From NCBI GenBank assembly GCA_021813405.1, contig JAKAKS010000028.1, positions 1-50,183 of the forward strand: 50,183 nucleotides of DNA, read 5' to 3'. The translations under genes and the position numbers were made by a program. A model generated the notes under the pieces. The model had not been told where the DNA came from, ran no database searches, and saw only the letters and a list, made by a program, of their open reading frames with translations. Positions 1 through 50,183 of this stretch are shown in pieces. This DNA comes from Nitrospirota bacterium (GTDB lineage: Bacteria > Nitrospirota > Thermodesulfovibrionia > Thermodesulfovibrionales > JdFR-88). Each line of letters begins with the position of its first letter. Within the stretch, counting starts at the first letter, position 1.

Positions 1-112
1 ATCTATCCAGTATTGGTTTTTTACCGGCTGCCGGATAATTTTTTGGCTGCTCCTGCGCGTCCTCAATAATTTGCGCTACATTTTCCGGAGTTGTGACATT
101 TTTTTCAGGCAT
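1..112 (-). CDS. Phage portal protein, N-terminal fragment (cut by window edge)
   Basis: The ATG at 112-110 opens a frame that runs off the left edge and encodes about 37 residues beginning MPEKNVTTPENVAQ. No domain is visible in so short a piece. The portal call rests on position: it starts 4 nt after the stop of the large terminase gene, where Mu-like and most tailed-phage genomes encode the portal. It is probably the next gene of the packaging operon and co-transcribed with it. Other head genes (for example a head morphogenesis protein) cannot be excluded. Confidence 0.5.
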   Translation of the reverse strand, partial: MPEKNVTTPENVAQIIEDAQEQPKNYPAAGKKPILDR

Positions 113-116
113 TTAT

Positions 117-1436
117 TCAGAATCCTCCCATCGCGGCGAAATCACGCGGTTTTTTGCTGCGCGCCTCGAATTCTATTGCCTGGTTTGCGCCAGGGCCGGA
201 AACAGCCGCGTACAGGCCCAGTGCGGCCGCCCAGAACCGGTCCGCATGGCCGGCCCCGGTCCTCTCACCGTCAAACCGGATATTTCCAGCCGCGGTTATG
301 AATTTGCGCACCGAATGAAAATCCTCACGGACAAGCCCGTCCACAGGAATACGCACCTGTTTCTCTTCGAATTTCCGGCGGAACGTCACGGCCAGGTCTT
401 CCTTCACCTTCGCGGTAAACACAACCGCTTCAACCAGGGCCCCGAAACTGTGCACCGCCTCCTCGGCAAGCTGCGCGCCCATCCCGGATGAATCTATGCA
501 GGCCCTTCGCACTCTTATCCCTAAGGAGCCGTCCATAAGCGCGTAAAGATAGTCTCTCTGGGCGGCAAATGGCGCATTGCCCATCTCCTTAACCATGCGC
601 GTCCAGAATACATCGCCTATCTTCTCCCACAACCAGAAGACCGTAAGGTCATTTTTCCGCGCCAAGTCCATGCCAAGGTAAAAATCACCCTCCCCCATGT
701 GCGGTGAGGGATGGGAGAGGCTGATCAATTCCTTTTTAGCTCCCGCATCCTCGCATGCCGTTATCATTTCATAGGTAATAAATGCCGAAGTCTCGTCCAG
801 GAACTGGCATTCGTATTCCTGGGCCCATGATGACGGGTCGAATATCCCGGCCCTGAGCCTTTGAATGTCTATGTTCAGTCCGTCATTGATAGCGTCGTGG
901 ATGGTGGTAATGTGTCTGGAAAAACCTTCAGCGCGGTCCCAGAGGGTATGGAAAAGGTTCCTTTTGCCTTTAGGCGTGGAAGAGATGCGCACCCTGAACC
1001 CCCTGGTTACGGCAGGGTACATAGCGCGCCAAATCTCCTCTGTGCTGGTGTGAAAGGCGAATTCGTCCAGGAACACGTTGCCCGAAAAGCCGCGCACCGT
1101 GTCCGGGTTCGCCGGCAGGCTTATTATTCTGGAGCCGTTTGGAAGGCGCGCTTCCTCACGTGTGCCCTCGGTGGATATAACGTCCTCGGACCTCACGCCG
1201 AAGTAGCGCAGATGGGTATGCACCTTTTCCATTACCTCTCTGGACTGCCTTTCCGAGGCCGAGAGAATGAGGCTGGTGGAACGCTTCTTTTCCAGCGCTT
1301 CCATCACAGCCTCCAGGGCCAGGGTAAAGGACTTCCCTGTCTGCCTTGCGGCAAGCCATATCTTCATGGGGCTTATGTCTTCAACCCACCTTTTCTGATA
1401 AGGCAGAAGTATGTGGTTAATTGCGGTTTGCGCCAT
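117..1436 (-). CDS. Phage terminase large subunit (Mu gp28-like)
   Basis: The ATPase-nuclease motor that packages phage DNA into the prohead. The 439-residue protein shows a Walker A motif (AARQTGKS, about residues 29-36), a Walker B with catalytic acids (NVFLDEF, about 120-126), and in the second half acidic RNase H-like nuclease positions (YLGMDLA and ACIDSSG). Length and order fit the terminase_6 type. I chose the ATG at 1436, which gives MAQTAINHILLPYQ and overlaps the upstream gene by 20 nt. A TTG at 1463 would add nine residues and cannot be ruled out. It lies between the gp27-like gene and the portal start, the classic small-protein/terminase/portal order. No frameshift or missing motif is seen, so the packaging end of the prophage appears intact. 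Confidence 0.88.
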   Translation of the reverse strand: MAQTAINHILLPYQKRWVEDISPMKIWLAARQTGKSFTLALEAVMEALEKKRSTSLILSASERQSREVMEKVHTHLRYFGVRSEDVISTEGTREEARLPNGSRIISLPANPDTVRGFSGNVFLDEFAFHTSTEEIWRAMYPAVTRGFRVRISSTPKGKRNLFHTLWDRAEGFSRHITTIHDAINDGLNIDIQRLRAGIFDPSSWAQEYECQFLDETSAFITYEMITACEDAGAKKELISLSHPSPHMGEGDFYLGMDLARKNDLTVFWLWEKIGDVFWTRMVKEMGNAPFAAQRDYLYALMDGSLGIRVRRACIDSSGMGAQLAEEAVHSFGALVEAVVFTAKVKEDLAVTFRRKFEEKQVRIPVDGLVREDFHSVRKFITAAGNIRFDGERTGAGHADRFWAAALGLYAAVSGPGANQAIEFEARSKKPRDFAAMGGF

Positions 1437-1689
1437 AATCGTTTTCCAGTATGTCCCTTGCAATTGCCTTGAGTTCGGCTTCGCCGGACTTGCCTTCGCT
1501 CTTCATCTGCCTGTAAATCACAGCCGCAGTTTTGATGACCGATGTGTAGGCGGACAGGGCATGATGGTCCGGCTCACCTTGCGGCCCCTTTTCCTTGAAA
1601 TACCTCTCGTAGCGCTTCTTGTGCTTAAGGAGGTCCTTCACCAGCTTCATCTCAAACCCGTCCGGCTTAACGCCCGTTTTCGCTGGCAC
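1417..1689 (-). CDS. Mu gp27-like (DUF3486-type) phage protein, possible small terminase partner
   Basis: A 90-residue, highly charged protein directly before the large terminase. It has Lys/Glu-rich helices (KDLLKHKKRYERYFKEKG) and ends in RDILENDYGANRN. In Mu-like phages the protein in this slot (gp27) is thought to help terminase. The assignment here is by position and character, not by a clear motif. I chose the GTG at 1689 because GGGAGGGAAG sits about 6 nt upstream. The in-frame ATG at 1650 has no good ribosome binding site. With the GTG start the gene overlaps the end of the upstream gene by 23 nt and the terminase start by 20 nt, typical of tightly packed phage operons. Confidence 0.6.
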   Translation of the reverse strand: MPAKTGVKPDGFEMKLVKDLLKHKKRYERYFKEKGPQGEPDHHALSAYTSVIKTAAVIYRQMKSEGKSGEAELKAIARDILENDYGANRN

Positions 1690-2026
1690 CGCCGCTTCCC
1701 TCCCCTGGTTCCAAAAAGCCGTGGCTTTTCGGAATGGATACACCGTCTTCGGTGACGTTGCCGTCCAGCAGGTCCCATCCCCTCGCCGTAAGCGAGGCAT
1801 ATACGAACCTGAACCCGTAACCCTTCCTGGCCGCAAGCTTCACAAGGCCCTTCTCTGAAAGGTACTTCAGGTGCGCCTTAAGTGTTGCCTCCGGCATTGG
1901 AAACCCCAGGCTGTCGAGGGAAAAGCTGAGCACCTTCAAATCCAGGCTCCCCGGGTACTCGGTCCTCAGCAGGCCAAGCAATGCAGACCGTATAATTTTG
2001 TTCTTTTCACCCGAAATCGAACTCAT
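1667..2026 (-). CDS. Small phage winged-helix-like protein (Mu gp26 position)
   Basis: A 119-residue protein with a predicted helix-turn-helix/winged-helix look in residues 10-80. It reads IRSALLGLLRTEYPG, then a helix with LKAHLKYLSEKGLVKL, then a beta-wing-like KGYGFRFVYASLTARG. In Mu-like phages the gene at this position (gp26) also has such a fold, but its role is not settled. The start ATG at 2026 follows GGGGGAATGAG, and the preceding gene stops 2 nt before. Its C-terminal Gly/Ser-rich tail is overlapped by the next gene. A phage regulator would be an alternative, but the position inside the packaging run favours a morphogenesis or packaging accessory. Confidence 0.55.
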   Translation of the reverse strand: MSSISGEKNKIIRSALLGLLRTEYPGSLDLKVLSFSLDSLGFPMPEATLKAHLKYLSEKGLVKLAARKGYGFRFVYASLTARGWDLLDGNVTEDGVSIPKSHGFLEPGEGSGGASENGR

Positions 2027-2027
2027 C

Positions 2028-2375
2028 TCATTCCCCCTTTGAATGCAGACTCTCGCAAAACTTTCTTGCTGTAAGGTCCCTGTGCTGCTGTGCTATGTAT
2101 TTAAGGAGTACCAGCATCTCCCTGTGTTCCGAGTTGTCGCGACTGATAAGGCTGTTTATGCATTCCTTAAGGTCTTCCATGCTTACGGCCTGCCTTGCCA
2201 GGGACTGTGCCTGGGCCCCAAGCGCCTCGGCCTGCGCCTGCTGCGCAGCGATGAACCGGCCGCCAAACCTGTTTGCAAGGCGGTAAAGGCCAAACAGAAT
2301 AACCAGGGCTATTAAAAGTCCGCCGCCTGCGTTGATCAGGGCCTGCACTATCTGCGGGCTTAACGGGCCAACCAT
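2028..2375 (-). CDS. Small phage membrane/coiled-coil protein (Mu gp25-like, DUF2730-type)
   Basis: 115 residues with one clear membrane segment near the N terminus (GGGLLIALVILFGLYRLA, about residues 17-34). An Ala/Gln-rich heptad stretch (about 43-65) that should form a coiled coil follows, and then a charged tail. Mu gp25 and its relatives share this build and lie between the lysozyme and the terminase genes. The function is not established; a spanin-like or holin-associated role is possible because the endolysin gene is just upstream. The ATG at 2375 is the only start upstream of the membrane segment. Confidence 0.5.
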   Translation of the reverse strand: MVGPLSPQIVQALINAGGGLLIALVILFGLYRLANRFGGRFIAAQQAQAEALGAQAQSLARQAVSMEDLKECINSLISRDNSEHREMLVLLKYIAQQHRDLTARKFCESLHSKGE

Positions 2376-2421
2376 TCTTGCTTCTCCAATATCAAATCCG
2401 GGATTTCAAGTCTCAAATTTT

Positions 2422-2883
2422 TCACGCCGTTGGCCTTTCCCCTTTTTCAAGCTGGGCAATTGCAAGCCCGCCCGTGTACTCGAAATGGCAGAGGTCCCGG
2501 AATTTGAAGCGTCCACCCCACCTGAGGCCAATGGACTCGCCCAACTCCCCCAGTTTTTCGTATGATGCGGTGTCCGCCCAATCCGGTTTCCCGTCTTTTA
2601 CAATGGCAATGTCAAAGGCGCACCCAAACTGGTGTACGCTTTTAAACAGCTTCGTCACAACCCTGTTTTCACTTTGCTTTATCGGCGCCAGCCCGGCATA
2701 CGTGCGCAGCCGGTTAACCTCGTTCAGCCCCTTCCTGCCTTGTGCAAAAAGCGCGTGCTGTTCGGCATCGGTGCGCATGGTATAGGTGATGATAAAATCA
2801 ATCCCCTCGCGCGCCGCGTCCGCCCGTAATGTTTCAAGCCGCTGGCGTACCGGCTCAACCAATTCATTAGGGTCCCTGCTCAT
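2422..2883 (-). CDS. Phage endolysin, M15/VanY-type L-Ala-D-Glu peptidase
   Basis: A 153-residue peptidoglycan peptidase expected to cleave stem peptides at lysis. The zinc-site pattern of the M15 (VanY/T5 endolysin) family is visible: SVHQFGCAFDIAI supplies the first His and the Asp, and DLCHFEYTGG near residue 136 supplies the second His. No signal peptide is present, so release would depend on a holin, which I could not identify with certainty; the membrane protein next door is a candidate. Its ATG overlaps the stop of the preceding small gene (ATGA), so the two are translationally coupled. Length is normal for a single-domain phage endolysin. Confidence 0.85.
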   Translation of the reverse strand: MSRDPNELVEPVRQRLETLRADAAREGIDFIITYTMRTDAEQHALFAQGRKGLNEVNRLRTYAGLAPIKQSENRVVTKLFKSVHQFGCAFDIAIVKDGKPDWADTASYEKLGELGESIGLRWGGRFKFRDLCHFEYTGGLAIAQLEKGERPTA

Positions 2884-3122
2884 TCAGAATCTCCTTTCAT
2901 ATCTTCTCTTCCAAGGGCTCCTTCAGTGCCGTCATCCATGGCCCTCAGTTCCATCTGGTAGCAGCCGATGCATATTTCGTCATTTTCAAGGGGCAGGCAT
3001 TGGAAAGACCTTTCTATCCGGCACCGGGTCTTTCCCGCCCTCTTTCCTGCCCACCTTATGAATCCGTCATCAACCACGCTTGTAGGATAAAACGGGGCAC
3101 CATGACATCGTCCATATGACAT
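2880..3122 (-). CDS. Small cysteine-containing phage protein, possible zinc finger
   Basis: Up to 80 residues with cysteines in a zinc-finger-like arrangement: TRCRIERS, QCLPLEND and EICIGCYQ (C-x2-C at the end). TraR/DksA-like and other phage Zn-finger proteins have comparable spacing, but I do not recognise the family. The frame is supported by the ATGA overlap with the endolysin start. The start is uncertain. The ATG at 3122-3120 sits exactly on the centre of a symmetric operator and has no Shine-Dalgarno sequence; a GTG at 3077 is an alternative, also without one. It is the first gene of the lysis-packaging operon, so its promoter should lie in or just beyond the operator. Confidence 0.5.
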   Translation of the reverse strand: MSYGRCHGAPFYPTSVVDDGFIRWAGKRAGKTRCRIERSFQCLPLENDEICIGCYQMELRAMDDGTEGALGREDMKGDSE

Positions 3123-3143
3123 ATGTCATGAAGTTCATGTCAT
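3102..3143. promoter_or_regulatory. Symmetric four-heptad operator, copy 1
   Basis: Four 7-bp elements form a perfect dyad around 3122/3123: ATGACAT at 3102-3108 and 3116-3122, and its complement ATGTCAT at 3123-3129 and 3137-3143. Both N7 spacers are equal, so the whole 42 bp is symmetric. It lies between the minus-strand lysis/packaging operon and the plus-strand LuxR-type gene and covers the candidate ATG at 3122. The same layout recurs at 37932-37973, and the central palindrome alone at 16078-16093. A regulator binding as two dimers or a tetramer is the natural reading. Which protein binds is unknown; the adjacent NarL-type protein is one candidate, a CRP/FNR-type host protein another. 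Confidence 0.75.
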
Positions 3144-3276
3144 GTTTTGACTTTTTTTGCTAATAAAAGGGCCGGATTGTAATTTAAAACGGTACTTAAG
3201 GGGGGTTACGCAGGGCCGCAATTTTTGATAAGATTCACTTATCCCTATTTATGGCTGTTATCCCGATGGAGGCATT

Positions 3277-3783
3277 TTGGCAACTAACGTCTTTGAAACC
3301 GGCAGGAACGATTTCGCGGCAGACCTGGCGCATCTGGCTGATTCGCTTCGCCTGTTCTGGGAAGAGAGGCCCTGTATATATGTGGAAAAGTCCGGCCGGC
3401 CACAAATGAACGGCGTCGCAAGGCAGCTGCTGGCCTCGCTGGGCCTGGATTTAAGCCATGTGGTGGACTTTGCCAGGGCTGGCGCGTTCTTCCAGAAGCT
3501 GTGCCTGAACGGACTGGATATGGAACTTACCAGGCTGCCGGGCGGCGCACTGGTGATTGTATTGGCTGGCAGCCGCAATACACACGAAAGCCTAACGCCA
3601 AAGGAAACGGAAGTTCTGGTTTATCTTGTTAAAGGGCTGACAAACAAGGAAATAGCCGGGGTGATGGGTGTAAGCCCCGGCACGGTAAATACCCACCTTG
3701 ATAACCTTTACAGAAAGCTTGGCTGCTCCAGCAGGATAGAGGCCTGCCTGACTGCCCTGGCAATGGGACTGGAAAAAACGTAA
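3277..3783 (+). CDS. LuxR/NarL-type DNA-binding regulator
   Basis: 168 residues. The C-terminal 65 residues are a LuxR/NarL helix-turn-helix: LTPKETEVLVYLVKG, then NKEIAGVMGVS, then GTVNTHLDNLYRKLG. The first 95 residues are not a receiver domain and lack an obvious phospho-acceptor; a PAS-like sensor fold is possible. The start is a TTG at 3277, chosen because GGAGG sits 4 nt upstream and no ATG fits. A short inverted repeat (GATAAG 3227-3232, CTTATC 3238-3243) lies in its leader. It is divergent from the prophage lysis/packaging operon with the four-heptad operator between, suggesting control of that operon, of itself, or both. It could belong to the prophage or be the first host gene. Confidence 0.8.
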   Translation: MATNVFETGRNDFAADLAHLADSLRLFWEERPCIYVEKSGRPQMNGVARQLLASLGLDLSHVVDFARAGAFFQKLCLNGLDMELTRLPGGALVIVLAGSRNTHESLTPKETEVLVYLVKGLTNKEIAGVMGVSPGTVNTHLDNLYRKLGCSSRIEACLTALAMGLEKT

Positions 3784-3800
3784 CCTGCCCTGCCAGATTC

Positions 3801-3829
3801 AAAAAGGCCGGTACAACCGGTGCCTTTTT
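3801..3829. terminator. Bidirectional rho-independent terminator
   Basis: A hairpin with arms AAAAAGGCCGGT and ACCGGTGCCTTTTT (one bulged base) and a 3-nt loop. The A-tract on one side and T-tract on the other make it work in both directions. It sits exactly between the ends of the convergent regulator gene (3783) and cytochrome b gene (3842). Confidence 0.85.
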
Positions 3830-3841
3830 GCGAAAGTCTCC

Positions 3842-5083
3842 TTAAGCCCCGCTTTTCTTTTTGCGAACGGACAACACGGCGTAGATGCCGCCAAACACCG
3901 CCAACGTCACTATAACCGTGTAAATAAGCATTGCCTTCGGGGTTATATGCAGAACGTCTATATAGCCTGCCACGGCCGTCATTATAAGAAAGGCCGCCCC
4001 GCCCAGGCCAAGCGCGGTCATAAAAGGCCTTTCAGCCGGGTTGGCGTTATAGTTCTGCATCTCTTTGAACCTGTCAAGAAACGGTATAAGCGCAGCAATG
4101 ATAAAAATCACTCCAGGGAATATCACGCCCCCGATAGTCTCCGGGGTTATCTTGCCACCGAATATTGTAACGGACAGGTCGCCCGGTATCAGCTTCAGAA
4201 AGCCGTACACCCAAAGGAAGTACCAGTCCGGCCTCATAACCGGCGTGCCCGGATGGGGCGCGCCGTAAACCTCTATTGGGTTTATCGGCACATAAGTGGC
4301 CAGGACCGCAAGCGCAAACAGCAGGAACAGGAAAAAAGACAGGCTTATAATGGCCTGTTCCGGCCAGATAGGTATGCCTATCAGCCTTTTGCCCCCCTCA
4401 GCCTCAGGCCTGCCGATATTTGTGCGCGGTTCCGTGTGTTTCTGCTTTATCAGCAGCAGCATATGCAGGCCAATAAGCCCCCCTATGATCGAAGGTATCA
4501 GCATCACGTGGAAGAAGAAGAAGCGCGGCACCATTGCATCGGACGGATACGCCCCTGCAAAGATAAGCCTGGAAATCCAGTCGCCTACCCACGGGATGGA
4601 TTTAGCCATGTAATATGCTATCGATGTAGCCGTAACTGAAAACTGGCTGTAGGGAAGCAGGTATCCGGTGAACGCCGCACCAAGCGATATGCCAAGCAGC
4701 GACAGGCCGACCAGCCAGTTGATCTCTCTGGGGTTGCGGTAAGCGGACGTGAAATATACCCTCATCAGGTGAATGATGATAGAGGCTATCATCAGCATGG
4801 CGGACCAGTGGTGTACGCGCCTGATTAGCATCCCAAGCGGCTTCAGGTCTATACGCACAACGCTTGCATACGAAGCGGGCACCATCGCGCCAAACAGCGA
4901 TACCAGCCTCACAGATGGCTCATAAAGAAAGCCAAGGACTATGCCGGTAACAACCAGCGTGATAAAAGAAAAAAGAGCGATCTCGCCCAGCAGGTAGGCC
5001 GGATGCGTCGGGAACGTCTTGGACAGGAATTTGGCCTGAAACTTCTTCAGTTCCAGCCTTTCGTCCAACCACTTGGATATCAT
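3842..5083 (-). CDS. Cytochrome b of a bc-type quinol:cytochrome c oxidoreductase
   Basis: A 413-residue integral membrane cytochrome b with both the N-terminal (heme-binding) and C-terminal halves in one chain, like mitochondrial-type rather than split b6/IV proteins. Histidine pairs for two b hemes are seen in RRVHHWSAMLMIASIIIHLMR and in the FFFFHVML...GLIGLHMLLL helix. The quinol-site motif appears as PDWY (in MRPDWYFLWVYG) instead of PEWY. About eight membrane helices are evident. It ends the minus-strand operon, 18 nt after the Rieske gene. The two together form the core of a bc complex, with the adjacent pentaheme protein likely replacing cytochrome c1. The role is quinol oxidation coupled to proton translocation. 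Confidence 0.93.
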   Translation of the reverse strand: MISKWLDERLELKKFQAKFLSKTFPTHPAYLLGEIALFSFITLVVTGIVLGFLYEPSVRLVSLFGAMVPASYASVVRIDLKPLGMLIRRVHHWSAMLMIASIIIHLMRVYFTSAYRNPREINWLVGLSLLGISLGAAFTGYLLPYSQFSVTATSIAYYMAKSIPWVGDWISRLIFAGAYPSDAMVPRFFFFHVMLIPSIIGGLIGLHMLLLIKQKHTEPRTNIGRPEAEGGKRLIGIPIWPEQAIISLSFFLFLLFALAVLATYVPINPIEVYGAPHPGTPVMRPDWYFLWVYGFLKLIPGDLSVTIFGGKITPETIGGVIFPGVIFIIAALIPFLDRFKEMQNYNANPAERPFMTALGLGGAAFLIMTAVAGYIDVLHITPKAMLIYTVIVTLAVFGGIYAVLSVRKKKSGA

Positions 5084-5101
5084 TATATTGTCCTCGCCTT
5101 A

Positions 5102-5701
5102 TTATACCTGCGGTCCGATGGGGCCGGTAAAGCCGCTTGTAAATACCAGTGAGTCTCCCTGAACTTTTATGCCAATCTGCGCAATAGGGATCGGCGCCGG
5201 CCCTCCAATCACCCTGGCCCCCTGCACCGGGCTGAACATGCTGTTGTGGCAGAAGCACTCCGTGAAGGATTCATCCGGGTTGGCCGGTTTTTTTACCCAC
5301 GAAACAGTGCAGCCCAGATGGGTGCAGATGGCGCTGTACGCCACAAAGCCCTGGTCCACAAGCTCCATTCTTGTGGGCGGCTTGAAAGCGGACTGGTCCA
5401 GCTTGATCAATTGCACAATATTGGCCGGGTTAGATGTTTTACCGGCCGGATAAACAAGCACGGCATCGCCCACATTCATGCTGGACGGTTTTACCGGCGC
5501 CCCGGCATTGGCGCCCTTTGCCAGCACAAGCTGGTCTCCGGGTTTAATGGTGGACTCATAGCCAGCGCCTTTCTTGGCCGGGGTCACCACTTTAAGCAGT
5601 GAAAGCAAGGAAGCGGCAGCGGCAAGCATGGACGCTATCATGATCCCGAAAGTAAATTTCCTGCGGGTTATGCCTCCTTCGGGCCGCTGGCCTTCTACCA
5701 T
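5102..5701 (-). CDS. Rieske [2Fe-2S] protein of the bc-type complex
   Basis: 199 residues. An N-terminal twin-arginine-like anchor (TRRKFTFGIMIASMLAAAAS, residues 12-31) holds the protein in the membrane. The C-terminal Rieske fold carries both cluster boxes, CTHLGCTVSW and CFCHNSMF, giving two Cys and two His ligands. It transfers electrons from quinol at cytochrome b to cytochrome c. The ATG at 5701 overlaps the end of the upstream small gene by 7 nt, so translation is coupled. A proline-type loop often seen near the second box is replaced by GGPAP, which is normal for Rieske proteins. Confidence 0.94.
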   Translation of the reverse strand: MVEGQRPEGGITRRKFTFGIMIASMLAAAASLLSLLKVVTPAKKGAGYESTIKPGDQLVLAKGANAGAPVKPSSMNVGDAVLVYPAGKTSNPANIVQLIKLDQSAFKPPTRMELVDQGFVAYSAICTHLGCTVSWVKKPANPDESFTECFCHNSMFSPVQGARVIGGPAPIPIAQIGIKVQGDSLVFTSGFTGPIGPQV

Positions 5702-5958
5702 AGCAACTCCTCCTCCCGGTCTTCAGACACTTCCCGGAAAGGCACAAATGCCCTGGCGTAAAAGACAAGTTCAAATCCGGCAAACAGGAACATCAGGGAC
5801 GCAAGCGTCCCCAGGGTGTAGTTGCTGCCCTTGCCTGATATCAGGAGATACGCAAATGCCGCCGCCAAGCCCAGAAGCCCGATGGACAACGCGATTACAA
5901 CCACGGCCAGGGCCACCGGGTACGAAGGTTTCTTTTCGTTAATAATTTTAAAACTCAT
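5695..5958 (-). CDS. Small two-helix membrane protein of the bc operon
   Basis: 87 residues with two membrane segments (about residues 14-40 and 47-68) and a charged C terminus (REVSEDREEELLW). I recognise no family. It begins 2 nt after the pentaheme cytochrome gene and overlaps the Rieske gene, so it is made together with the complex. It is best read as an accessory or assembly subunit. Nothing in it suggests a redox cofactor (no Cys, no CxxCH). Confidence 0.7.
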   Translation of the reverse strand: MSFKIINEKKPSYPVALAVVVIALSIGLLGLAAAFAYLLISGKGSNYTLGTLASLMFLFAGFELVFYARAFVPFREVSEDREEELLW

Positions 5959-5960
5959 TC

Positions 5961-6671
5961 TCAGCCCCTCTTTTCAAGAAGCAAATATATTATGAAGCCC
6001 ATAACAAAGACGAAACCCGCCCCGCCAAAAGCTATAAGCCCGATCTTATAAGGGTCCAGGTCCTGCCTTATGCTGGGAATAATAGGGGGCCTTTTGCCTA
6101 AGATCCGCTGCTCGCCTTGCTTTATCTGCATCTTGGAAAGCATCTCCGCGGTGCTCTGGGTGACGTTCATCGGGTCAATCTGATCAAACCCTATGATGTC
6201 CTTGTGGCACTGAAGGCAGATATTATGCTTGGCCGGAGGCAGCACTGGGATTGTATTGTTGTGCGCTCCGTGGCACTTCGTGCAGGACGGTCCGCCCGAG
6301 CCTCCCAGCCAGGCCTTGCCCATTATGCTCTTTTCGTATTCCGAAACCATATCGGGATGGCATCTGTTGCACACGCCGGCAATTGCCGCACCAACAGGTT
6401 TGCCGATAAACCCGTGCGCCTTCGACATCGCCCCTTCCATTGTGGTGGCCCTGGGGTTTCCGCCGTGGCACTGGTCGCAGGTCACGCCGTTTTGCTGGTG
6501 GATTGAATGTGCCCAGTTAAGGGCGGGTTTTGCCAGTAAGCCGCCAAGGGTTTTATGGCAGTTATAACATGAAACGCTGCCGGGGGCGGCGCCGGCTGCA
6601 AAAACACTGACGGGAAACACAAGAGCCATTGTGAAAACTATCATCGCAAGTGCAAATTTCTTTTTGTTCAT
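5961..6671 (-). CDS. Membrane-anchored pentaheme cytochrome c
   Basis: 236 residues with a signal peptide (MNKKKFALAMIVFTMALVF, cleavage near AAGAA) and five CxxCH heme sites: CYNCH, CDQCH, CNRCH, CTKCH and CLQCH. A single C-terminal membrane helix (about residues 208-230) is followed by LLLEKRG. It probably stands in for cytochrome c1 and accepts electrons from the Rieske protein on the periplasmic side. I chose the ATG at 6671 because it opens a proper signal peptide; the longer frame from 6743 adds a non-signal extension. It is the first gene of the four-gene bc operon, 237 bp after the NrfD gene. Confidence 0.9.
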   Translation of the reverse strand: MNKKKFALAMIVFTMALVFPVSVFAAGAAPGSVSCYNCHKTLGGLLAKPALNWAHSIHQQNGVTCDQCHGGNPRATTMEGAMSKAHGFIGKPVGAAIAGVCNRCHPDMVSEYEKSIMGKAWLGGSGGPSCTKCHGAHNNTIPVLPPAKHNICLQCHKDIIGFDQIDPMNVTQSTAEMLSKMQIKQGEQRILGKRPPIIPSIRQDLDPYKIGLIAFGGAGFVFVMGFIIYLLLEKRG

Positions 6672-6908
6672 ATCCTCAGTCCCGGACGTTTTTTGATTAA
6701 TGCAAAATCCTGGAAACGGGACAATAATACATATAATTACCACGATTTAACTTTTTGGTCTATCCGCAGAAGAATTTCAGCGGATATTGGGGCAACAGAC
6801 ACCATTGTATTGCCAGATATGGCCGGCAATAAAAAAACTATGGGAAAGAGGTTCGGAGGGGATAGTAACCGGCGCGCAGTAGTTACCACGCGCCGGCTTA
6901 AGGAAGTA
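6672..6908. other. Intergenic leader of the bc operon with two inverted repeats
   Basis: No gene is seen. Two hairpins lie here: CCGGCGCG/CGCGCCGG (6869-6896), just after the NrfD stop, and TATCCGC/GCGGATA (6761-6786). Neither is followed by a T-run on the minus strand, so they may be processing or attenuation structures rather than classic terminators. A TATTAT (6729-6724 on the minus strand) could be a -10 box, with only a weak -35. Confidence 0.4.
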
Positions 6909-8183
6909 TCAGGCTTTTTCGGAGGTCACATCATCAATAACGGCCCTTTTTGCCGTTACTGCATGCTCCCCGGAAGCAAATCTCAGTTTGCCGGTATGTA
7001 TAGGAATTGCGAACTTGACCAGAAAGGTATAGATCATTGCCCCCGTAGCCCATACACCAAGTGAAACCAGAAGTTCAGTCGCGGTGGGCGTATATTGATA
7101 TATCTCGCCAAGCACATCGGGGGTAAACCCGGGAATTACAAGGCCCATTCCCTTTTCAAGATATATACCAACGATCATAAGCACTAATGCAAAATTGAGA
7201 GTTGCAAACTTTTCACGCGTCTTCGGATTAAGGATCAGCACAAACGCAGTGACGTTGCACGCCACAGCAGTCCATATGTACTTCACCAGGTTCGTTTGCC
7301 CGTCGATGCCGAAGAACAGGTAATGGATGTTAACCGACTCGGCTGTTCCGGGATAGAACGATCCAAACACTTCCGCAAGTAAAAAGAACAGGTTCACAGC
7401 CATGGCATATGTGATCAGGGTGGCAACCCTGAAGATGGCCTTGTCCTCTATCTCCACATCCGTAACTTTCCTTAGCACCTGGAACACTAAAAGCATCAGC
7501 GCAGGCCCGGAACATAAAGCGGACGCTATGAACCGGGGCGCAAGAATCGAGGCGCTCCAGAAAGGCCTGGAGAACGCGGCGTTATACAAAAACGCCGTAA
7601 CCGTATGTATGCTGATGGCCGCAGGTATCGACAGGTAAATCAGGAAGCCGATGACGGACTTCATCTCGTAATGCTCCCCGTGGGCGTACTTGTACATGAC
7701 GTAAAACGCGATAATTACGTTCAGAATAAAGTAGCCGTTCAAAACAAGAACATCCCAGGCCAGAAGCGATGTCGGCCAGTGCATCATGCCTATCGGGGGC
7801 GGAAGAATATGCCACACCCTGAGGGGCTGCCCCAGGTCCGTCATGATGAACAATATGCACATTATGATGGCTGTGATCGCCATCAGTTCGCCAAACAATA
7901 CTATTTTTTTAATGGGCTGATGGTTGTGCACATATGCCGGGATAACAAGCAAAACAGCCGCAGCGGCAACACCCACAAGGAAGGTGAAGTTGGAGATATA
8001 GAACCCCCAGGACACCTGGTCCCTCATGGCGGTCATTATTAGACCATGCTCCGCCTGGCCAATATACGCGTATACCCCAACGCCCATAAGGCAGGCCAGA
8101 AACGCAAGCCACAGGTAATACTTGGGGCCGCCTTTGAATATAGACAGCCATGCTATGAAAAAGTTCTTTGTCGCTTGCACCAT
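6909..8183 (-). CDS. NrfD/PsrC-family membrane quinol-interacting subunit
   Basis: A 424-residue integral membrane protein with about 9-10 helices in the NrfD/PsrC/DsrP/HmcC style (start WLSIFKGGPKYYLWLAFLAC; SWGFYISNFTFLVGVAAAA; ILPPPIGMMHWPTSLLAWD). Such subunits bind menaquinone and pass electrons to or from an FeS partner without carrying cofactors themselves. The start codon shares one base with the stop of the ferredoxin-type gene (TAATG), so the two are coupled. With that gene and the tetraheme cytochrome it forms a three-subunit quinol:cytochrome c module like Geobacter CbcSTU or the JOP part of Dsr complexes. The neighbouring genes do not show any Dsr catalytic subunit. Confidence 0.88.
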   Translation of the reverse strand: MVQATKNFFIAWLSIFKGGPKYYLWLAFLACLMGVGVYAYIGQAEHGLIMTAMRDQVSWGFYISNFTFLVGVAAAAVLLVIPAYVHNHQPIKKIVLFGELMAITAIIMCILFIMTDLGQPLRVWHILPPPIGMMHWPTSLLAWDVLVLNGYFILNVIIAFYVMYKYAHGEHYEMKSVIGFLIYLSIPAAISIHTVTAFLYNAAFSRPFWSASILAPRFIASALCSGPALMLLVFQVLRKVTDVEIEDKAIFRVATLITYAMAVNLFFLLAEVFGSFYPGTAESVNIHYLFFGIDGQTNLVKYIWTAVACNVTAFVLILNPKTREKFATLNFALVLMIVGIYLEKGMGLVIPGFTPDVLGEIYQYTPTATELLVSLGVWATGAMIYTFLVKFAIPIHTGKLRFASGEHAVTAKRAVIDDVTSEKA

Positions 8184-9127
8184 TATCTTGTTCCCCCGAA
8201 ATCGAAGAAGTAAAAGAATTTCGGACTTGTATTCAGATCCTCTTTAAGCCTGAACACTCTCTTGTTGGCGATCATATATCTGATCTCGCTGTTGGGGTCC
8301 AGGAGATTTCCGAATTTCCTGGCGCCCACCGGGCAGGCCTCAACGCAGGCGGTGTACTTGCCTTTCCTGGACCTTTGGATACAGAAGGTGCACTTTTCCA
8401 CAACACCCCTGTAACGCGGACGGTTGCCCAGGTAATGAGTATTGGGATTAATATCCTGAGGCGCCCTGTGCGGCTCCCCCCAGTTGAAGTGCCTGGCGCC
8501 GTACGGGCAGGCGGCCATGCAGTACCTGCAACCTATGCACCAGTTGTAATCGATAGTAACAATCCCGTCCGGTTCCTTCCACGTGGCCTGTGTGGGGCAA
8601 GCCCTTGTGCAGGCAGGATTTTCGCATTGCTGGCACTGAATTGGCATATAAAAATAGCCCGGCTGAGGCGCCAGCGCCGCGTTATAGTATTTTTCCGCGT
8701 GCTCAAAATCCGGGAATTTCGGATCTTCCTTTTTGAACCGGAGCACCTGTATCCAATGTATCTGAGGGTCAATGGACTGATTGTTCTCGGCCACGCATGC
8801 ATACTCGCAGGTCCTGCAGCCGATACAGCGTGAAAGGTCCAGCCCGTAGCCAAACAGAACGCCCGGCATGGCTGGCTCGATACCAACCTTTATGGCTATC
8901 TTATACTTTTCTTCGTATTCCTTTTCGAGGCGGGCTACAACCTTTTCCTTTTCAGCCTCGGTCATTTCCCTGAAGTGCTTTTGAAAAAAAGATTCCCAGA
9001 AATCGCTGAAAGAGGCATCCGCCCTGTTCAGGGGGAGCATGGTGGCAGCCGCTGCTGCCAGAGTGCCTTTCAACAGGGTCCTGCGGTTTACTTTCAGGGC
9101 CCTTCTTTCGTCTTTGGTCTTTTTCAT
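8183..9127 (-). CDS. Exported four-cluster ferredoxin-type subunit
   Basis: 314 residues. It has a twin-arginine-type signal (VNRRTLLKGTLAAAAAT, residues 13-29), a charged helical linker (about 45-75) and four [4Fe-4S] cysteine sets. The sets are CIGCRTCEYAC, CQQCENPACTRAC, CIGCRYCMAAC and the widely spaced CTFCIQ...CVEAC. This is the DsrO/HmcB/NrfC-type periplasmic wire between an NrfD-type membrane subunit and a cytochrome c. It is encoded between exactly those two partners. No molybdopterin subunit is encoded in this operon, so the module likely moves electrons between the quinone pool and periplasmic cytochromes. Confidence 0.92.
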   Translation of the reverse strand: MKKTKDERRALKVNRRTLLKGTLAAAAATMLPLNRADASFSDFWESFFQKHFREMTEAEKEKVVARLEKEYEEKYKIAIKVGIEPAMPGVLFGYGLDLSRCIGCRTCEYACVAENNQSIDPQIHWIQVLRFKKEDPKFPDFEHAEKYYNAALAPQPGYFYMPIQCQQCENPACTRACPTQATWKEPDGIVTIDYNWCIGCRYCMAACPYGARHFNWGEPHRAPQDINPNTHYLGNRPRYRGVVEKCTFCIQRSRKGKYTACVEACPVGARKFGNLLDPNSEIRYMIANKRVFRLKEDLNTSPKFFYFFDFGGTR

Positions 9128-9153
9128 AACGCCTTTTAAAATCCCCCTGCTGT

Positions 9154-9684
9154 TTAATTGCCGTATTTAATGTCTGCCGGCTTTATCGGAGCGGGCCAGG
9201 GCACGATGGGTTTGAAGTGCGGCTCATGCGGCCAATGGCAGTTTATACACTGGTAATATGTTTTGACCCCATTCCACATCCCAACCCTTTTGCCGTGCAA
9301 GCCATGCTTCCATTCCTGGAATATGAAGCCGTGGCACTGGCCGCAAACCAGATAGGACTGGTCAAAACTGACCGATTCGCCGGTAAACAGCTTTAACGTA
9401 TCCCTGTTATTTGGATTGTGGCAGTCGTAGCACCATCCACCAGGCATATGTTTCAGAACGATATCCTGGTGCATCATGGTAAGCTTTCTTTTCGGCCCCG
9501 GGGGCATTCCCTTGTGGCACTGTGAGCACGGCCACAACCCCTTGTCGATCGGGGGGCGCGGCATGATGAACTTCTGCGCCGGAACACCCTTCATAAGAGT
9601 CAGTTTGTTCGAATGTTCATCGGCATAGGCTAAGGACAACGGCAGGAGCAGCAACGCAATTATGGCTAGTAGTTTCTTTCCCAT
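9154..9684 (-). CDS. Periplasmic tetraheme cytochrome c
   Basis: 176 residues with a cleavable signal peptide (LLAIIALLLLPLSLAYADE) and four CxxCH sites: CSQCH, CYDCH, CGQCH and CINCH. Many free His residues (for example HMPGGWC, KHGLHGKR) could be distal ligands. It starts the module with the FeS and NrfD genes (26-nt gap), like the cytochrome of CbcS- or DsrJ-type complexes, and is expected to exchange electrons with the FeS subunit on the periplasmic side. A strong sigma-70-type promoter lies 80-110 bp upstream. A DsrJ assignment is not supported: DsrJ has three hemes and an unusual ligand set. Confidence 0.88.
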   Translation of the reverse strand: MGKKLLAIIALLLLPLSLAYADEHSNKLTLMKGVPAQKFIMPRPPIDKGLWPCSQCHKGMPPGPKRKLTMMHQDIVLKHMPGGWCYDCHNPNNRDTLKLFTGESVSFDQSYLVCGQCHGFIFQEWKHGLHGKRVGMWNGVKTYYQCINCHWPHEPHFKPIVPWPAPIKPADIKYGN

Positions 9685-9764
9685 TTCCTCTCTCTGTGTT
9701 TACAAACTCGCAACCTTAACAATCTTGTATCCAGTGCTGGCCCAGCAAAAAGGAATGACTACAG

Positions 9765-9793
9765 ATTTTATAATAATTATATTCGTTTGTCAA
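9765..9793 (-). promoter_or_regulatory. Sigma-70-type promoter of the tetraheme/FeS/NrfD operon
   Basis: On the minus strand TTGACA (9793-9788) and TAAAAT (9770-9765) are separated by exactly 17 bp of AT-rich DNA. Predicted transcription starts near 9758, leaving a leader of about 74 nt before the ATG at 9684. Confidence 0.75.
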
Positions 9794-9891
9794 TCAGTTC
9801 TTTACATGTGTTTCCCGGATGATTTCAGAGCGGAATTCCCCGGATATGCGCGCTGCCTTGCAAGGAAAACCTTGGCACGGTTTACGCCTTT

Positions 9892-10593
9892 TTACGCGGG
9901 CGGGCGGTTGCAGCCCTGGCGTTTTCTCCTTCTCAAAATGACGTAAGTGGCCCCAAGGCCGCCGTCCCTGGGCTTGGCGCTTGCGTAAGCCCAAAGGCTC
10001 CCGCTCATGCGCGACAGCCAGAGCTTTACGGCTTCCTTCAGCACCGGCCCATGCGGTGATCTCAGCCCCCTGCCGTGCACAATTTTTACGCAGAAATATC
10101 CGCATGAAAGGGCATGCCTTATGAACCCTGAAAAAGCTTCCCGGGCCTCTTCCAGCACCATGCCGTGGAGGTCTATCGCGTCCTGGACGGCAAATTCCCC
10201 TTTATGCAGCCGGCGGGACATTTCGCGGCTTATATCGGGGGATGTCCATTCCACATATTCGCCCGTATCGGATATCCTTATCGGGGCCGTGCCCTCCACA
10301 ATGCGCCGCAGTTCCAGCATAGCGTTATCCGGCTGGGGGACGGGCGGCTTTGCCTTGCACACCTTTCTGTCCAGCTCGCGGAATTCCTTTATCTCCTTCA
10401 CCGAAGCCATCTCACGGTAAAAGAGCTCCGCATCCTCATTTTTCGGCGTCTGCTCATCGGCAGATGCGGAAATGGGTTTGGCGGAAAGCGGCGCAGGAGA
10501 TTTTTTCCTTGCTGGCGCGGCGGGCCGGACGGTCCTCATTTTATTCAGGGCGGCAAAAGGAGTGAAGGAAAGGCGCTCGTCTTTTTCTTTCAT
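9892..10593 (-). CDS. Smr-domain protein (MutS2 C-terminal-like nuclease family)
   Basis: 233 residues. The first 90 or so are low-complexity and Pro/Ala/Lys rich. The C-terminal third is a Smr domain: DLHGMVLEEAREAF (the DxH signature), IVHGRGLRSPHGPVLK (the HGxG signature) and GGLGATYVIL. Smr domains are nicking endonucleases or RNA-binding modules, and stand-alone versions act in DNA or RNA quality control. It sits between two cytochrome operons, 92 nt after the preceding gene, with no evident functional link to respiration. The ATG at 10593 follows a GGGGG-type ribosome site. Confidence 0.87.
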   Translation of the reverse strand: MKEKDERLSFTPFAALNKMRTVRPAAPARKKSPAPLSAKPISASADEQTPKNEDAELFYREMASVKEIKEFRELDRKVCKAKPPVPQPDNAMLELRRIVEGTAPIRISDTGEYVEWTSPDISREMSRRLHKGEFAVQDAIDLHGMVLEEAREAFSGFIRHALSCGYFCVKIVHGRGLRSPHGPVLKEAVKLWLSRMSGSLWAYASAKPRDGGLGATYVILRRRKRQGCNRPPA

Positions 10594-10685
10594 GGCGGCC
10601 CCCGAAAGAATGGTTTATCTAATTATAACCGAATGCATTGCGCGGTATACAGTGGCAGACCGGCAGGGCGGGGGCCAGGGGAAGC

Positions 10686-11039
10686 CTATTTCCCCTTCGC
10701 CTGCCTGGTCTCCAGCATGAAGCGGTACATTCCGCAACAGGTTTTAAGGCGCTGCAGAAACACCTTTTTTGCGCTTCCGTCGGCATCCTGGCTGATGCGT
10801 TTTTCAAGGCCGCCGCAGCGCTTTACAAGGGACTTCAGCTCATCGTCGGAAAGGGCCATCGTCTGCCCGGACCTGGAACACACGCTATTGAATTCCGAAC
10901 GCCAGTCAGCCTGGCCTGCACTGGCGGACTGGGCCGGGGCAGACTGGTCCGCTTTCTCCTGGGCCGCCAGACAGGGCAAGGCCGTTGCCATAAGCGCCAG
11001 GCAGAGCACGGCAAACAAGGTGGAAAAGGGTCTTCTCAA
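10686..11039 (-). CDS. Small secreted protein of the double-c7 cytochrome operon
   Basis: 117 residues starting at a TTG (11039-11037). This start is chosen because AGGAGG lies 5 nt upstream, immediately after the stop of the previous gene, and because it opens a clean signal peptide (RRPFSTLFAVLCLALMATAL, cleavage near CLAAQ). The mature part is short and polar, with three cysteines (VCSRSG, KRCGG, TCCGMYR gives a CC pair) and no CxxCH. I do not recognise a family. Tight linkage to the hexaheme genes suggests a periplasmic accessory role, for example in cytochrome folding or binding. Confidence 0.72.
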   Translation of the reverse strand: MRRPFSTLFAVLCLALMATALPCLAAQEKADQSAPAQSASAGQADWRSEFNSVCSRSGQTMALSDDELKSLVKRCGGLEKRISQDADGSAKKVFLQRLKTCCGMYRFMLETRQAKGK

Positions 11040-11050
11040 ATCGGCCTCCT

Positions 11051-11830
11051 TTATTGCATGGTGATATGGCATCTCCTGCAGTCCTGCAGAGGGAAAGACA
11101 CTTTCCCATGGCAGACGCCGCAGAACTTTCCGTTCAGGTATGCCATCATGTTGCTTCCCGGGGTCCCTTTCTTCTTGATATTAAACGGGTCCGGGTGGCA
11201 GTTATTGCAGTCCAGCCAGAACCTGTGGACAGTATGCGGGAATATGGCCGGGGGCACGCCGCTCCAGTCCGCCTGAAGCACAAGATTTCTGGTTGGAAAG
11301 CCGCGGGGCGGCCTGTCATGAAGGAAATGCACCGGCTTGATCAGCCTGTGCCTGACGGCCTCCGTCCAGTCAATGTGGTTGCCATGCCCGGCCTTTGGAA
11401 AATCGCGGGTCAGTTTATCGAATTCTTCCTTCGAGGGGCCTTTGCCGCCATCATGGCAGCGGTTGCAATTCTCCGGGCCGAAGGCCGCAGTGCCGTTGTG
11501 GCACACTCCGCAGTACTTGCCCTCCACTATCCCCTCCATGGTCATCCCGGTGCCGCCCTTCGTAAAGCTGAAGTTAAGCTCAAAATGGCATACACGGCAG
11601 GTATAGCGAATCCTGTGCACCCAGTGGGAAAAAGTGACCGGCTTTGCATCCGGGCTCATCGTGTTTATAATGACATTGCCGTAACTCCAGGGGGCGGGTT
11701 CAGGCGGAAAGCTGAAATAATCGTTGCTTCCGCCCAGCGCGGCCGCGGGCAACAGGCAAACAGTAAACATGGCCGCAAGGAAGGCCACTGCAAGGCGCCG
11801 CCACCTCTGGCTAACGCCGGCGGAATTCAT
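11051..11830 (-). CDS. Hexaheme double-c7-type cytochrome c (second copy)
   Basis: 259 residues with an N-terminal signal (WRRLAVAFLAAMFTVCLL) and six CxxCH motifs in two triheme sets. Set one is CRVCH, CGVCH, CNRCH; set two is CNNCH, CGVCH, CRRCH. Each set is preceded by an F-x-H-x-x-H element (FSHWVHR, FPHTVHR) that would supply distal heme ligands, as in c7-type triheme domains. It is a paralogue of the gene upstream, sharing motif order and the ending KFCGVCHGKVSFPLQDC, and overlaps it by 20 nt. The role is probably a periplasmic electron carrier or wire, feeding or draining the quinol complexes encoded downstream. Confidence 0.9.
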   Translation of the reverse strand: MNSAGVSQRWRRLAVAFLAAMFTVCLLPAAALGGSNDYFSFPPEPAPWSYGNVIINTMSPDAKPVTFSHWVHRIRYTCRVCHFELNFSFTKGGTGMTMEGIVEGKYCGVCHNGTAAFGPENCNRCHDGGKGPSKEEFDKLTRDFPKAGHGNHIDWTEAVRHRLIKPVHFLHDRPPRGFPTRNLVLQADWSGVPPAIFPHTVHRFWLDCNNCHPDPFNIKKKGTPGSNMMAYLNGKFCGVCHGKVSFPLQDCRRCHITMQ

Positions 11831-12623
11831 GGCATCTCTGGCAATCGATTAATGGGAAAGACACCTTGCCGTGGCAGGCCCCGCAGAACTTACCCTGAAA
11901 GATGTCCACCATCGATATATGGCTTGCCCCGTTTTTAACCGTGAACAGCTCTGGGTGGCAAAGCTCACAGCCGTTCCAAACTGTGTGCTTGTCGTGAGAA
12001 AAAAGGACTTTTGGCATCCCTTTTATCGTGGGTGTTATCACCACGTCCTGCTGTGCCCCCAGTTTGGGCCTTTCAATCGAGATACCGGGAATAAAATCTA
12101 TCAGCTTTATCTTCCCCTCTTCTTCCGCCTTCATCCAGTTTATGCCGTTTCCGAACCTCGCCTTGGGAAATCCCCTGGTGAATGTGTAAAAATCGAATTC
12201 CCGGTCCGGGTACCTGCCCTTGGAATGGCACCTTTCGCACCGCTTGATGTCGGCCGGCTCAAAACCGCCCCTGGGCATGGTGGAGCAGGCGGCAAATATC
12301 TTTTCGCCTTTGTATTCCATTTTTCCGTTATGGCAGGCCCCGCAGTAATAGCCCTTCTCATTATCCGTTGCCCTGATCTCGGTTGCGTCCGCCTTCAGCG
12401 CAAACCCAAGGTCCACATGGCAGACACGGCAGGTATAAATTGAGCGGTGCAGCCAATGCTCGAAGACTACCGGGGCCATCCCGCTGTACTGGGAATAATT
12501 GTCTATGTCCACGTTCCCGTATTCATCGGGCTTGGGTATTCTTTTGACGGTGCCTACTTCAGCCAGTACGGTTGCAGCTGATGCAAGAAGAAGAATCACG
12601 GCTGCTGCGATGATCTTTTTCAT
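11811..12623 (-). CDS. Hexaheme double-c7-type cytochrome c (first copy)
   Basis: 270 residues with a signal peptide (KKIIAAAVILLLASAATVLA) and six CxxCH sites: CRVCH, CGACH, CERCH, then CELCH, CGACH, CQRCH. These form two triheme modules separated by about 80 residues. Distal-ligand elements FEHWLHR and FSHDKHT precede the modules. I chose the ATG at 12623, with GAGAGGGG upstream, over the TTG at 12644. It is the first gene of a three-gene operon with its paralogue and a small secreted protein. An extra cysteine (FAACSTMPRG) is not a heme site. Confidence 0.9.
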   Translation of the reverse strand: MKKIIAAAVILLLASAATVLAEVGTVKRIPKPDEYGNVDIDNYSQYSGMAPVVFEHWLHRSIYTCRVCHVDLGFALKADATEIRATDNEKGYYCGACHNGKMEYKGEKIFAACSTMPRGGFEPADIKRCERCHSKGRYPDREFDFYTFTRGFPKARFGNGINWMKAEEEGKIKLIDFIPGISIERPKLGAQQDVVITPTIKGMPKVLFSHDKHTVWNGCELCHPELFTVKNGASHISMVDIFQGKFCGACHGKVSFPLIDCQRCHEFRRR

Positions 12624-12651
12624 TTTTTCCCCTCTCTTTAGCAACTGATTT

Positions 12652-12680
12652 TGTATACAATAATCCGCATGCTAAAGCAA
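12652..12680 (-). promoter_or_regulatory. Likely promoter of the double-c7 cytochrome operon
   Basis: On the minus strand TTGCTT (12680-12675) and TATACA (12657-12652) are 17 bp apart, followed by AATCAGTTGCTA around the expected start site. The ATG of the first cytochrome lies about 22 nt after that. Confidence 0.55.
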
Positions 12681-12909
12681 GCGGGGGGTGCATATGAGCC
12701 TTCATGCAAACTGCAGCCAAGCTTGCGTTCCGCTAAGAAAATAGCGGAATTTAATTGATTTGCTCCCCAATCAAAACCCCGGGTCCATATCCGGGATGCT
12801 GTCGCAGGACAAAGCCAGCAAAAAATGGTCACCATCTTCGAAGGCATCCTGCGGGCTGAAGAGGACCACCGCAACACATTTTAAACACTCTTGAGAAGGA
12901 CTGATCTAT

Positions 12910-12937
12910 TTGACAGCGCGCGCGCAGCGTATAGAAT
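12910..12937 (+). promoter_or_regulatory. Possible promoter of the DJ-1/PfpI gene
   Basis: TTGACA at 12910-12915 and TAGAAT at 12932-12937 with a 16-bp spacer made of a GC alternation. It would give a leader of about 130 nt before the ATG at 13075. The leader includes a small GCGCGATAGCGCG hairpin. Confidence 0.45.
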
Positions 12938-13074
12938 TTAATCAGCGCGATAGCGCGGCTGTTGCAGAAACGCGGCAGAAAAGAACAAAACCCGAAAAAA
13001 GCGCATAAGGACAAAAAGGGGAAAGACTGCGGAACTGTAGCGCCGGCGCATTGCCCCACCAGAAGGAGGTCAAT

Positions 13075-13590
13075 ATGAAAGTTCTGATACTGAGCGATGA
13101 TGGTTTCGAGGACCTGGAGCTTTTCGTCCCCTATTACAGATTTAGGGAGGAAGGGTTCGTGATAGATGTGGCGTCAAAAAAAACCGGGGAGATAGAGGGA
13201 AAACACGATTACGGGATAATGGCCAACAAGGAATACGCGGAAATAAACCCTGGCGAGTACGACATGCTTTTCCTGCCAGGCGGCAAGGCCCCGGCCAAGG
13301 TCCGCAAGGACGAAAACGCGCTTAAAATAGCCCGGGACTTCATGGACAGGAACAAGCCCGTTGCGGCCATCTGCCACGGCCCGCAGATACTGATCAGCGC
13401 AGGCGTGGTAAGCGGCCGTCAGATGACTTGCTGGCCGGAAGTGGCAAAGGAGCTGAAAGATGCCGGCGCCCTGTACAGGGACGATGTGGTTGTTATTGAC
13501 GGCAACCTTGTTACCTCCAGGAAACCGGAAGACCTGGCGGACTTCATGCGGGAGGCGCTTAAACTGGCGAGGACGGCCGTGCCAGCCTAG
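13075..13590 (+). CDS. DJ-1/PfpI family protein
   Basis: 171 residues with the class I glutamine amidotransferase-like fold of the PfpI/YhbO group. It has an N-terminal LILSDDGFEDLEL with the conserved Glu, a central FLPGGKAPA, and the nucleophile elbow AAICHGPQIL with the reactive Cys (about residue 103). Family members are described as stress-linked proteases, deglycases or glyoxalases; the exact activity is disputed and not readable here. The ATG at 13075 has AGAAGGAGG at ideal spacing, so the in-frame codons upstream are not used. It appears to be a single-gene unit, convergent with the next gene. Confidence 0.9.
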   Translation: MKVLILSDDGFEDLELFVPYYRFREEGFVIDVASKKTGEIEGKHDYGIMANKEYAEINPGEYDMLFLPGGKAPAKVRKDENALKIARDFMDRNKPVAAICHGPQILISAGVVSGRQMTCWPEVAKELKDAGALYRDDVVVIDGNLVTSRKPEDLADFMREALKLARTAVPA

Positions 13591-13614
13591 CCCTCCGCTT
13601 AAAATTATTTCCGG

Positions 13615-14511
13615 TTAAATCTGAGACTTCAGGTTTTTACCGTTTAACTGCTGGAGGGCCTTGGCGGGGTCCTTTGTAAACTGTTCCAATTGCGTGCGGC
13701 TTAGGCCGGAGAAGGCGGAGGCTGTCAGCAGGGCGGCAAGTATTATAACCAGGCCGCACGCAAGCGCCCATCTTTTCTTCTGGGCCGCCTGCGGAGATTC
13801 AACCGGCCCTTTGGCCGCCTTGATCTCCTCGAAAAGGATACACTGGTAAGTGATTAAAAACGGCATGAAAATCATCCATAGCAAAGGGCCGAGCACTGGC
13901 GTAAGGTTCAGGGCTATATAAAGCAGCAGAACCGGCAAATACCTTGAGAATACGGGCCACCACTGGCCCCGGACATATTGCCTGCTTTTTATGATGGCGC
14001 CGATGCCCTTGTCCCCGTCTATGGCCAGCACATAAACGGAAAACGAGAACCATACCAGCGCTATGATCCCCGGCACAATGAAAAAAACCATTCCGGCCAG
14101 CACCAGCAGGCCGAATATGACATAAACCCACGCAAACGATGCCGTTTTTTCAAGCGCCTCCTTCAGGAGTTTTTTTGTCTCCCGAAAGCGCCCTGAGGCC
14201 GCATATATAAACGCCGCCTGCCCCCATACGCTGACCAGCAGCGCCATTACTCCGCCAGCAACAAGCCATGCCAGCACCAGCGGGTTAAGCGGCTTTGGCG
14301 CCATGCGGTAAATGCTGGACATTACGGCCACAACCAGGGCCATCGGAACAAAATAAAGCACGTAGATAAGGGCAAATACGTTAAGGCTGGCCGCATACCG
14401 CCTCCAGCTTGCCTTTAAAAGGCTGGTTATAGACGGCAAACGCCCTGGTCGGCCAGCGTTAAATTCGCGCCTGGAAACGGGAGATGATTCGGGATTTGCG
14501 GATTCGGACAT
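13615..14511 (-). CDS. Multi-pass membrane protein of unknown function
   Basis: 298 residues with about six to seven hydrophobic helices. An N-terminal cytoplasmic segment (residues 1-40) comes first, then helices around 43-66, 77-105, 125-150, 150-172, 190-222 and 240-262, and a hydrophilic tail. Sequence character (KASWRRYAASLNVFALIYV; GIIALVWFSFSVYVLAIDGDKG) recalls the DUF975/glycerophosphodiester-phosphodiesterase-membrane-domain type of proteins, whose role is unclear. No catalytic motif is visible. It appears to be alone in its unit, with about 70 bp to the next gene on the same strand. Confidence 0.7.
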   Translation of the reverse strand: MSESANPESSPVSRREFNAGRPGRLPSITSLLKASWRRYAASLNVFALIYVLYFVPMALVVAVMSSIYRMAPKPLNPLVLAWLVAGGVMALLVSVWGQAAFIYAASGRFRETKKLLKEALEKTASFAWVYVIFGLLVLAGMVFFIVPGIIALVWFSFSVYVLAIDGDKGIGAIIKSRQYVRGQWWPVFSRYLPVLLLYIALNLTPVLGPLLWMIFMPFLITYQCILFEEIKAAKGPVESPQAAQKKRWALACGLVIILAALLTASAFSGLSRTQLEQFTKDPAKALQQLNGKNLKSQI

Positions 14512-14580
14512 CGTCTAGATTAAAACGGATTGCGCGGGGTAGTCAATTGCCCGGCCGCATAATACCGGCTTGGTTGGAAA

Positions 14581-15756
14581 TCAGCCCGAAATTACCTTCC
14601 TGTGGTAATGGCGGGCAAGCACCGCCCTTTTGCGGTGGCGCAAATGCCTGTAATGGCGTACCAGCCTGCGCCTTATGTGGCGGTGGTGCCTGTAATGGCG
14701 GGCAAGCATGCGTCTGTGAAGCCGCCTATGCCTTCTGTAACGCCTGGCCGTAAGCCTGCGGCTGAGGGCGCGCACGCGCCTTGCGCGGCTCGAAAGCATC
14801 ACGCGGCGGCTGTAGCGGCGCACATAGCGGCGGCGGCCAATTCTCCTTGTGGAGCAGCTCCCGTAAGGATTGTACGAGGTAAGGACCACCGGCCCCTGCC
14901 TGGAATCGCTTACGTATATCTCCGGCTCGGCCTTCCCGTCGGCCACCTGCTCGCTCTTATGGATAAGCGTGTTGCCGTCACGCCAAAGGTAATCGCGTAC
15001 CGGATCACCCAGCAGTGCCGCAACAAGAGTGTCCTGCCCGTTTGCCGCCGCAAATACAAGACAATGCTCCGCCGCCCGCGTATAGCCGGTTTTGCCGCCT
15101 ATGAGGTCGTCATTGGCCCACAGCAGCTTGTCCGTGTTCCTCAGGTAAAGATTTCTTCTGCCGTCTCTTATCGTTATTTCCCTGGTGCTTACTATCTGCT
15201 TTATTAACGGATAGCGGAGCGCGGCTATCATTATCCTTGAAAGGTCATGTGCGGTTATGTACTGGTCTGGCGCCGGCAGCCCGGAGGCGTTTGCATACCT
15301 GGTGTTCACCGCGCCTATTGCGGCCACTTTCTGGTTCATGAGCGGAACGAACGCCTGCTGGGTGCCCGCGGTGGCCTCTGCAAGCGCCACAGCCGCGCCA
15401 TTTACCGAGCGCATCAGCGCCAGATAAAGCAGGTCCCTTACGGTAAGCCTGTCGCCAGGGCGCATATGCGGAGATACCGAAGGGACATCAGCGGCATCGG
15501 CCCTTACGGTAACAACTGTATCGGGATTAAGCTTGTCCAGGGCGACCATGGCGGTCACCAGCTTGGTGGTGCTTGCTGGCATCAGCTTTAAATCCGGGTT
15601 CTTGGCGTACAATATCCGGCCTGTGCTGCCGTCCAGGACAATCGCAGCCCTGGCGCCTATGCCGTCTGCAAAAGAAATACCGGAAAGAAAAAAGAAGGAA
15701 ATTAAAGCGAGAGCAGCAGCCAGGGAAAACCGCCTGGAACCTGAGACTTGACCCAT
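14581..15756 (-). CDS. D-alanyl-D-alanine carboxypeptidase (S11) with a long Arg/His-rich tail
   Basis: 391 residues. A signal peptide (SLAAALALISFFFLSGISFA) is followed by a penicillin-binding peptidase domain with all three active-site motifs: STTK (Ser62, Lys65), SVNGA and KTGYT. It trims the terminal D-Ala of peptidoglycan pentapeptides in the periplasm. The usual C-terminal beta domain and amphipathic anchor of PBP5-type enzymes are absent. Instead the last 90 residues (encoded 14584-14853) contain 36 Arg, 11 His, 6 Tyr and no acidic residue, in loose units such as RRHRRLHRR and ARHYRHHRH. The ATG at 15756 is preferred over the TTG at 15762 by spacing from AAGGAG. The tail may bind anionic polymers or outer membrane, but that is inference. 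Confidence 0.9.
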   Translation of the reverse strand: MGQVSGSRRFSLAAALALISFFFLSGISFADGIGARAAIVLDGSTGRILYAKNPDLKLMPASTTKLVTAMVALDKLNPDTVVTVRADAADVPSVSPHMRPGDRLTVRDLLYLALMRSVNGAAVALAEATAGTQQAFVPLMNQKVAAIGAVNTRYANASGLPAPDQYITAHDLSRIMIAALRYPLIKQIVSTREITIRDGRRNLYLRNTDKLLWANDDLIGGKTGYTRAAEHCLVFAAANGQDTLVAALLGDPVRDYLWRDGNTLIHKSEQVADGKAEPEIYVSDSRQGPVVLTSYNPYGSCSTRRIGRRRYVRRYSRRVMLSSRARRVRALSRRLTARRYRRHRRLHRRMLARHYRHHRHIRRRLVRHYRHLRHRKRAVLARHYHRKVISG

Positions 15757-16077
15757 TAGCAAAAACTCCTTGAGTTAGCGGTTAATACGTAAGTTCCTAG
15801 CAACTGATTCTAATATAAACATACAAAAAAATAAAGTACTTTGTAACACAAATTCTTTTAAATAATTTAAAACCTTTAAAAATTCCGCACCAACCGAAAT
15901 GCCCTGGAGCCGCCGCTCTTTATTTTTACCTTGCGGCATTCGCCGATATGCCTGAATCTCTCATTTGAGTTTTTTCCTTTTTTAGCGAGGCGGCTTTGCC
16001 CGAGCCCCGTCCCGCTCCCATCAATTACGGTGGCAGCAGCCAACTACGCCCATGAGCAAAAAGAACCGCGTGGACTT

Positions 16078-16093
16078 TGTGACATATGTCACA
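16078..16093. promoter_or_regulatory. CRP-type palindrome sharing the core of the heptad operators
   Basis: TGTGA-CATATG-TCACA matches the classic CRP site (TGTGA-N6-TCACA) perfectly. Its 12-bp core TGACATATGTCA is identical to the centre of the operator at 3102-3143 and one base from that at 37932-37973. The flanking heptads of those two are missing here. No gene starts close by, so the target could be a small RNA or the distant carboxypeptidase promoter. Confidence 0.6.
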
Positions 16094-16188
16094 TAAACGC
16101 ATCCTTTTTTCTTTTTTGATTTCTTCAGGATTTCTTCCAGATAAAAAAATCCCTTTTACTGGCTGTTTGGTTTGCCGTACGCTGGGAA

Positions 16189-16283
16189 GCGGGCGGTAGG
16201 TGAGCGAAGTGGCCGAGCGAGCCGTGGCGGACCTGAATTGAACCGAAGCGGGATGAGGCCCAGCGCAGACGAACACCGCCCGC
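16189..16283. repeat. 95-bp element closed by a perfect 9-bp stem
   Basis: GCGGGCGGT at 16189-16197 is the exact reverse complement of ACCGCCCGC at 16275-16283, and the GC-rich interior has room for further pairing. No tRNA, T-arm or terminator T-run fits. It could be a structured RNA or a small repeated element; copies elsewhere cannot be checked from this window. Confidence 0.45.
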
Positions 16284-16423
16284 TAAAAAATCAGAGAACA
16301 GACTGGCATAGTCAAATGCATCAAGAGTGACAGAAGCAAAGCCGCCAGGCCCCGCCCCCCCGGTATGACTCTGCGCCCTCCGGGCCAGGGGAAAACGGGT
16401 TTAGAGAATTTTTCCGGAGGCCG

Positions 16424-17692
16424 TCAGGCCCGTCTCAGCACGCAGAGGGTCTCTATGTGATAGGTATTCGGGAAGAAATCGAGCAGCCTCCAGGAAGAAA
16501 GCTCATATTTACCCGAAAGCCTTTTTAAGTCCCTTGCTAGTGTTGATGGGTTGCATGAGATATAGATAACCGACTCCGGGGAGAGCCCGGCCAGTTTTGT
16601 AATAGCCTCCTTGGTAAGCCCAGGCCTTGGCGGGTCTATTATTGCAATATCCAAACCGCCTTTAAGCGGCGCTTTCTCGAACACGGCATTCAGGAAGCGG
16701 ACCTTTTTTTCAAGCCCGTTTATCTGCACGTTCCTGGCGCCGTCTTTTGCGGAGGACGGGTTTTCCTCAACCGCCATCACCTTTGCTGCGGCCCCTGCAA
16801 GCGGCAGCGAAAAGTTTCCTCCTCCGGCGTATATGTCAAGAATGGACTTGCCTTCCAGCGGGGAAAGCGCTTCTATTACGGCCTCCACGGCCTTAACGTT
16901 CAATTCCCAGTTGCCCTGGAAGAAGCTGGTTGGCGAAACCGTATATTTAAGCTTAACCGCCTCTCCGCCCTCTCCTATTCCCGGCAGGCCGAATACCGCA
17001 TGGCCGCGGCCAAGATAACTGCCGTCAGCAAAATGGACGCCGGCAAACCCCATTGCCATGGCGGCCGCCCCGGCAGCCTCATCAAAATCCAGGCCCTTCA
17101 GCAGGGCTATGGCCCCGTCATCCCCCTCTGTAAGGTGTATCTCTTTCAATCCTTTTGGATGGAATTGCGAAAGCTTCAAAAGAAAATCGTTCAGCCCAGG
17201 AGAAAGCACCGGGCAATCCGTTACACCAATTACCTCCCTGGACGCCTCTTTGAAAAAACCGGTCTCCCCGCTGGGCGATACCTTAAGCTGGGCACGCCTC
17301 CTGTAACCAAGCGGCCCGCCGGATACCGGCTGCTGCCGGGAAGCGGCAACGGCCTGCAAATCCAGCCCGCCAAGCCTGGCCAGGGAGTCCGCTATTATGG
17401 ATGATTTCATCTCCACCTGGAAGGCATGCTGTATGTGCTGCATCTGGCAGCCGCCGCAGATGCCGAAAACCGGACATACAGGTTCCACCCTGCGCTCCGA
17501 GGGCTCTATAACTGTTGTTGTAACAGCCACGCTGTAATCTTTCCTCTTTTCAACCAGATCGGCGTCAACAAGCTCGCCGGGTATGGCTCCCTTCAAAAAA
17601 ACAACCTCGCCCCGGCCGTTTCCGGCTTCGCCGCGGGCTATGGAAAACCCCCCGTAAGCCGCACTTTCAGCCCTTACACGTATCATCTGCAT
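16424..17692 (-). CDS. rlmD: 23S rRNA (uracil-5-)-methyltransferase, RlmD/TrmA family
   Basis: 422 residues. It has an N-terminal TRAM-like RNA-binding domain (about 1-60), a [4Fe-4S] cysteine set in CPVFGICGGCQMQH, then the central and C-terminal methyltransferase domain. Visible motifs are DIYAGGGNFSLPLA (SAM binding), DPPRPGLTKEAI and the catalytic-Cys motif YISCNPSTLARDL. It methylates C5 of a uridine in 23S rRNA using SAM; which uridine (1939 or 747 equivalents) cannot be decided by eye, so the symbol is tentative. It lies 26 nt after the response-regulator gene and is probably co-transcribed with it. Confidence 0.88.
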   Translation of the reverse strand: MQMIRVRAESAAYGGFSIARGEAGNGRGEVVFLKGAIPGELVDADLVEKRKDYSVAVTTTVIEPSERRVEPVCPVFGICGGCQMQHIQHAFQVEMKSSIIADSLARLGGLDLQAVAASRQQPVSGGPLGYRRRAQLKVSPSGETGFFKEASREVIGVTDCPVLSPGLNDFLLKLSQFHPKGLKEIHLTEGDDGAIALLKGLDFDEAAGAAAMAMGFAGVHFADGSYLGRGHAVFGLPGIGEGGEAVKLKYTVSPTSFFQGNWELNVKAVEAVIEALSPLEGKSILDIYAGGGNFSLPLAGAAAKVMAVEENPSSAKDGARNVQINGLEKKVRFLNAVFEKAPLKGGLDIAIIDPPRPGLTKEAITKLAGLSPESVIYISCNPSTLARDLKRLSGKYELSSWRLLDFFPNTYHIETLCVLRRA

Positions 17693-17718
17693 TTATCCGC
17701 CATTTCAGTTGCCTCCGT

Positions 17719-18078
17719 TTAAGCCTCCGCGTTTTTTGCAAGCAGCTTTTTTATCGCGCTTTTCAATTCCGTAAGGTCGGCTGATTTCACTATATAAGCC
17801 TCAGATGCCCACACGGCGAAATCGTCCCTGTAATCGTAAGCCGTGGACATGATTATCGGCACCCTGGGCTTGAGGTCCTTCATCCTGCGCAAAAGCGTTA
17901 TGCCGTCCATGTCCGGGATGAGTATGTCCAGCGTTACAAGATCGGGGTCCGTCTTTTCAAAAAGCTCCAGCCCCTGGGCCCCGGTCCTGGCCAGCGTTAC
18001 CTCATACCCCTCTTCTTCCAGCTCCTCCTTGTAGAGCCTGAGAATATGCTCGTCGTCATCTACTACCAGAATTTTCAT
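17719..18078 (-). CDS. Single-domain response regulator
   Basis: 119 residues, only a receiver domain: acidic pair VVDDDE (about residues 5-10), phospho-acceptor Asp in LVTLDILIPDMDG (about residue 52), Thr/Ser in IIMSTAYD, and Lys in AYIVKSADL. There is no output domain, so it should act by protein contact or as a relay step. Its ATG overlaps the stop of the large sensor kinase (ATGA), which marks that kinase as its cognate partner. Receiver-only regulators often serve chemotaxis, phosphorelays or stress control; the target here is unknown. Confidence 0.9.
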   Translation of the reverse strand: MKILVVDDDEHILRLYKEELEEEGYEVTLARTGAQGLELFEKTDPDLVTLDILIPDMDGITLLRRMKDLKPRVPIIMSTAYDYRDDFAVWASEAYIVKSADLTELKSAIKKLLAKNAEA

Positions 18079-21000
18079 TGACCCTCCTTCCCCGGCAGAT
18101 ATATCCTGAATGTGCTTCCCGTTAAGATCTTGCTTGTCACGGTTATCCTCCCGCCGTGTTCCTCCACTATCCTCTTTGCTATGGCCAGCCCCAGCCCCGT
18201 GCCCGTCGGTTTCGTGGTGAAGAACGGGTCGAATATCCTGTGGATGTCCTCCTGGGCGATGCCGCAGCCGGTGTCCGTTATCTCTATTACGGCCTCTCCC
18301 CGGCTGGTAAACACCTTTGTTTTTATGGTGCCCTGCTCGGTGGACTGGTTTGCGTTGGCCATCACGTTGAAGAGCGCCTCCTTCAGCCGGTTAGTGTCTA
18401 TAAATGCGCTTACCGGCTCATGCTCCTTCAAAAGCATGTTTCCCTTGCCGGTTATCTCCGGCTCTATCAGCCCCGAAACGTTGTTTACGAAATCGCCTAT
18501 ATCCGTGCTCTTCCTGGATATCCGCACCTCGCGCACAAAGCCCAGTATCTCCTTCAATATCTGCTCCAGCCTGTCCACTTCCACGGAGATGATGGCAGCG
18601 TATTCCTTCATTTCGCCGTCAAGCTTCTTTTCCAGCCGCTTTGCAAACCCCCCCACGGAAACAAGCGGGTTTCTTATCTCGTGCGCTACCTTGGCGGCAA
18701 CTTCGCCAAGGGCGGCCATCCTTTCAGCGTTCTGCAGCCGCTCCCGCATCTCCTTCCTTTCGGTAACGTCCCGGACCACGTGTACCACCCCCAGGAAATT
18801 GCCGCCCGCGTCCAGCAGGGGTGAGGTGGAAGACAGGAAGGACCCGTCCAGCCATGGATCATCGTACTCTTCAATATTATACCCGCTGGTCTGTATAGTT
18901 TTGGAATGGGGGCAACTGGCCAATGGCTCCGTAAGGCCATGGAAGATCTCGAAGCACTTGTGTCCTATCACGTCCGCGGCGCTCTTTCCCGTGCGCTTCA
19001 GGACCGCGTCATTCACTTTTCTTATCGTGTAGTCCTTGTCGGTAATGTACACCATGTCGGAGATGGAGCGGAATATGTTTTCAAGCTCCGCCTCGGCAAC
19101 CGAAATGCCCCTGAAGAGCCTGGCGTTTTCGATGGCCGAGGACACCTGGTTTGAAAAAGCGCTGAGAAACTGCATGTCCTCCCCGGTAATAGGGCGCTTA
19201 TTGTAGAGGTTGTCCACCCACAGCACGCCGATCACCCTGTCCCTGGAAATGAGCGGTACGGCGGCGTACGCCTCCGTTGCCAGCATCTGCACCAGCTGCT
19301 GGCAGCCATCTGGATTGCCCCTGGCATTGTCCACGATGTAGGACTTCTTTTCCAGCACCGCATTGCGGAGTGCACCGGCCTGGTCCAGCCCGATCCTGAT
19401 GGACTTCACAAGCGCATCAAACGGCGTGCTCTCGCCGGACTGCTTTTTTTCTTCTATCTCCCTTGTAATGTCGTGCAGGGTCTTGTGCTCCACAGTCAGG
19501 CCAGTCCAGATGCGTCCGGCTTCGTCAGGCGAGCTCGGCCCAACGCCCATCGCACCCTCAAGCACCCCGTCTTCCAGCCAGAACAGGACGGCCCGGTTGA
19601 ACCCCAGCCCGTCGCTCATGGTGACCGTGGTAAGGGTCATCCTCAGCAGGCGGTCCAGTTCCAGCGTGCCGCGCATGGCGGAGCTTATAAAGTACAGCCT
19701 GGACACCTCCTGGTTTTTTCTAATGAGGTCGCGTTCCACCTGTTTCTTTTTGGTGATGTCCCTGGATATGCCGCTTATGCCGATGGTCTCGCCGGCGGCG
19801 TCCTTTATCGGGGAGAGTGTTATGCTCACCTCGATAAGTTCGCCCGGTTTCGTCTTCCTGACGGACTCGGTCTTTATCACATCGCCGGCCTTTATGCGGT
19901 TTATGAACTCCTTCTCCTGCTCAGTTAGTGACTCCGGAAGAAACGGAAGGAATTTTCCCACGGCCTCCTGCTCGCTGAAGCCGTAAATGCTCTCGGCCGC
20001 CTCGTTCCAGCTTGTGACGGTGCCGTTTAAGTCCGTGGTTACGATTGCGTCGGCGGAGTTCTTTATAAGGCTTTCAAGGTACTCCTTTGTCTGCGCCACC
20101 TCCCGGTAAAGGCTCATTATCTCTTCCTGGTACAGGATCCTGTCCGTAATGTCCTGTATAAATATTACGGCCTCGCTTACCACCCCGCCGTTTTTCATGG
20201 GGTAGGCATCCAGTTCCGCGTAACTAAGGCCGCTGGACTGCGTTATGGAGTTTATCTCCCCGGTGTCAAACGTGGCCTTGGCCGCGCAGTGCGGGCATAT
20301 GCCGCCTGTGGGATGGAACACGTCCTTGGCGTTTCTGCCCACAACCTCGGACAACGGCAGGTCCACCCACCTCTCCACGTACTTGTTGGCCGCCAGTATA
20401 TTGAAATCCCTGTCCAGCGAAACGATGCCGCCCTGCACAGTCTCAAAAAGTATGTCCAGCCTCTTTTTTGCCTCCGAGACCTCCCGCTCCAGCATCTCGG
20501 CTTCCCTGAGCTTGGCCTCCAGCCTGCGGCTGGATTCGGCCACGGTCTCCACCATCTTGTCGAACCTTGAGGATATCAGGCCGAATTCGTCCTTGCGCTT
20601 TGAGGCTATCCTGTAGTCCAGGTCCCCGGAGGCCACGCGCTCTGTTGCCTCCAGCATCTCGCCGAAGGGCTGGCTGAGCATCCTGCGCAAAAACAGCATA
20701 AGGAACACGAACATCAGGGAAACTATGGACACCAGCAGAATCAGATACATGATAGTGTTACGCCTGATCCGTTCTCCCATGGCCACAAGGCTTGTCATGT
20801 AACGCATGGAGCTTGCGGAATACTGGTCCAGCAGGGTGAATATCGTCTCCTTGCGCTGCTCCATCCGGCTTAGCTCCTCGAATGCGCCTATATCGCTCAT
20901 GGGGTGCCTGCTGGCCAGTATCCTGTTGGCCATGGCCGTCAATGAACGGTACTGGGCTTGTATCTGGGTTAATTCCGGGGTCGGGGAGCTTTCAAGTTCG

Positions 21001-21269
21001 CCAAGCTGGCCGTTTACGCCTGAAACTCCGGCCTTATATAAGGCGCGGTATTTTGTTCTCCCTGTAAACGCCCAGTTCCTTACGTCTTCGGTGAGGTCCT
21101 GGATTGAGGCCTTCAGTTCGCTGCTTACCTTGTTTCTGTCCATCTCCACTTCCACCGCTTTCAGGTTCCGGTTCAGGCTGGCGAATATGTATATTGCGCC
21201 GAATCCCAGCATCCCGGCGGTGGCCAGGAAGGCAAGCATGAAAAAGATTATTTTAAGCCTTAAGGTCAT
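18075..21269 (-). CDS. Large membrane sensor histidine kinase with three PAS and one GAF domain
   Basis: 1064 residues. In order: TM1 (about 3-31), a four-helix-like extracytoplasmic sensor (32-172), TM2 (173-197), HAMP (198-245), PAS1 with a CPHC pair (270-378), PAS2 (400-510), GAF (530-715), PAS3 with another CPH motif (730-840), HisKA (KVAHEIRNPLVSVGG, phospho-His near 863) and HATPase (DTGCGIAQEDI; TGTGLGLAIAKRI). The ATG at 21269 overlaps the glycogen synthase stop (ATGA), and its own stop overlaps the response regulator. The cysteine motifs in two PAS domains hint at metal, heme or redox sensing, but no ligand can be named. Confidence 0.93.
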   Translation of the reverse strand: MTLRLKIIFFMLAFLATAGMLGFGAIYIFASLNRNLKAVEVEMDRNKVSSELKASIQDLTEDVRNWAFTGRTKYRALYKAGVSGVNGQLGELESSPTPELTQIQAQYRSLTAMANRILASRHPMSDIGAFEELSRMEQRKETIFTLLDQYSASSMRYMTSLVAMGERIRRNTIMYLILLVSIVSLMFVFLMLFLRRMLSQPFGEMLEATERVASGDLDYRIASKRKDEFGLISSRFDKMVETVAESSRRLEAKLREAEMLEREVSEAKKRLDILFETVQGGIVSLDRDFNILAANKYVERWVDLPLSEVVGRNAKDVFHPTGGICPHCAAKATFDTGEINSITQSSGLSYAELDAYPMKNGGVVSEAVIFIQDITDRILYQEEIMSLYREVAQTKEYLESLIKNSADAIVTTDLNGTVTSWNEAAESIYGFSEQEAVGKFLPFLPESLTEQEKEFINRIKAGDVIKTESVRKTKPGELIEVSITLSPIKDAAGETIGISGISRDITKKKQVERDLIRKNQEVSRLYFISSAMRGTLELDRLLRMTLTTVTMSDGLGFNRAVLFWLEDGVLEGAMGVGPSSPDEAGRIWTGLTVEHKTLHDITREIEEKKQSGESTPFDALVKSIRIGLDQAGALRNAVLEKKSYIVDNARGNPDGCQQLVQMLATEAYAAVPLISRDRVIGVLWVDNLYNKRPITGEDMQFLSAFSNQVSSAIENARLFRGISVAEAELENIFRSISDMVYITDKDYTIRKVNDAVLKRTGKSAADVIGHKCFEIFHGLTEPLASCPHSKTIQTSGYNIEEYDDPWLDGSFLSSTSPLLDAGGNFLGVVHVVRDVTERKEMRERLQNAERMAALGEVAAKVAHEIRNPLVSVGGFAKRLEKKLDGEMKEYAAIISVEVDRLEQILKEILGFVREVRISRKSTDIGDFVNNVSGLIEPEITGKGNMLLKEHEPVSAFIDTNRLKEALFNVMANANQSTEQGTIKTKVFTSRGEAVIEITDTGCGIAQEDIHRIFDPFFTTKPTGTGLGLAIAKRIVEEHGGRITVTSKILTGSTFRIYLPGKEGQ

Positions 21270-22693
21270 CCCGAGAGCTCCTTGTAAATCCCGGTATAAC
21301 CCAGGACGGCTTTCTTCCAGGTAAACCCGGCCCTCATGCCGGCTTTGATAATCGATTCCCTGCGCTTTGGCACGGAGAAGGCGCAAACAGCCAGCTTCAC
21401 GGCCTGCAGCAATCCAGAGGCTGAGGCGCCGTCAAACAGAAACCCGTTTCCCTTGCCGGAGTATGGATCATAATCCGTAATGGTGTCCGCCAGCCCTCCC
21501 GTTCTGCAGGCCACCGGCGGGGTGCCGTACCTCAGGGCTATCATCTGCCCAAGCCCGCACGGCTCATACCTGGAGGGCATCAGGAAGATATCGCTTCCGG
21601 CATACACCAGACGGGAAAACCCCTCGTCAAAACCGATATTGGCAAACACCCTGCCCGCGTGCGAGCGGCCAAACTCCTGAAGTGCCTTCTGGTATGCCAC
21701 ATCGCCTTTTCCAAGGAACACCAGATTCACCCCCATCGAGAGGATTTCAGGCGCCGCTTCGATAATCACGTCCACGCCCTTCTGGCCGGAAAGCCTGCCC
21801 ACGAAAGAGGCCACCAGGCCGCCGCGCCCTTCTTTCAGGCCGCATTCGGAAATCAGTTTTTTCCTGCAGGCGGCCTTTCCAGCAAGGTCCACTGCATAAT
21901 AATTTGATGGCAGGGATTTGTCTTTTGCCGGGTCCCATTCCGTTTCATCAATCCCGTTCAGGATGCCCCGCAGGGATCCGCTTCTGCTTTTCAGCACCCC
22001 GTCCAGCCCGAACCCGTTTTCCGGCAGAAGTATCTCCCGGGCGTAATTAGGGCTTACCGTTGTTATCATGTCCGCGGAGATCAGCCCGGCCTTAAGGAAG
22101 TTGACATTGCCGTAGAACTCAACCCCTTCCGGTGTAAACAGTTCCGGCCCAAGCCCGGTAATGCTGTACAAATCCGCAGGGAACACGCCCTGATAGCCAA
22201 GGTTATGAATGGTCATCACGGACTTAGCGCCCGCAAAAAACGGGTCCTTCGAGTAAAGGCTTTTAAGATAAAGCGGTATCAGGGCGGCCTGCCAGTCGTG
22301 GCAATGGACTATGTTTGGCTTGAAATCAAGCGCCTTTGCGGCCTCCAGAGCGCCCCTTGAAAGGAATACGAACCTTCTGGCGTTGTCCGGGTAATCGCCT
22401 TCGGGTGTGCCGTAAAGCTCGGCCCGGTCGTAAAGCTCGCTGCATTTCAAAAAGACGGCGTGCTTGTCCCTTAATATCCGCCCCTCGTGCGTTTTATCGC
22501 CGATTTTGATTTTTACGGATTTGCCGGTGTCCTCCGGATTGAAGCGCCTGGCCACGGTGCTGTAAAAAGGCATCACCAGGAGCGTGTCCACCTTCTTTTT
22601 AACCAGTTCGGAAACAAGCGCACCGGCCACGTCGGCAAGCCCGCCGGTTTTGGCATACGGCACAGCCTCTGGCGAGACCATCAGCACCTTCAT
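21266..22693 (-). CDS. glgA: Glycogen synthase
   Basis: 475-residue GT5 enzyme that adds glucose from ADP-glucose (or UDP-glucose) to alpha-1,4-glucan. The N-terminal substrate motif is VSPEAVPYAKTGGLADVAGAL, with the conserved KTGGL Lys. The C-terminal half has FVGRLSGQKGVDVIIEA, MPSRYEPCGLGQMIALRYG (the acceptor/catalytic Glu motif) and the following TGGLADTI. Length is normal. The start overlaps the galT stop (ATGA) and the stop overlaps the sensor kinase start, so sugar storage and signalling genes are translated together. Confidence 0.95.
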   Translation of the reverse strand: MKVLMVSPEAVPYAKTGGLADVAGALVSELVKKKVDTLLVMPFYSTVARRFNPEDTGKSVKIKIGDKTHEGRILRDKHAVFLKCSELYDRAELYGTPEGDYPDNARRFVFLSRGALEAAKALDFKPNIVHCHDWQAALIPLYLKSLYSKDPFFAGAKSVMTIHNLGYQGVFPADLYSITGLGPELFTPEGVEFYGNVNFLKAGLISADMITTVSPNYAREILLPENGFGLDGVLKSRSGSLRGILNGIDETEWDPAKDKSLPSNYYAVDLAGKAACRKKLISECGLKEGRGGLVASFVGRLSGQKGVDVIIEAAPEILSMGVNLVFLGKGDVAYQKALQEFGRSHAGRVFANIGFDEGFSRLVYAGSDIFLMPSRYEPCGLGQMIALRYGTPPVACRTGGLADTITDYDPYSGKGNGFLFDGASASGLLQAVKLAVCAFSVPKRRESIIKAGMRAGFTWKKAVLGYTGIYKELSG

Positions 22694-23682
22694 CGCACTT
22701 CCCTCATGAACCTGGCCGCATCTTCCGGAGGTGTGGGATTAATATAGAACCCGGTGCCCCACTCAAATCCGGCTATCTTGGTAAGCTTGGGCATAATCTC
22801 TATGTGCCAGTGGAAGTACTCGCTCTGCTCCTCGCTGAACGGCGACGTATGGATGATAAAGTTGTAGGGAGGGGATTCCAGAATGGAATCGAACTGTCTT
22901 AAAACCCGTTGCATAATACCGGCCAGTCCAACAAAGCTCTTCTGCTGGGGTCCGAATGCGGCCTCATGGGCCTTGGGCAGTATCCAGGTCTCGAAAGGGG
23001 CACGGGGCGCAAACGGGGCTATTGCCACATAGCCGTCGTTTTCGCAGACCACCCTTTTGCCATCGGACATCTCCTGATAAATTATATCGCAAAAAATGCA
23101 TCTTTCCTTGGTCTCAAAGTGGTTTCTTGCACCTTTCATCTCGGCCTGCACCGTCCTTGGCACAATCGGCAGCCCGATTATCTGCGAATGGCTGTGTTCC
23201 AGGGACGCCCCGGCCTCATCGCCCTCGTTTTTGAATATGAGGGCGTATTTCAGCCTCTGGTCCTTTTTCATCTCCAGAAGGCGTATATAACAGGCCCAGA
23301 ACGTGTCCTCGACAGCCTTCTGGTCCATGGTGGCAAACGTAAGATAATGGTCCGGCGTCTCAACCACTACTTCGTGCATGCCCACGCCGGACATACGGTC
23401 GAACATCCCCTCCCCGCTTTTGGTCAGCGTGCCTGCTGGGTCCAGGGCCGGGAATTTATTGGGCATTACCCTTAACGTCCATCCAGGCATGTTAGGCTCG
23501 CTCCCGGCCGGCCTGAAGGCCATTATCTCCGGAGGCGTGGTATACTCGTTGCCGGGGCAAAACGGGCAGAAACCGCCTTTTTTCCTGTGTGCAATGGAAG
23601 TGAAATCCCTGGGCCTTTTCCCCCGCTCAACGGATATGATCACCCATCTGCCCAGTATCGGATCTTTTCTTAATTCAGGCAC
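22690..23682 (-). CDS. galT: Galactose-1-phosphate uridylyltransferase-like nucleotidyltransferase
   Basis: 330 residues of the HIT-related GalT family. It has a zinc-ligand pair CPFCPGNE, a second pair CIFCDI, and the active-site H-x-H-x-Q as EHSHSQIIGLP, whose second His forms the uridylyl intermediate. Family reactions move UMP or AMP between sugar-1-phosphates, and archaeal/deep-branching relatives act in starch or trehalose metabolism. The specific sugar is uncertain. The start is a GTG at 23682 with a perfect AGGAGG five bases upstream. First gene of the galT-glgA-kinase-regulator run, divergent from the RNase Z-like gene. Confidence 0.88.
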   Translation of the reverse strand: MPELRKDPILGRWVIISVERGKRPRDFTSIAHRKKGGFCPFCPGNEYTTPPEIMAFRPAGSEPNMPGWTLRVMPNKFPALDPAGTLTKSGEGMFDRMSGVGMHEVVVETPDHYLTFATMDQKAVEDTFWACYIRLLEMKKDQRLKYALIFKNEGDEAGASLEHSHSQIIGLPIVPRTVQAEMKGARNHFETKERCIFCDIIYQEMSDGKRVVCENDGYVAIAPFAPRAPFETWILPKAHEAAFGPQQKSFVGLAGIMQRVLRQFDSILESPPYNFIIHTSPFSEEQSEYFHWHIEIMPKLTKIAGFEWGTGFYINPTPPEDAARFMREVR

Positions 23683-23745
23683 TTAAACCTCCTATAAAGA
23701 GAACAAAAGCCAAATTTAATACTATAAATTATACTAGAAGGCTAC

Positions 23746-24729
23746 ATGAAGCCCACGTTTTTAGCAAAGGCCCTGAACAACCCCTTTGAGGACCCGTGTC
23801 TTTACGTCCGTCTCCTGCGGGAGAAACGGGCCATTCTGTTTGACATGGGTAAGCTGGACCATATTGCCGCATCCGAAGCCAACAAGGTAACCGAAGCCTT
23901 CGTTACCCATACGCACATAGACCATTTCATAGGCTTCGACCACCTCCTTAGAAACATACTGGGCAGGCGCGAGCCCCTCCGTATATTCGGGCCGGACGAG
24001 ATCATAGGCTGCATACAGGGAAAGCTCTCCGGATACGTCTGGAACCTCATCGGCCAATACCCGCTTCGCATAGAGGCGTATGGCGTCTCGCAGGCCGGCA
24101 TGCGCCATGTAAGTTTCCATGCCAAGCGCCGCTTCGAGCCTTCGGAGGCGGAAATTTTACCGGTAGCCGGAGGCGTTGTGTTTTCCGACGGCCACATAAC
24201 CGTAAAGGCCGCGCTTCTGGAGCATGATATAACATGCCTGGGTTTTTCAATGGAAGAAGACTACCATATCAATATTGACAAACCGGCCCTTGAAAAAATG
24301 GGGCTGGAGGTCGGCCCCTGGCTGGGCGAATTCAAGAAGGCGTTGCGGGCCGGGGCTTCGGAGGACACCATGTTCGAAGGGTTCAGGCTTGGTGAACTGA
24401 AAGACAAAATATCCATGATTACCAGGGGGCAGAAGATTGCATATATCATGGACTCCTCGCCAACTGAAAAGAACATAGAAAAGATCAGTGAACTGGCAAA
24501 TGGGGCCGGCAGCATGTATTGCGAGGCGTATTTCCTGAACCGCGAAGCAGGAAGGGCCTCCGAAAGGAGCCACCTGACGGCCCGGATAATTGGCACTATT
24601 GCAAAGGATGCGGGCGTGGGGGAGCTTGTTATCATGCATTGCTCTCCGCGATACTCGGAAAACGTGCGCGAGGTTTACGATGAAGCCGCGCAGTATTTTG
24701 GGGGCCGCGTGTCGCTGGCCAGAGGGTGA
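23746..24729 (+). CDS. RNase Z-like metallo-beta-lactamase-fold hydrolase
   Basis: 327 residues. The metal site THTHIDHFIGFD (HxHxDH) is near residue 63. Downstream, YIMDSSPTEKN and MHCSPRYSE hold the later ligand positions typical of the ElaC/RNase Z branch. The central insertion (about 85-135) would match an exosite arm. Its expected role is 3' processing of tRNA precursors, though distant members are hydrolases of unknown substrate. The ATG at 23746 has AGAAGG upstream, and TATACT near 23731 could be the -10 box. A single-gene unit, divergent from galT. Confidence 0.82.
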   Translation: MKPTFLAKALNNPFEDPCLYVRLLREKRAILFDMGKLDHIAASEANKVTEAFVTHTHIDHFIGFDHLLRNILGRREPLRIFGPDEIIGCIQGKLSGYVWNLIGQYPLRIEAYGVSQAGMRHVSFHAKRRFEPSEAEILPVAGGVVFSDGHITVKAALLEHDITCLGFSMEEDYHINIDKPALEKMGLEVGPWLGEFKKALRAGASEDTMFEGFRLGELKDKISMITRGQKIAYIMDSSPTEKNIEKISELANGAGSMYCEAYFLNREAGRASERSHLTARIIGTIAKDAGVGELVIMHCSPRYSENVREVYDEAAQYFGGRVSLARG

Positions 24730-25008
24730 TTGCTATGAACAGTTTTCGCCGGAACCTGGAGCCCGGCCAGCCATAAATTTACAAGGAGTGCGTCCACCTA
24801 CCTCGCGGGAACATAGGATGACTTCCTGATGCGTGATTCGCCCTCAAGTCCTCGCCGCAAAGCGGCTGGAGCTATGGCGGATGCCAATAGAAACATGCTT
24901 CTTATATGCTCCGCTCTCCAGAAAAAAAGGGGGGGATCGTAGCCAGTGGCACGAAGAATCTCACCCGAAGAGATTTGTGCAAAAAATTGCGTACATGTAG
25001 ACAGGGGG
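24730..25008. other. 279-bp convergent intergenic region
   Basis: Lies between the ends of the RNase Z-like gene and moaA. It contains a small GCCGC/GCGGC hairpin (24854-24866) and a poly-A/poly-G stretch near 24925-24935, but no clear T-run terminator. I see no supportable gene in it. Confidence 0.5.
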
Positions 25009-25998
25009 CTATCCTCCTATCGCGGACATTGAAGACAGAACTGGCATATCGTTTTCTTCGAGCCTGTGTCCAGCGGGTTTTATGGCAATGGCATTCCGGA
25101 AGAGTTTATCCAGTTCCTCATCTGATGCGCCCTTGCGCATAGGTGTCATTATGTCTATTTCTCCGCCCGAAAAGAGGCACGGTCTTATCTTCCCCCTTGA
25201 CGTTATACGCAGCCTGTTGCACCACTGGCAGAAGCACTCGCTTATCGGGCTTATAAAACCTATAATTCCTTTTGCGCCTGGAAGACGATAGTTTCTGGAA
25301 GGCCCCTTGCCTCTGAATTCATGGGGACGGAGGCTGCCAAGGGCCACCGATATTTTACTGGCAAGTTCTTCTTTTTTTACGCGTGCCCTGTTGCTCCATC
25401 TGCTGCGTCCAACTGGCATTAGCTCTATAAATCTAATGTGCCAATCCCTTTCCAGCGTCAGTTGGGCAAAATCGGTTGCCTCGTTATCGTTTATATCCCG
25501 GATTGGTACCACATTTATCTTTATGGGTGTAAGCCGTACGCGCTCTGCTTCCTCTATGCCTTTCCACACGCTGCCAAGCTCTCCGCCACGGGTCATAAGC
25601 CTGTACTTATTCTCATCCATGGTATCCATACTGATATTAACCCGGTCGAGGCCTGCTTGTTTGAGGCAGCCCGCCATCTCACCAAGCATCATGCCATTGG
25701 TAGTGAGTCCGAGTTCCTTTATTCCGATTTCTTTTATCTCCCGTACAAGTTCAAGTATGTCTGGCCTGAGCAGCGGCTCACCTCCGGTTATACGCACTTT
25801 CGAGACTCCACGCTCATGCGCGATCCGGACGAAGCGCACTATCTCCCCGGTCGTAAGCATCTCCGCTCTCCCCGGATGCGGCGCGCTTACATCTGGAACG
25901 CAATAAATGCATTTCAGATTGCACCGGTCAGTGATGGATATTCGCAGATAGTCTATCCGCCGGTCAAACGGGTCTTTCAGGCCCCCGGATTCATTCAT
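25009..25998 (-). CDS. moaA: GTP 3',8-cyclase (molybdenum cofactor step 1)
   Basis: 329-residue radical SAM enzyme that rearranges GTP on the way to cyclic pyranopterin phosphate. The SAM cluster motif is CNLKCIYC (about residues 27-34), and the second cluster is CFCQWCNRLR...KIRPCLFSG near 255-275. The C terminus ends in AIGG, the Gly-Gly tail needed for catalysis. The ATG at 25998 overlaps the stop of the preceding MoeA-like gene (ATGA); a start at 26013 is also possible. It is last of the molybdoenzyme locus, supplying cofactor to the enzyme encoded upstream. A local moaA copy next to one enzyme suggests dedicated supply. Confidence 0.93.
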   Translation of the reverse strand: MNESGGLKDPFDRRIDYLRISITDRCNLKCIYCVPDVSAPHPGRAEMLTTGEIVRFVRIAHERGVSKVRITGGEPLLRPDILELVREIKEIGIKELGLTTNGMMLGEMAGCLKQAGLDRVNISMDTMDENKYRLMTRGGELGSVWKGIEEAERVRLTPIKINVVPIRDINDNEATDFAQLTLERDWHIRFIELMPVGRSRWSNRARVKKEELASKISVALGSLRPHEFRGKGPSRNYRLPGAKGIIGFISPISECFCQWCNRLRITSRGKIRPCLFSGGEIDIMTPMRKGASDEELDKLFRNAIAIKPAGHRLEENDMPVLSSMSAIGG

Positions 25999-27074
25999 TT
26001 CCCGAATGGGCATTCAGGATACCTGCACTCCTTGCAATGCAGACAAAGCCCTCCATGGCCAAGCTCCGCAAGCTCTCTTCGTCCTATCTTTTCTTCGGCA
26101 AGTATTCTGGGGAAAATGAGATCAAATATGGTTATATTATGGTACATGCCGCATGCCGGGATTCCCAAAACCGGGATTGTCCTCCCATTTCTTTCAAGGT
26201 TTGCAACAAGGAACATCGCCCCCGGCAAAACAGCGGAGCCATAGGTAATATCCTTTGCCCCGATCTGCCGGATAGCAAATCTCGTCACGTCGTCAGGATC
26301 TACGGACATCCCACCAGTGGTCACCAGGAGGTCCACGCCGGCTTCGATGAGTTCTTCCAGTCTTTTAGTGATATACGCCACGTCATCAGGGGCGTAGTAA
26401 AGCCCAACAATTTCGCCTCCGAATTCCTCTACCTTTTTTCTTATCACCGGGGCAAATGCATCCTTTATCTTTCCGTGGTAGACCTCGCTTCCGGTTATTA
26501 CCACGCCGGCGCGAGGCTTCCTCAACTGCTTCACTTCTATTACTGCCGAGCTTGACACTGCCGATACCGCATCGAGCACTGTTTTCCGCTTGATTACAAG
26601 CGGTATGGCCCTCGTCCCGGCAACTACCCGGCCTTTCTTAACCAGGGTATTATCGTGCAGGGCTGCGCACATCACATCTCCAAGCATATTGAAGGCAAGG
26701 AGGGCCTCTTTATCCACTTTTAAAAGCCCGTCACGCGCGGCGATGATGTTTATTTTCCCTTCAATGGGCCCGCCCTCTATAGTTACCCCTTCTCCCATGA
26801 GCGCTGCCGCAAGAATATGCGCGGCCTCGTCTTCATGCATCTCGTCTGGGGCGATCTCCAGAATGAAAAGTCTTTCTTTCCCCAGCCTCCGGAGATGGCA
26901 TACGTCTTCCTGTCTGATAATGTGCCCTTTTTTGAAGGCCCTGCCTTTGAACTCTCCAGGCCGTATTTCAGTTATATCGTGGGCCAGCACCGCGCCCACG
27001 GCATCCGCTACGGGAATTGCCTTCCCGCCTGTCATGTCACTGCTTCCTATGTCAAAGCCCAGATCATCGCACAT
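25995..27074 (-). CDS. MoeA/MogA-like molybdopterin-binding protein with a Cys-rich tail
   Basis: 359 residues. The first 70 residues recall MoeA domain starts (DAVGAVLAHDITEIRPGE). The middle is a MoaB/Mog-type molybdopterin-binding fold with RAGVVITGSEVYHGKI and LLVTTGGMSVDPDDVTR, the acidic-loop motifs used for molybdate insertion. The extreme C terminus has four cysteines in GLCLHCKECRYPECPFGK, which is not a standard MoeA feature and could bind an FeS cluster or zinc. It is shorter than full MoeA (about 400), so a specialised maturase is more likely than the housekeeping enzyme. It is encoded 20 nt after tatA and overlaps moaA. Confidence 0.82.
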   Translation of the reverse strand: MCDDLGFDIGSSDMTGGKAIPVADAVGAVLAHDITEIRPGEFKGRAFKKGHIIRQEDVCHLRRLGKERLFILEIAPDEMHEDEAAHILAAALMGEGVTIEGGPIEGKINIIAARDGLLKVDKEALLAFNMLGDVMCAALHDNTLVKKGRVVAGTRAIPLVIKRKTVLDAVSAVSSSAVIEVKQLRKPRAGVVITGSEVYHGKIKDAFAPVIRKKVEEFGGEIVGLYYAPDDVAYITKRLEELIEAGVDLLVTTGGMSVDPDDVTRFAIRQIGAKDITYGSAVLPGAMFLVANLERNGRTIPVLGIPACGMYHNITIFDLIFPRILAEEKIGRRELAELGHGGLCLHCKECRYPECPFGK

Positions 27075-27094
27075 TTTCTGCCGCCCGCATTATC

Positions 27095-27289
27095 TCATTC
27101 TGAATTTTTTGCGCTCTTTGAATGAGGTTTCAGTTCAATTTCATCCTGCCCGTTCAGCGCCTTCTTGAAATCCCTGATGCTCTTGCCAAGTCCCGATCCT
27201 ATCTGCGGCAATTTACCTGGGCCAAACACCAGAAGCGCTATCGCCAGCACCAGGATAAGATGCATCGGCTGCAACAAATCACCAAACAT
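27095..27289 (-). CDS. tatA: TatA-type twin-arginine translocase subunit
   Basis: 64 residues. It has a short hydrophobic helix (MHLILVLAIALLVFGPGKLP) with the diagnostic FGPGKLP hinge, an amphipathic helix (GSGLGKSIRDFKKALNG) and a charged tail. It forms the pore of the Tat pathway that exports folded cofactor-loaded proteins. Its place between the chaperone gene and the cofactor genes fits export of the TAT-signalled catalytic and FeS subunits encoded upstream. No tatB or tatC is here, so the rest of the translocase must come from elsewhere. Confidence 0.93.
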   Translation of the reverse strand: MFGDLLQPMHLILVLAIALLVFGPGKLPQIGSGLGKSIRDFKKALNGQDEIELKPHSKSAKNSE

Positions 27290-27366
27290 GTATTCCTCCT
27301 TCCAGGTTCCTCACGTTTTAAAATAAGCTGACTATTACCAAATCAATTACCCGCGTCCTCCAGGCC

Positions 27367-28023
27367 TTAAAAGCGGCATTCGCTTGATATGTAATTCTGG
27401 GTGAAAGCGGCAACCAGCCTGTAAAACTCAGGGGCTGCTTTCGTATGCATTTCGTTCAGGTAATCGTTAATCCAGCTCCGGATAAAACGCTCAAAAAAAC
27501 TCTTTTCCCTGAAAACAACATCATTTAAAAGATCGGAAGCGCCCCGTTCCAGGTAATGTTGTTCTTTGCCTATGAGGAAGGACATGAAACTAAACAGACT
27601 GGCAACGTGGTCCGGATGAAACACAAAGACGTCTTCCCTGTCATTTATGAATCTGGCGCCGAATGCGCCATATGTGGCCGTCAATTCTTCTGAAAGGCCG
27701 CCATAAAAGCCGTTCTTCATGTCCGGCCCCATGAAGGCGGAAGCGACTGGCGGGACATAGGCATTTGAACCGGGAATTAAAAAAATCTCCTCAAACTGCT
27801 GACAAAGCCCTTTTATCCTATCTTTGTCAGACAGAAGTCTTTCAACGGCAAGCTTAAGCTTGCTAGTTGCCTCATCGCATTTGCAGAACTCCCCAAGAAA
27901 GGCCAGCAGGCCCTCCGTATTTAATTTCGTCAGGAGGGCCTCGTCCGGTCTTTTTGAAAACAGTTCCGACAGCACGTCATACGTGAGCTTTCTATCAAAG
28001 CACAATTCTTTCGCCGCCTTCAT
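27367..28023 (-). CDS. TorD/DmsD-like molybdoenzyme chaperone
   Basis: 218 residues, all-helical in character. It carries TorD-family features: YDVLSELFSKRPDEAL near the start, a central FEEIFLIPGSNAYVPPVAS (the E-x3-F-x-PG-x-x-x-PP region), and HPDHVASLFSFMSFLIG, an H/D-containing signature. Such chaperones bind the TAT signal of one molybdoenzyme and hold it back until the cofactor is inserted. The ATG at 28023 lies just inside the stop region of the catalytic subunit gene; the TTG at 28050 has poor spacing from a ribosome site. The partner is almost certainly the enzyme encoded directly upstream. Confidence 0.85.
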   Translation of the reverse strand: MKAAKELCFDRKLTYDVLSELFSKRPDEALLTKLNTEGLLAFLGEFCKCDEATSKLKLAVERLLSDKDRIKGLCQQFEEIFLIPGSNAYVPPVASAFMGPDMKNGFYGGLSEELTATYGAFGARFINDREDVFVFHPDHVASLFSFMSFLIGKEQHYLERGASDLLNDVVFREKSFFERFIRSWINDYLNEMHTKAAPEFYRLVAAFTQNYISSECRF

Positions 28024-28036
28024 GTCTATGGCCGCT

Positions 28037-31000
28037 CTATACTTTCTCAACCTTCACCGGTGTATCGTAGTAATTCATGGAGCCGCCCACAGGATCCGTT
28101 AAAGAGACGGTCCAGCCGTCGGCTGCGGCGATTGATTCATCCACAAGCATCAGCGGGTTCAGGTGTGTTCCCGTGTTCCGCGCCGGATCGCCTTCGTACT
28201 TTTTGCCGTTTATGTACCAGGAGCCGCTGCCGGCCTGCCATCTGCCAAACGGGGCGGAGAAAGTCACCACTCCCGGCCGCAGGGCAAGCCTTATCCGGGC
28301 TATTGCTTCCATCCCTTTTGCATATGTAGGGGAGCTGATTTTTAAACGGTCGCCATCGCTTACATTGAGCTTTTTGGCATCCACTTCGCTGATTTCAACG
28401 AAATTGCCCGGCAGAAGCTCAATAAGCCACGGGTCGTGCATGGTCCTGGATTTGGAATGGATTGGCAGCCTGTAGGTGGAAAGCATAAACGGATATTCTT
28501 TCCTGGAATATTTTTTATAAATGAGGTTCCCTTTCATGTCCCTGACAGGTTCCAGCATGGTAGTGCCATTAAACCTTTCGCCGGTTATCGCGTTGTGGGT
28601 GCTTGCGACTTTTTCAGCGTACATCTGCACGGCGATCTTCTTGGCCCCCCATCTGTGGGTTACCCATTTACCCGTATATGCAACATCCTGTCCTTCAAAC
28701 CTGCCGCCCCTTGCCATCACGTAGGCAACTTTTTTCCATTCCTCAGGCTTGAGGGCATCGGGATATTTTTTAACGTACTCCTTCACCGTGTCCATCTCCA
28801 CGCCGTCCGCGTCGGGCACGGGCCCAAGTTTAACCATGCCCCCTATTTCCTTCTTCAGCAGGCTCTTGTCATAAGCTATATTGGCCACCATTTTCAGGTA
28901 GTAATCTTCCCTCTGGTCGAGGTCTCCGCCTTCTAGGAAGGCGTTTTTGCCGAAGCCGGGCAGGCCCAGTTTTTTTGCCACATCTATCAGGAAATTCTCC
29001 ATGCAGACGGGTCTACCTTCGGTGGTTTTGGCCGTCATCGGCTCAATTACCGGCTGCCGCACCGCTATGCGCGACGTTGCATAAGTGGGGAGGCTGCCCA
29101 GAGCGCCCCAGCATTCGAGATAAGTGGTGTCCGGAACTATATAGTCCGCGTATTTGGAGCTTTCCGAGACCACTATATCGCAGTTTATGTACAAAGGCAC
29201 TTTTTCGAGGTCTTTGGCCATCCTGATCCATCCAAGAGACTCGTCATTGCCGCCGCCATGCCCCGGATTGGACCACGCGGGGTTGCCCATTGTCATGAAG
29301 AAAATCTTTGCGGGATACGGGTACTGGAAGTATATGCCGGCCCATTCCTCCTGCCATACGCCGAAACCGAAGGGAAACCATGGGCGTTTGGCGGGAAACG
29401 GTGACGCCCCCGAAGCTAGTTTTTTCTTGTACCCGGCAGTGTCCTCATAGAAACTGCCTTCCCTGGAAATCTTGACCCCCTTGGGGGCCACAAAACCCGG
29501 CCACTTGGCCATGTCGTATCTGCCGCCCATGGCATTGGCAGCGCCTCCGCCGGCGATATATCCGCCTTGCCAGTCCACATTGCCTATGAGCACGTTCAGC
29601 ATAAGTATCGCCCGCGCATTGTAATAGCCGTTTGTGTGCTTTACAGGGCCCCTGTACAAATCGGCGACGGCCTTTTTGCCGTGAGAAGTGAACTCTCTGG
29701 CAAGTTCCTCTATCACTTTTCTGGAGATGCCAGCCTCCTGCTCATACTGTTCCATCGAATGGGCGGAAAGTTCCTTCCAGAGCATCTGCATGCTTGTGAG
29801 GCAGGCAACACCGTTTACGGTCACAGGCTTCAGCGACAAAAAGCCCGTTGGCCATAATTCAGCCTTTTTAGAGGACGAAGCAGGCATATCTTTTCCGGAC
29901 GCTTTATCAATAACAAGTATCTCCTTGCCGTTCTTTAAGAACTTGCCTGCATCCTTGTTGGATTCATCAGCTATTACCAGGAAGGAGGCGTTGGAAAAAC
30001 TCGGTTCGCCATTTGTTTGGGCGGCATCGTTATTAGGACTCTCAAGATAGTTCTCATCATATTTTTTATTCTCGATGATCCATCTTAGCATGCCCATTGC
30101 GAAAGCCCCGTCGCCATCCGGTTTGACCGGCACGTAATCCGCATGGGCTATCTGATGGCCGCCCCTGGGGTCGATAAATACTATCTTGCATTTTCCGCTT
30201 GCCGTTGCCTCGGCGGACCTCCTTGCAAGGGTCTGCATCGGAAAGTTCGATTCATAGTAATTGGCGCCAAAGAGCAGTATGTATTCGGAGTTTGGCAGAT
30301 CGGGTTTGAGCATCGCGTTGCCGGCGTAAGTATTCAGCGTTGCCACATGGTGTGAAAGCTCACAGACTGACACATGGGGTATCGCATTGACTGATCCCAG
30401 GGCGTTTGCGAACCTGGTTACAAAATTGTTCTGGCCGCCTTCGGCTCTGCCCCAGGTGGCTACGAACTGATTGGTCTTTGGCCCGAAATCGGGGTTGTCG
30501 GGGTCCGCGGGCTCAAACCTGTTTTTGCCGTCGTTCCATAGCTGTTTGAAACCTTCCACAAACCTGTTCTCCTCGCCGGGCACATCTTTGAAGAGATATC
30601 CGCCGTTTACAACCTCGTCAATAAGCTGCTCGTAGGATATGGCCTGGAATTTCCCGGACCCTCTCGGGCCGCTCCGCTTCAGCGGGACATAGATTCTGTA
30701 GGGATCATACGCGGTTTGTATCCCCGCCTGCCCCCTCGGGCAAAGCGAGTGGGAGCCGTTCACGTAAGGTTTTTTGGTATTGAAAGTGCCTCCCACGTAA
30801 ACTATCGCGTCTTTGGAAGGGGTGTCATAATCCAATGTTGGCTGGGTGGTTTGAATATCGTACGGATTGCCATCAAGCTTTACTATCGTCCCGTTGAATA
30901 CCCTGGCAATGAGGCCGCAGTCGCCATGGCATTGTTTGCAGACGGAAAATTTTACGTTTACTCCCGGCCAGTTTTCCACCCTGCCGGGGTAGGAGGATTT

Positions 31001-31117
31001 TGCGTCACTTGATAAAACCTTCGGCAGTTCGGCCTGGTCCAGGCCGCCGCCCGCTATGATTATGCCCGCCCCGAATGTACAGCCTTTTAAAAAATCTCTT
31101 CTATCTATGTTAGACAC
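28037..31117 (-). CDS. TAT-exported molybdopterin oxidoreductase catalytic subunit (DMSO reductase family)
   Basis: 1026 residues. TAT signal NIDRRDFLKGCTFGAG; a [4Fe-4S] set at Cys60, Cys63, Cys67 and Cys126 (CKQCHGDC ... LCPRGQ); and a putative molybdenum ligand Cys252 in PHVSVCELSHHVA. The C-terminal dinucleotide-binding beta-barrel region ends near GTHLNPLMLV. Size and layout resemble tetrathionate/thiosulfate/arsenate-type reductases or their relatives, but the substrate cannot be read from sequence. The GTG at 31117 has AGGAGG seven bases upstream. It is encoded between its FeS partner and its chaperone. No NrfD-type anchor follows, so electrons must come through a soluble or shared carrier. 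Confidence 0.93.
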   Translation of the reverse strand: MSNIDRRDFLKGCTFGAGIIIAGGGLDQAELPKVLSSDAKSSYPGRVENWPGVNVKFSVCKQCHGDCGLIARVFNGTIVKLDGNPYDIQTTQPTLDYDTPSKDAIVYVGGTFNTKKPYVNGSHSLCPRGQAGIQTAYDPYRIYVPLKRSGPRGSGKFQAISYEQLIDEVVNGGYLFKDVPGEENRFVEGFKQLWNDGKNRFEPADPDNPDFGPKTNQFVATWGRAEGGQNNFVTRFANALGSVNAIPHVSVCELSHHVATLNTYAGNAMLKPDLPNSEYILLFGANYYESNFPMQTLARRSAEATASGKCKIVFIDPRGGHQIAHADYVPVKPDGDGAFAMGMLRWIIENKKYDENYLESPNNDAAQTNGEPSFSNASFLVIADESNKDAGKFLKNGKEILVIDKASGKDMPASSSKKAELWPTGFLSLKPVTVNGVACLTSMQMLWKELSAHSMEQYEQEAGISRKVIEELAREFTSHGKKAVADLYRGPVKHTNGYYNARAILMLNVLIGNVDWQGGYIAGGGAANAMGGRYDMAKWPGFVAPKGVKISREGSFYEDTAGYKKKLASGASPFPAKRPWFPFGFGVWQEEWAGIYFQYPYPAKIFFMTMGNPAWSNPGHGGGNDESLGWIRMAKDLEKVPLYINCDIVVSESSKYADYIVPDTTYLECWGALGSLPTYATSRIAVRQPVIEPMTAKTTEGRPVCMENFLIDVAKKLGLPGFGKNAFLEGGDLDQREDYYLKMVANIAYDKSLLKKEIGGMVKLGPVPDADGVEMDTVKEYVKKYPDALKPEEWKKVAYVMARGGRFEGQDVAYTGKWVTHRWGAKKIAVQMYAEKVASTHNAITGERFNGTTMLEPVRDMKGNLIYKKYSRKEYPFMLSTYRLPIHSKSRTMHDPWLIELLPGNFVEISEVDAKKLNVSDGDRLKISSPTYAKGMEAIARIRLALRPGVVTFSAPFGRWQAGSGSWYINGKKYEGDPARNTGTHLNPLMLVDESIAAADGWTVSLTDPVGGSMNYYDTPVKVEKV

Positions 31118-31161
31118 AATCCGTCCTCCTCATCAGATTATTCATTGCCGCTTGTTTGCGC

Positions 31162-32265
31162 TTACGCGCCCTTATAAGGGTTCTCTTGTTCTTCGACACC
31201 GGGCAGCACGGCTTTGCCACCGAGTTTTTTGAATGCTGCGGTAGTGAAGCCCATTGTGTAGGTGTACATCATCCTTGCCTCTTCCGGACTGGCCTCGAAC
31301 AGATCCTCCTTCATGCCTATGTAATAAACATTCGGCCCGGTTCCGTCCTCCAGAAGCAGCCGGTGGGTCCGGTTGGAGGCGATGAGCTTTGAAACCTCGC
31401 TCTTGCGGTCTAGCAGGTCGCCGAACACTCTTGCCCTGCCCACGCAAGAAGTTGCGCATGCCGGGGCCAGTCCGCGTTCCAGTCTGTGGACGCAAAGGGT
31501 GCATTTGTCCGCCGTTTTCTGGACAGTGTTGAAGAACCGGTTGCCATAAGGACACGCCTCGACGCAGAGGCCGCAGCCGATACACGCGTCGTAATCCACC
31601 AGCACAAGGCCGTCCTGGCGCTTGTATGTCGCCTTCACCGGGCAGGACACGACGCATGGAGGGTTGTCACAATGATTGCACATGGTTGGGAGCATGGATT
31701 TTTTCACGTTCGGAGCGTAGTTGCCGTCTTCCGTAATCACAATCCCGTCATGCCTCGGTTCCATGTGTCCCGTTTCCAGCACTCTCACAGTCGTTCTGAA
31801 ACCGCCCAGGGGGACTTTATTTTCGCTTTTGCAGGCAATAACGCATGCCTGGCAGCCGACGCACCTCCTTAAGTCCATTACCATCGCCCATTTATGTTTC
31901 GGATGGGTTCCTTTGATTTGATGAAAATTGTCATACCAGACCCGCAAACCAGAGGGATTTTCGATCTTGCTCCAGTCGTTCCAATCGTCATTTACGTCAA
32001 AGGATGGGTTCATCCAACCCATCCACCTGTGGTTTTTGATGGGGCCTGTTATCTGTCCTGAATCCAGGGGAGGCGTATCGTAACCGCCGCTCTTGTTCGT
32101 GCTCTTTTTGATTACCGCCTTGGCTTGAGCAAATGCATTGGAAGCCTTGCCGATGAGCGTGCCCATCGCCATAAAACCGCCTGCAGCCATAGCAAACGTC
32201 CTTAGAAAACCTCTTCGCTCGTTTCCAGCGTCAACCGGTTTGTCCTTCTCCGAATGGCCGTCCAT
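31162..32265 (-). CDS. TAT-exported four-cluster FeS electron-transfer subunit
   Basis: 367 residues. A TAT signal (NERRGFLRTFAMAAGG, RR at 17-18) is followed by an about 80-residue segment. After it come four [4Fe-4S] cysteine sets: CVGCQACVIAC (135-145), CNHCDNPPCVVSC, CIGCGLCVEAC and CTLCVHR...CATSC. This is the PhsB/TtrB/NrfC-type beta subunit that carries electrons to the catalytic subunit. I chose the ATG at 32265 because GGAGG sits at ideal spacing and it opens the TAT signal; the longer frame upstream runs through the promoter. It is the first gene after the sigma-54-type promoter, and the catalytic gene starts 44 nt after it. Confidence 0.93.
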   Translation of the reverse strand: MDGHSEKDKPVDAGNERRGFLRTFAMAAGGFMAMGTLIGKASNAFAQAKAVIKKSTNKSGGYDTPPLDSGQITGPIKNHRWMGWMNPSFDVNDDWNDWSKIENPSGLRVWYDNFHQIKGTHPKHKWAMVMDLRRCVGCQACVIACKSENKVPLGGFRTTVRVLETGHMEPRHDGIVITEDGNYAPNVKKSMLPTMCNHCDNPPCVVSCPVKATYKRQDGLVLVDYDACIGCGLCVEACPYGNRFFNTVQKTADKCTLCVHRLERGLAPACATSCVGRARVFGDLLDRKSEVSKLIASNRTHRLLLEDGTGPNVYYIGMKEDLFEASPEEARMMYTYTMGFTTAAFKKLGGKAVLPGVEEQENPYKGA

Positions 32266-32311
32266 CTTGCCTCCTTTTATGAAATCATGAACGATTAAAT
32301 CCTTCTGTTGG

Positions 32312-32330
32312 AAAGCACCTTTTGTGCCAA
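32312..32330 (-). promoter_or_regulatory. Sigma-54 (-24/-12) promoter for the molybdoenzyme operon
   Basis: On the minus strand the sequence reads TTGGCAC, then AAAAG, then GTGCTTT. The GG and GC dinucleotides are exactly 10 bp apart, as RpoN requires (consensus TGGCAC-N5-TTGCW; the TGC matches, one T is G). Transcription would begin near 32305, giving a leader of about 40 nt to the ATG at 32265. The NtrC-type activator gene is immediately upstream. Confidence 0.8.
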
Positions 32331-32370
32331 TTGCAAGTTGTTGAATTTTTTGAGAAGTTATTTTGCAGAA

Positions 32371-32388
32371 TGTTACAGAAAAGTAACA
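32371..32388. promoter_or_regulatory. Activator-binding palindrome (UAS), proximal
   Basis: TGTTAC-AGAAAA-GTAACA, a perfect 6-bp inverted repeat with a 6-bp spacer, about 40-60 bp upstream of the -24 element. The same pattern recurs at 32462-32479. It is the likely binding site of the adjacent sigma-54 response regulator. Confidence 0.72.
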
Positions 32389-32461
32389 CAGCAGGCCGGA
32401 TTTAAAATACAACCACTTAATTTAAAACAAAAAATATGTTACTTTGGAAAAAATCCTGTAT

Positions 32462-32479
32462 TGTTACGATTAGGTAACG
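32462..32479. promoter_or_regulatory. Activator-binding palindrome (UAS), distal
   Basis: TGTTAC-GATTAG-GTAACG, one mismatch from perfect symmetry, 91 bp from the proximal copy and directly abutting the stop codon of the activator gene. A lone half site (TGTTAC) lies between them near 32437. Two sites at a helical-scale distance are usual for NtrC-type activators. Confidence 0.68.
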
Positions 32480-33814
32480 CTATTCGATTTTATAAGAATT
32501 CAGTTTTTCCCAAAGGGTTTTCCTGCTTATGCCAAGCATTTCAGCGGCCCGGGTCTTATTGCCCTGGGTTATGTCCAGCACTTTAAGGATGTGGTTCTTC
32601 TCGGCGGAGGCTGCAACATCGCTAAGAAGTGCGGTGCCCGGAGTTTGACTATGGCCAGCTACGGGCAAAGGGAGATCATTCCTTTGGATAACGCCGGGCG
32701 CCAGGATAGCGCATCTTTCAACAATATTTTCAAGCTCCCGGACATTGCCCGAGTAATCATAGGCCAGCAGTGCGTCGAAAGCCTCCTTTGAGAACCTGAT
32801 ATCTTTCGAAAGTTTACTCCTGTACTTTGCCGTAAAGAATTCTATGAGGGCGGGAATGTCCTCGCGCCTGTCCCGGAGAGGCGGAAGAACTATGGGTACT
32901 ACATTCAGCCTGTAAAACAGGTCTTCCCTGAAACGGCCGGTCTTCACCTCCTGTTCAAGGTTTTTATTCGTTGCGGCGATGATCCGCACGTCTGTTGACA
33001 GTGTGGCAGCTCCCCCGACCCTTTCGAATTGCCTCTCCTGTATGGCCCTTAATATTTTTGCCTGGGTAAACAGAGGAAGATCGCCGATTTCGTCAAGAAA
33101 GATGGTGCCGCCGTCCGCAAGTTCAAACCTGCCCGGTTTTCTCTTTAATGCGCCGGTAAACGCCCCTTTTTCATATCCGAACAATTCGCTCTCGATAAGC
33201 CCTTCGGGCAGGGCGGCGCAATTTACCTTGATGAGAGGTCTTCCCCTGCGCTTGCTCTTGAAGTGGATGGCAGTGGCCACAAGCTCCTTGCCGGTACCGC
33301 TTTCTCCCTGGATCAAAACAGTTGAATCCGATGCGGAGACCCGTTCAATAAGTGAATAGACACTCTGCATTCCTGGCCCCTCGCCAATAATGTCAGGCGG
33401 GCGGCTGCACCTGGCCAGGTCCTTCCTGAGCCTGATGTTTTCTTCCTTGAGCTTTTTCATTTCCAGCGCCCGCTTGATCAGCAGGAAGAACTCGTCAAGG
33501 GAGAACGGTTTTGTTATATAGTCAAACGCCCCAAGCCTCATGGCTTCAACGGCGTCCTTTATCGTCCCGTAGGCCGTCATTACGATCACCGGAATATCCT
33601 TTGCGGCAGTTATTTCCCTCACAATATCGAAACCGTCCATGTCGGGCAGCCTGAAATCAGTAACGGCGACATCATAACGGCTTTGTCTAAGGGCATTGAC
33701 AGCCTCAGCCCCTGTCTCAAAGGCCGTTACGCCGTAGCCTGCCCTCGACAAAGCATCTTCAAGGCTTATTCGCATGAGTTTGTCGTCTTCTATCATCAGG
33801 ACTGTTTCTTTCAT
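32480..33814 (-). CDS. Sigma-54-dependent response regulator (NtrC family)
   Basis: 444 residues. Receiver domain (1-120) with phospho-acceptor Asp53 in VTDFRLPD and Lys102. AAA+ domain (about 143-370) with Walker A GESGTGKE (170-177), the sigma-54 contact loop GAFTGA (217-222) and Walker B GTIFLDEIG. Fis-type helix-turn-helix at the C terminus (KTRAAEMLGISRKTLWEKLN). It should remodel the RpoN holoenzyme when phosphorylated and bind the TGTTAC-N6-GTAACA palindromes next door. Its start overlaps the kinase stop (ATGA), marking that kinase as the partner. All key residues are present. Confidence 0.95.
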   Translation of the reverse strand: MKETVLMIEDDKLMRISLEDALSRAGYGVTAFETGAEAVNALRQSRYDVAVTDFRLPDMDGFDIVREITAAKDIPVIVMTAYGTIKDAVEAMRLGAFDYITKPFSLDEFFLLIKRALEMKKLKEENIRLRKDLARCSRPPDIIGEGPGMQSVYSLIERVSASDSTVLIQGESGTGKELVATAIHFKSKRRGRPLIKVNCAALPEGLIESELFGYEKGAFTGALKRKPGRFELADGGTIFLDEIGDLPLFTQAKILRAIQERQFERVGGAATLSTDVRIIAATNKNLEQEVKTGRFREDLFYRLNVVPIVLPPLRDRREDIPALIEFFTAKYRSKLSKDIRFSKEAFDALLAYDYSGNVRELENIVERCAILAPGVIQRNDLPLPVAGHSQTPGTALLSDVAASAEKNHILKVLDITQGNKTRAAEMLGISRKTLWEKLNSYKIE

Positions 33815-35280
33815 GAGACGGCCTCCACCGGAAACTTCAGAATAAACCTGCTGCCTTTTTGCTGTTCGCTTTCCACGGCTATCTCGCCATTGTAGTGCCT
33901 GATTATTTCATACGTCAACCATAGCCCCAGCCCTGTCCCTTCTCCGGCGGGTTTTGTGGTAAAAAACGGGTCGAATAACTTCCCTATATGCTCCGCCTGG
34001 ATGCCGCAACCATTATCTATGACCTCGATTAACAGCTGCGTGTCTTTGATCTTGCCGTTAATCTCAAGGACGCCGCCGTCCTTCATTGCCTGGATCGAAT
34101 TGATAAAAAGGTTCAGAAATATTTGCTGTAAATCGTGAACATCAAACGTGAAGCTCAAGTCCTCCGGCACTTCGTTTTTGAAGGCGATCCTGCCCTTTTT
34201 CATCTTGTATTCAAGAAAAGAGTATGCATTGGCAACGGCGCTCCTGATATTGATAACAACTGGCTTGTGCTCTTCTTTTCTAGACATCCACAAAAGCTTG
34301 CTCACTGTGCTTTCTATACGCCCCATGCCCTCATTTACCAGATCAAGGTACTTTTGCCGGAGTTCGGGGTCGCCTCCGTTCTCCCTGAGCATCTGGACAA
34401 AGTTGAATATCCCGCCAAGCGGGTTGTTTATTTCATGGGCAACCCCGGAGGCAAGAATGCCAACCGAGGCAAGCTTTTCCGACTGGACCAGCTTTTCATG
34501 TGTTTTCTTCAGTTCCTCGTTGGCCTGCCTGATCCTTGCGATCATGCTGTTGAATCTCTTGCCCAAAACGGCAAGCTCGTCATGCCCCTTCACCTCAACT
34601 TTAAGATCGAGATAATCACCCCTGGCCTTTTCCATAGTATTCGACAGGTGAATAATGGGGCTGATAAACCGTCGGCTCAAAAGCATGATAATTGCGAACC
34701 CGCCAATGAGGAATATCACAGTCATGAGCACGATCTTCCTGATTGTAGCAAGTATTTCGTGCTCCGCTTTTTCAAGAGATATCCCCAGTTTAAGGGTACC
34801 CCATCTTTTCATCCCTATTGAAAGCGGCACACCGATGTCGATGGCGTCATGGCCTCCGGCCGAGAAATGCTGCACGATGGTATGGCCCTCGGCAAGGGCC
34901 TTTTTGGTCATGGGGTCGGCGTATACCTTCCCGTATTCTCTGATGTCATTATCGGATATCACCTTGCCATGATCGTCCAGGACCGCGATATAAAGAAGCG
35001 ACAGGTCCTTTCTCTTGAACATCTCCTGTATGTAGTCATCTAGAAGCCCTCCTTCTTCAACGAGTCCGAGCCTCTCATATATCCGGTCGTTAATTATCGG
35101 GATGGAGAGTGTTTCCCCGAGCAGACGCCCCTGTTTTTCAGCCGCCGCATACAGCACGTCTTTTTCCCTTTCGACCGTTAGATATCCCGCTATGCTCATG
35201 GCCGCGATAATAGCGCAGGTCGTAATAATGAAGAACTTGGTTTTCATTCCCAGCCGTGAAAGGAATGCCGCCATCGTCAT
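33811..35280 (-). CDS. Membrane sensor histidine kinase, partner of the sigma-54 regulator
   Basis: 489 residues. TM1 (about 14-32), an extracytoplasmic PAS/Cache-like sensor (33-180; DDHGKVISDNDIREYGK is typical), TM2 (183-202), HAMP (about 205-255), a coiled linker, HisKA with phospho-His near residue 282 (ILASGVAHEINNPLGG) and HATPase (DNGCGIQAEHIGKLFDPFFT; GEGTGLGLWLTYEI). The ATG at 35280 overlaps the stop of the binding-protein gene (ATGA), and its stop overlaps the regulator start. Three consecutive overlaps mean binding protein, kinase and regulator are made in step. A direct substrate/binding-protein contact with the sensor is inferred. Confidence 0.93.
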   Translation of the reverse strand: MTMAAFLSRLGMKTKFFIITTCAIIAAMSIAGYLTVEREKDVLYAAAEKQGRLLGETLSIPIINDRIYERLGLVEEGGLLDDYIQEMFKRKDLSLLYIAVLDDHGKVISDNDIREYGKVYADPMTKKALAEGHTIVQHFSAGGHDAIDIGVPLSIGMKRWGTLKLGISLEKAEHEILATIRKIVLMTVIFLIGGFAIIMLLSRRFISPIIHLSNTMEKARGDYLDLKVEVKGHDELAVLGKRFNSMIARIRQANEELKKTHEKLVQSEKLASVGILASGVAHEINNPLGGIFNFVQMLRENGGDPELRQKYLDLVNEGMGRIESTVSKLLWMSRKEEHKPVVINIRSAVANAYSFLEYKMKKGRIAFKNEVPEDLSFTFDVHDLQQIFLNLFINSIQAMKDGGVLEINGKIKDTQLLIEVIDNGCGIQAEHIGKLFDPFFTTKPAGEGTGLGLWLTYEIIRHYNGEIAVESEQQKGSRFILKFPVEAVS

Positions 35281-36956
35281 AGCTTCATCTTCGGATGGGA
35301 TTTCAATACACAGGATTTGCATGTTTTTTTGCATATTCCCGTGTAATTACTCTCTTTGGCCTTCACAAAACCATGCTGCAACCCCATGTTCTTCAGTACC
35401 TCTCCGCTTTTTGTACCGGGTTTTAACAGCTTCAGGGCTTTTTTTACCATTTCCACAATCCTCACCGGCACCTTCGGCCCTATGACAATAGGCCCTGCCG
35501 GTATCGGACCTGATTCCGCAATTATTTTCAGGCCAAGGCGGTTAAATTTCCTGGCGGACGTGTCCCTGACAGCCCCCGCATCATATTCACCACTGAGCAC
35601 GGCCTTTGCAACGGATTCGTCATAATCAAAATTCGCATAAGATCTGAGATCTTCGGAATGTATCCCGGATTCCGCCAGCAGATAATGCGGGACCATGTCG
35701 CCCGCAGCAGATTCTGCCGCGCCAAAGGCAAAAGACCTGCCCTTAATATCCGGCATGCCGCGAACAGGCCCGTCATTTCTGGCTATTATCACGCTCTTGT
35801 AATATGCTCCACCAGGCCTCAGGATGCAGAGTGCGCCATATTTTTTATGCGCCTCCAGATATGTAAGCGGCCCCAGAAAAGCAAAATCGATTGTGCCGTT
35901 TCCTATGTCGGCAACCGTATCTTCGTAGGATCTTCTTAAGACCAGTTCAAATTTGTAGTGTGTTGCCTCCGAAAGGTAATCAAGAAGGGGCTGATATTTT
36001 TCATACTCGATCCTCGGGTTGTCTCTTGGGACAACGCCAAAATATATGATCCCTTTTTCTCTTGAAACCCCAATCCCCGCATTGACCTGCCGCTCCATCC
36101 TGCGCACGGAATTGTAATCGGCATCTGCAACTACGCTGAACTTATCAATCATCATCGCATTGAGAATAGCTTTACCTTTGGGGTCCTTGTCCATACCCAG
36201 AAGTATGGCCTTTATTTTTTTCTTAAGGCCCTTATCAATATCGGCGTTGATAACTACAGGCGGTGTCCCAAATGGCGGAGATTCCTCAATGACTCTTGTA
36301 AATGCAGCATATGGAGAATGGCTTTTTATTAAATAATTGTAAACAAGACCGTCTACACAAGCCCCGTCAATCTGCCCCTTGGCTACCATGGCGATTGATT
36401 TGTCATGGCTGTAACTATAAATATATTTGCCAAAAAAAGTCCTTGGCGTGTAATGCATTCTTGAGAGTTTATAGGCTACATAAAGCCTGCCTGAATTTGA
36501 CCGGGGGTCAGTAAATGCGAAGGTTTTCCCCTTCAGGTCCGCAAAAGATTTTATCTGGCTGTTTTTATTGACAATGATATATGAGTTATAAGTCAATTTG
36601 CCGTTCACAACCGGTGCAGCCAGAAGCTCAACGCCGGATTTATCATGATCATGAACGTACGGACCGGAACAAATAAACGCCACATCTACTTCTTTTTTCC
36701 CCAGGAGATGGTCCATATCGGCATAATCCAGACGGTAAACCAGCTGGACTGCCATACCAAGCTTTTTCCCAATGTAATCGGCAATATTCTGATAATATCT
36801 GACCGAATCAAGCGGTGTAATCATGGAGGCCACGCCAATTTTTAGGGGATGCCGATTGATTTCGTGTTGTGCAGGATACACTTTTGCCGGAGCCAAACAG
36901 AGGACAAAAAAAATGACAAAGGGGATTAAAAAAGCCCTTTTATACTTCCAGTTCAA
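35277..36956 (-). CDS. Tandem PhnD-like periplasmic binding protein, likely sensor accessory
   Basis: 559 residues. Signal peptide AFLIPFVIFFVLCLAPAKVY, then two consecutive type-2 periplasmic binding domains of the phosphate/phosphonate (PhnD) kind. The first (about 35-300) contains IGVASMITPLDSVRYY and VDVAFICSGPYV; the second (about 305-535) contains FGVVPRDNPRIEYEKY and IDFAFLGPLTYL. A short Cys tail follows (GICKKTCKSC). There is no ABC transporter here. Next to a kinase this resembles the PhnD-like sensing part of TtrS-type kinases, here split off as a separate protein. A TTG at 36956 is chosen because it has AAAGGTGA upstream and starts a clean signal peptide; the TTG at 36998 would put it inside the chain. 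Confidence 0.85.
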   Translation of the reverse strand: MNWKYKRAFLIPFVIFFVLCLAPAKVYPAQHEINRHPLKIGVASMITPLDSVRYYQNIADYIGKKLGMAVQLVYRLDYADMDHLLGKKEVDVAFICSGPYVHDHDKSGVELLAAPVVNGKLTYNSYIIVNKNSQIKSFADLKGKTFAFTDPRSNSGRLYVAYKLSRMHYTPRTFFGKYIYSYSHDKSIAMVAKGQIDGACVDGLVYNYLIKSHSPYAAFTRVIEESPPFGTPPVVINADIDKGLKKKIKAILLGMDKDPKGKAILNAMMIDKFSVVADADYNSVRRMERQVNAGIGVSREKGIIYFGVVPRDNPRIEYEKYQPLLDYLSEATHYKFELVLRRSYEDTVADIGNGTIDFAFLGPLTYLEAHKKYGALCILRPGGAYYKSVIIARNDGPVRGMPDIKGRSFAFGAAESAAGDMVPHYLLAESGIHSEDLRSYANFDYDESVAKAVLSGEYDAGAVRDTSARKFNRLGLKIIAESGPIPAGPIVIGPKVPVRIVEMVKKALKLLKPGTKSGEVLKNMGLQHGFVKAKESNYTGICKKTCKSCVLKSHPKMKL

Positions 36957-37014
36957 ATAATCACCTTTTCTACATTTGTGCCCAGAATACTCTTTCAAAA
37001 AATAAAGACATTCC

Positions 37015-37455
37015 TTATGGGATAACCTTTATTCTATCCCCTTTTTTTAATATCCCGCCACTCAATACCTTTACGAATATACCCTCCTTTGGCATCACGC
37101 AGTCGCCGGCCTGATAGTAAATCGCGCATCTTGTGTGGCACTCTTTTCCAATCTGGCTCACTTCGGCACTGACATCTTCTCCTATTGCAAGCAGCGTCCC
37201 AACTGGTAGGTTCATAAGGTCAATCCCTTCAGTTGTAATATTTTCGGCAAAATCTCCGGGCTTCACATCAAGCCCTTTGTCCTGCATCTTTTTTATGCTT
37301 TCCATGGCAAGTAAACTAACCTGCCTGTGCCACTCAGAGGAGGCATGGGCGTCTCCTTCTATGCCGTAGCCGCTCTTTAGAATGACCTCATTCACTGGCC
37401 TCTTTCTAACGCCTTTTTTCTCGCTGATATTGAGAGAGATTATTTTACCCGGCAT
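37015..37455 (-). CDS. MOSC-domain protein
   Basis: 146 residues of the MOSC (Moco sulfurase C-terminal) family: GYGIEGDAHASSEWHRQVSLLA near residue 30, PGDFAENITTEGIDLMNLPVG, and the conserved Cys motif GKECHTRCAIYYQAGDCVMP. MOSC domains handle molybdenum cofactor or carry sulfur to metal centres, and stand-alone ones often sit beside molybdoenzymes, as here. First gene of the unit running MOSC, binding protein, kinase, regulator. A good sigma-70-type promoter ends only about 4-10 nt before its ATG, so the transcript may be nearly leaderless. Confidence 0.88.
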   Translation of the reverse strand: MPGKIISLNISEKKGVRKRPVNEVILKSGYGIEGDAHASSEWHRQVSLLAMESIKKMQDKGLDVKPGDFAENITTEGIDLMNLPVGTLLAIGEDVSAEVSQIGKECHTRCAIYYQAGDCVMPKEGIFVKVLSGGILKKGDRIKVIP

Positions 37456-37465
37456 AGACTATACA

Positions 37466-37494
37466 ATGATAAGATATCTGACCAGAACTGGCAA
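37466..37494 (-). promoter_or_regulatory. Promoter of the MOSC/sensor unit
   Basis: On the minus strand TTGCCA (37494-37489) and TATCAT (37471-37466) are 17 bp apart. The expected start site is within about 5 nt of the MOSC ATG at 37455, leaving little or no leader. No Shine-Dalgarno sequence precedes that ATG. Confidence 0.6.
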
Positions 37495-37606
37495 GTAAAT
37501 CACTGTTCATGGAACTCAGTATCATCGGTAAGCGTTTAATTAACAGCATCTACCGCTGCGGGGGAGGCCTGCCGTGCCATGCTATGCCTGAATAACACTC
37601 AGTAAT

Positions 37607-37739
37607 GTAGGCTGGGCTGAGCGCAACATAGCCCATCATGCCTTGTTACGGGTTTTAAATGAATATACGCCATGTGCCCGGAAAAATCATCAATACCCCT
37701 ATTGAATTGCTGGGCTTCGCTGCCCTCAGCCCAGCCTGC
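37607..37739. repeat. REP-like inverted repeat pair
   Basis: The left arm 37607-37635 begins GTAGGCTGGGCTGAGCGC and the right arm 37711-37739 is its reverse complement at 24 of 29 positions, with 75 bp between. This TGGGCTTCGC/GCTGAGCCCA type of palindromic sequence is a common dispersed repeat in bacteria. It may be a REP/BIME-like unit mobilised by a RAYT-type transposase, but none is encoded in this window. Confidence 0.65.
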
Positions 37740-37931
37740 AAAATTTAAATTCTGCTTGTACTAAGCACGTTTTTGCCATTGTTTTCAAGGCATGCTTCAG
37801 GGGGTAACTTGCTACCTTAAAAAAGGCTTTTTTCATAAGGACTGGAAGGGGTAATTAAAACCTGCTTGAAGCCGTGGAAGGGATTGGTTATCATATGAAT
37901 CAGACACCGCTGCCTCGTACCCCCAAAAAAC

Positions 37932-37973
37932 ATGACATAAATTTCATGACACATGTCATATTGACAATGTCAT
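37932..37973. promoter_or_regulatory. Symmetric four-heptad operator, copy 2, overlapping a promoter
   Basis: ATGACAT at 37932-37938, ATGACAC at 37946-37952, ATGTCAT at 37953-37959 and ATGTCAT at 37967-37973, with equal N7 spacers. The layout is the same 42-bp one as at 3102-3143, with one base different. A plus-strand TTGACA (37961-37966) lies in the right spacer and TATGAT follows at 37986-37991 (19-bp spacing), so binding would cover the -35 box. The site is 310 bp upstream of the Met-rich protein gene. Confidence 0.75.
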
Positions 37974-38284
37974 GGCAGGAAGCATTATGATACCTTGTAC
38001 GAGGGCCCTGCCCTCTATGCTCTTTGAAAAGGCATAAATTTAAAATCAGCCGCTTAGTAATGGACCGGGGGGCAAAGAGATTGAACAGACGGAACATAAA
38101 TTTCGGCGCAATTTGCTGAAAACAAAAGAAAATCCCAAAAAGGCTGGAACATATAAAAAAAAGGCAGTCCTTCCACCGAAGGCCAGGGGCCTGATTTCGT
38201 TTTTTTCCGCCGGTAAAACCGGTGATATAATCTTTTCAGGAACGGGCACCATGTAATCCATGTTTTTCAAAGGAGGGCTTTTAA

Positions 38285-38887
38285 ATGAAAAAAAAGGAAA
38301 TCTATGCGGCCTTGTTTTTTACCATCATCCTCTCCGGGCTGTTTGCCGCCGGATTGGCCATGGCCGCGCAAATGCAGGACAACTCCGGCTACGGCTGCAT
38401 GAATACGCCTGAAGGCATGATGAATTGCGGCGTGTGCGGATGCACAAAGGTGCCAGGTGGAGCTGCGGGCTGCATGAATATGCCGGGCGGCATGGGCATG
38501 ATGGGAGCAGGCAGCATGGGCGGCATGATGGGAATGGGCGGCATGAAGATGATGGACAGGCGGATGGAAGTAATGTCCGCAATAGGCGTTGCCGCCGGCC
38601 CGGCGATTTCACCATTTGGCTCAACGATGGCAAAGGATATAATGCAGGACCCGGAGATAAAACAATTTCTGGACAGCACTAAAAAACTGAGGCTGGAGCT
38701 TGTTCAAAAGAGGTTCAGTTATTACGAGGCCCTTAGAAACCCCGCCACCAAGCCGGAGCAGATAATAACCATGCGGAAGGAGCTAAGACGTCTCCAGAAA
38801 GAGATATGGGACAAATCCCCGTTCAAGGCTGGCGGCTTGTGCGGCCCCCGAGAGGCCGGCTGGGACACCGGAGATGATTCTCGATAG
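38285..38887 (+). CDS. Met/Gly-rich periplasmic protein, CpxP/ZraP-like
   Basis: 200 residues with a signal peptide (LFFTIILSGLFAAGLAMA). Residues about 38-90 are extremely rich in Met and Gly (GGMGMMGAGSMGGMMGMGG), with Cys pairs (NCGVCGC) typical of copper or soft-metal binding. The helical end (LELVQKRFSYYEALRNP; MRKELRRLQKEIWDKSPF) resembles the Spy/CpxP/ZraP periplasmic chaperone group. The proposed role is metal-stress protection or chaperoning; the metal is not known. AGGAGG precedes the ATG, and TATAAT at 38226-38231 is a good -10 box with a weak -35. The upstream four-heptad operator may control it. Confidence 0.8.
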   Translation: MKKKEIYAALFFTIILSGLFAAGLAMAAQMQDNSGYGCMNTPEGMMNCGVCGCTKVPGGAAGCMNMPGGMGMMGAGSMGGMMGMGGMKMMDRRMEVMSAIGVAAGPAISPFGSTMAKDIMQDPEIKQFLDSTKKLRLELVQKRFSYYEALRNPATKPEQIITMRKELRRLQKEIWDKSPFKAGGLCGPREAGWDTGDDSR

Positions 38888-38927
38888 AAAAAAGCAAAGC
38901 AGGCAAGGCCTGGAAAAAATTTGCCGA

Positions 38928-40025
38928 TTACCTCCCCGCCTTGCTCATGGCGGACAGGTATAAATCACCGTAACGCGCGGCTGTTTTCTTCATGTCGTGC
39001 TTTTCATGTATCAAGGCTTTGCCTTTTTTGCCCATCGCGCTTCTTAATGCCGCGTCGCCTATAAGGATATCAAGATAATGGATAAAATCCGCCTCGTCTT
39101 TAGCAAGAAATCCAGTCTCCCCGTGGACCACCAGGTCCCTGTTGCCGATGATATCGGTTGCTATAACCGGCTTGCCAAGCGCCATTGCTTCAAGCACCGC
39201 TATGGGCATTCCTTCCCACAAGGAGGTCTGCATATAAATATCCAGCCCGGAAAGCAGCTTCAGCCCCTCCTGCCTGCTTTTCCAGCCGGTGACTGTTATC
39301 CGGCTATCCGGAAGCTCAAGCGCGTCCTTCATCTCCCCATCGCCTATCCATATGAAATTGGCCCTGTCTTTCAGGGATTTGGCGATGTTGCGAAAAAGCG
39401 CCGGGGCCCTGGCATAAGTGATCCGTCCGGATATGCCGGCATAAACCCGCCCGTTAGCAGAAAATTGATATCCTTCGCCGCGCACTATTTCCAGGTCCAC
39501 CCCGTTTGGGATCAGCGCCGCGCTTCCGGCCAGCCGCCTTGCGTATGCCAGTTCATCCGAAGACACCGCTACCGTCGTGCCGCCCAGTTTGGCCGCGAAT
39601 TTCTCAAGCGCATAATAGATTTTCCTTTTCAGGGCAGGCGAATCCTTCATCAGGAAGGAAAAACCGCGTGGTGAATAAAAGACATTCCTGGTTCCCGTCA
39701 GCGTGCAAGCCAGCCTCCCTAAAAAACCGGCCTTTGACGAATGCAGGTGCACTATATCGGGTTTTTGTTTTTTTAATATTTTCATGATGCTTATAAAAGC
39801 ATTCATGTCGGCGGCGGGTGAGACGGCCCTGGTCATGGGCAGATGCACAAGTTTAACATCCGGAGAGAAGAAATCCCTGAAATTGACCGGTGTCTCCGGC
39901 CTAGTGGAATAAAATACGTGAAGCTCGAATTTATCTTTGTCCAGATGGCTGCAGAGCTGGGACACGGAGCTGAATACCCCGCCACCAAAGGCCTCTACTA
40001 TATGGAATACTTTTATTTTTCCCAA
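38928..40025 (-). CDS. Family 4 glycosyltransferase
   Basis: 365-residue GT-B enzyme. The N-terminal acceptor half has FHIVEAFGGGVFSSVSQL and IVHLHSSKAGFLGR. The C-terminal nucleotide-sugar half has SGRITYARAPALF, a WEGMPIAVLEAMALGKPVI block with the conserved E-x7-E, and the following GNRDLVVHGETGFL. It should transfer a sugar from a nucleotide or lipid-linked donor during polysaccharide assembly. The start at 40025 is a TTG; no better start with a ribosome site is seen. It is last in the surface-polysaccharide run and follows the membrane glycosyltransferase by 21 nt. Confidence 0.9.
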   Translation of the reverse strand: MGKIKVFHIVEAFGGGVFSSVSQLCSHLDKDKFELHVFYSTRPETPVNFRDFFSPDVKLVHLPMTRAVSPAADMNAFISIMKILKKQKPDIVHLHSSKAGFLGRLACTLTGTRNVFYSPRGFSFLMKDSPALKRKIYYALEKFAAKLGGTTVAVSSDELAYARRLAGSAALIPNGVDLEIVRGEGYQFSANGRVYAGISGRITYARAPALFRNIAKSLKDRANFIWIGDGEMKDALELPDSRITVTGWKSRQEGLKLLSGLDIYMQTSLWEGMPIAVLEAMALGKPVIATDIIGNRDLVVHGETGFLAKDEADFIHYLDILIGDAALRSAMGKKGKALIHEKHDMKKTAARYGDLYLSAMSKAGR

Positions 40026-40046
40026 CAGGTGAATGCCGCGGCGCTT

Positions 40047-41303
40047 TCATCTTGTGGCGCGCTTTCTTGGCTTACCGGATATTATATCCCATCCCATGGC
40101 CATGAAGGGAAGCATAAGCGGGATATATTGCAGTTTGTACCTGGTGGCGCTGCCCAGGTCCGGACAGAAGAAACTGAATATGCCTATGAATACGGCCAGG
40201 TATATGAAAGTGAAAAGATGCGGGGCCCTGTTTTTGCCCGCCTTAAAAGCGGCATACAACCCCAGGGCAAAAAGTATGAAGGCGGCAATGAAAACCGTGT
40301 TTTCAATCCCCTGGAAAACACGGGCTATCCGCCCGCCGTCAGGATAAATAAATGGCAGGGGCAGAAAGAGCACGGAGAGCACCAGTTTTATCTCCATAAG
40401 CGCCAGCCCGGTTATGGAGTGGAAGCGCCATCCGGGGTACAGCAGCGTAGCGGGAGGTATCCCAGTATGCTCATTTGCGTAGAGGAAGCCATACCGGAAT
40501 TCCATCACCCTGGCCAGGAATTTATAATGAGCAGGCGCTGGCACGGGCACGGCAACAGGCTTTGCGGGCGTGGCAGCATAAATATCCGGCACTGAAATGA
40601 AAGGCAGTGTTGTCAATTTGTAAATGACCCAGCAGGAAATTATAAGTGTGGCGCTATTTACAGCCTGCCCAAAGTTTTTAACCGCCAGTAGCCAAACTGA
40701 CAAAAGCACAATGGACACCAGAAAGAACAAGGCTGTCTGAGGCCTCAGAAGAGAAGCCGTTAAAAGCGAAAAGAAAAAAACCGGAATCCATAAAAGACGG
40801 CTCTCATCATTCATTATTGCCAGAACGCTGGTGCATGCAAGCAGGCTGAAAAAAGCTATCCACGGGTCCCTTAAATTCAGGGAACTGAAAAAAATCAGGG
40901 ACGGATATACGGCGTATACAGCGCATGCGCTAAGCGCAATCTTGTTGTTAAAGAGGAAGAGGCCCATTTTGTATATAAGAAAAATTACCGCTGCGCTTAA
41001 AGAGGCGTTCACGGCCATCATTACCAGCGTATGGGGGCCGAATATTGAATAAAAAAATGCGGCGATCCGCATGTACCAGACGTGGCCTCCGCTGTATCCG
41101 TGCACAGGAGAAAAAATTCCGTTTCTCAACAGTTCAAAGGCGCCATTTTGATATTCCTTTGTATCACCGAAATAATAGGCCGGGAAGATGCCCCTGGGTA
41201 TTATCACGCCTCTAACAACCACGGCGCATAACAGCCTTAAGGCAAGGGCCGCAAGGAAAAGCAAAACAACCGGTCTGTGGACGTGCAACCTTCGCGTTTG
41301 CAT
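40047..41303 (-). CDS. Multi-pass membrane glycosyltransferase (ArnT/GT39-like)
   Basis: 418 residues with about ten membrane helices. A large periplasmic loop after the first helix carries DTKEYQNGAF and GYSGGHVWYMR, where GT39/ArnT-type enzymes keep catalytic acids (an Asp in FGDTKEY). It should transfer sugar from a lipid-phosphate donor at the outer face of the inner membrane. Polymerase-like (Wzy) behaviour is an alternative, since such clusters need one and none else is obvious. The ATG at 41303 is clear. About 140 bp separate it from the GT2 gene. Confidence 0.75.
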   Translation of the reverse strand: MQTRRLHVHRPVVLLFLAALALRLLCAVVVRGVIIPRGIFPAYYFGDTKEYQNGAFELLRNGIFSPVHGYSGGHVWYMRIAAFFYSIFGPHTLVMMAVNASLSAAVIFLIYKMGLFLFNNKIALSACAVYAVYPSLIFFSSLNLRDPWIAFFSLLACTSVLAIMNDESRLLWIPVFFFSLLTASLLRPQTALFFLVSIVLLSVWLLAVKNFGQAVNSATLIISCWVIYKLTTLPFISVPDIYAATPAKPVAVPVPAPAHYKFLARVMEFRYGFLYANEHTGIPPATLLYPGWRFHSITGLALMEIKLVLSVLFLPLPFIYPDGGRIARVFQGIENTVFIAAFILFALGLYAAFKAGKNRAPHLFTFIYLAVFIGIFSFFCPDLGSATRYKLQYIPLMLPFMAMGWDIISGKPRKRATR

Positions 41304-41446
41304 TGGGTATCACGCTGCTTTCAAAGGAGATTTGGCTTTGCCTGCTAATGAAACAGAAAGGCCGGACTGTAACAGCTTTAGTCTAAAGAGCTGTTTGTAA
41401 AAGGCTATCATAGGAAAGATGCTTGTCAAGCTTGAATGGTAAAAAA

Positions 41447-42457
41447 TCATTTATGGGCCTTTCGCCAGGCTGTCAGTTTTTCCCGAAGCCTTATAAGCAT
41501 GGTCAACAGGAAAGGGAATGCCTTCAGGTTGATAACAACCCGGCTTGTTAATGTGGCGTATCTTTTGTATTTGGGGTTCACTTCCACCATTTTCCGGAAC
41601 TTCGCAACATCCCCCCGCAATAAGTAATGCAATCCCCGTTTGCATTTCCAGCTGATTTCGGAGCGCTTGATAATCCCCGGCTTCACACCAAGTTCCTCCG
41701 CACGACGGTACGCGTCAAAATACGCCTGGTCAATTATGTGGGCCTGCGGCCAAAGCGGGTCCGAGGCGGTCATCGGGCTCTTCCGCCAAATTCCCAGCGT
41801 TTCGTTTATGTATCCAATATCGCCCTTGGACGCCTGCTCAAGATGGTAGAAGAAATCTACCGTGCGCCTGTCCCTATAACGGCTGATTATCGCGCTGCGG
41901 CGGTACATCTTGCTGCAATGGGAAAAATAGCAACCTTTCATGCAAAGATAGTCAATGCCGGCCTTTTCAGGGACTGTGAAATTCACAAAAGATTCCGAGA
42001 TCACCTTCCCTGTGCCACCCTCGATCTTTCTGACGTTATGGGCAACTATGGTGCAATCCGTGTTTCTGTCCAGAAACTCCGCCTGCTTTTGCAGCTTCCC
42101 GGGCAGCATCATGTCATCGCCGTCAAGATAGGCTATATACTTGCCCTTTGCCCTTCTCATCACATCAAGGTAGTTTTGCGTTCCATTTATGTTTTTTTCA
42201 CGTAAAACAGGGATTATCAGGTGCGGATAGCGGTTTGCATAATCGCGCAATATCTGCTGTGTAACTCCGTCAGTAGATGCGTCGTCCCCCACTATAATTT
42301 CAAACGGGAAATTTGTTTCCTGTGTAACTATGGATTCCAGGCATTCGGCAAGCCATTGCCCGTGATTAAAGGTCAGCACAGTAACGCTTACCTTGGGCGT
42401 AAGCAGCCCAGGCAGCACAGATACAATTTCAGTTGATTCTATGATATCCAAGCCCAT
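41447..42457 (-). CDS. Family 2 glycosyltransferase, copy A
   Basis: 336 residues with a GT-A fold: VSVTVLTFNHGQWLAECLES, the first acidic site VGDDASTDG, and the DXD-type motif YLDGDDMMLPG that binds the metal-nucleotide sugar. The first 190 residues are nearly identical at DNA level to the gene at 43760-44824, while the C-terminal third differs. The protein is soluble, with no membrane segment. It likely adds one sugar in the polysaccharide repeat. The unshared end (EISWKCKRGLHYLLRGDVAK) may set acceptor specificity. Confidence 0.88.
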   Translation of the reverse strand: MGLDIIESTEIVSVLPGLLTPKVSVTVLTFNHGQWLAECLESIVTQETNFPFEIIVGDDASTDGVTQQILRDYANRYPHLIIPVLREKNINGTQNYLDVMRRAKGKYIAYLDGDDMMLPGKLQKQAEFLDRNTDCTIVAHNVRKIEGGTGKVISESFVNFTVPEKAGIDYLCMKGCYFSHCSKMYRRSAIISRYRDRRTVDFFYHLEQASKGDIGYINETLGIWRKSPMTASDPLWPQAHIIDQAYFDAYRRAEELGVKPGIIKRSEISWKCKRGLHYLLRGDVAKFRKMVEVNPKYKRYATLTSRVVINLKAFPFLLTMLIRLREKLTAWRKAHK

Positions 42458-42488
42458 AATTCACGACCGCCGGGGAAAACCTTTTTTG

Positions 42489-42516
42489 ACTGGCCGGCTT
42501 GCAAAAGCCGGCCAGT
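42489..42516. repeat. Perfect 12-bp inverted repeat with 4-bp loop
   Basis: ACTGGCCGGCTT and AAGCCGGCCAGT flank GCAA. The stem would be very stable on either strand, but no T-run follows on the minus strand, in the direction of the surrounding genes. It may be a processing site or transcription pause between the radical SAM gene and GT2 copy A. Confidence 0.55.
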
Positions 42517-42718
42517 GCGCATTTTAAAGCTTTTGAAAAGCGGCAGCTTAACCGGAGCCGCTGAAAATTCACATGTGCGATATCAGCAAATAAACCCGGC
42601 TCGGCCGCGAAATGGAATTTAAGCTTTGCGGAAAAATAGAAAAATCTAAACTACTTAGGCTATAAAAAGGCTATCACAGAAAGGTACGTTGTTCAAGGAC
42701 AGCAAAAGAAAACAAACT

Positions 42719-43702
42719 TTACCTCTTTTTTTTATAAAGACGGCAGGAGGCGCAGATGGTTGGGACCGCTGGTCCTCCATATTTCCTGGCGCCAAAAAGG
42801 CTCCTCGAGTACCGATATTTGTCATTGTGCCAGATTGACTGAAAGGACTCTTCCGACATGTCCCCGAACGCAAAACTTTCATCCTTTACCAGGCAGCACG
42901 GGTAGACCTTGCCCGACGGGGAAACGGCTGGCCTGCGCCAAAGATAAGTGCAATGAGTGCTCAGGGTCCGGTCTTTCCTGTATCTCTTGTCAATAAACTG
43001 CTTACCAGCCGGAAGCCAGAAGGCTTTCCTTGCCTCCAGGTCCTCCGGCTCCTCATGAGGATTAAGGTCTCCAACACCCATAGTTGAAGTTGTAAAATCC
43101 ATCCCTAGCATCTTACTCATAGCCCTTGCTTTTTCTATTTCGTGCTCATTATGCCGGTGGACTATGAACTTCCATGTAAGTGCGGGAGTCTTGCTGCCAA
43201 GGGCTTTTTTGGCTTCATTAATCGCCCGTATATTACCAAGGGCAAGCTCCAGGTCCCCACCTATTCTGTAAACCTGATAAGAGGCCTGTGTCGCGCCGTC
43301 CAGGGATGCGCAGAGCTCATCAAGGCCCGCTTCAACTATACCGCGCCAAAAAGCCTCATCTTTCCTTATATTCAGGTTGGAATGGATCACTGTTTTTATC
43401 CGCCTCTGCTTGGCCATCCTGATCATTTCAATAATCCGGGGATTAAGAAAGGGCTCTCCCCAGTTATAAAGGTGGACTTCGGCAAGCAACGGCATGTCAT
43501 CGAGCACCTTCCTGAACAGCTCCAGGGGCATAACCGACTGTTTGTATTTATTTGTCCCTGAGCCGGTCGGGCAGATAGGGCATTTAAGGACGCAAAAATC
43601 AACCGGGTCCACATGGACGACACTGGGCATGGACGGCACCGATGAGAGGCCGTATAATCTCATTCTAATAAGGTCAAGCGCCGCGGCAATTCGATTTTTC
43701 AT
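42719..43702 (-). CDS. Radical SAM/SPASM-domain protein
   Basis: 327 residues. The SAM cluster motif is CVLKCPIC (about residues 37-44), a TIM-barrel-like region follows (EVHLYNWGEPFLNP), and the C-terminal SPASM region has auxiliary-cluster cysteines in STHCTYLW, SGKVYPCCLVKDE and CASCRLY. SPASM proteins in such loci modify peptides or sugars, or act as glycan-related dehydrogenases; the substrate here is unknown. It sits between two copies of the same GT2 gene, so it was either inserted after the duplication or carried along with it. Confidence 0.88.
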   Translation of the reverse strand: MKNRIAAALDLIRMRLYGLSSVPSMPSVVHVDPVDFCVLKCPICPTGSGTNKYKQSVMPLELFRKVLDDMPLLAEVHLYNWGEPFLNPRIIEMIRMAKQRRIKTVIHSNLNIRKDEAFWRGIVEAGLDELCASLDGATQASYQVYRIGGDLELALGNIRAINEAKKALGSKTPALTWKFIVHRHNEHEIEKARAMSKMLGMDFTTSTMGVGDLNPHEEPEDLEARKAFWLPAGKQFIDKRYRKDRTLSTHCTYLWRRPAVSPSGKVYPCCLVKDESFAFGDMSEESFQSIWHNDKYRYSRSLFGARKYGGPAVPTICASCRLYKKKR

Positions 43703-43759
43703 TCAGGCTTATGATTATAAAGACGGGGAAAGCCGTCAGTCAAGAAACCGGCGCGCCTT

Positions 43760-44824
43760 TTAATCGCCGTCCGGGCCGGGATTGGGCCGGGTGGTTTTCA
43801 TTTTACGGAGGCTATTCCGTACACTGGCCTTCAATTCCGGATATGCCATGACAAGTATGTCCCTCACACTTAAAATTGCCTTAGCCACGAAGGGGAATGC
43901 TCTTAACCGGATGACAACCTTGTTTCTGAAAGATGCATACCGTTTATTAACTGAAATAACCCCGATCATTTGCCTGAAAGTTTCAACATCTCCGCAACGC
44001 AAGAATTGCAGAGCCCTGTCGCATTTCCAGTTGACCTCAAGATGCTTGATTATCTCCGGATCAACACCCAGTTCCTCGGCGCGTCTGTATGCATCTTCAT
44101 TGGCCTGTTCAAGGATTCTGCCGAACGCCCCCCTGGGGTCCGATGCCGTCAGAGGGCTGCGCCGGTATACCCCAAGTGTTTCATTTATATATCCGATATT
44201 GCCTTTGGACGCCTGCTCGATATGATAGAAGAGGTCGATGGTGCGCCTCTCTCTGTAACGGCTGATTATCGCGCTGCGGCGGTACATCTTGCTGCAATGG
44301 GCAAAATAGGAACCTTTTTGGCACAGGTAATTGATATCGGCCTTTTCAGGGACTGTGAAATTCACAAAAGATTCCGAGATCACCTTCCCTGTGCCGCCCT
44401 GGATCTTCCTTACGTTGTGCGCAACTATGGTGCAATCCGTGTTTCTGTCCAGAAAGTCCGCCTGCTTTTGCAGCTTGCCTGGCAGCATCATGTCATCCCC
44501 ATCTATAAAGGCGATATACTCGCCCCGCGCCCTTCTCATCACATCAAGGTAGTTTTGCGTTCCGTTTATATTTTTTTCACGTAAAACAGGGATTATAAGG
44601 TGCGGATAGCGGTTTGAGTAATCGCGCAATATCTGCGGAGTGACTCCGTCAGTAGATGCGTCATCCCCAACTATAATTTCAAAAGGGAAATTTGTTTCCT
44701 GTGTAACTATGGATTCCAGGCATTCGGCAAGCCATTGCCCGTGATTAAAGGTCAGCACAGTAACGCTTACCTTGGGCGCTGGACTGCTGGCGCATTTCAG
44801 ATCTGCAATCTCGTTTTCTTTCAT
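43760..44824 (-). CDS. Family 2 glycosyltransferase, copy B
   Basis: 354 residues with the same N-terminal catalytic region as copy A: VSVTVLTFNHGQWLAECLES, VGDDASTDG and a DXD-type FIDGDDMMLPG. About 500 nt (44260-44771) are almost unchanged between the copies. The C-terminal third is divergent and extended (ends RKMKTTRPNPGPDGD). The ATG overlaps the flippase stop (ATGA). The protein is soluble and should transfer a sugar in polysaccharide assembly; different tails suggest different acceptors. Confidence 0.88.
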   Translation of the reverse strand: MKENEIADLKCASSPAPKVSVTVLTFNHGQWLAECLESIVTQETNFPFEIIVGDDASTDGVTPQILRDYSNRYPHLIIPVLREKNINGTQNYLDVMRRARGEYIAFIDGDDMMLPGKLQKQADFLDRNTDCTIVAHNVRKIQGGTGKVISESFVNFTVPEKADINYLCQKGSYFAHCSKMYRRSAIISRYRERRTIDLFYHIEQASKGNIGYINETLGVYRRSPLTASDPRGAFGRILEQANEDAYRRAEELGVDPEIIKHLEVNWKCDRALQFLRCGDVETFRQMIGVISVNKRYASFRNKVVIRLRAFPFVAKAILSVRDILVMAYPELKASVRNSLRKMKTTRPNPGPDGD

Positions 44825-46338
44825 AAAACCCTGGCCTTGGCGGGCCTTAAGACCACCAGGGCAATACGCCGCAAGTCAGGCGAAGCCAGCACGCTGGCCG
44901 CGAAGGCGGCAATAACTGTCAACGGCAGAACAATAAGCAATTCAAGCCGCCCCTGAGGAACTATATTCCGCATTATTCCGTTTATTATACCCAGTACAAT
45001 CAGGCTGGCGGCCAATGAGGGGAATATATCGGTCTTAAGCCAATTGCCGTGGATGCCTGGCGCAAACTTACGATGGACAATGTACGGGAAAACGGAAAAC
45101 CACAATGCGCGCATTACAAACCAGCTTATGGCCACACCCATCGCCCCGTATTTAAAAGCGGCGTATGCAAGGACGGGCCCCTGCACCAGCACGTTCACCG
45201 TGTTATTAAGAACATGCAATTTCAATTTGCCGTAGGCGTACTGCAAATAATACGGGAAAGAGGCCACCGCCAGAATGCCCGTGCCCATTATATACCAGGA
45301 CAGCACCGGCCCGGCCCATGCCGAGGCCTCCTTGCTGCCTGTCCACGCGAACAATGATTGTCTGGCAAATATCGTCAGCGTCCCTGCCAGCGAAAAAACG
45401 ATCGCGGCCGTAAATTGGGTAGCTTTATTGTAAACAGAGACCATGGCTTCTTTATCACCCTGGGATAAAAGCATCGTCATCCTTGGCATAATGGCCTGGC
45501 TGACTGGTCCTGTAAGGCTAATAAGTCCATTGCTCACCACTGTTACCAGTGTAAAATAACCAAATTCTTTAAGACTTAATGCCTTTGATAAAATCAGTTT
45601 GTCGATCTGGGTATACAGCACCCACACAGCGGACGCATATGCCATGCCTCCGGTAAATGGCAACACCCGTTTAAATACAGCCGGAGAAAATCGGGCTGCT
45701 ACCCGGTCCGGAGGCAGGCAACGGTAGAATTTGAACGCAACCACGCATAATCCAACTACGCTGATGGCCAGCTCATAGTCGAAGAAATAAGCAGGGGACT
45801 GGGTTATCCAGCGCAGCAGTACATATAAACCAACGTAGCGCAGTGTGGCAATTACGATATTGGCTCCGCTAAACCACACCATCTGTTCCATCCCCTGGAT
45901 GCCGCCTCTGTATAGCGAAGCGAACCAGCGCAGCCACATCATTATCCCCATCAGCCTGATACAATAGACCACCTCGGAGATCGGCAGGGTTTTTACCTTC
46001 AGCCAGTGCGCCGCTATCCAGGGGCTTCCCAGCCAAACAGCAGCAGCAACGGCAGCGCCCGTTACCAGGAATATCCACTCAATGGTCCTCAGCAGGACGC
46101 GAATATCCATCTGCCCGTCCCCTTGCAGGCCACGCGCATGGGCGATCTGCCTGGAAAGGGTAGGCGACAATCCCATATCCAGCAACCCTAACCACGCCTG
46201 CATGACAATGAAAAAACCAACCAGGCCATAGGCTTCCGCTCCCAGATACCGCAAATAAAGCGGCATCATGATAATGACAATCAGGGCGGTGTACCCCTGG
46301 CCTACGTAATTGGCGATGGTATTTTTCTTTAAAGACAT
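44821..46338 (-). CDS. Wzx-type polysaccharide flippase
   Basis: 505 residues with about 12-14 membrane helices in the MOP/MATE superfamily arrangement (NYVGQGYTALIVIIMMPLYL, then GLVGFFIVMQAWLGLLDMG). It should flip lipid-linked repeat units across the inner membrane. The symbol wzx is not given because the polymer type (O-antigen, capsule) is unknown. It is translationally coupled with GT2 copy B and 57 bp after the WbqC gene. No Wzz or export genes are seen in the window. Confidence 0.88.
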   Translation of the reverse strand: MSLKKNTIANYVGQGYTALIVIIMMPLYLRYLGAEAYGLVGFFIVMQAWLGLLDMGLSPTLSRQIAHARGLQGDGQMDIRVLLRTIEWIFLVTGAAVAAAVWLGSPWIAAHWLKVKTLPISEVVYCIRLMGIMMWLRWFASLYRGGIQGMEQMVWFSGANIVIATLRYVGLYVLLRWITQSPAYFFDYELAISVVGLCVVAFKFYRCLPPDRVAARFSPAVFKRVLPFTGGMAYASAVWVLYTQIDKLILSKALSLKEFGYFTLVTVVSNGLISLTGPVSQAIMPRMTMLLSQGDKEAMVSVYNKATQFTAAIVFSLAGTLTIFARQSLFAWTGSKEASAWAGPVLSWYIMGTGILAVASFPYYLQYAYGKLKLHVLNNTVNVLVQGPVLAYAAFKYGAMGVAISWFVMRALWFSVFPYIVHRKFAPGIHGNWLKTDIFPSLAASLIVLGIINGIMRNIVPQGRLELLIVLPLTVIAAFAASVLASPDLRRIALVVLRPAKARVL

Positions 46339-46395
46339 GGGTGTTTCTAATATTTTACAGATTCGGCATCTGTAAGGGAAACTTCCAACGGGAGG

Positions 46396-47133
46396 TCACC
46401 TGGCGGCCTTTATTTCAAGGCAGTTGCGTACAGCGTGGGCTACTGCGGCTGGGGAATTCCACATAAGCACGTCTAGAATGGACAGGTTGGGCTCATATTG
46501 ATACGACGCTGTATTGTAAATAAATTCCTTTGGCTGCGCAAAATGCAACGCTACGCCGAGGCGCGCAAATTCAGCAGGGTCAAATAAGTCCTGTCCGCTG
46601 GCCGGATTCACGTAAACGGCGGCCCCCAATTGATGGCATATCTCCAGCGCCCACTGGCCGGGGCCCATTTTGTCAGGAAGCGGCAGCTTCAAATCGGAAC
46701 AAATCCTGTAATTAAACGGTATCTCCAGATACCGGCATACGGCGGCAAGCCCCTTTACGTCCAGATAGACAAGCGAATCGTCTGTAGATGAGCCAAATAC
46801 CTCTTCCACCAGGGCGATTACCGCATTGAAATATGGGGCCTTCTTTTTATAATGGCCCAGCTTGCCGGTAATATTTGCTTTTGCCTCAGCGATATTCAAT
46901 ATCCTTGCCTCATGGGTTTTGATCGACTGGGACGAGTTTACCAGGGGCACCGTTATGTACTGCCATCCCGCCTTTGGATGGAGTATGCGGTTGCGGTTCA
47001 TCCAGGTTTTTGGCGTGTACTGCGTAATATCGAATACAATCCATTCATCTACTGCCGCAATCAGGGAGAAATGCCCCAGATAAGGAAAGAAATAGGGCTG
47101 CATTATGCCCATCGATAATTTTTTATTTTGCAT
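46396..47133 (-). CDS. WbqC-like family protein
   Basis: 245 residues of the WbqC family, found in O-antigen and other polysaccharide loci and often near aminosugar genes: GIMQPYFFPYLGHFSLIAAV, NRNRILHPKAGWQYITVPL, and a late HFAQPKEFIYNT. The family is thought to act in making or modifying deoxy-aminosugars but is not well defined. The ATG at 47133 gives MQNKKLSMGIMQPY and overlaps the preceding DegT-type gene by 11 nt; a start at 47157 would add eight residues. Confidence 0.85.
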   Translation of the reverse strand: MQNKKLSMGIMQPYFFPYLGHFSLIAAVDEWIVFDITQYTPKTWMNRNRILHPKAGWQYITVPLVNSSQSIKTHEARILNIAEAKANITGKLGHYKKKAPYFNAVIALVEEVFGSSTDDSLVYLDVKGLAAVCRYLEIPFNYRICSDLKLPLPDKMGPGQWALEICHQLGAAVYVNPASGQDLFDPAEFARLGVALHFAQPKEFIYNTASYQYEPNLSILDVLMWNSPAAVAHAVRNCLEIKAAR

Positions 47134-48313
47134 GCCTGGCCAAGATTTCTCCGGCATTCTGATGCGCCATAAGTAGGATGCCGCAAATCCGCTCTACATC
47201 TGGTGCTGAAACAAGCGCGCCTATTGGGAACTGGACGCTTCTGGCGCAGAGCCTGTCAGTATTAGGCAAGGTTTCACCATATTGCGGCAGCGCATTGACG
47301 TATGGGATGCTGCGATGCAGGCCCGGATAGAACAGCCTTTTTGCCAATATGTTTTCCGCTCTTAGCAGCTTTATAAGCAAATCCCTGCCCATCCCGAATT
47401 CAGCCTCGTCCACCACGCATACAAGATGCTGGTAATTCGAAAGGCTGACCCCGCCTGGCCTCACCAGGCGTAATCCGGGAATTTCTACCAGAAATTTTTC
47501 ATACAGATGAAATAGTTTTTCGTTGTTTGCCCTGTTAGCCTGAAAATCCTCAAGCCCCATAAGCGCGGCAGCCGCCTGCGCCTCAGACATCCTTGCGTTT
47601 GCCACCCTTAAAATATTGACGGGTATATCAGGCCCGTAGCTGGGCCTGATGCTCCGTAGACGGGCCGCAAGTTCATCGTCGCTGGTGCAGATGCATCCGC
47701 CTTCGGCGGCGTTAATGATATTATCCGAATGGAAGGAAAAGACCTCCGCCCTTCCAAAATTACCAATTTTAACACCGCCAGCCTCGCAGCCAAACGCATG
47801 TGCGGAATCAAAATACACCTGGATGCCATTTGCCTCTGCCACAGCGGCAAGCGCGCCTTGATCGCAAGCCCCTCCCAACAGATTAACGCCCATTATCGCG
47901 CTTACGCCATTGCCAATCAGCGCTTTCACTCGGTCCGGATCTATATGATGGGTGATAGGATCAACGTCACAAAATACCGGTTCCAGCCCTGCCCATGTTA
48001 GCGACTGGGCAGAAGCGGCGAAGGTAAACGCCGGCATGATAACTTTGCCTGAAAGCCCCATGGCGTCGGCCAGCATCATCAGGCCAAGGGTTGCATTATG
48101 CACGCAAATGACGTGATTAACCACGAAAAAATCACGGAGTTTTTCATCGAGCTGCTGATGAAGAGGGCCGTTATTGTTATAATACTGGCGGTCAAAAATC
48201 CCGCGCATCGCCGCTTCATAGCGATCCCAGGTCGGGAAATAAAGCTGCCCAAAAGGAACCGGCTGCTCAAAGGCAGGTTTAGCGCCAAAAAGCGCAAAGC
48301 CGGTTATATTCAT
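47123..48313 (-). CDS. DegT/DnrJ-family protein lacking the catalytic lysine
   Basis: 396 residues with the PLP-dependent fold I of sugar aminotransferases (DegT/DnrJ/EryC1/StrS). The cofactor-side Asp is present (YFDSAHAFG, Asp169), and the PLP-phosphate region and C-terminal PxH-type segment are intact. At the lysine position, however, the usual SFHxTK motif reads SFHSDN, giving Asn198 (codon AAT) instead of the Lys that forms the aldimine. It therefore should not do normal transamination. Non-aminotransferase relatives such as the dehydratase ColD use another residue at this place. It is coupled by ATGA overlap to a Lys-containing paralogue, so a heterodimer or scaffold role is possible. 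Confidence 0.9.
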   Translation of the reverse strand: MNITGFALFGAKPAFEQPVPFGQLYFPTWDRYEAAMRGIFDRQYYNNNGPLHQQLDEKLRDFFVVNHVICVHNATLGLMMLADAMGLSGKVIMPAFTFAASAQSLTWAGLEPVFCDVDPITHHIDPDRVKALIGNGVSAIMGVNLLGGACDQGALAAVAEANGIQVYFDSAHAFGCEAGGVKIGNFGRAEVFSFHSDNIINAAEGGCICTSDDELAARLRSIRPSYGPDIPVNILRVANARMSEAQAAAALMGLEDFQANRANNEKLFHLYEKFLVEIPGLRLVRPGGVSLSNYQHLVCVVDEAEFGMGRDLLIKLLRAENILAKRLFYPGLHRSIPYVNALPQYGETLPNTDRLCARSVQFPIGALVSAPDVERICGILLMAHQNAGEILARHAK

Positions 48314-49521
48314 TTAATTTCGCACACTGTATGCAACCGCTTGCTTATCCGCGCCGCGTTTTCTGAAATAAACGCAAGCATCTCCACAATTTTTTCTATA
48401 TCCACGGGACTTACAAGGTGGCCACAAGGAAGGTTCACGTACCTTTCGGAAAGCCTGTCCGTTACCGGCAGGTCCGCGGGCACATAGCCAAACCCCATGG
48501 GTTTTTTGTGCAACGGGGGCGAGTAATAAACGCGGGCAAGGATTTTTTCAGCATTCAGGACACTTATCGTGTCTATGCGTGACAAGGGCCACTCATCAAG
48601 GAGTTCCACTACGATATTTTTATATCCTACCCGGTAGCGCTCATCAAACTCCACCAGCCTTATTCCACCAATGCCGTCAAGCAGCTGCTTGTAAGCATAA
48701 TAGCGCTCACGGTTGCGCGCAACCTGCTCTTCTACCCCGTCAAGGCTGGCCAGGGCAAGGGCCGCGTGCATATCATTGAGCTTGGCGTTGAGGCCTTCAG
48801 GCGTAACAATATTTTCCTCCCCGGAAAAACCAAATTCCCTGGCTTGCGCCAGTTGCGTTGCCAGGGCCGGATCATTGGTGGTGACATAACCGCCCCCAAA
48901 ACCGTTGAGCAGTTTGCATGCATGCATTGAAAAAGCCTCTGCAAGGCCAAACCCACCCACCCTTCCCTCGGGGATGGATTCATATACCGATTCCACCGAA
49001 TCGAAAACAAGCGGAATATTTCTCTGTTTTGCAAGCGTCTCAAGCCCTTTGATATCACAGCAGTTCACAATAGGATGGGCGCCCAGTACCAATGCCGTGT
49101 TTTCGTTTATGCAGGGTTCCACGGTGGCGGCGCTCATGGCCAGCGTTTGCGGTTCCACTTCACAAAAATGCGGCTTCAGATTTAACCAGGCAGCGATGTC
49201 GGCCATGCGCCGGTAAGTCAGTGACGGCATGATTATTTCCGTTTTGCCTTCAATAGCAACGGCGGAGATTGCGCTTGCTATTGCCCAGAAGCCACTGCAA
49301 AACGTAATGCAGAATTGCGTTTTATGAAATTCCGCCAGCCGCTTTTCAAGCAGTTCCACGCACGGGCCATTGGAATACCGACGCTGGTTAAAAAAAAGTT
49401 TTGAGTAGCCCATGAATTTTTCGAAATCTGGCTGCAACAGGTTCGAAGTGGATTTGGGTACGGCAAACAGGCACTCTCCGCCAAAAATCGCCAGATCCTC
49501 AATGCTCTTTTTTTTAATCAC
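48310..49521 (-). CDS. DegT/DnrJ-family sugar aminotransferase
   Basis: 403 residues of the same family as the neighbour, with the catalytic Lys203 in SMHACKLLNGFGGG and Asp174 in VFDSVESVYE. It should move an amino group onto a keto-sugar nucleotide during polysaccharide building. The start at 49521 is a GTG with AGGATTT upstream. It overlaps the Lys-less paralogue by 4 nt. The two are only moderately similar, so they are not a recent duplication. Confidence 0.88.
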   Translation of the reverse strand: MIKKKSIEDLAIFGGECLFAVPKSTSNLLQPDFEKFMGYSKLFFNQRRYSNGPCVELLEKRLAEFHKTQFCITFCSGFWAIASAISAVAIEGKTEIIMPSLTYRRMADIAAWLNLKPHFCEVEPQTLAMSAATVEPCINENTALVLGAHPIVNCCDIKGLETLAKQRNIPLVFDSVESVYESIPEGRVGGFGLAEAFSMHACKLLNGFGGGYVTTNDPALATQLAQAREFGFSGEENIVTPEGLNAKLNDMHAALALASLDGVEEQVARNRERYYAYKQLLDGIGGIRLVEFDERYRVGYKNIVVELLDEWPLSRIDTISVLNAEKILARVYYSPPLHKKPMGFGYVPADLPVTDRLSERYVNLPCGHLVSPVDIEKIVEMLAFISENAARISKRLHTVCEIK

Positions 49522-49541
49522 AACAAATCCTCAAACTGCGC

Positions 49542-50183
49542 CTACCGCCTGAGCAACGCATCATACCGGTAATGTGAACCGTTAAACTCAGCAGGCATGA
49601 ATGAAAACTGCACCTGCCATCCAGCGCCGCCGGCAAGCCGCTCAACTCCGGCCATGCTGCGCCAGATGCCTATTGCGGTATTGGAGTCCGACAACTCCTC
49701 CTCGCTGGGCAGCCCGGTTTTGTAAAAATTTGCCGCGCGGTCCCTATCCGGTATGTTACCGATAAAGATCGTCTGGACGTTGCAGAATCTGTCAAATAGG
49801 GCTTTAAGTATTCCGTGTGCTTCCTCATCGGAAAAATATTGAAAGCCCGCATAACAGAGCACTTTTGTAAACCTCTGCGGCTGGGGCTCCAGGTTAATAT
49901 ATTCCGTTGCCCCGCTCATCAAAAACTGATAATGTGGCAGCGCCTCAAAATTTCTCTTTGCCACCGAAACCAGGTACTCGGATATATCAGTGCCAAGATA
50001 CCCCTGGCAATAGCCAAAGAGAAGCCGTGACAAATATCCATTTCCACAAGCCAGCTCAAGAAGAACGTCGGCTGGCGCAAGCTCAAGTCCGGATTTAATG
50101 GCCGCAATTATCATTTGTATCTGGTCCTCAGATACAGGCACGCCCTGCACTGTGCGGCGCGTCTGGCCCAGAAAATCATCCGG
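49542..50183 (-). CDS. SAM-dependent methyltransferase (5' end beyond window)
   Basis: At least 213 residues of a class I methyltransferase. The SAM-binding motif is VLLELACGNGYLSRLLFG, followed by YLGTDISEYLVSVAKRN and a beta-strand FTKVLCYAGFQYF. The frame stays open to the right edge (PDDFLGQTRRTV precedes the GTG at 50150), so the true start lies outside. It probably methylates a sugar or a related metabolite in this locus. It is 20 nt before the aminotransferase gene in transcription order. Confidence 0.8.
   Translation of the reverse strand, partial: PDDFLGQTRRTVQGVPVSEDQIQMIIAAIKSGLELAPADVLLELACGNGYLSRLLFGYCQGYLGTDISEYLVSVAKRNFEALPHYQFLMSGATEYINLEPQPQRFTKVLCYAGFQYFSDEEAHGILKALFDRFCNVQTIFIGNIPDRDRAANFYKTGLPSEEELSDSNTAIGIWRSMAGVERLAGGAGWQVQFSFMPAEFNGSHYRYDALLRR

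Follow-up and report, generated by a model that had tools for sequence, protein, structure and literature searches.

Late promoters of bacteriophage Mu are activated by Mor or C. In REPIN/RAYT systems, REP elements occur together with a solitary IS200-like HUH transposase (PMC3116915). Known examples of a boxA in front of untranslated RNA are rRNA and CRISPR arrays (PMC5725501, PMC7862264). Here we describe a dyad in a Nitrospirota genome that probably serves as the switch of a promoter. In this genus the promoter stands at the head of about 50 dispersed copies of a DNA element, a family of which no earlier description was found in the literature searched.

The analysed stretch of DNA (the window, 50,183 nucleotides) is contig 50 of a 2.9 Mb genome in 56 contigs. 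A sequence-only reading of the window had pointed to a perfectly symmetric operator of four heptads, to a second site of the same architecture, and to a third occurrence of the 12-bp centre:

3102–3143, minus strand: four-heptad operator, copy 1 (minus-strand reading ATGACATGAACTTCATGACATATGTCATATGGACGATGTCAT)
37932–37973, plus strand: four-heptad operator, copy 2, with one mismatch
16080–16091, no strand assigned: 12-mer core only, within TGTGACATATGTCACA, a CRP-type look-alike outside the 42-bp family

The operator pattern used for all searches was ATGACATN7ATGACATATGTCATN7ATGTCAT, which is matched with 0 mismatches at 3102–3143 and with 1 at 37932–37973. No match with up to 3 mismatches was obtained in 100 dinucleotide-preserving shuffles of the window, so both sites are real and far beyond chance. 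With 2 mismatches allowed, the 12-mer alone is unremarkable (4 occurrences in the window versus 1.4 expected). The third site is indeed an exact 12-mer, but it does not belong to the family, since its context (TTTGTGACATATGTCACATAA) lacks the outer heptads, the −10 and the other family marks. It is part of a perfect TGTGACATATGTCACA at 16078–16093, which we take to be a textbook CRP-type palindrome. Only this intergenic sequence, and not the 42-bp family, conforms to the CRP/FNR pattern TGTGA-N6-TCACA without extra heptads, and it is a candidate CRP/FNR-family site unrelated to the family. The symmetry of the 42-bp site, finally, is perfect in the heptads but does not extend to the 7-bp spacers, which are each conserved among copies yet unlike each other (GAACTTC versus ATGGACA). 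Because the spacers are conserved and asymmetric, the site is directional.

In the whole genome the 42-bp pattern was found in 49 copies (up to 3 mismatches), compared to 0 for the reversed control, and the exact 12-mer occurs 27 times in 2.9 Mb. None of the 42-bp copies overlaps a predicted gene. Conservation in relatives was seen in a second member of the genus, the sister species represented by MAG Nitrospirae bacterium DBS2-1.bin64 (here G001; the genome of the window is G000), which has 42 copies, but it ends there, with 0 copies of the operator in 59 other, more distant genomes of the family and order. Most copies occupy orthologous places in both sister species. Since the two species are close, conservation between them says little about constraint.

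Alignment of 51 copies resulted in the consensus ATGACAT-gAACTTC-ATGACAT-ATGTCAT-ATGGACA-ATGTCAT, with AAAACC in front of it and TATGAT 12 bp behind. The right spacer contains a −35 (TGGACA or TTGACA), with a 19-bp spacer to the −10 TATGAT. In the window these hexamers are located as follows:

3109–3114, minus strand: −35-like hexamer TGGACG in the right spacer of copy 1 (column statistics, 51 copies)
3084–3089, minus strand: −10-like hexamer of copy 1, TATCCT (TATGAT in the family consensus), at 19 bp from the −35
37961–37966, plus strand: −35 of copy 2, TTGACA, within its right spacer
37986–37991, plus strand: −10 TATGAT of copy 2, 19 bp downstream of the −35

The palindrome covers the −35 and the DNA immediately upstream of it, and its centre, judging by the sequence, would be near −45, the usual place of activators that overlap the −35. 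The 42-bp site can be regarded as a directional operator-promoter and, given the direction of the promoter, site 1 would point leftward into a phage operon and site 2 rightward. We consider it probable that the elements form one dispersed family, that each copy has its own promoter, and that the 42-bp site is the operator, of the activator type, of this promoter. A genus-specific activator would bind the four half-sites at about −45 and compensate for the poor −35/−10 spacer.

The elements are composed, in this order, of the promoter, a leader hairpin, an rrn-type boxA, a variable body, TTGAACA or TGGAACA boxes and an A-run. Site 2 is the head of a typical short element:

37843–37919, plus strand: upstream repeat common to several copies (GGAAGGGGTAATTAAAACCTGCTT..CAGACACC)
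38001–38015, plus strand: leader hairpin GAGGGC-CCT-GCCCTC in a boxB-like position, weak on its own (z −1.6)
38018–38030, plus strand: boxA TGCTCTTTGAAAA of copy 2
38081–38096, plus strand: 3′ boxes 1 and 2 (TTGAACA, CGGAACA), mixed class (alignment A1; model match 38044–38163)
38145–38164, plus strand: 3′ box 3 and A-run, TGGAACATATAAAAAAAAGG, the end of the element
38285–38887, plus strand: gene behind copy 2, encoding a 200-aa Met/Gly/Cys-rich secreted protein with an orthologue in G001

Folding of the leader gave a mean z of −0.88 over 49 copies. In the genome's own 16S leader, the promoter is followed by CGTTCTTTGAAAAG, which identifies TGCTCTTTGAAAA as the boxA of this genome. Of 56 copies, 24 have the sequence CTTTGAAAA within 200 nt, versus 0.8 in shuffles. 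A recognisable boxA is found in only about half of the copies; in these it lies downstream of the promoter and matches the rrn boxA of the genome, as in an rrn-type leader. Short copies would yield non-coding transcripts, and boxA together with Nus factors may shield these from Rho.

Two classes of boxes can be distinguished at the 3′ end, class B with TGGAACAgaTGGAACA...TGGAACATATAAAAAGAAAGG and class A with TTGAACgg.TTGAACA...TTGAACACTAAAAAAAGG. The class is uniform within nearly every copy, the few mixed ones including site 2 of the window. Models of these modules gave 44 class B and 54 class A matches in G000, and 43 and 45 in G001. A structured RNA in the 3′ module was rejected, as RNAalifold gave no consensus pairs. 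Protein coding was rejected as well, because the boxes are spaced by 8, 9 or 10 nt, with frame shifts for example in L018; differences between orthologues, judged by eye, are mostly non-synonymous and were also counted against coding. The signal for an intrinsic terminator of the element's own behind the A-run was weak (11 of 89 versus 2 in shuffles), and this candidate was dropped. The A-run often abuts a hairpin (L013, L067, L108) whose opposite strand resembles an intrinsic terminator, with stems slightly above those of shuffles. By eye we also noticed an anti-box between boxA and the boxes (L014, L033, L040, L049, L155) that could pair with the boxes; it reads TGTTCCA in class B copies and TGTTCAA in the class A copy L033. 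Neither the elements at 16 loci nor the window matched Rfam at the gathering score.

Each of the two species has two intact copies in which a small HTH gene lies between promoter and boxes. The HTH proteins of these copies matched only HTH profiles, and weakly, while some members of the HTH family match small-terminase profiles (phrog_2538, best 9.5e-07). No transposase, HUH or other, was found in the element by a Pfam or NCBIfam match at usable score. Homologues of the HTH protein are present in 7 of 11 genomes with strong class A matches versus 0 of 30 without (hypergeometric p about 1.5e-5, relatedness ignored). In G000, G001, G002, G006 and G011, and likewise in the copies of G039, the ORFs follow immediately after the promoter and precede the boxes. 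The recognition helix S[IV]GSVHNI is combined with TTGAACA (class A) and GIASVHRI with TGGAACA (class B), and the relic L221 combines a helix SVHKI with GTGAACA boxes. The replacement of Asn by Arg alongside that of T by G would look like a changed base contact. We infer from this joint change, which comprises few independent events and is the best evidence on this point, that the element-encoded HTH protein may bind the 3′ boxes. The operator is the same in class A and class B copies, so that its reader is probably neither of the two HTH proteins (class A type at C3:18871, class B type at C47:13054) but a third factor specific to the genus.

The boxes could also be taken as parts of a chromosome-organising or partition system, in which the HTH protein would act in nucleoid structure or segregation by binding to arrays at about 90 places, while the promoter would be of no consequence. 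The number of box arrays (about 90 per genome) would suit such a role, as would the intergenic position of all tested copies and the presence of at least 3 boxes in each array, which change with the HTH helix. However, promoter, leader and boxA are retained in short copies, and gain and loss between sister species as well as two box classes per genome favour an element, so that we regard this explanation as quite unlikely.

In a wider search for 3′ modules with sequence-only models, class B modules were detected in this genus only; class A modules were also detected in eight further members of the family and, with 27 matches, in G039, which belongs to another family. Outside the genus, class A modules are preceded by the same core promoter, ATGGACA-N19-TATGAT, and the copies carry either boxA or what is left of a Shine-Dalgarno sequence. 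What differs between genera is the palindrome in front of the −35, as exemplified by ATAAACTGTTTAT in G002. This distribution, the conserved core promoter and the differing palindromes indicate that the element is old and that its operator turns over between genera.

L031 and L053 carry the element in G000 but not in G001; at L057 the element and the intergenic DNA around it have given way to other DNA in G001. None of the three loci examined revealed a clean insertion junction or a target-site duplication; the intergenic DNA is simply different. Insertion sequences and MITEs are marked by a transposase gene, terminal inverted repeats and target-site duplication; the two ends of the element here (AAAACC/operator and the A-run) are not inverted repeats. 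Stretches of 100–185 bp upstream of the operator are near-identical (95–100%) in L069, L155 and L033, which may be evidence of recent copying or gene conversion. In both drafts contigs end 90–440 bp upstream of many copies, and this clustering is explained by the near-identical upstream DNA that some copies share. The elements are likely to have spread with the help of intact copies, and the short copies would be internal-deletion derivatives of these.

Two further observations concern repeated sequences in the window. A second dispersed repeat, at 16180–16292, folds strongly as RNA (−48 kcal/mol, z −3.6; outer stem GCGGGCGGU/ACCGCCCGC) and has no Rfam match in the window; similar sequences occur near the elements L005, L010, L024, L046 and L057. 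The two glycosyltransferase genes at 41447–42457 and 43760–44824 have nearly identical N-terminal halves.

Site 1 differs from the typical elements. The surrounding features are:

2880–3077, minus strand: 65-aa Cys-rich ORF, first behind copy 1, conserved in G001, no Pfam or PHROG match
2422–2883, minus strand: phage endolysin (M15/VanY peptidase)
2028–2375, minus strand: small membrane protein in a holin- or spanin-like position, weak PHROG match only
1667–2026, minus strand: phage protein of phrog_436
117–1463, minus strand: large terminase, Mu-like structural operon
3277–3783, plus strand: LuxR/GerE-type host protein adjoining copy 1, family-wide and not tied to the element

Behind the terminase gene, the sister species has genes for portal, major head protein and head-tail adaptor of the Mu type. 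The promoter of copy 1 has neither boxA nor boxes and faces this Mu-like late operon; it would represent the same promoter as in the elements. Its location suggests another explanation, namely that a Mu-like phage owns the operator, that a late activator of the Mor/C type binds it, and that the dispersed elements are satellites or decoys with a borrowed late promoter. In both species copy 1 is found where a Mu late promoter is expected, before the endolysin, terminase, portal and head genes. Mor-family genes are present in the genome, and the small-terminase similarity of some HTH members points in the same direction. On the other hand, Mor-family genes were found in 8 of 8 genomes tested, with or without elements, and do not correlate with the operator, which speaks against Mor as the regulator. 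Only one of about 50 copies was shown to head phage structural genes. A search of 2.9 million viral contigs of IMG/VR gave no exact match to the operator, and INPHARED gave none either. The HTH protein was equally unmatched in INPHARED, and IMG/VR yielded one weak, HTH-only match, in a protein upstream of a large terminase; apart from this, nothing linked the family to a known phage element, and that assignment was rejected. Ownership of the operator by a Mu-like phage therefore appears unlikely to us, and a Mu-type activator for site 1 is possible but not indicated.

The right-hand gene is on the same strand in 41 of 98 copies, with the next genes within 130–310 nt in some of them, as would be expected of a true host regulon in which a chromosomal global regulator, such as the LuxR-type 3277–3783 protein or a CRP/FNR protein, controls the adjoining genes. 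In the other 57 of 98 copies this gene is on the opposite strand, which also led us to reject the element as a leader of downstream genes. Furthermore, no common theme was found among the neighbouring genes, and in most copies the element's own 3′ module precedes the next gene. One copy is adjoined by a c-di-GMP-I riboswitch (L002:1302–1378, minus strand). The 3277–3783 protein, which had been put forward as a candidate for binding the operator, is a poor choice and was rejected as regulator, since its distribution does not track the elements: orthologues exist in all family members, including the element-free G004 and G005, but G039, where a related element occurs, yielded none. Control of host genes in this way is, in our opinion, very unlikely. 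What stands of the earlier idea of a regulator shared by prophage and host genes is that the operator is common to the prophage late operon and to many intergenic chromosomal sites; those other sites, however, are mainly copies of the dispersed element and not host genes under a common regulator.

Beyond the activator-type operator that we favour, we tentatively propose, as a possibility open to considerable doubt, a new class of single-gene genomic element. Its HTH protein and tandem boxes (TTGAACA, TGGAACA, GTGAACA) would co-evolve as a cognate pair, and for its spread, in which no recognisable transposase takes part, it would use an activated promoter peculiar to the lineage as well as borrowed antitermination of the rRNA type. 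The same promoter would in this genus also drive a possibly domesticated Mu-like structural operon. An odd palindrome has thereby become a testable system, a Nitrospirota lineage with dozens of promoter-bearing intergenic elements in which protein and boxes change together. Movement of the elements without a known transposase would, if it occurs, amount to a novel mode of DNA multiplication in bacterial genomes. Transcription, if it takes place, would rank them among the largest boxA-led non-coding RNA families outside rRNA. The HTH helices and boxes that are paired in nature offer a ready-made specificity code for testing.

The element family shares individual traits with several known systems. 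In encoding a small HTH protein that bears some resemblance to small terminases, the family is reminiscent of PICI-type satellites, but no integrase, replication or capsid-hijack genes were seen in the copies, which are below 1 kb. Copy 1 resembles Mu late promoters in having an activator-type operator upstream of a weak −35 before a lysis/head operon, whereas the operator occurs at about 50 chromosomal places and there appears to head non-coding units. With rrn leaders and boxA-led CRISPR arrays the elements have in common the hairpin and boxA shortly behind the promoter and the agreement of boxA with the 16S leader of the genome; they differ in forming about 50 separate short loci that are not rRNA and contain no regular repeat-spacer array. 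Like REPIN/RAYT, the family consists of many short intergenic non-autonomous copies and one or two intact ones that encode a cognate DNA-binding protein, and it persists vertically within one lineage. The copies here are, however, promoter-bearing units with boxA of about 200–650 bp. In place of the palindromic 3′ and 5′ REP hairpins they have 3′ boxes without a consensus fold and an operator with asymmetric spacers, and their protein is a small HTH protein and not a cognate Y1 HUH transposase. Although it fails on this defining transposase, the family appears, by analogy, to work like a REPIN/RAYT-type population of intact and short copies.

Follow-up and report, generated by a model that had tools for sequence, protein, structure and literature searches.

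Members of the DegT family form dimers whose active sites lie between the subunits, the PLP-lysine coming from one subunit and the substrate-binding loops from the other. The dehydratases of the ColD/E1 type have a histidine at the place of the Schiff-base lysine and work without a lysine. The LCB1/LCB2 pair belongs to the alpha-oxoamine synthases, a family other than DegT. In this pair, serine palmitoyltransferase, LCB1 is reported to lack the lysine and other catalytic residues, LCB2 carries the lysine, and the heterodimer has been proposed to have one active site (PMC3794620). Among DegT enzymes, Phe229 of DesI and Lys215 and Tyr229 of Pcryo_0638 are described as contributed by the other subunit (PMC8040287), and Gly28, Ile30, Gln234 and Tyr249 of Spr1654 as reaching into the site of the neighbouring subunit (PMC5936713).

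Two adjacent genes of the DegT family, encoding proteins A and B, are found in the window, i.e., the whole stretch of 50,183 bases that was analysed, which is the complete contig C50. The features of the locus are collected in Table 1. A starts with ATG and B with GTG, and the two proteins are about 30% identical. Both match Pfam PF01041 over their full length (242.5 bits for A and 229.5 bits for B, cut-off 19.8). The best solved structure for both, by sequence and by fold, is that of DesI (PDB 2po3), and the nearest NCBIfam model is likewise that of DesI. The predicted structures, both modelled as monomers, have pLDDT values of 93.6 (A) and 93.2 (B); the closest structure to A is 2po3 at TM 0.94, and B matches 2po3 at TM 0.91. 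A differs from DesI in the absence of the lysine. Moreover, the DesI equivalog model TIGR04427 (cut-off 650 bits) is not reached by A (352.4), B (254), or a third protein, C (539). 'DesI-like', as used here for all three, denotes similarity alone.

Table 1. Coordinates of the features at the A-B locus and on contig C40 of the same genome
Feature	Position	Strand	Basis or location
Protein A, DesI-like DegT fold, 396 aa, Asn198 at the place of the PLP-lysine	47123..48313	minus	ORF, Pfam, alignment, structure model
Protein B, Lys-bearing DegT paralogue, 403 aa, Lys203	48310..49521	minus	ORF, Pfam, alignment
Codon for Asn198 of A, AAT	47720..47722	minus	coordinates by arithmetic from ORF start
B stop overlapping A start, 4 bases	48310..48313	minus	ORF coordinates
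WbqC-like protein (PF08889), member of the conserved module; its start overlaps the 3' end of A	46396..47157	minus	Pfam and gene order
Class I methyltransferase (MT), truncated at the contig end	49542..50183	minus	profile match
Protein D	L037:18399-19442		contig C40, window's own genome; module continues there
Protein C	L037:17154-18380		contig C40, window's own genome; module continues there

The active-site motif is FSFHSDNIINAAEGG in A and FSMHACKLLNGFGGG in B. Asn198 of A aligns with the Schiff-base lysine of DesI (2po3) and of other DegT proteins, and the substitution is broader than one residue, the HATK of active relatives (SFHATK) being replaced by HSDN or HSEN in A. The preliminary description of this DNA had reported a DegT-family protein with Asn for the catalytic lysine in an otherwise intact fold, adjoining and overlapping a Lys-bearing paralogue. 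All of this is borne out by the PF01041 match, the alignment, the structure model, and the shared bases 48310-48313. The other cofactor residues (Thr75, Asp169, His172, Ser193, and Asn239) are intact in A of the window genome (G000) and of G001 (Nitrospirae bacterium DBS2-1.bin64, loci L036 and L044), the only other genome of the window's genus found in the searches.

A sequencing error, named at the outset as a possible refutation, is excluded, because G001 also carries AAT at this place. Its A protein is 92% identical to that of the window, the site reads SFHSENIINAAEGG, and the codons around AAT differ between the two; a separate Asn in a third genome, G226, also argues against an error. 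A DesI/A alignment was run against 84,980 species genomes; the best 80 of 589 matching stretches had lysine in 79 cases and Asn in one, which is G001 itself. Since lysine is present in 79 of these best 80 DesI-like loci, Asn in A is beyond chance. A nearby lysine taking over, the other objection raised, is likewise not borne out: in the alignment there is no Lys column common to the Lys-less A lineages yet absent from the others, and Lys325 of A is confined to G000 and G001.

Eighteen A orthologues were assembled; they are a non-random sample, in which the five genomes with Met come from one family, and L044 and G001, like L051 and G236, are one genome and counted once. The residue at the site is Lys in ten (L045-L051, L054, G789, and G1218), Asn in three (G000, G001, and G226), and Met in five (G956, G884, G1258, G1261, and G1257). 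B, in contrast to A, keeps its lysine in 17/17. It is encoded directly before A in all 17 loci in which it is visible, among the 18 A loci of several phyla; the contig of the remaining locus, L047, begins inside A. The nearest relatives in the best-80 scan form a separate clade, 43–62% identical to A and all with lysine, hosted by Gammaproteobacteria, Alphaproteobacteria (Ruegeria, Azospirillum), Thauera, Eremiobacterota, and Actinomycetes. In these a B orthologue lies directly upstream wherever the contig allows, WbqC mostly downstream, and MT nearby. The MT-B-A-WbqC module is the usual setting of the A clade across several phyla. The overlap of B and A is 4 bases in 11 loci (the window, G001, G956, G884, G1258, G1261, G1257, G789, L048, L049, and L051) and 8 bases in G1218, which fits, and does not prove, a stoichiometric pair.

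The gene order in G001 is the same as in the window genome, namely C - D - MT - B - A - WbqC - flippase - glycosyltransferases. In the window genome C and D stand at the end of contig C40, and, to judge from synteny with G001:C170, C40 and C50 probably adjoin, with the assembly break between D and the MT gene.

Whole-genome profile searches with B or A gave matches in 3/230 genomes of the window's class (adding G226), 5/250 in the search that added G789, G956, and G884 (the fifth match, G957, is of C type and not A), 2/247 in that adding G1218, and 6/32 in that adding G1257, G1258, and G1261. The search of the Ruegeria order returned 1/292, Ruegeria itself, and that of the window's phylum 2/395, both of the window genus. 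These rates are lower bounds, since the best few candidates per genome (4–8 in the larger searches) were scored. Several of the surveyed genomes are draft bins. No member of the A clade was found in the plasmids and phages searched (best A relative 39%), and the viral contigs searched gave a DesI-like protein at 41% at best and no B match. In Motilimonas eburnea (L045) two more distant DegT genes lie near the module (E 1e-60 and 1e-48). In another family of the window's order, the reading frame of a DegT homologue (L024, genome G092) runs through one in-frame TAA.

The number of losses of the lysine was estimated from trees of A with columns 196-198 (the lysine site) removed. Alignment A5 held 47 of the 80 scan loci and the window, and the main tree had 29 rows, consisting of the 18 A proteins and 11 of C type. 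In the main tree G226 A falls outside a supported group (97/92) in which Lys-bearing and Lys-less A are mixed, and the Lys-bearing L050 and L054 branch outside G226 (100/98). This topology, with which an earlier 20-row tree is in accord, requires three lysine changes. One ancestral loss common to all Lys-less A is ruled out by the AU test, in which placing all eight together is rejected (p 0.0002); placing the three Asn rows together is rejected as well (p 0.0003). A grouping of the window genus and the Met clade, by contrast, is compatible with the test (p 0.30), and the two are joined in the B tree (82/89) and in the concatenated tree (74/69). The concatenated trees comprise 15 of the 18 taxa (without L047, L050, and L054); for L051 they include a more distant WbqC, 35% identical and encoded upstream of MT, and L049 has no MT match there. 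By these trees the lysine of A was lost independently at least twice, perhaps three times, and there may be only two replicates of the loss, because the window-genus and Met-clade losses may be one event.

The Lys-less A genes have not the character of pseudogenes, considering that the reading frame is intact in all eight genomes and that dN/dS indicates purifying selection in both groups that could be compared. Between G000 and G001 the dN/dS of A is 0.27, which exceeds that of each of the ten other cluster genes (0.10–0.20) and differs from that of the ten pooled (Fisher p 0.034). This hints at some relaxation of A in these two genomes, but the value is far from neutral. In the Met clade (ten pairs, dS 0.25–1.07) dN/dS is 0.10–0.17 for A and 0.085–0.155 for B, while the identity to the window proteins is 51% for A and 62–63% for B. 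These values point to a burst of change in A on the Met-clade branch, followed by constraint about as strong as in B.

The loss of the lysine goes together with the presence of C. In a census of DesI-like proteins in the 18 whole genomes, at a threshold of our own (E ≤ 1e-90), exactly three (A, B, and C) are found in all eight Lys-less genomes. In contrast, the Lys-bearing genomes have two (A and B) in nine of ten cases and C in none of the ten; the exception, G232, has one, its contig starting inside A and cutting B. The Lys-bearing A orthologues (Motilimonas eburnea L045, Ruegeria atlantica L046, L051, G789, G1218, and others) occupy the same position after B, are 43–67% identical to A, and keep HATK, and, unlike Lys-less A, they come from genomes in which no DesI-like C is found at this threshold. 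C itself has HATK in 8/8 and is located within the cluster, and it is of two subfamilies, one in the window genus and the other in G226 and the Met clade. Counted by lineage, C is present in 3/3 Lys-less lineages versus 0/8 clusters with enough flank (Fisher p 0.006), or p 0.022 when the window genus and the Met clade are taken as one. This link could, however, reflect a common glycan and not a replacement of the A-site.

The residues that one subunit would lend to the other were located from other DegT enzymes by approximate alignment, by which the donated residues would map to the TNNGP loop and the FGF...NAK segment. The Asn of the TNNGP loop of B is present in 9/9 with a Lys-bearing A partner and in 0/8 with a Lys-less one, where it is deleted (G000 and G001) or replaced by Asp (the rest). 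Lys247 of B is present in 9/9 versus 2/8, being replaced by Ile in G226 and by Ser or Cys in the Met clade. The exceptions to this decay are B of G000 and G001, which keeps Lys247 and the Phe of FGF, and B of L045, in which the second Phe of FGF is Ile although its A has lysine. On the side of A, Asn47, Asn239, and Arg/Lys241 are kept in all eight Lys-less proteins, while Thr197, Lys198, and Tyr327 of its own site are lost in all Lys-less lineages; Met-clade A has further changes at Thr75 (to Met), Phe98, and Glu204, and Asp169 is Glu in 2/5.

Among 35 canonical positions of B, those changed in at least two lineages amount to 3/8 in the two segments and 1/27 elsewhere (Fisher p 0.03, a small exploratory test), and those changed in at least one lineage to 4/8 and 7/27, a difference that is not significant (p 0.23, also exploratory). 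The counterpart positions of A are changed in 0/3 versus 19/45 (p 0.27, again a small exploratory test). The residues of B that by homology would reach into the site of A decay with the lysine, and those of A that would serve the site of B stay. In the B site Lys203, Asp174, and Ser are kept, but most of the 17 B proteins depart from the canonical pattern at two positions: the phosphate Thr is replaced by Phe or some other residue, and Glu occupies the place of the O3' His/Gln. On account of these changes it is not certain that B is active, and its own chemistry may be unusual.

It is very probable that A, with its PLP-lysine gone, no longer works as an ordinary aminotransferase and yet has been retained. 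The explanation we favour is that A is the non-catalytic partner in an obligate DegT pair, a heterodimer of A and B in which C has replaced the A-site; we give the whole chain about an even chance. The loss of the lysine, the conserved pairing with B, the purifying selection on Lys-less A, and the joint occurrence with C are observed, whereas the A-B dimer, the takeover by C, and catalysis by B are deduced from them. The ancestral pair would have had lysine in both A and B and formed a heterodimer with two unlike sites, a DesI-like A-site and an unusual B-site. The sugar amination formerly done at the A-site would be taken over by C, which is encoded in the same cluster in the window lineage and in at least one other. 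The A-site, made redundant in this way, would then decay, the lysine turning into Asn or Met. A would persist as the non-catalytic half, its loops being needed to complete the B-site around Lys203. We know of no DegT enzyme with such a heterodimer arrangement, and a search of the literature by titles and abstract openings, with thin coverage of subscription journals, returned no DegT heteromer with a Lys-less subunit and no function of WbqC. The more general statement, that one of two reciprocal sites of a DegT heterodimer has repeatedly been lost beside a third paralogue, an enzyme thereby becoming its neighbour's obligate non-catalytic half, is put forward more tentatively, at somewhat below even chances.

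The intact fold of A and the purifying selection on it would also be expected if A were a homodimeric pseudoenzyme acting without B. As a chaperone, scaffold, or sensor, such a protein might bind a nucleotide sugar or another protein of the pathway (MT, WbqC, or C); the genes for WbqC and usually for MT lie beside that of A too. A homodimer of A alone, however, would not predict that residues of B change with the lysine of A, and the conserved Asn47 and Arg241 of A would then serve only a dead site, which makes this reading unlikely. Decay toward loss, the job of A having been taken by C, is consistent with the presence of C in every Lys-less genome and with the slightly relaxed selection in G000 and G001. 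It is very improbable, considering the intact frames and the low dN/dS maintained in the five Met genomes over pairwise dS values of up to about 1.

It is also conceivable that A still catalyses a reaction with PMP or PLP but no Schiff-base lysine, in a dehydratase-like or another chemistry. The ColD/E1/RfbH PMP-dependent 3-dehydratases have, like A, the DegT fold without this lysine, and ColD/E1 work without it; moreover, the cofactor residues of A are intact in G000 and G001. By the titles of their PDB entries (4oca, 3nys, and 3dr4), DegT mutants with Lys replaced by Ala, of ArnB, WbpE, and perosamine synthase, were crystallised with PLP or ligand, and by this analogy A may bind a cofactor or ligand. 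The 3-dehydratases, however, have His at the site, unlike the Asn (three) or Met (five) of the eight Lys-less A, none of which has His, and by profile score they are another subfamily, A reaching 69.1 bits with the RfbH model against a cut-off of 423. Identity of A with these enzymes is rejected on both counts. Lys-free catalysis of any kind is further opposed by the different replacements in different lineages, by the additional changes at Thr75, Phe98, Glu204, and partly Asp169 in the Met clade, and by the lack of a new lysine in common, and we consider it distinctly unlikely. Accordingly, the three functions that the preliminary description had left open fare differently: the dehydratase-like variant finds no support, a non-aminotransferase enzyme is weakened by the loss of further cofactor residues in the Met clade, and a partner role is best supported in the form of a non-catalytic partner of B, given the adjacency of the genes, the lysine of B that is never lost, the purifying selection on Lys-less A, and the asymmetric residue decay.

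A non-catalytic half of an A-B heterodimer would work most like LCB1 in serine palmitoyltransferase, and not like the ColD-type dehydratases. The likeness is that of a paralogous pair of fold-type-I PLP proteins with one subunit devoid of the lysine, A being encoded with the Lys-bearing B. The LCB1/LCB2 heterodimer is biochemically shown, whereas that of A and B is proposed here from sequences; and the loss of the lysine in A is, in contrast to LCB1, recent and recurrent in a clade that mostly keeps it. Annotation pipelines would name A an aminotransferase, although by the usual mechanism it almost certainly is not one. If the heterodimer is real, the sugar aminotransferases, which are treated as homodimers, include asymmetric pairs. 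The clade would then offer the stages of the passage from enzyme to non-catalytic subunit (lysine in both; Asn in A; Met in A with further decay), a natural before-and-after series showing how an LCB1-like pseudoenzyme subunit arises.

Protein D, of about 345 aa, is encoded in L037 (Table 1) and at L036:1382-2413, and is a conserved member of the module, 44–56% identical in G789, G1218, G956, and G884. The copy of the window genome has no match in Pfam (E ≤ 1) or NCBIfam, and the D profile has none in the PDB. Against the A family, however, this profile aligns nearly end to end (hhalign probability 60%, E 9e-5), and an invariant lysine lies in SPRKFAGLPDGG near the place of the PLP-lysine. We read D as a fourth, very divergent DegT-like protein. 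Farther along the window, two family 2 glycosyltransferase genes (41447-42457 and 43760-44824), 77% identical over 309 aa, represent a duplication, and they flank a radical SAM/SPASM protein gene (42719-43702). The dS of the copy at 41447-42457 is 0.46 between G000 and G001, which is above that of its neighbours. At the edge of the glycan cluster, 38285-38887 encodes a protein rich in Met, Gly, and Cys, with a signal-like N-terminus, that is conserved in G001.
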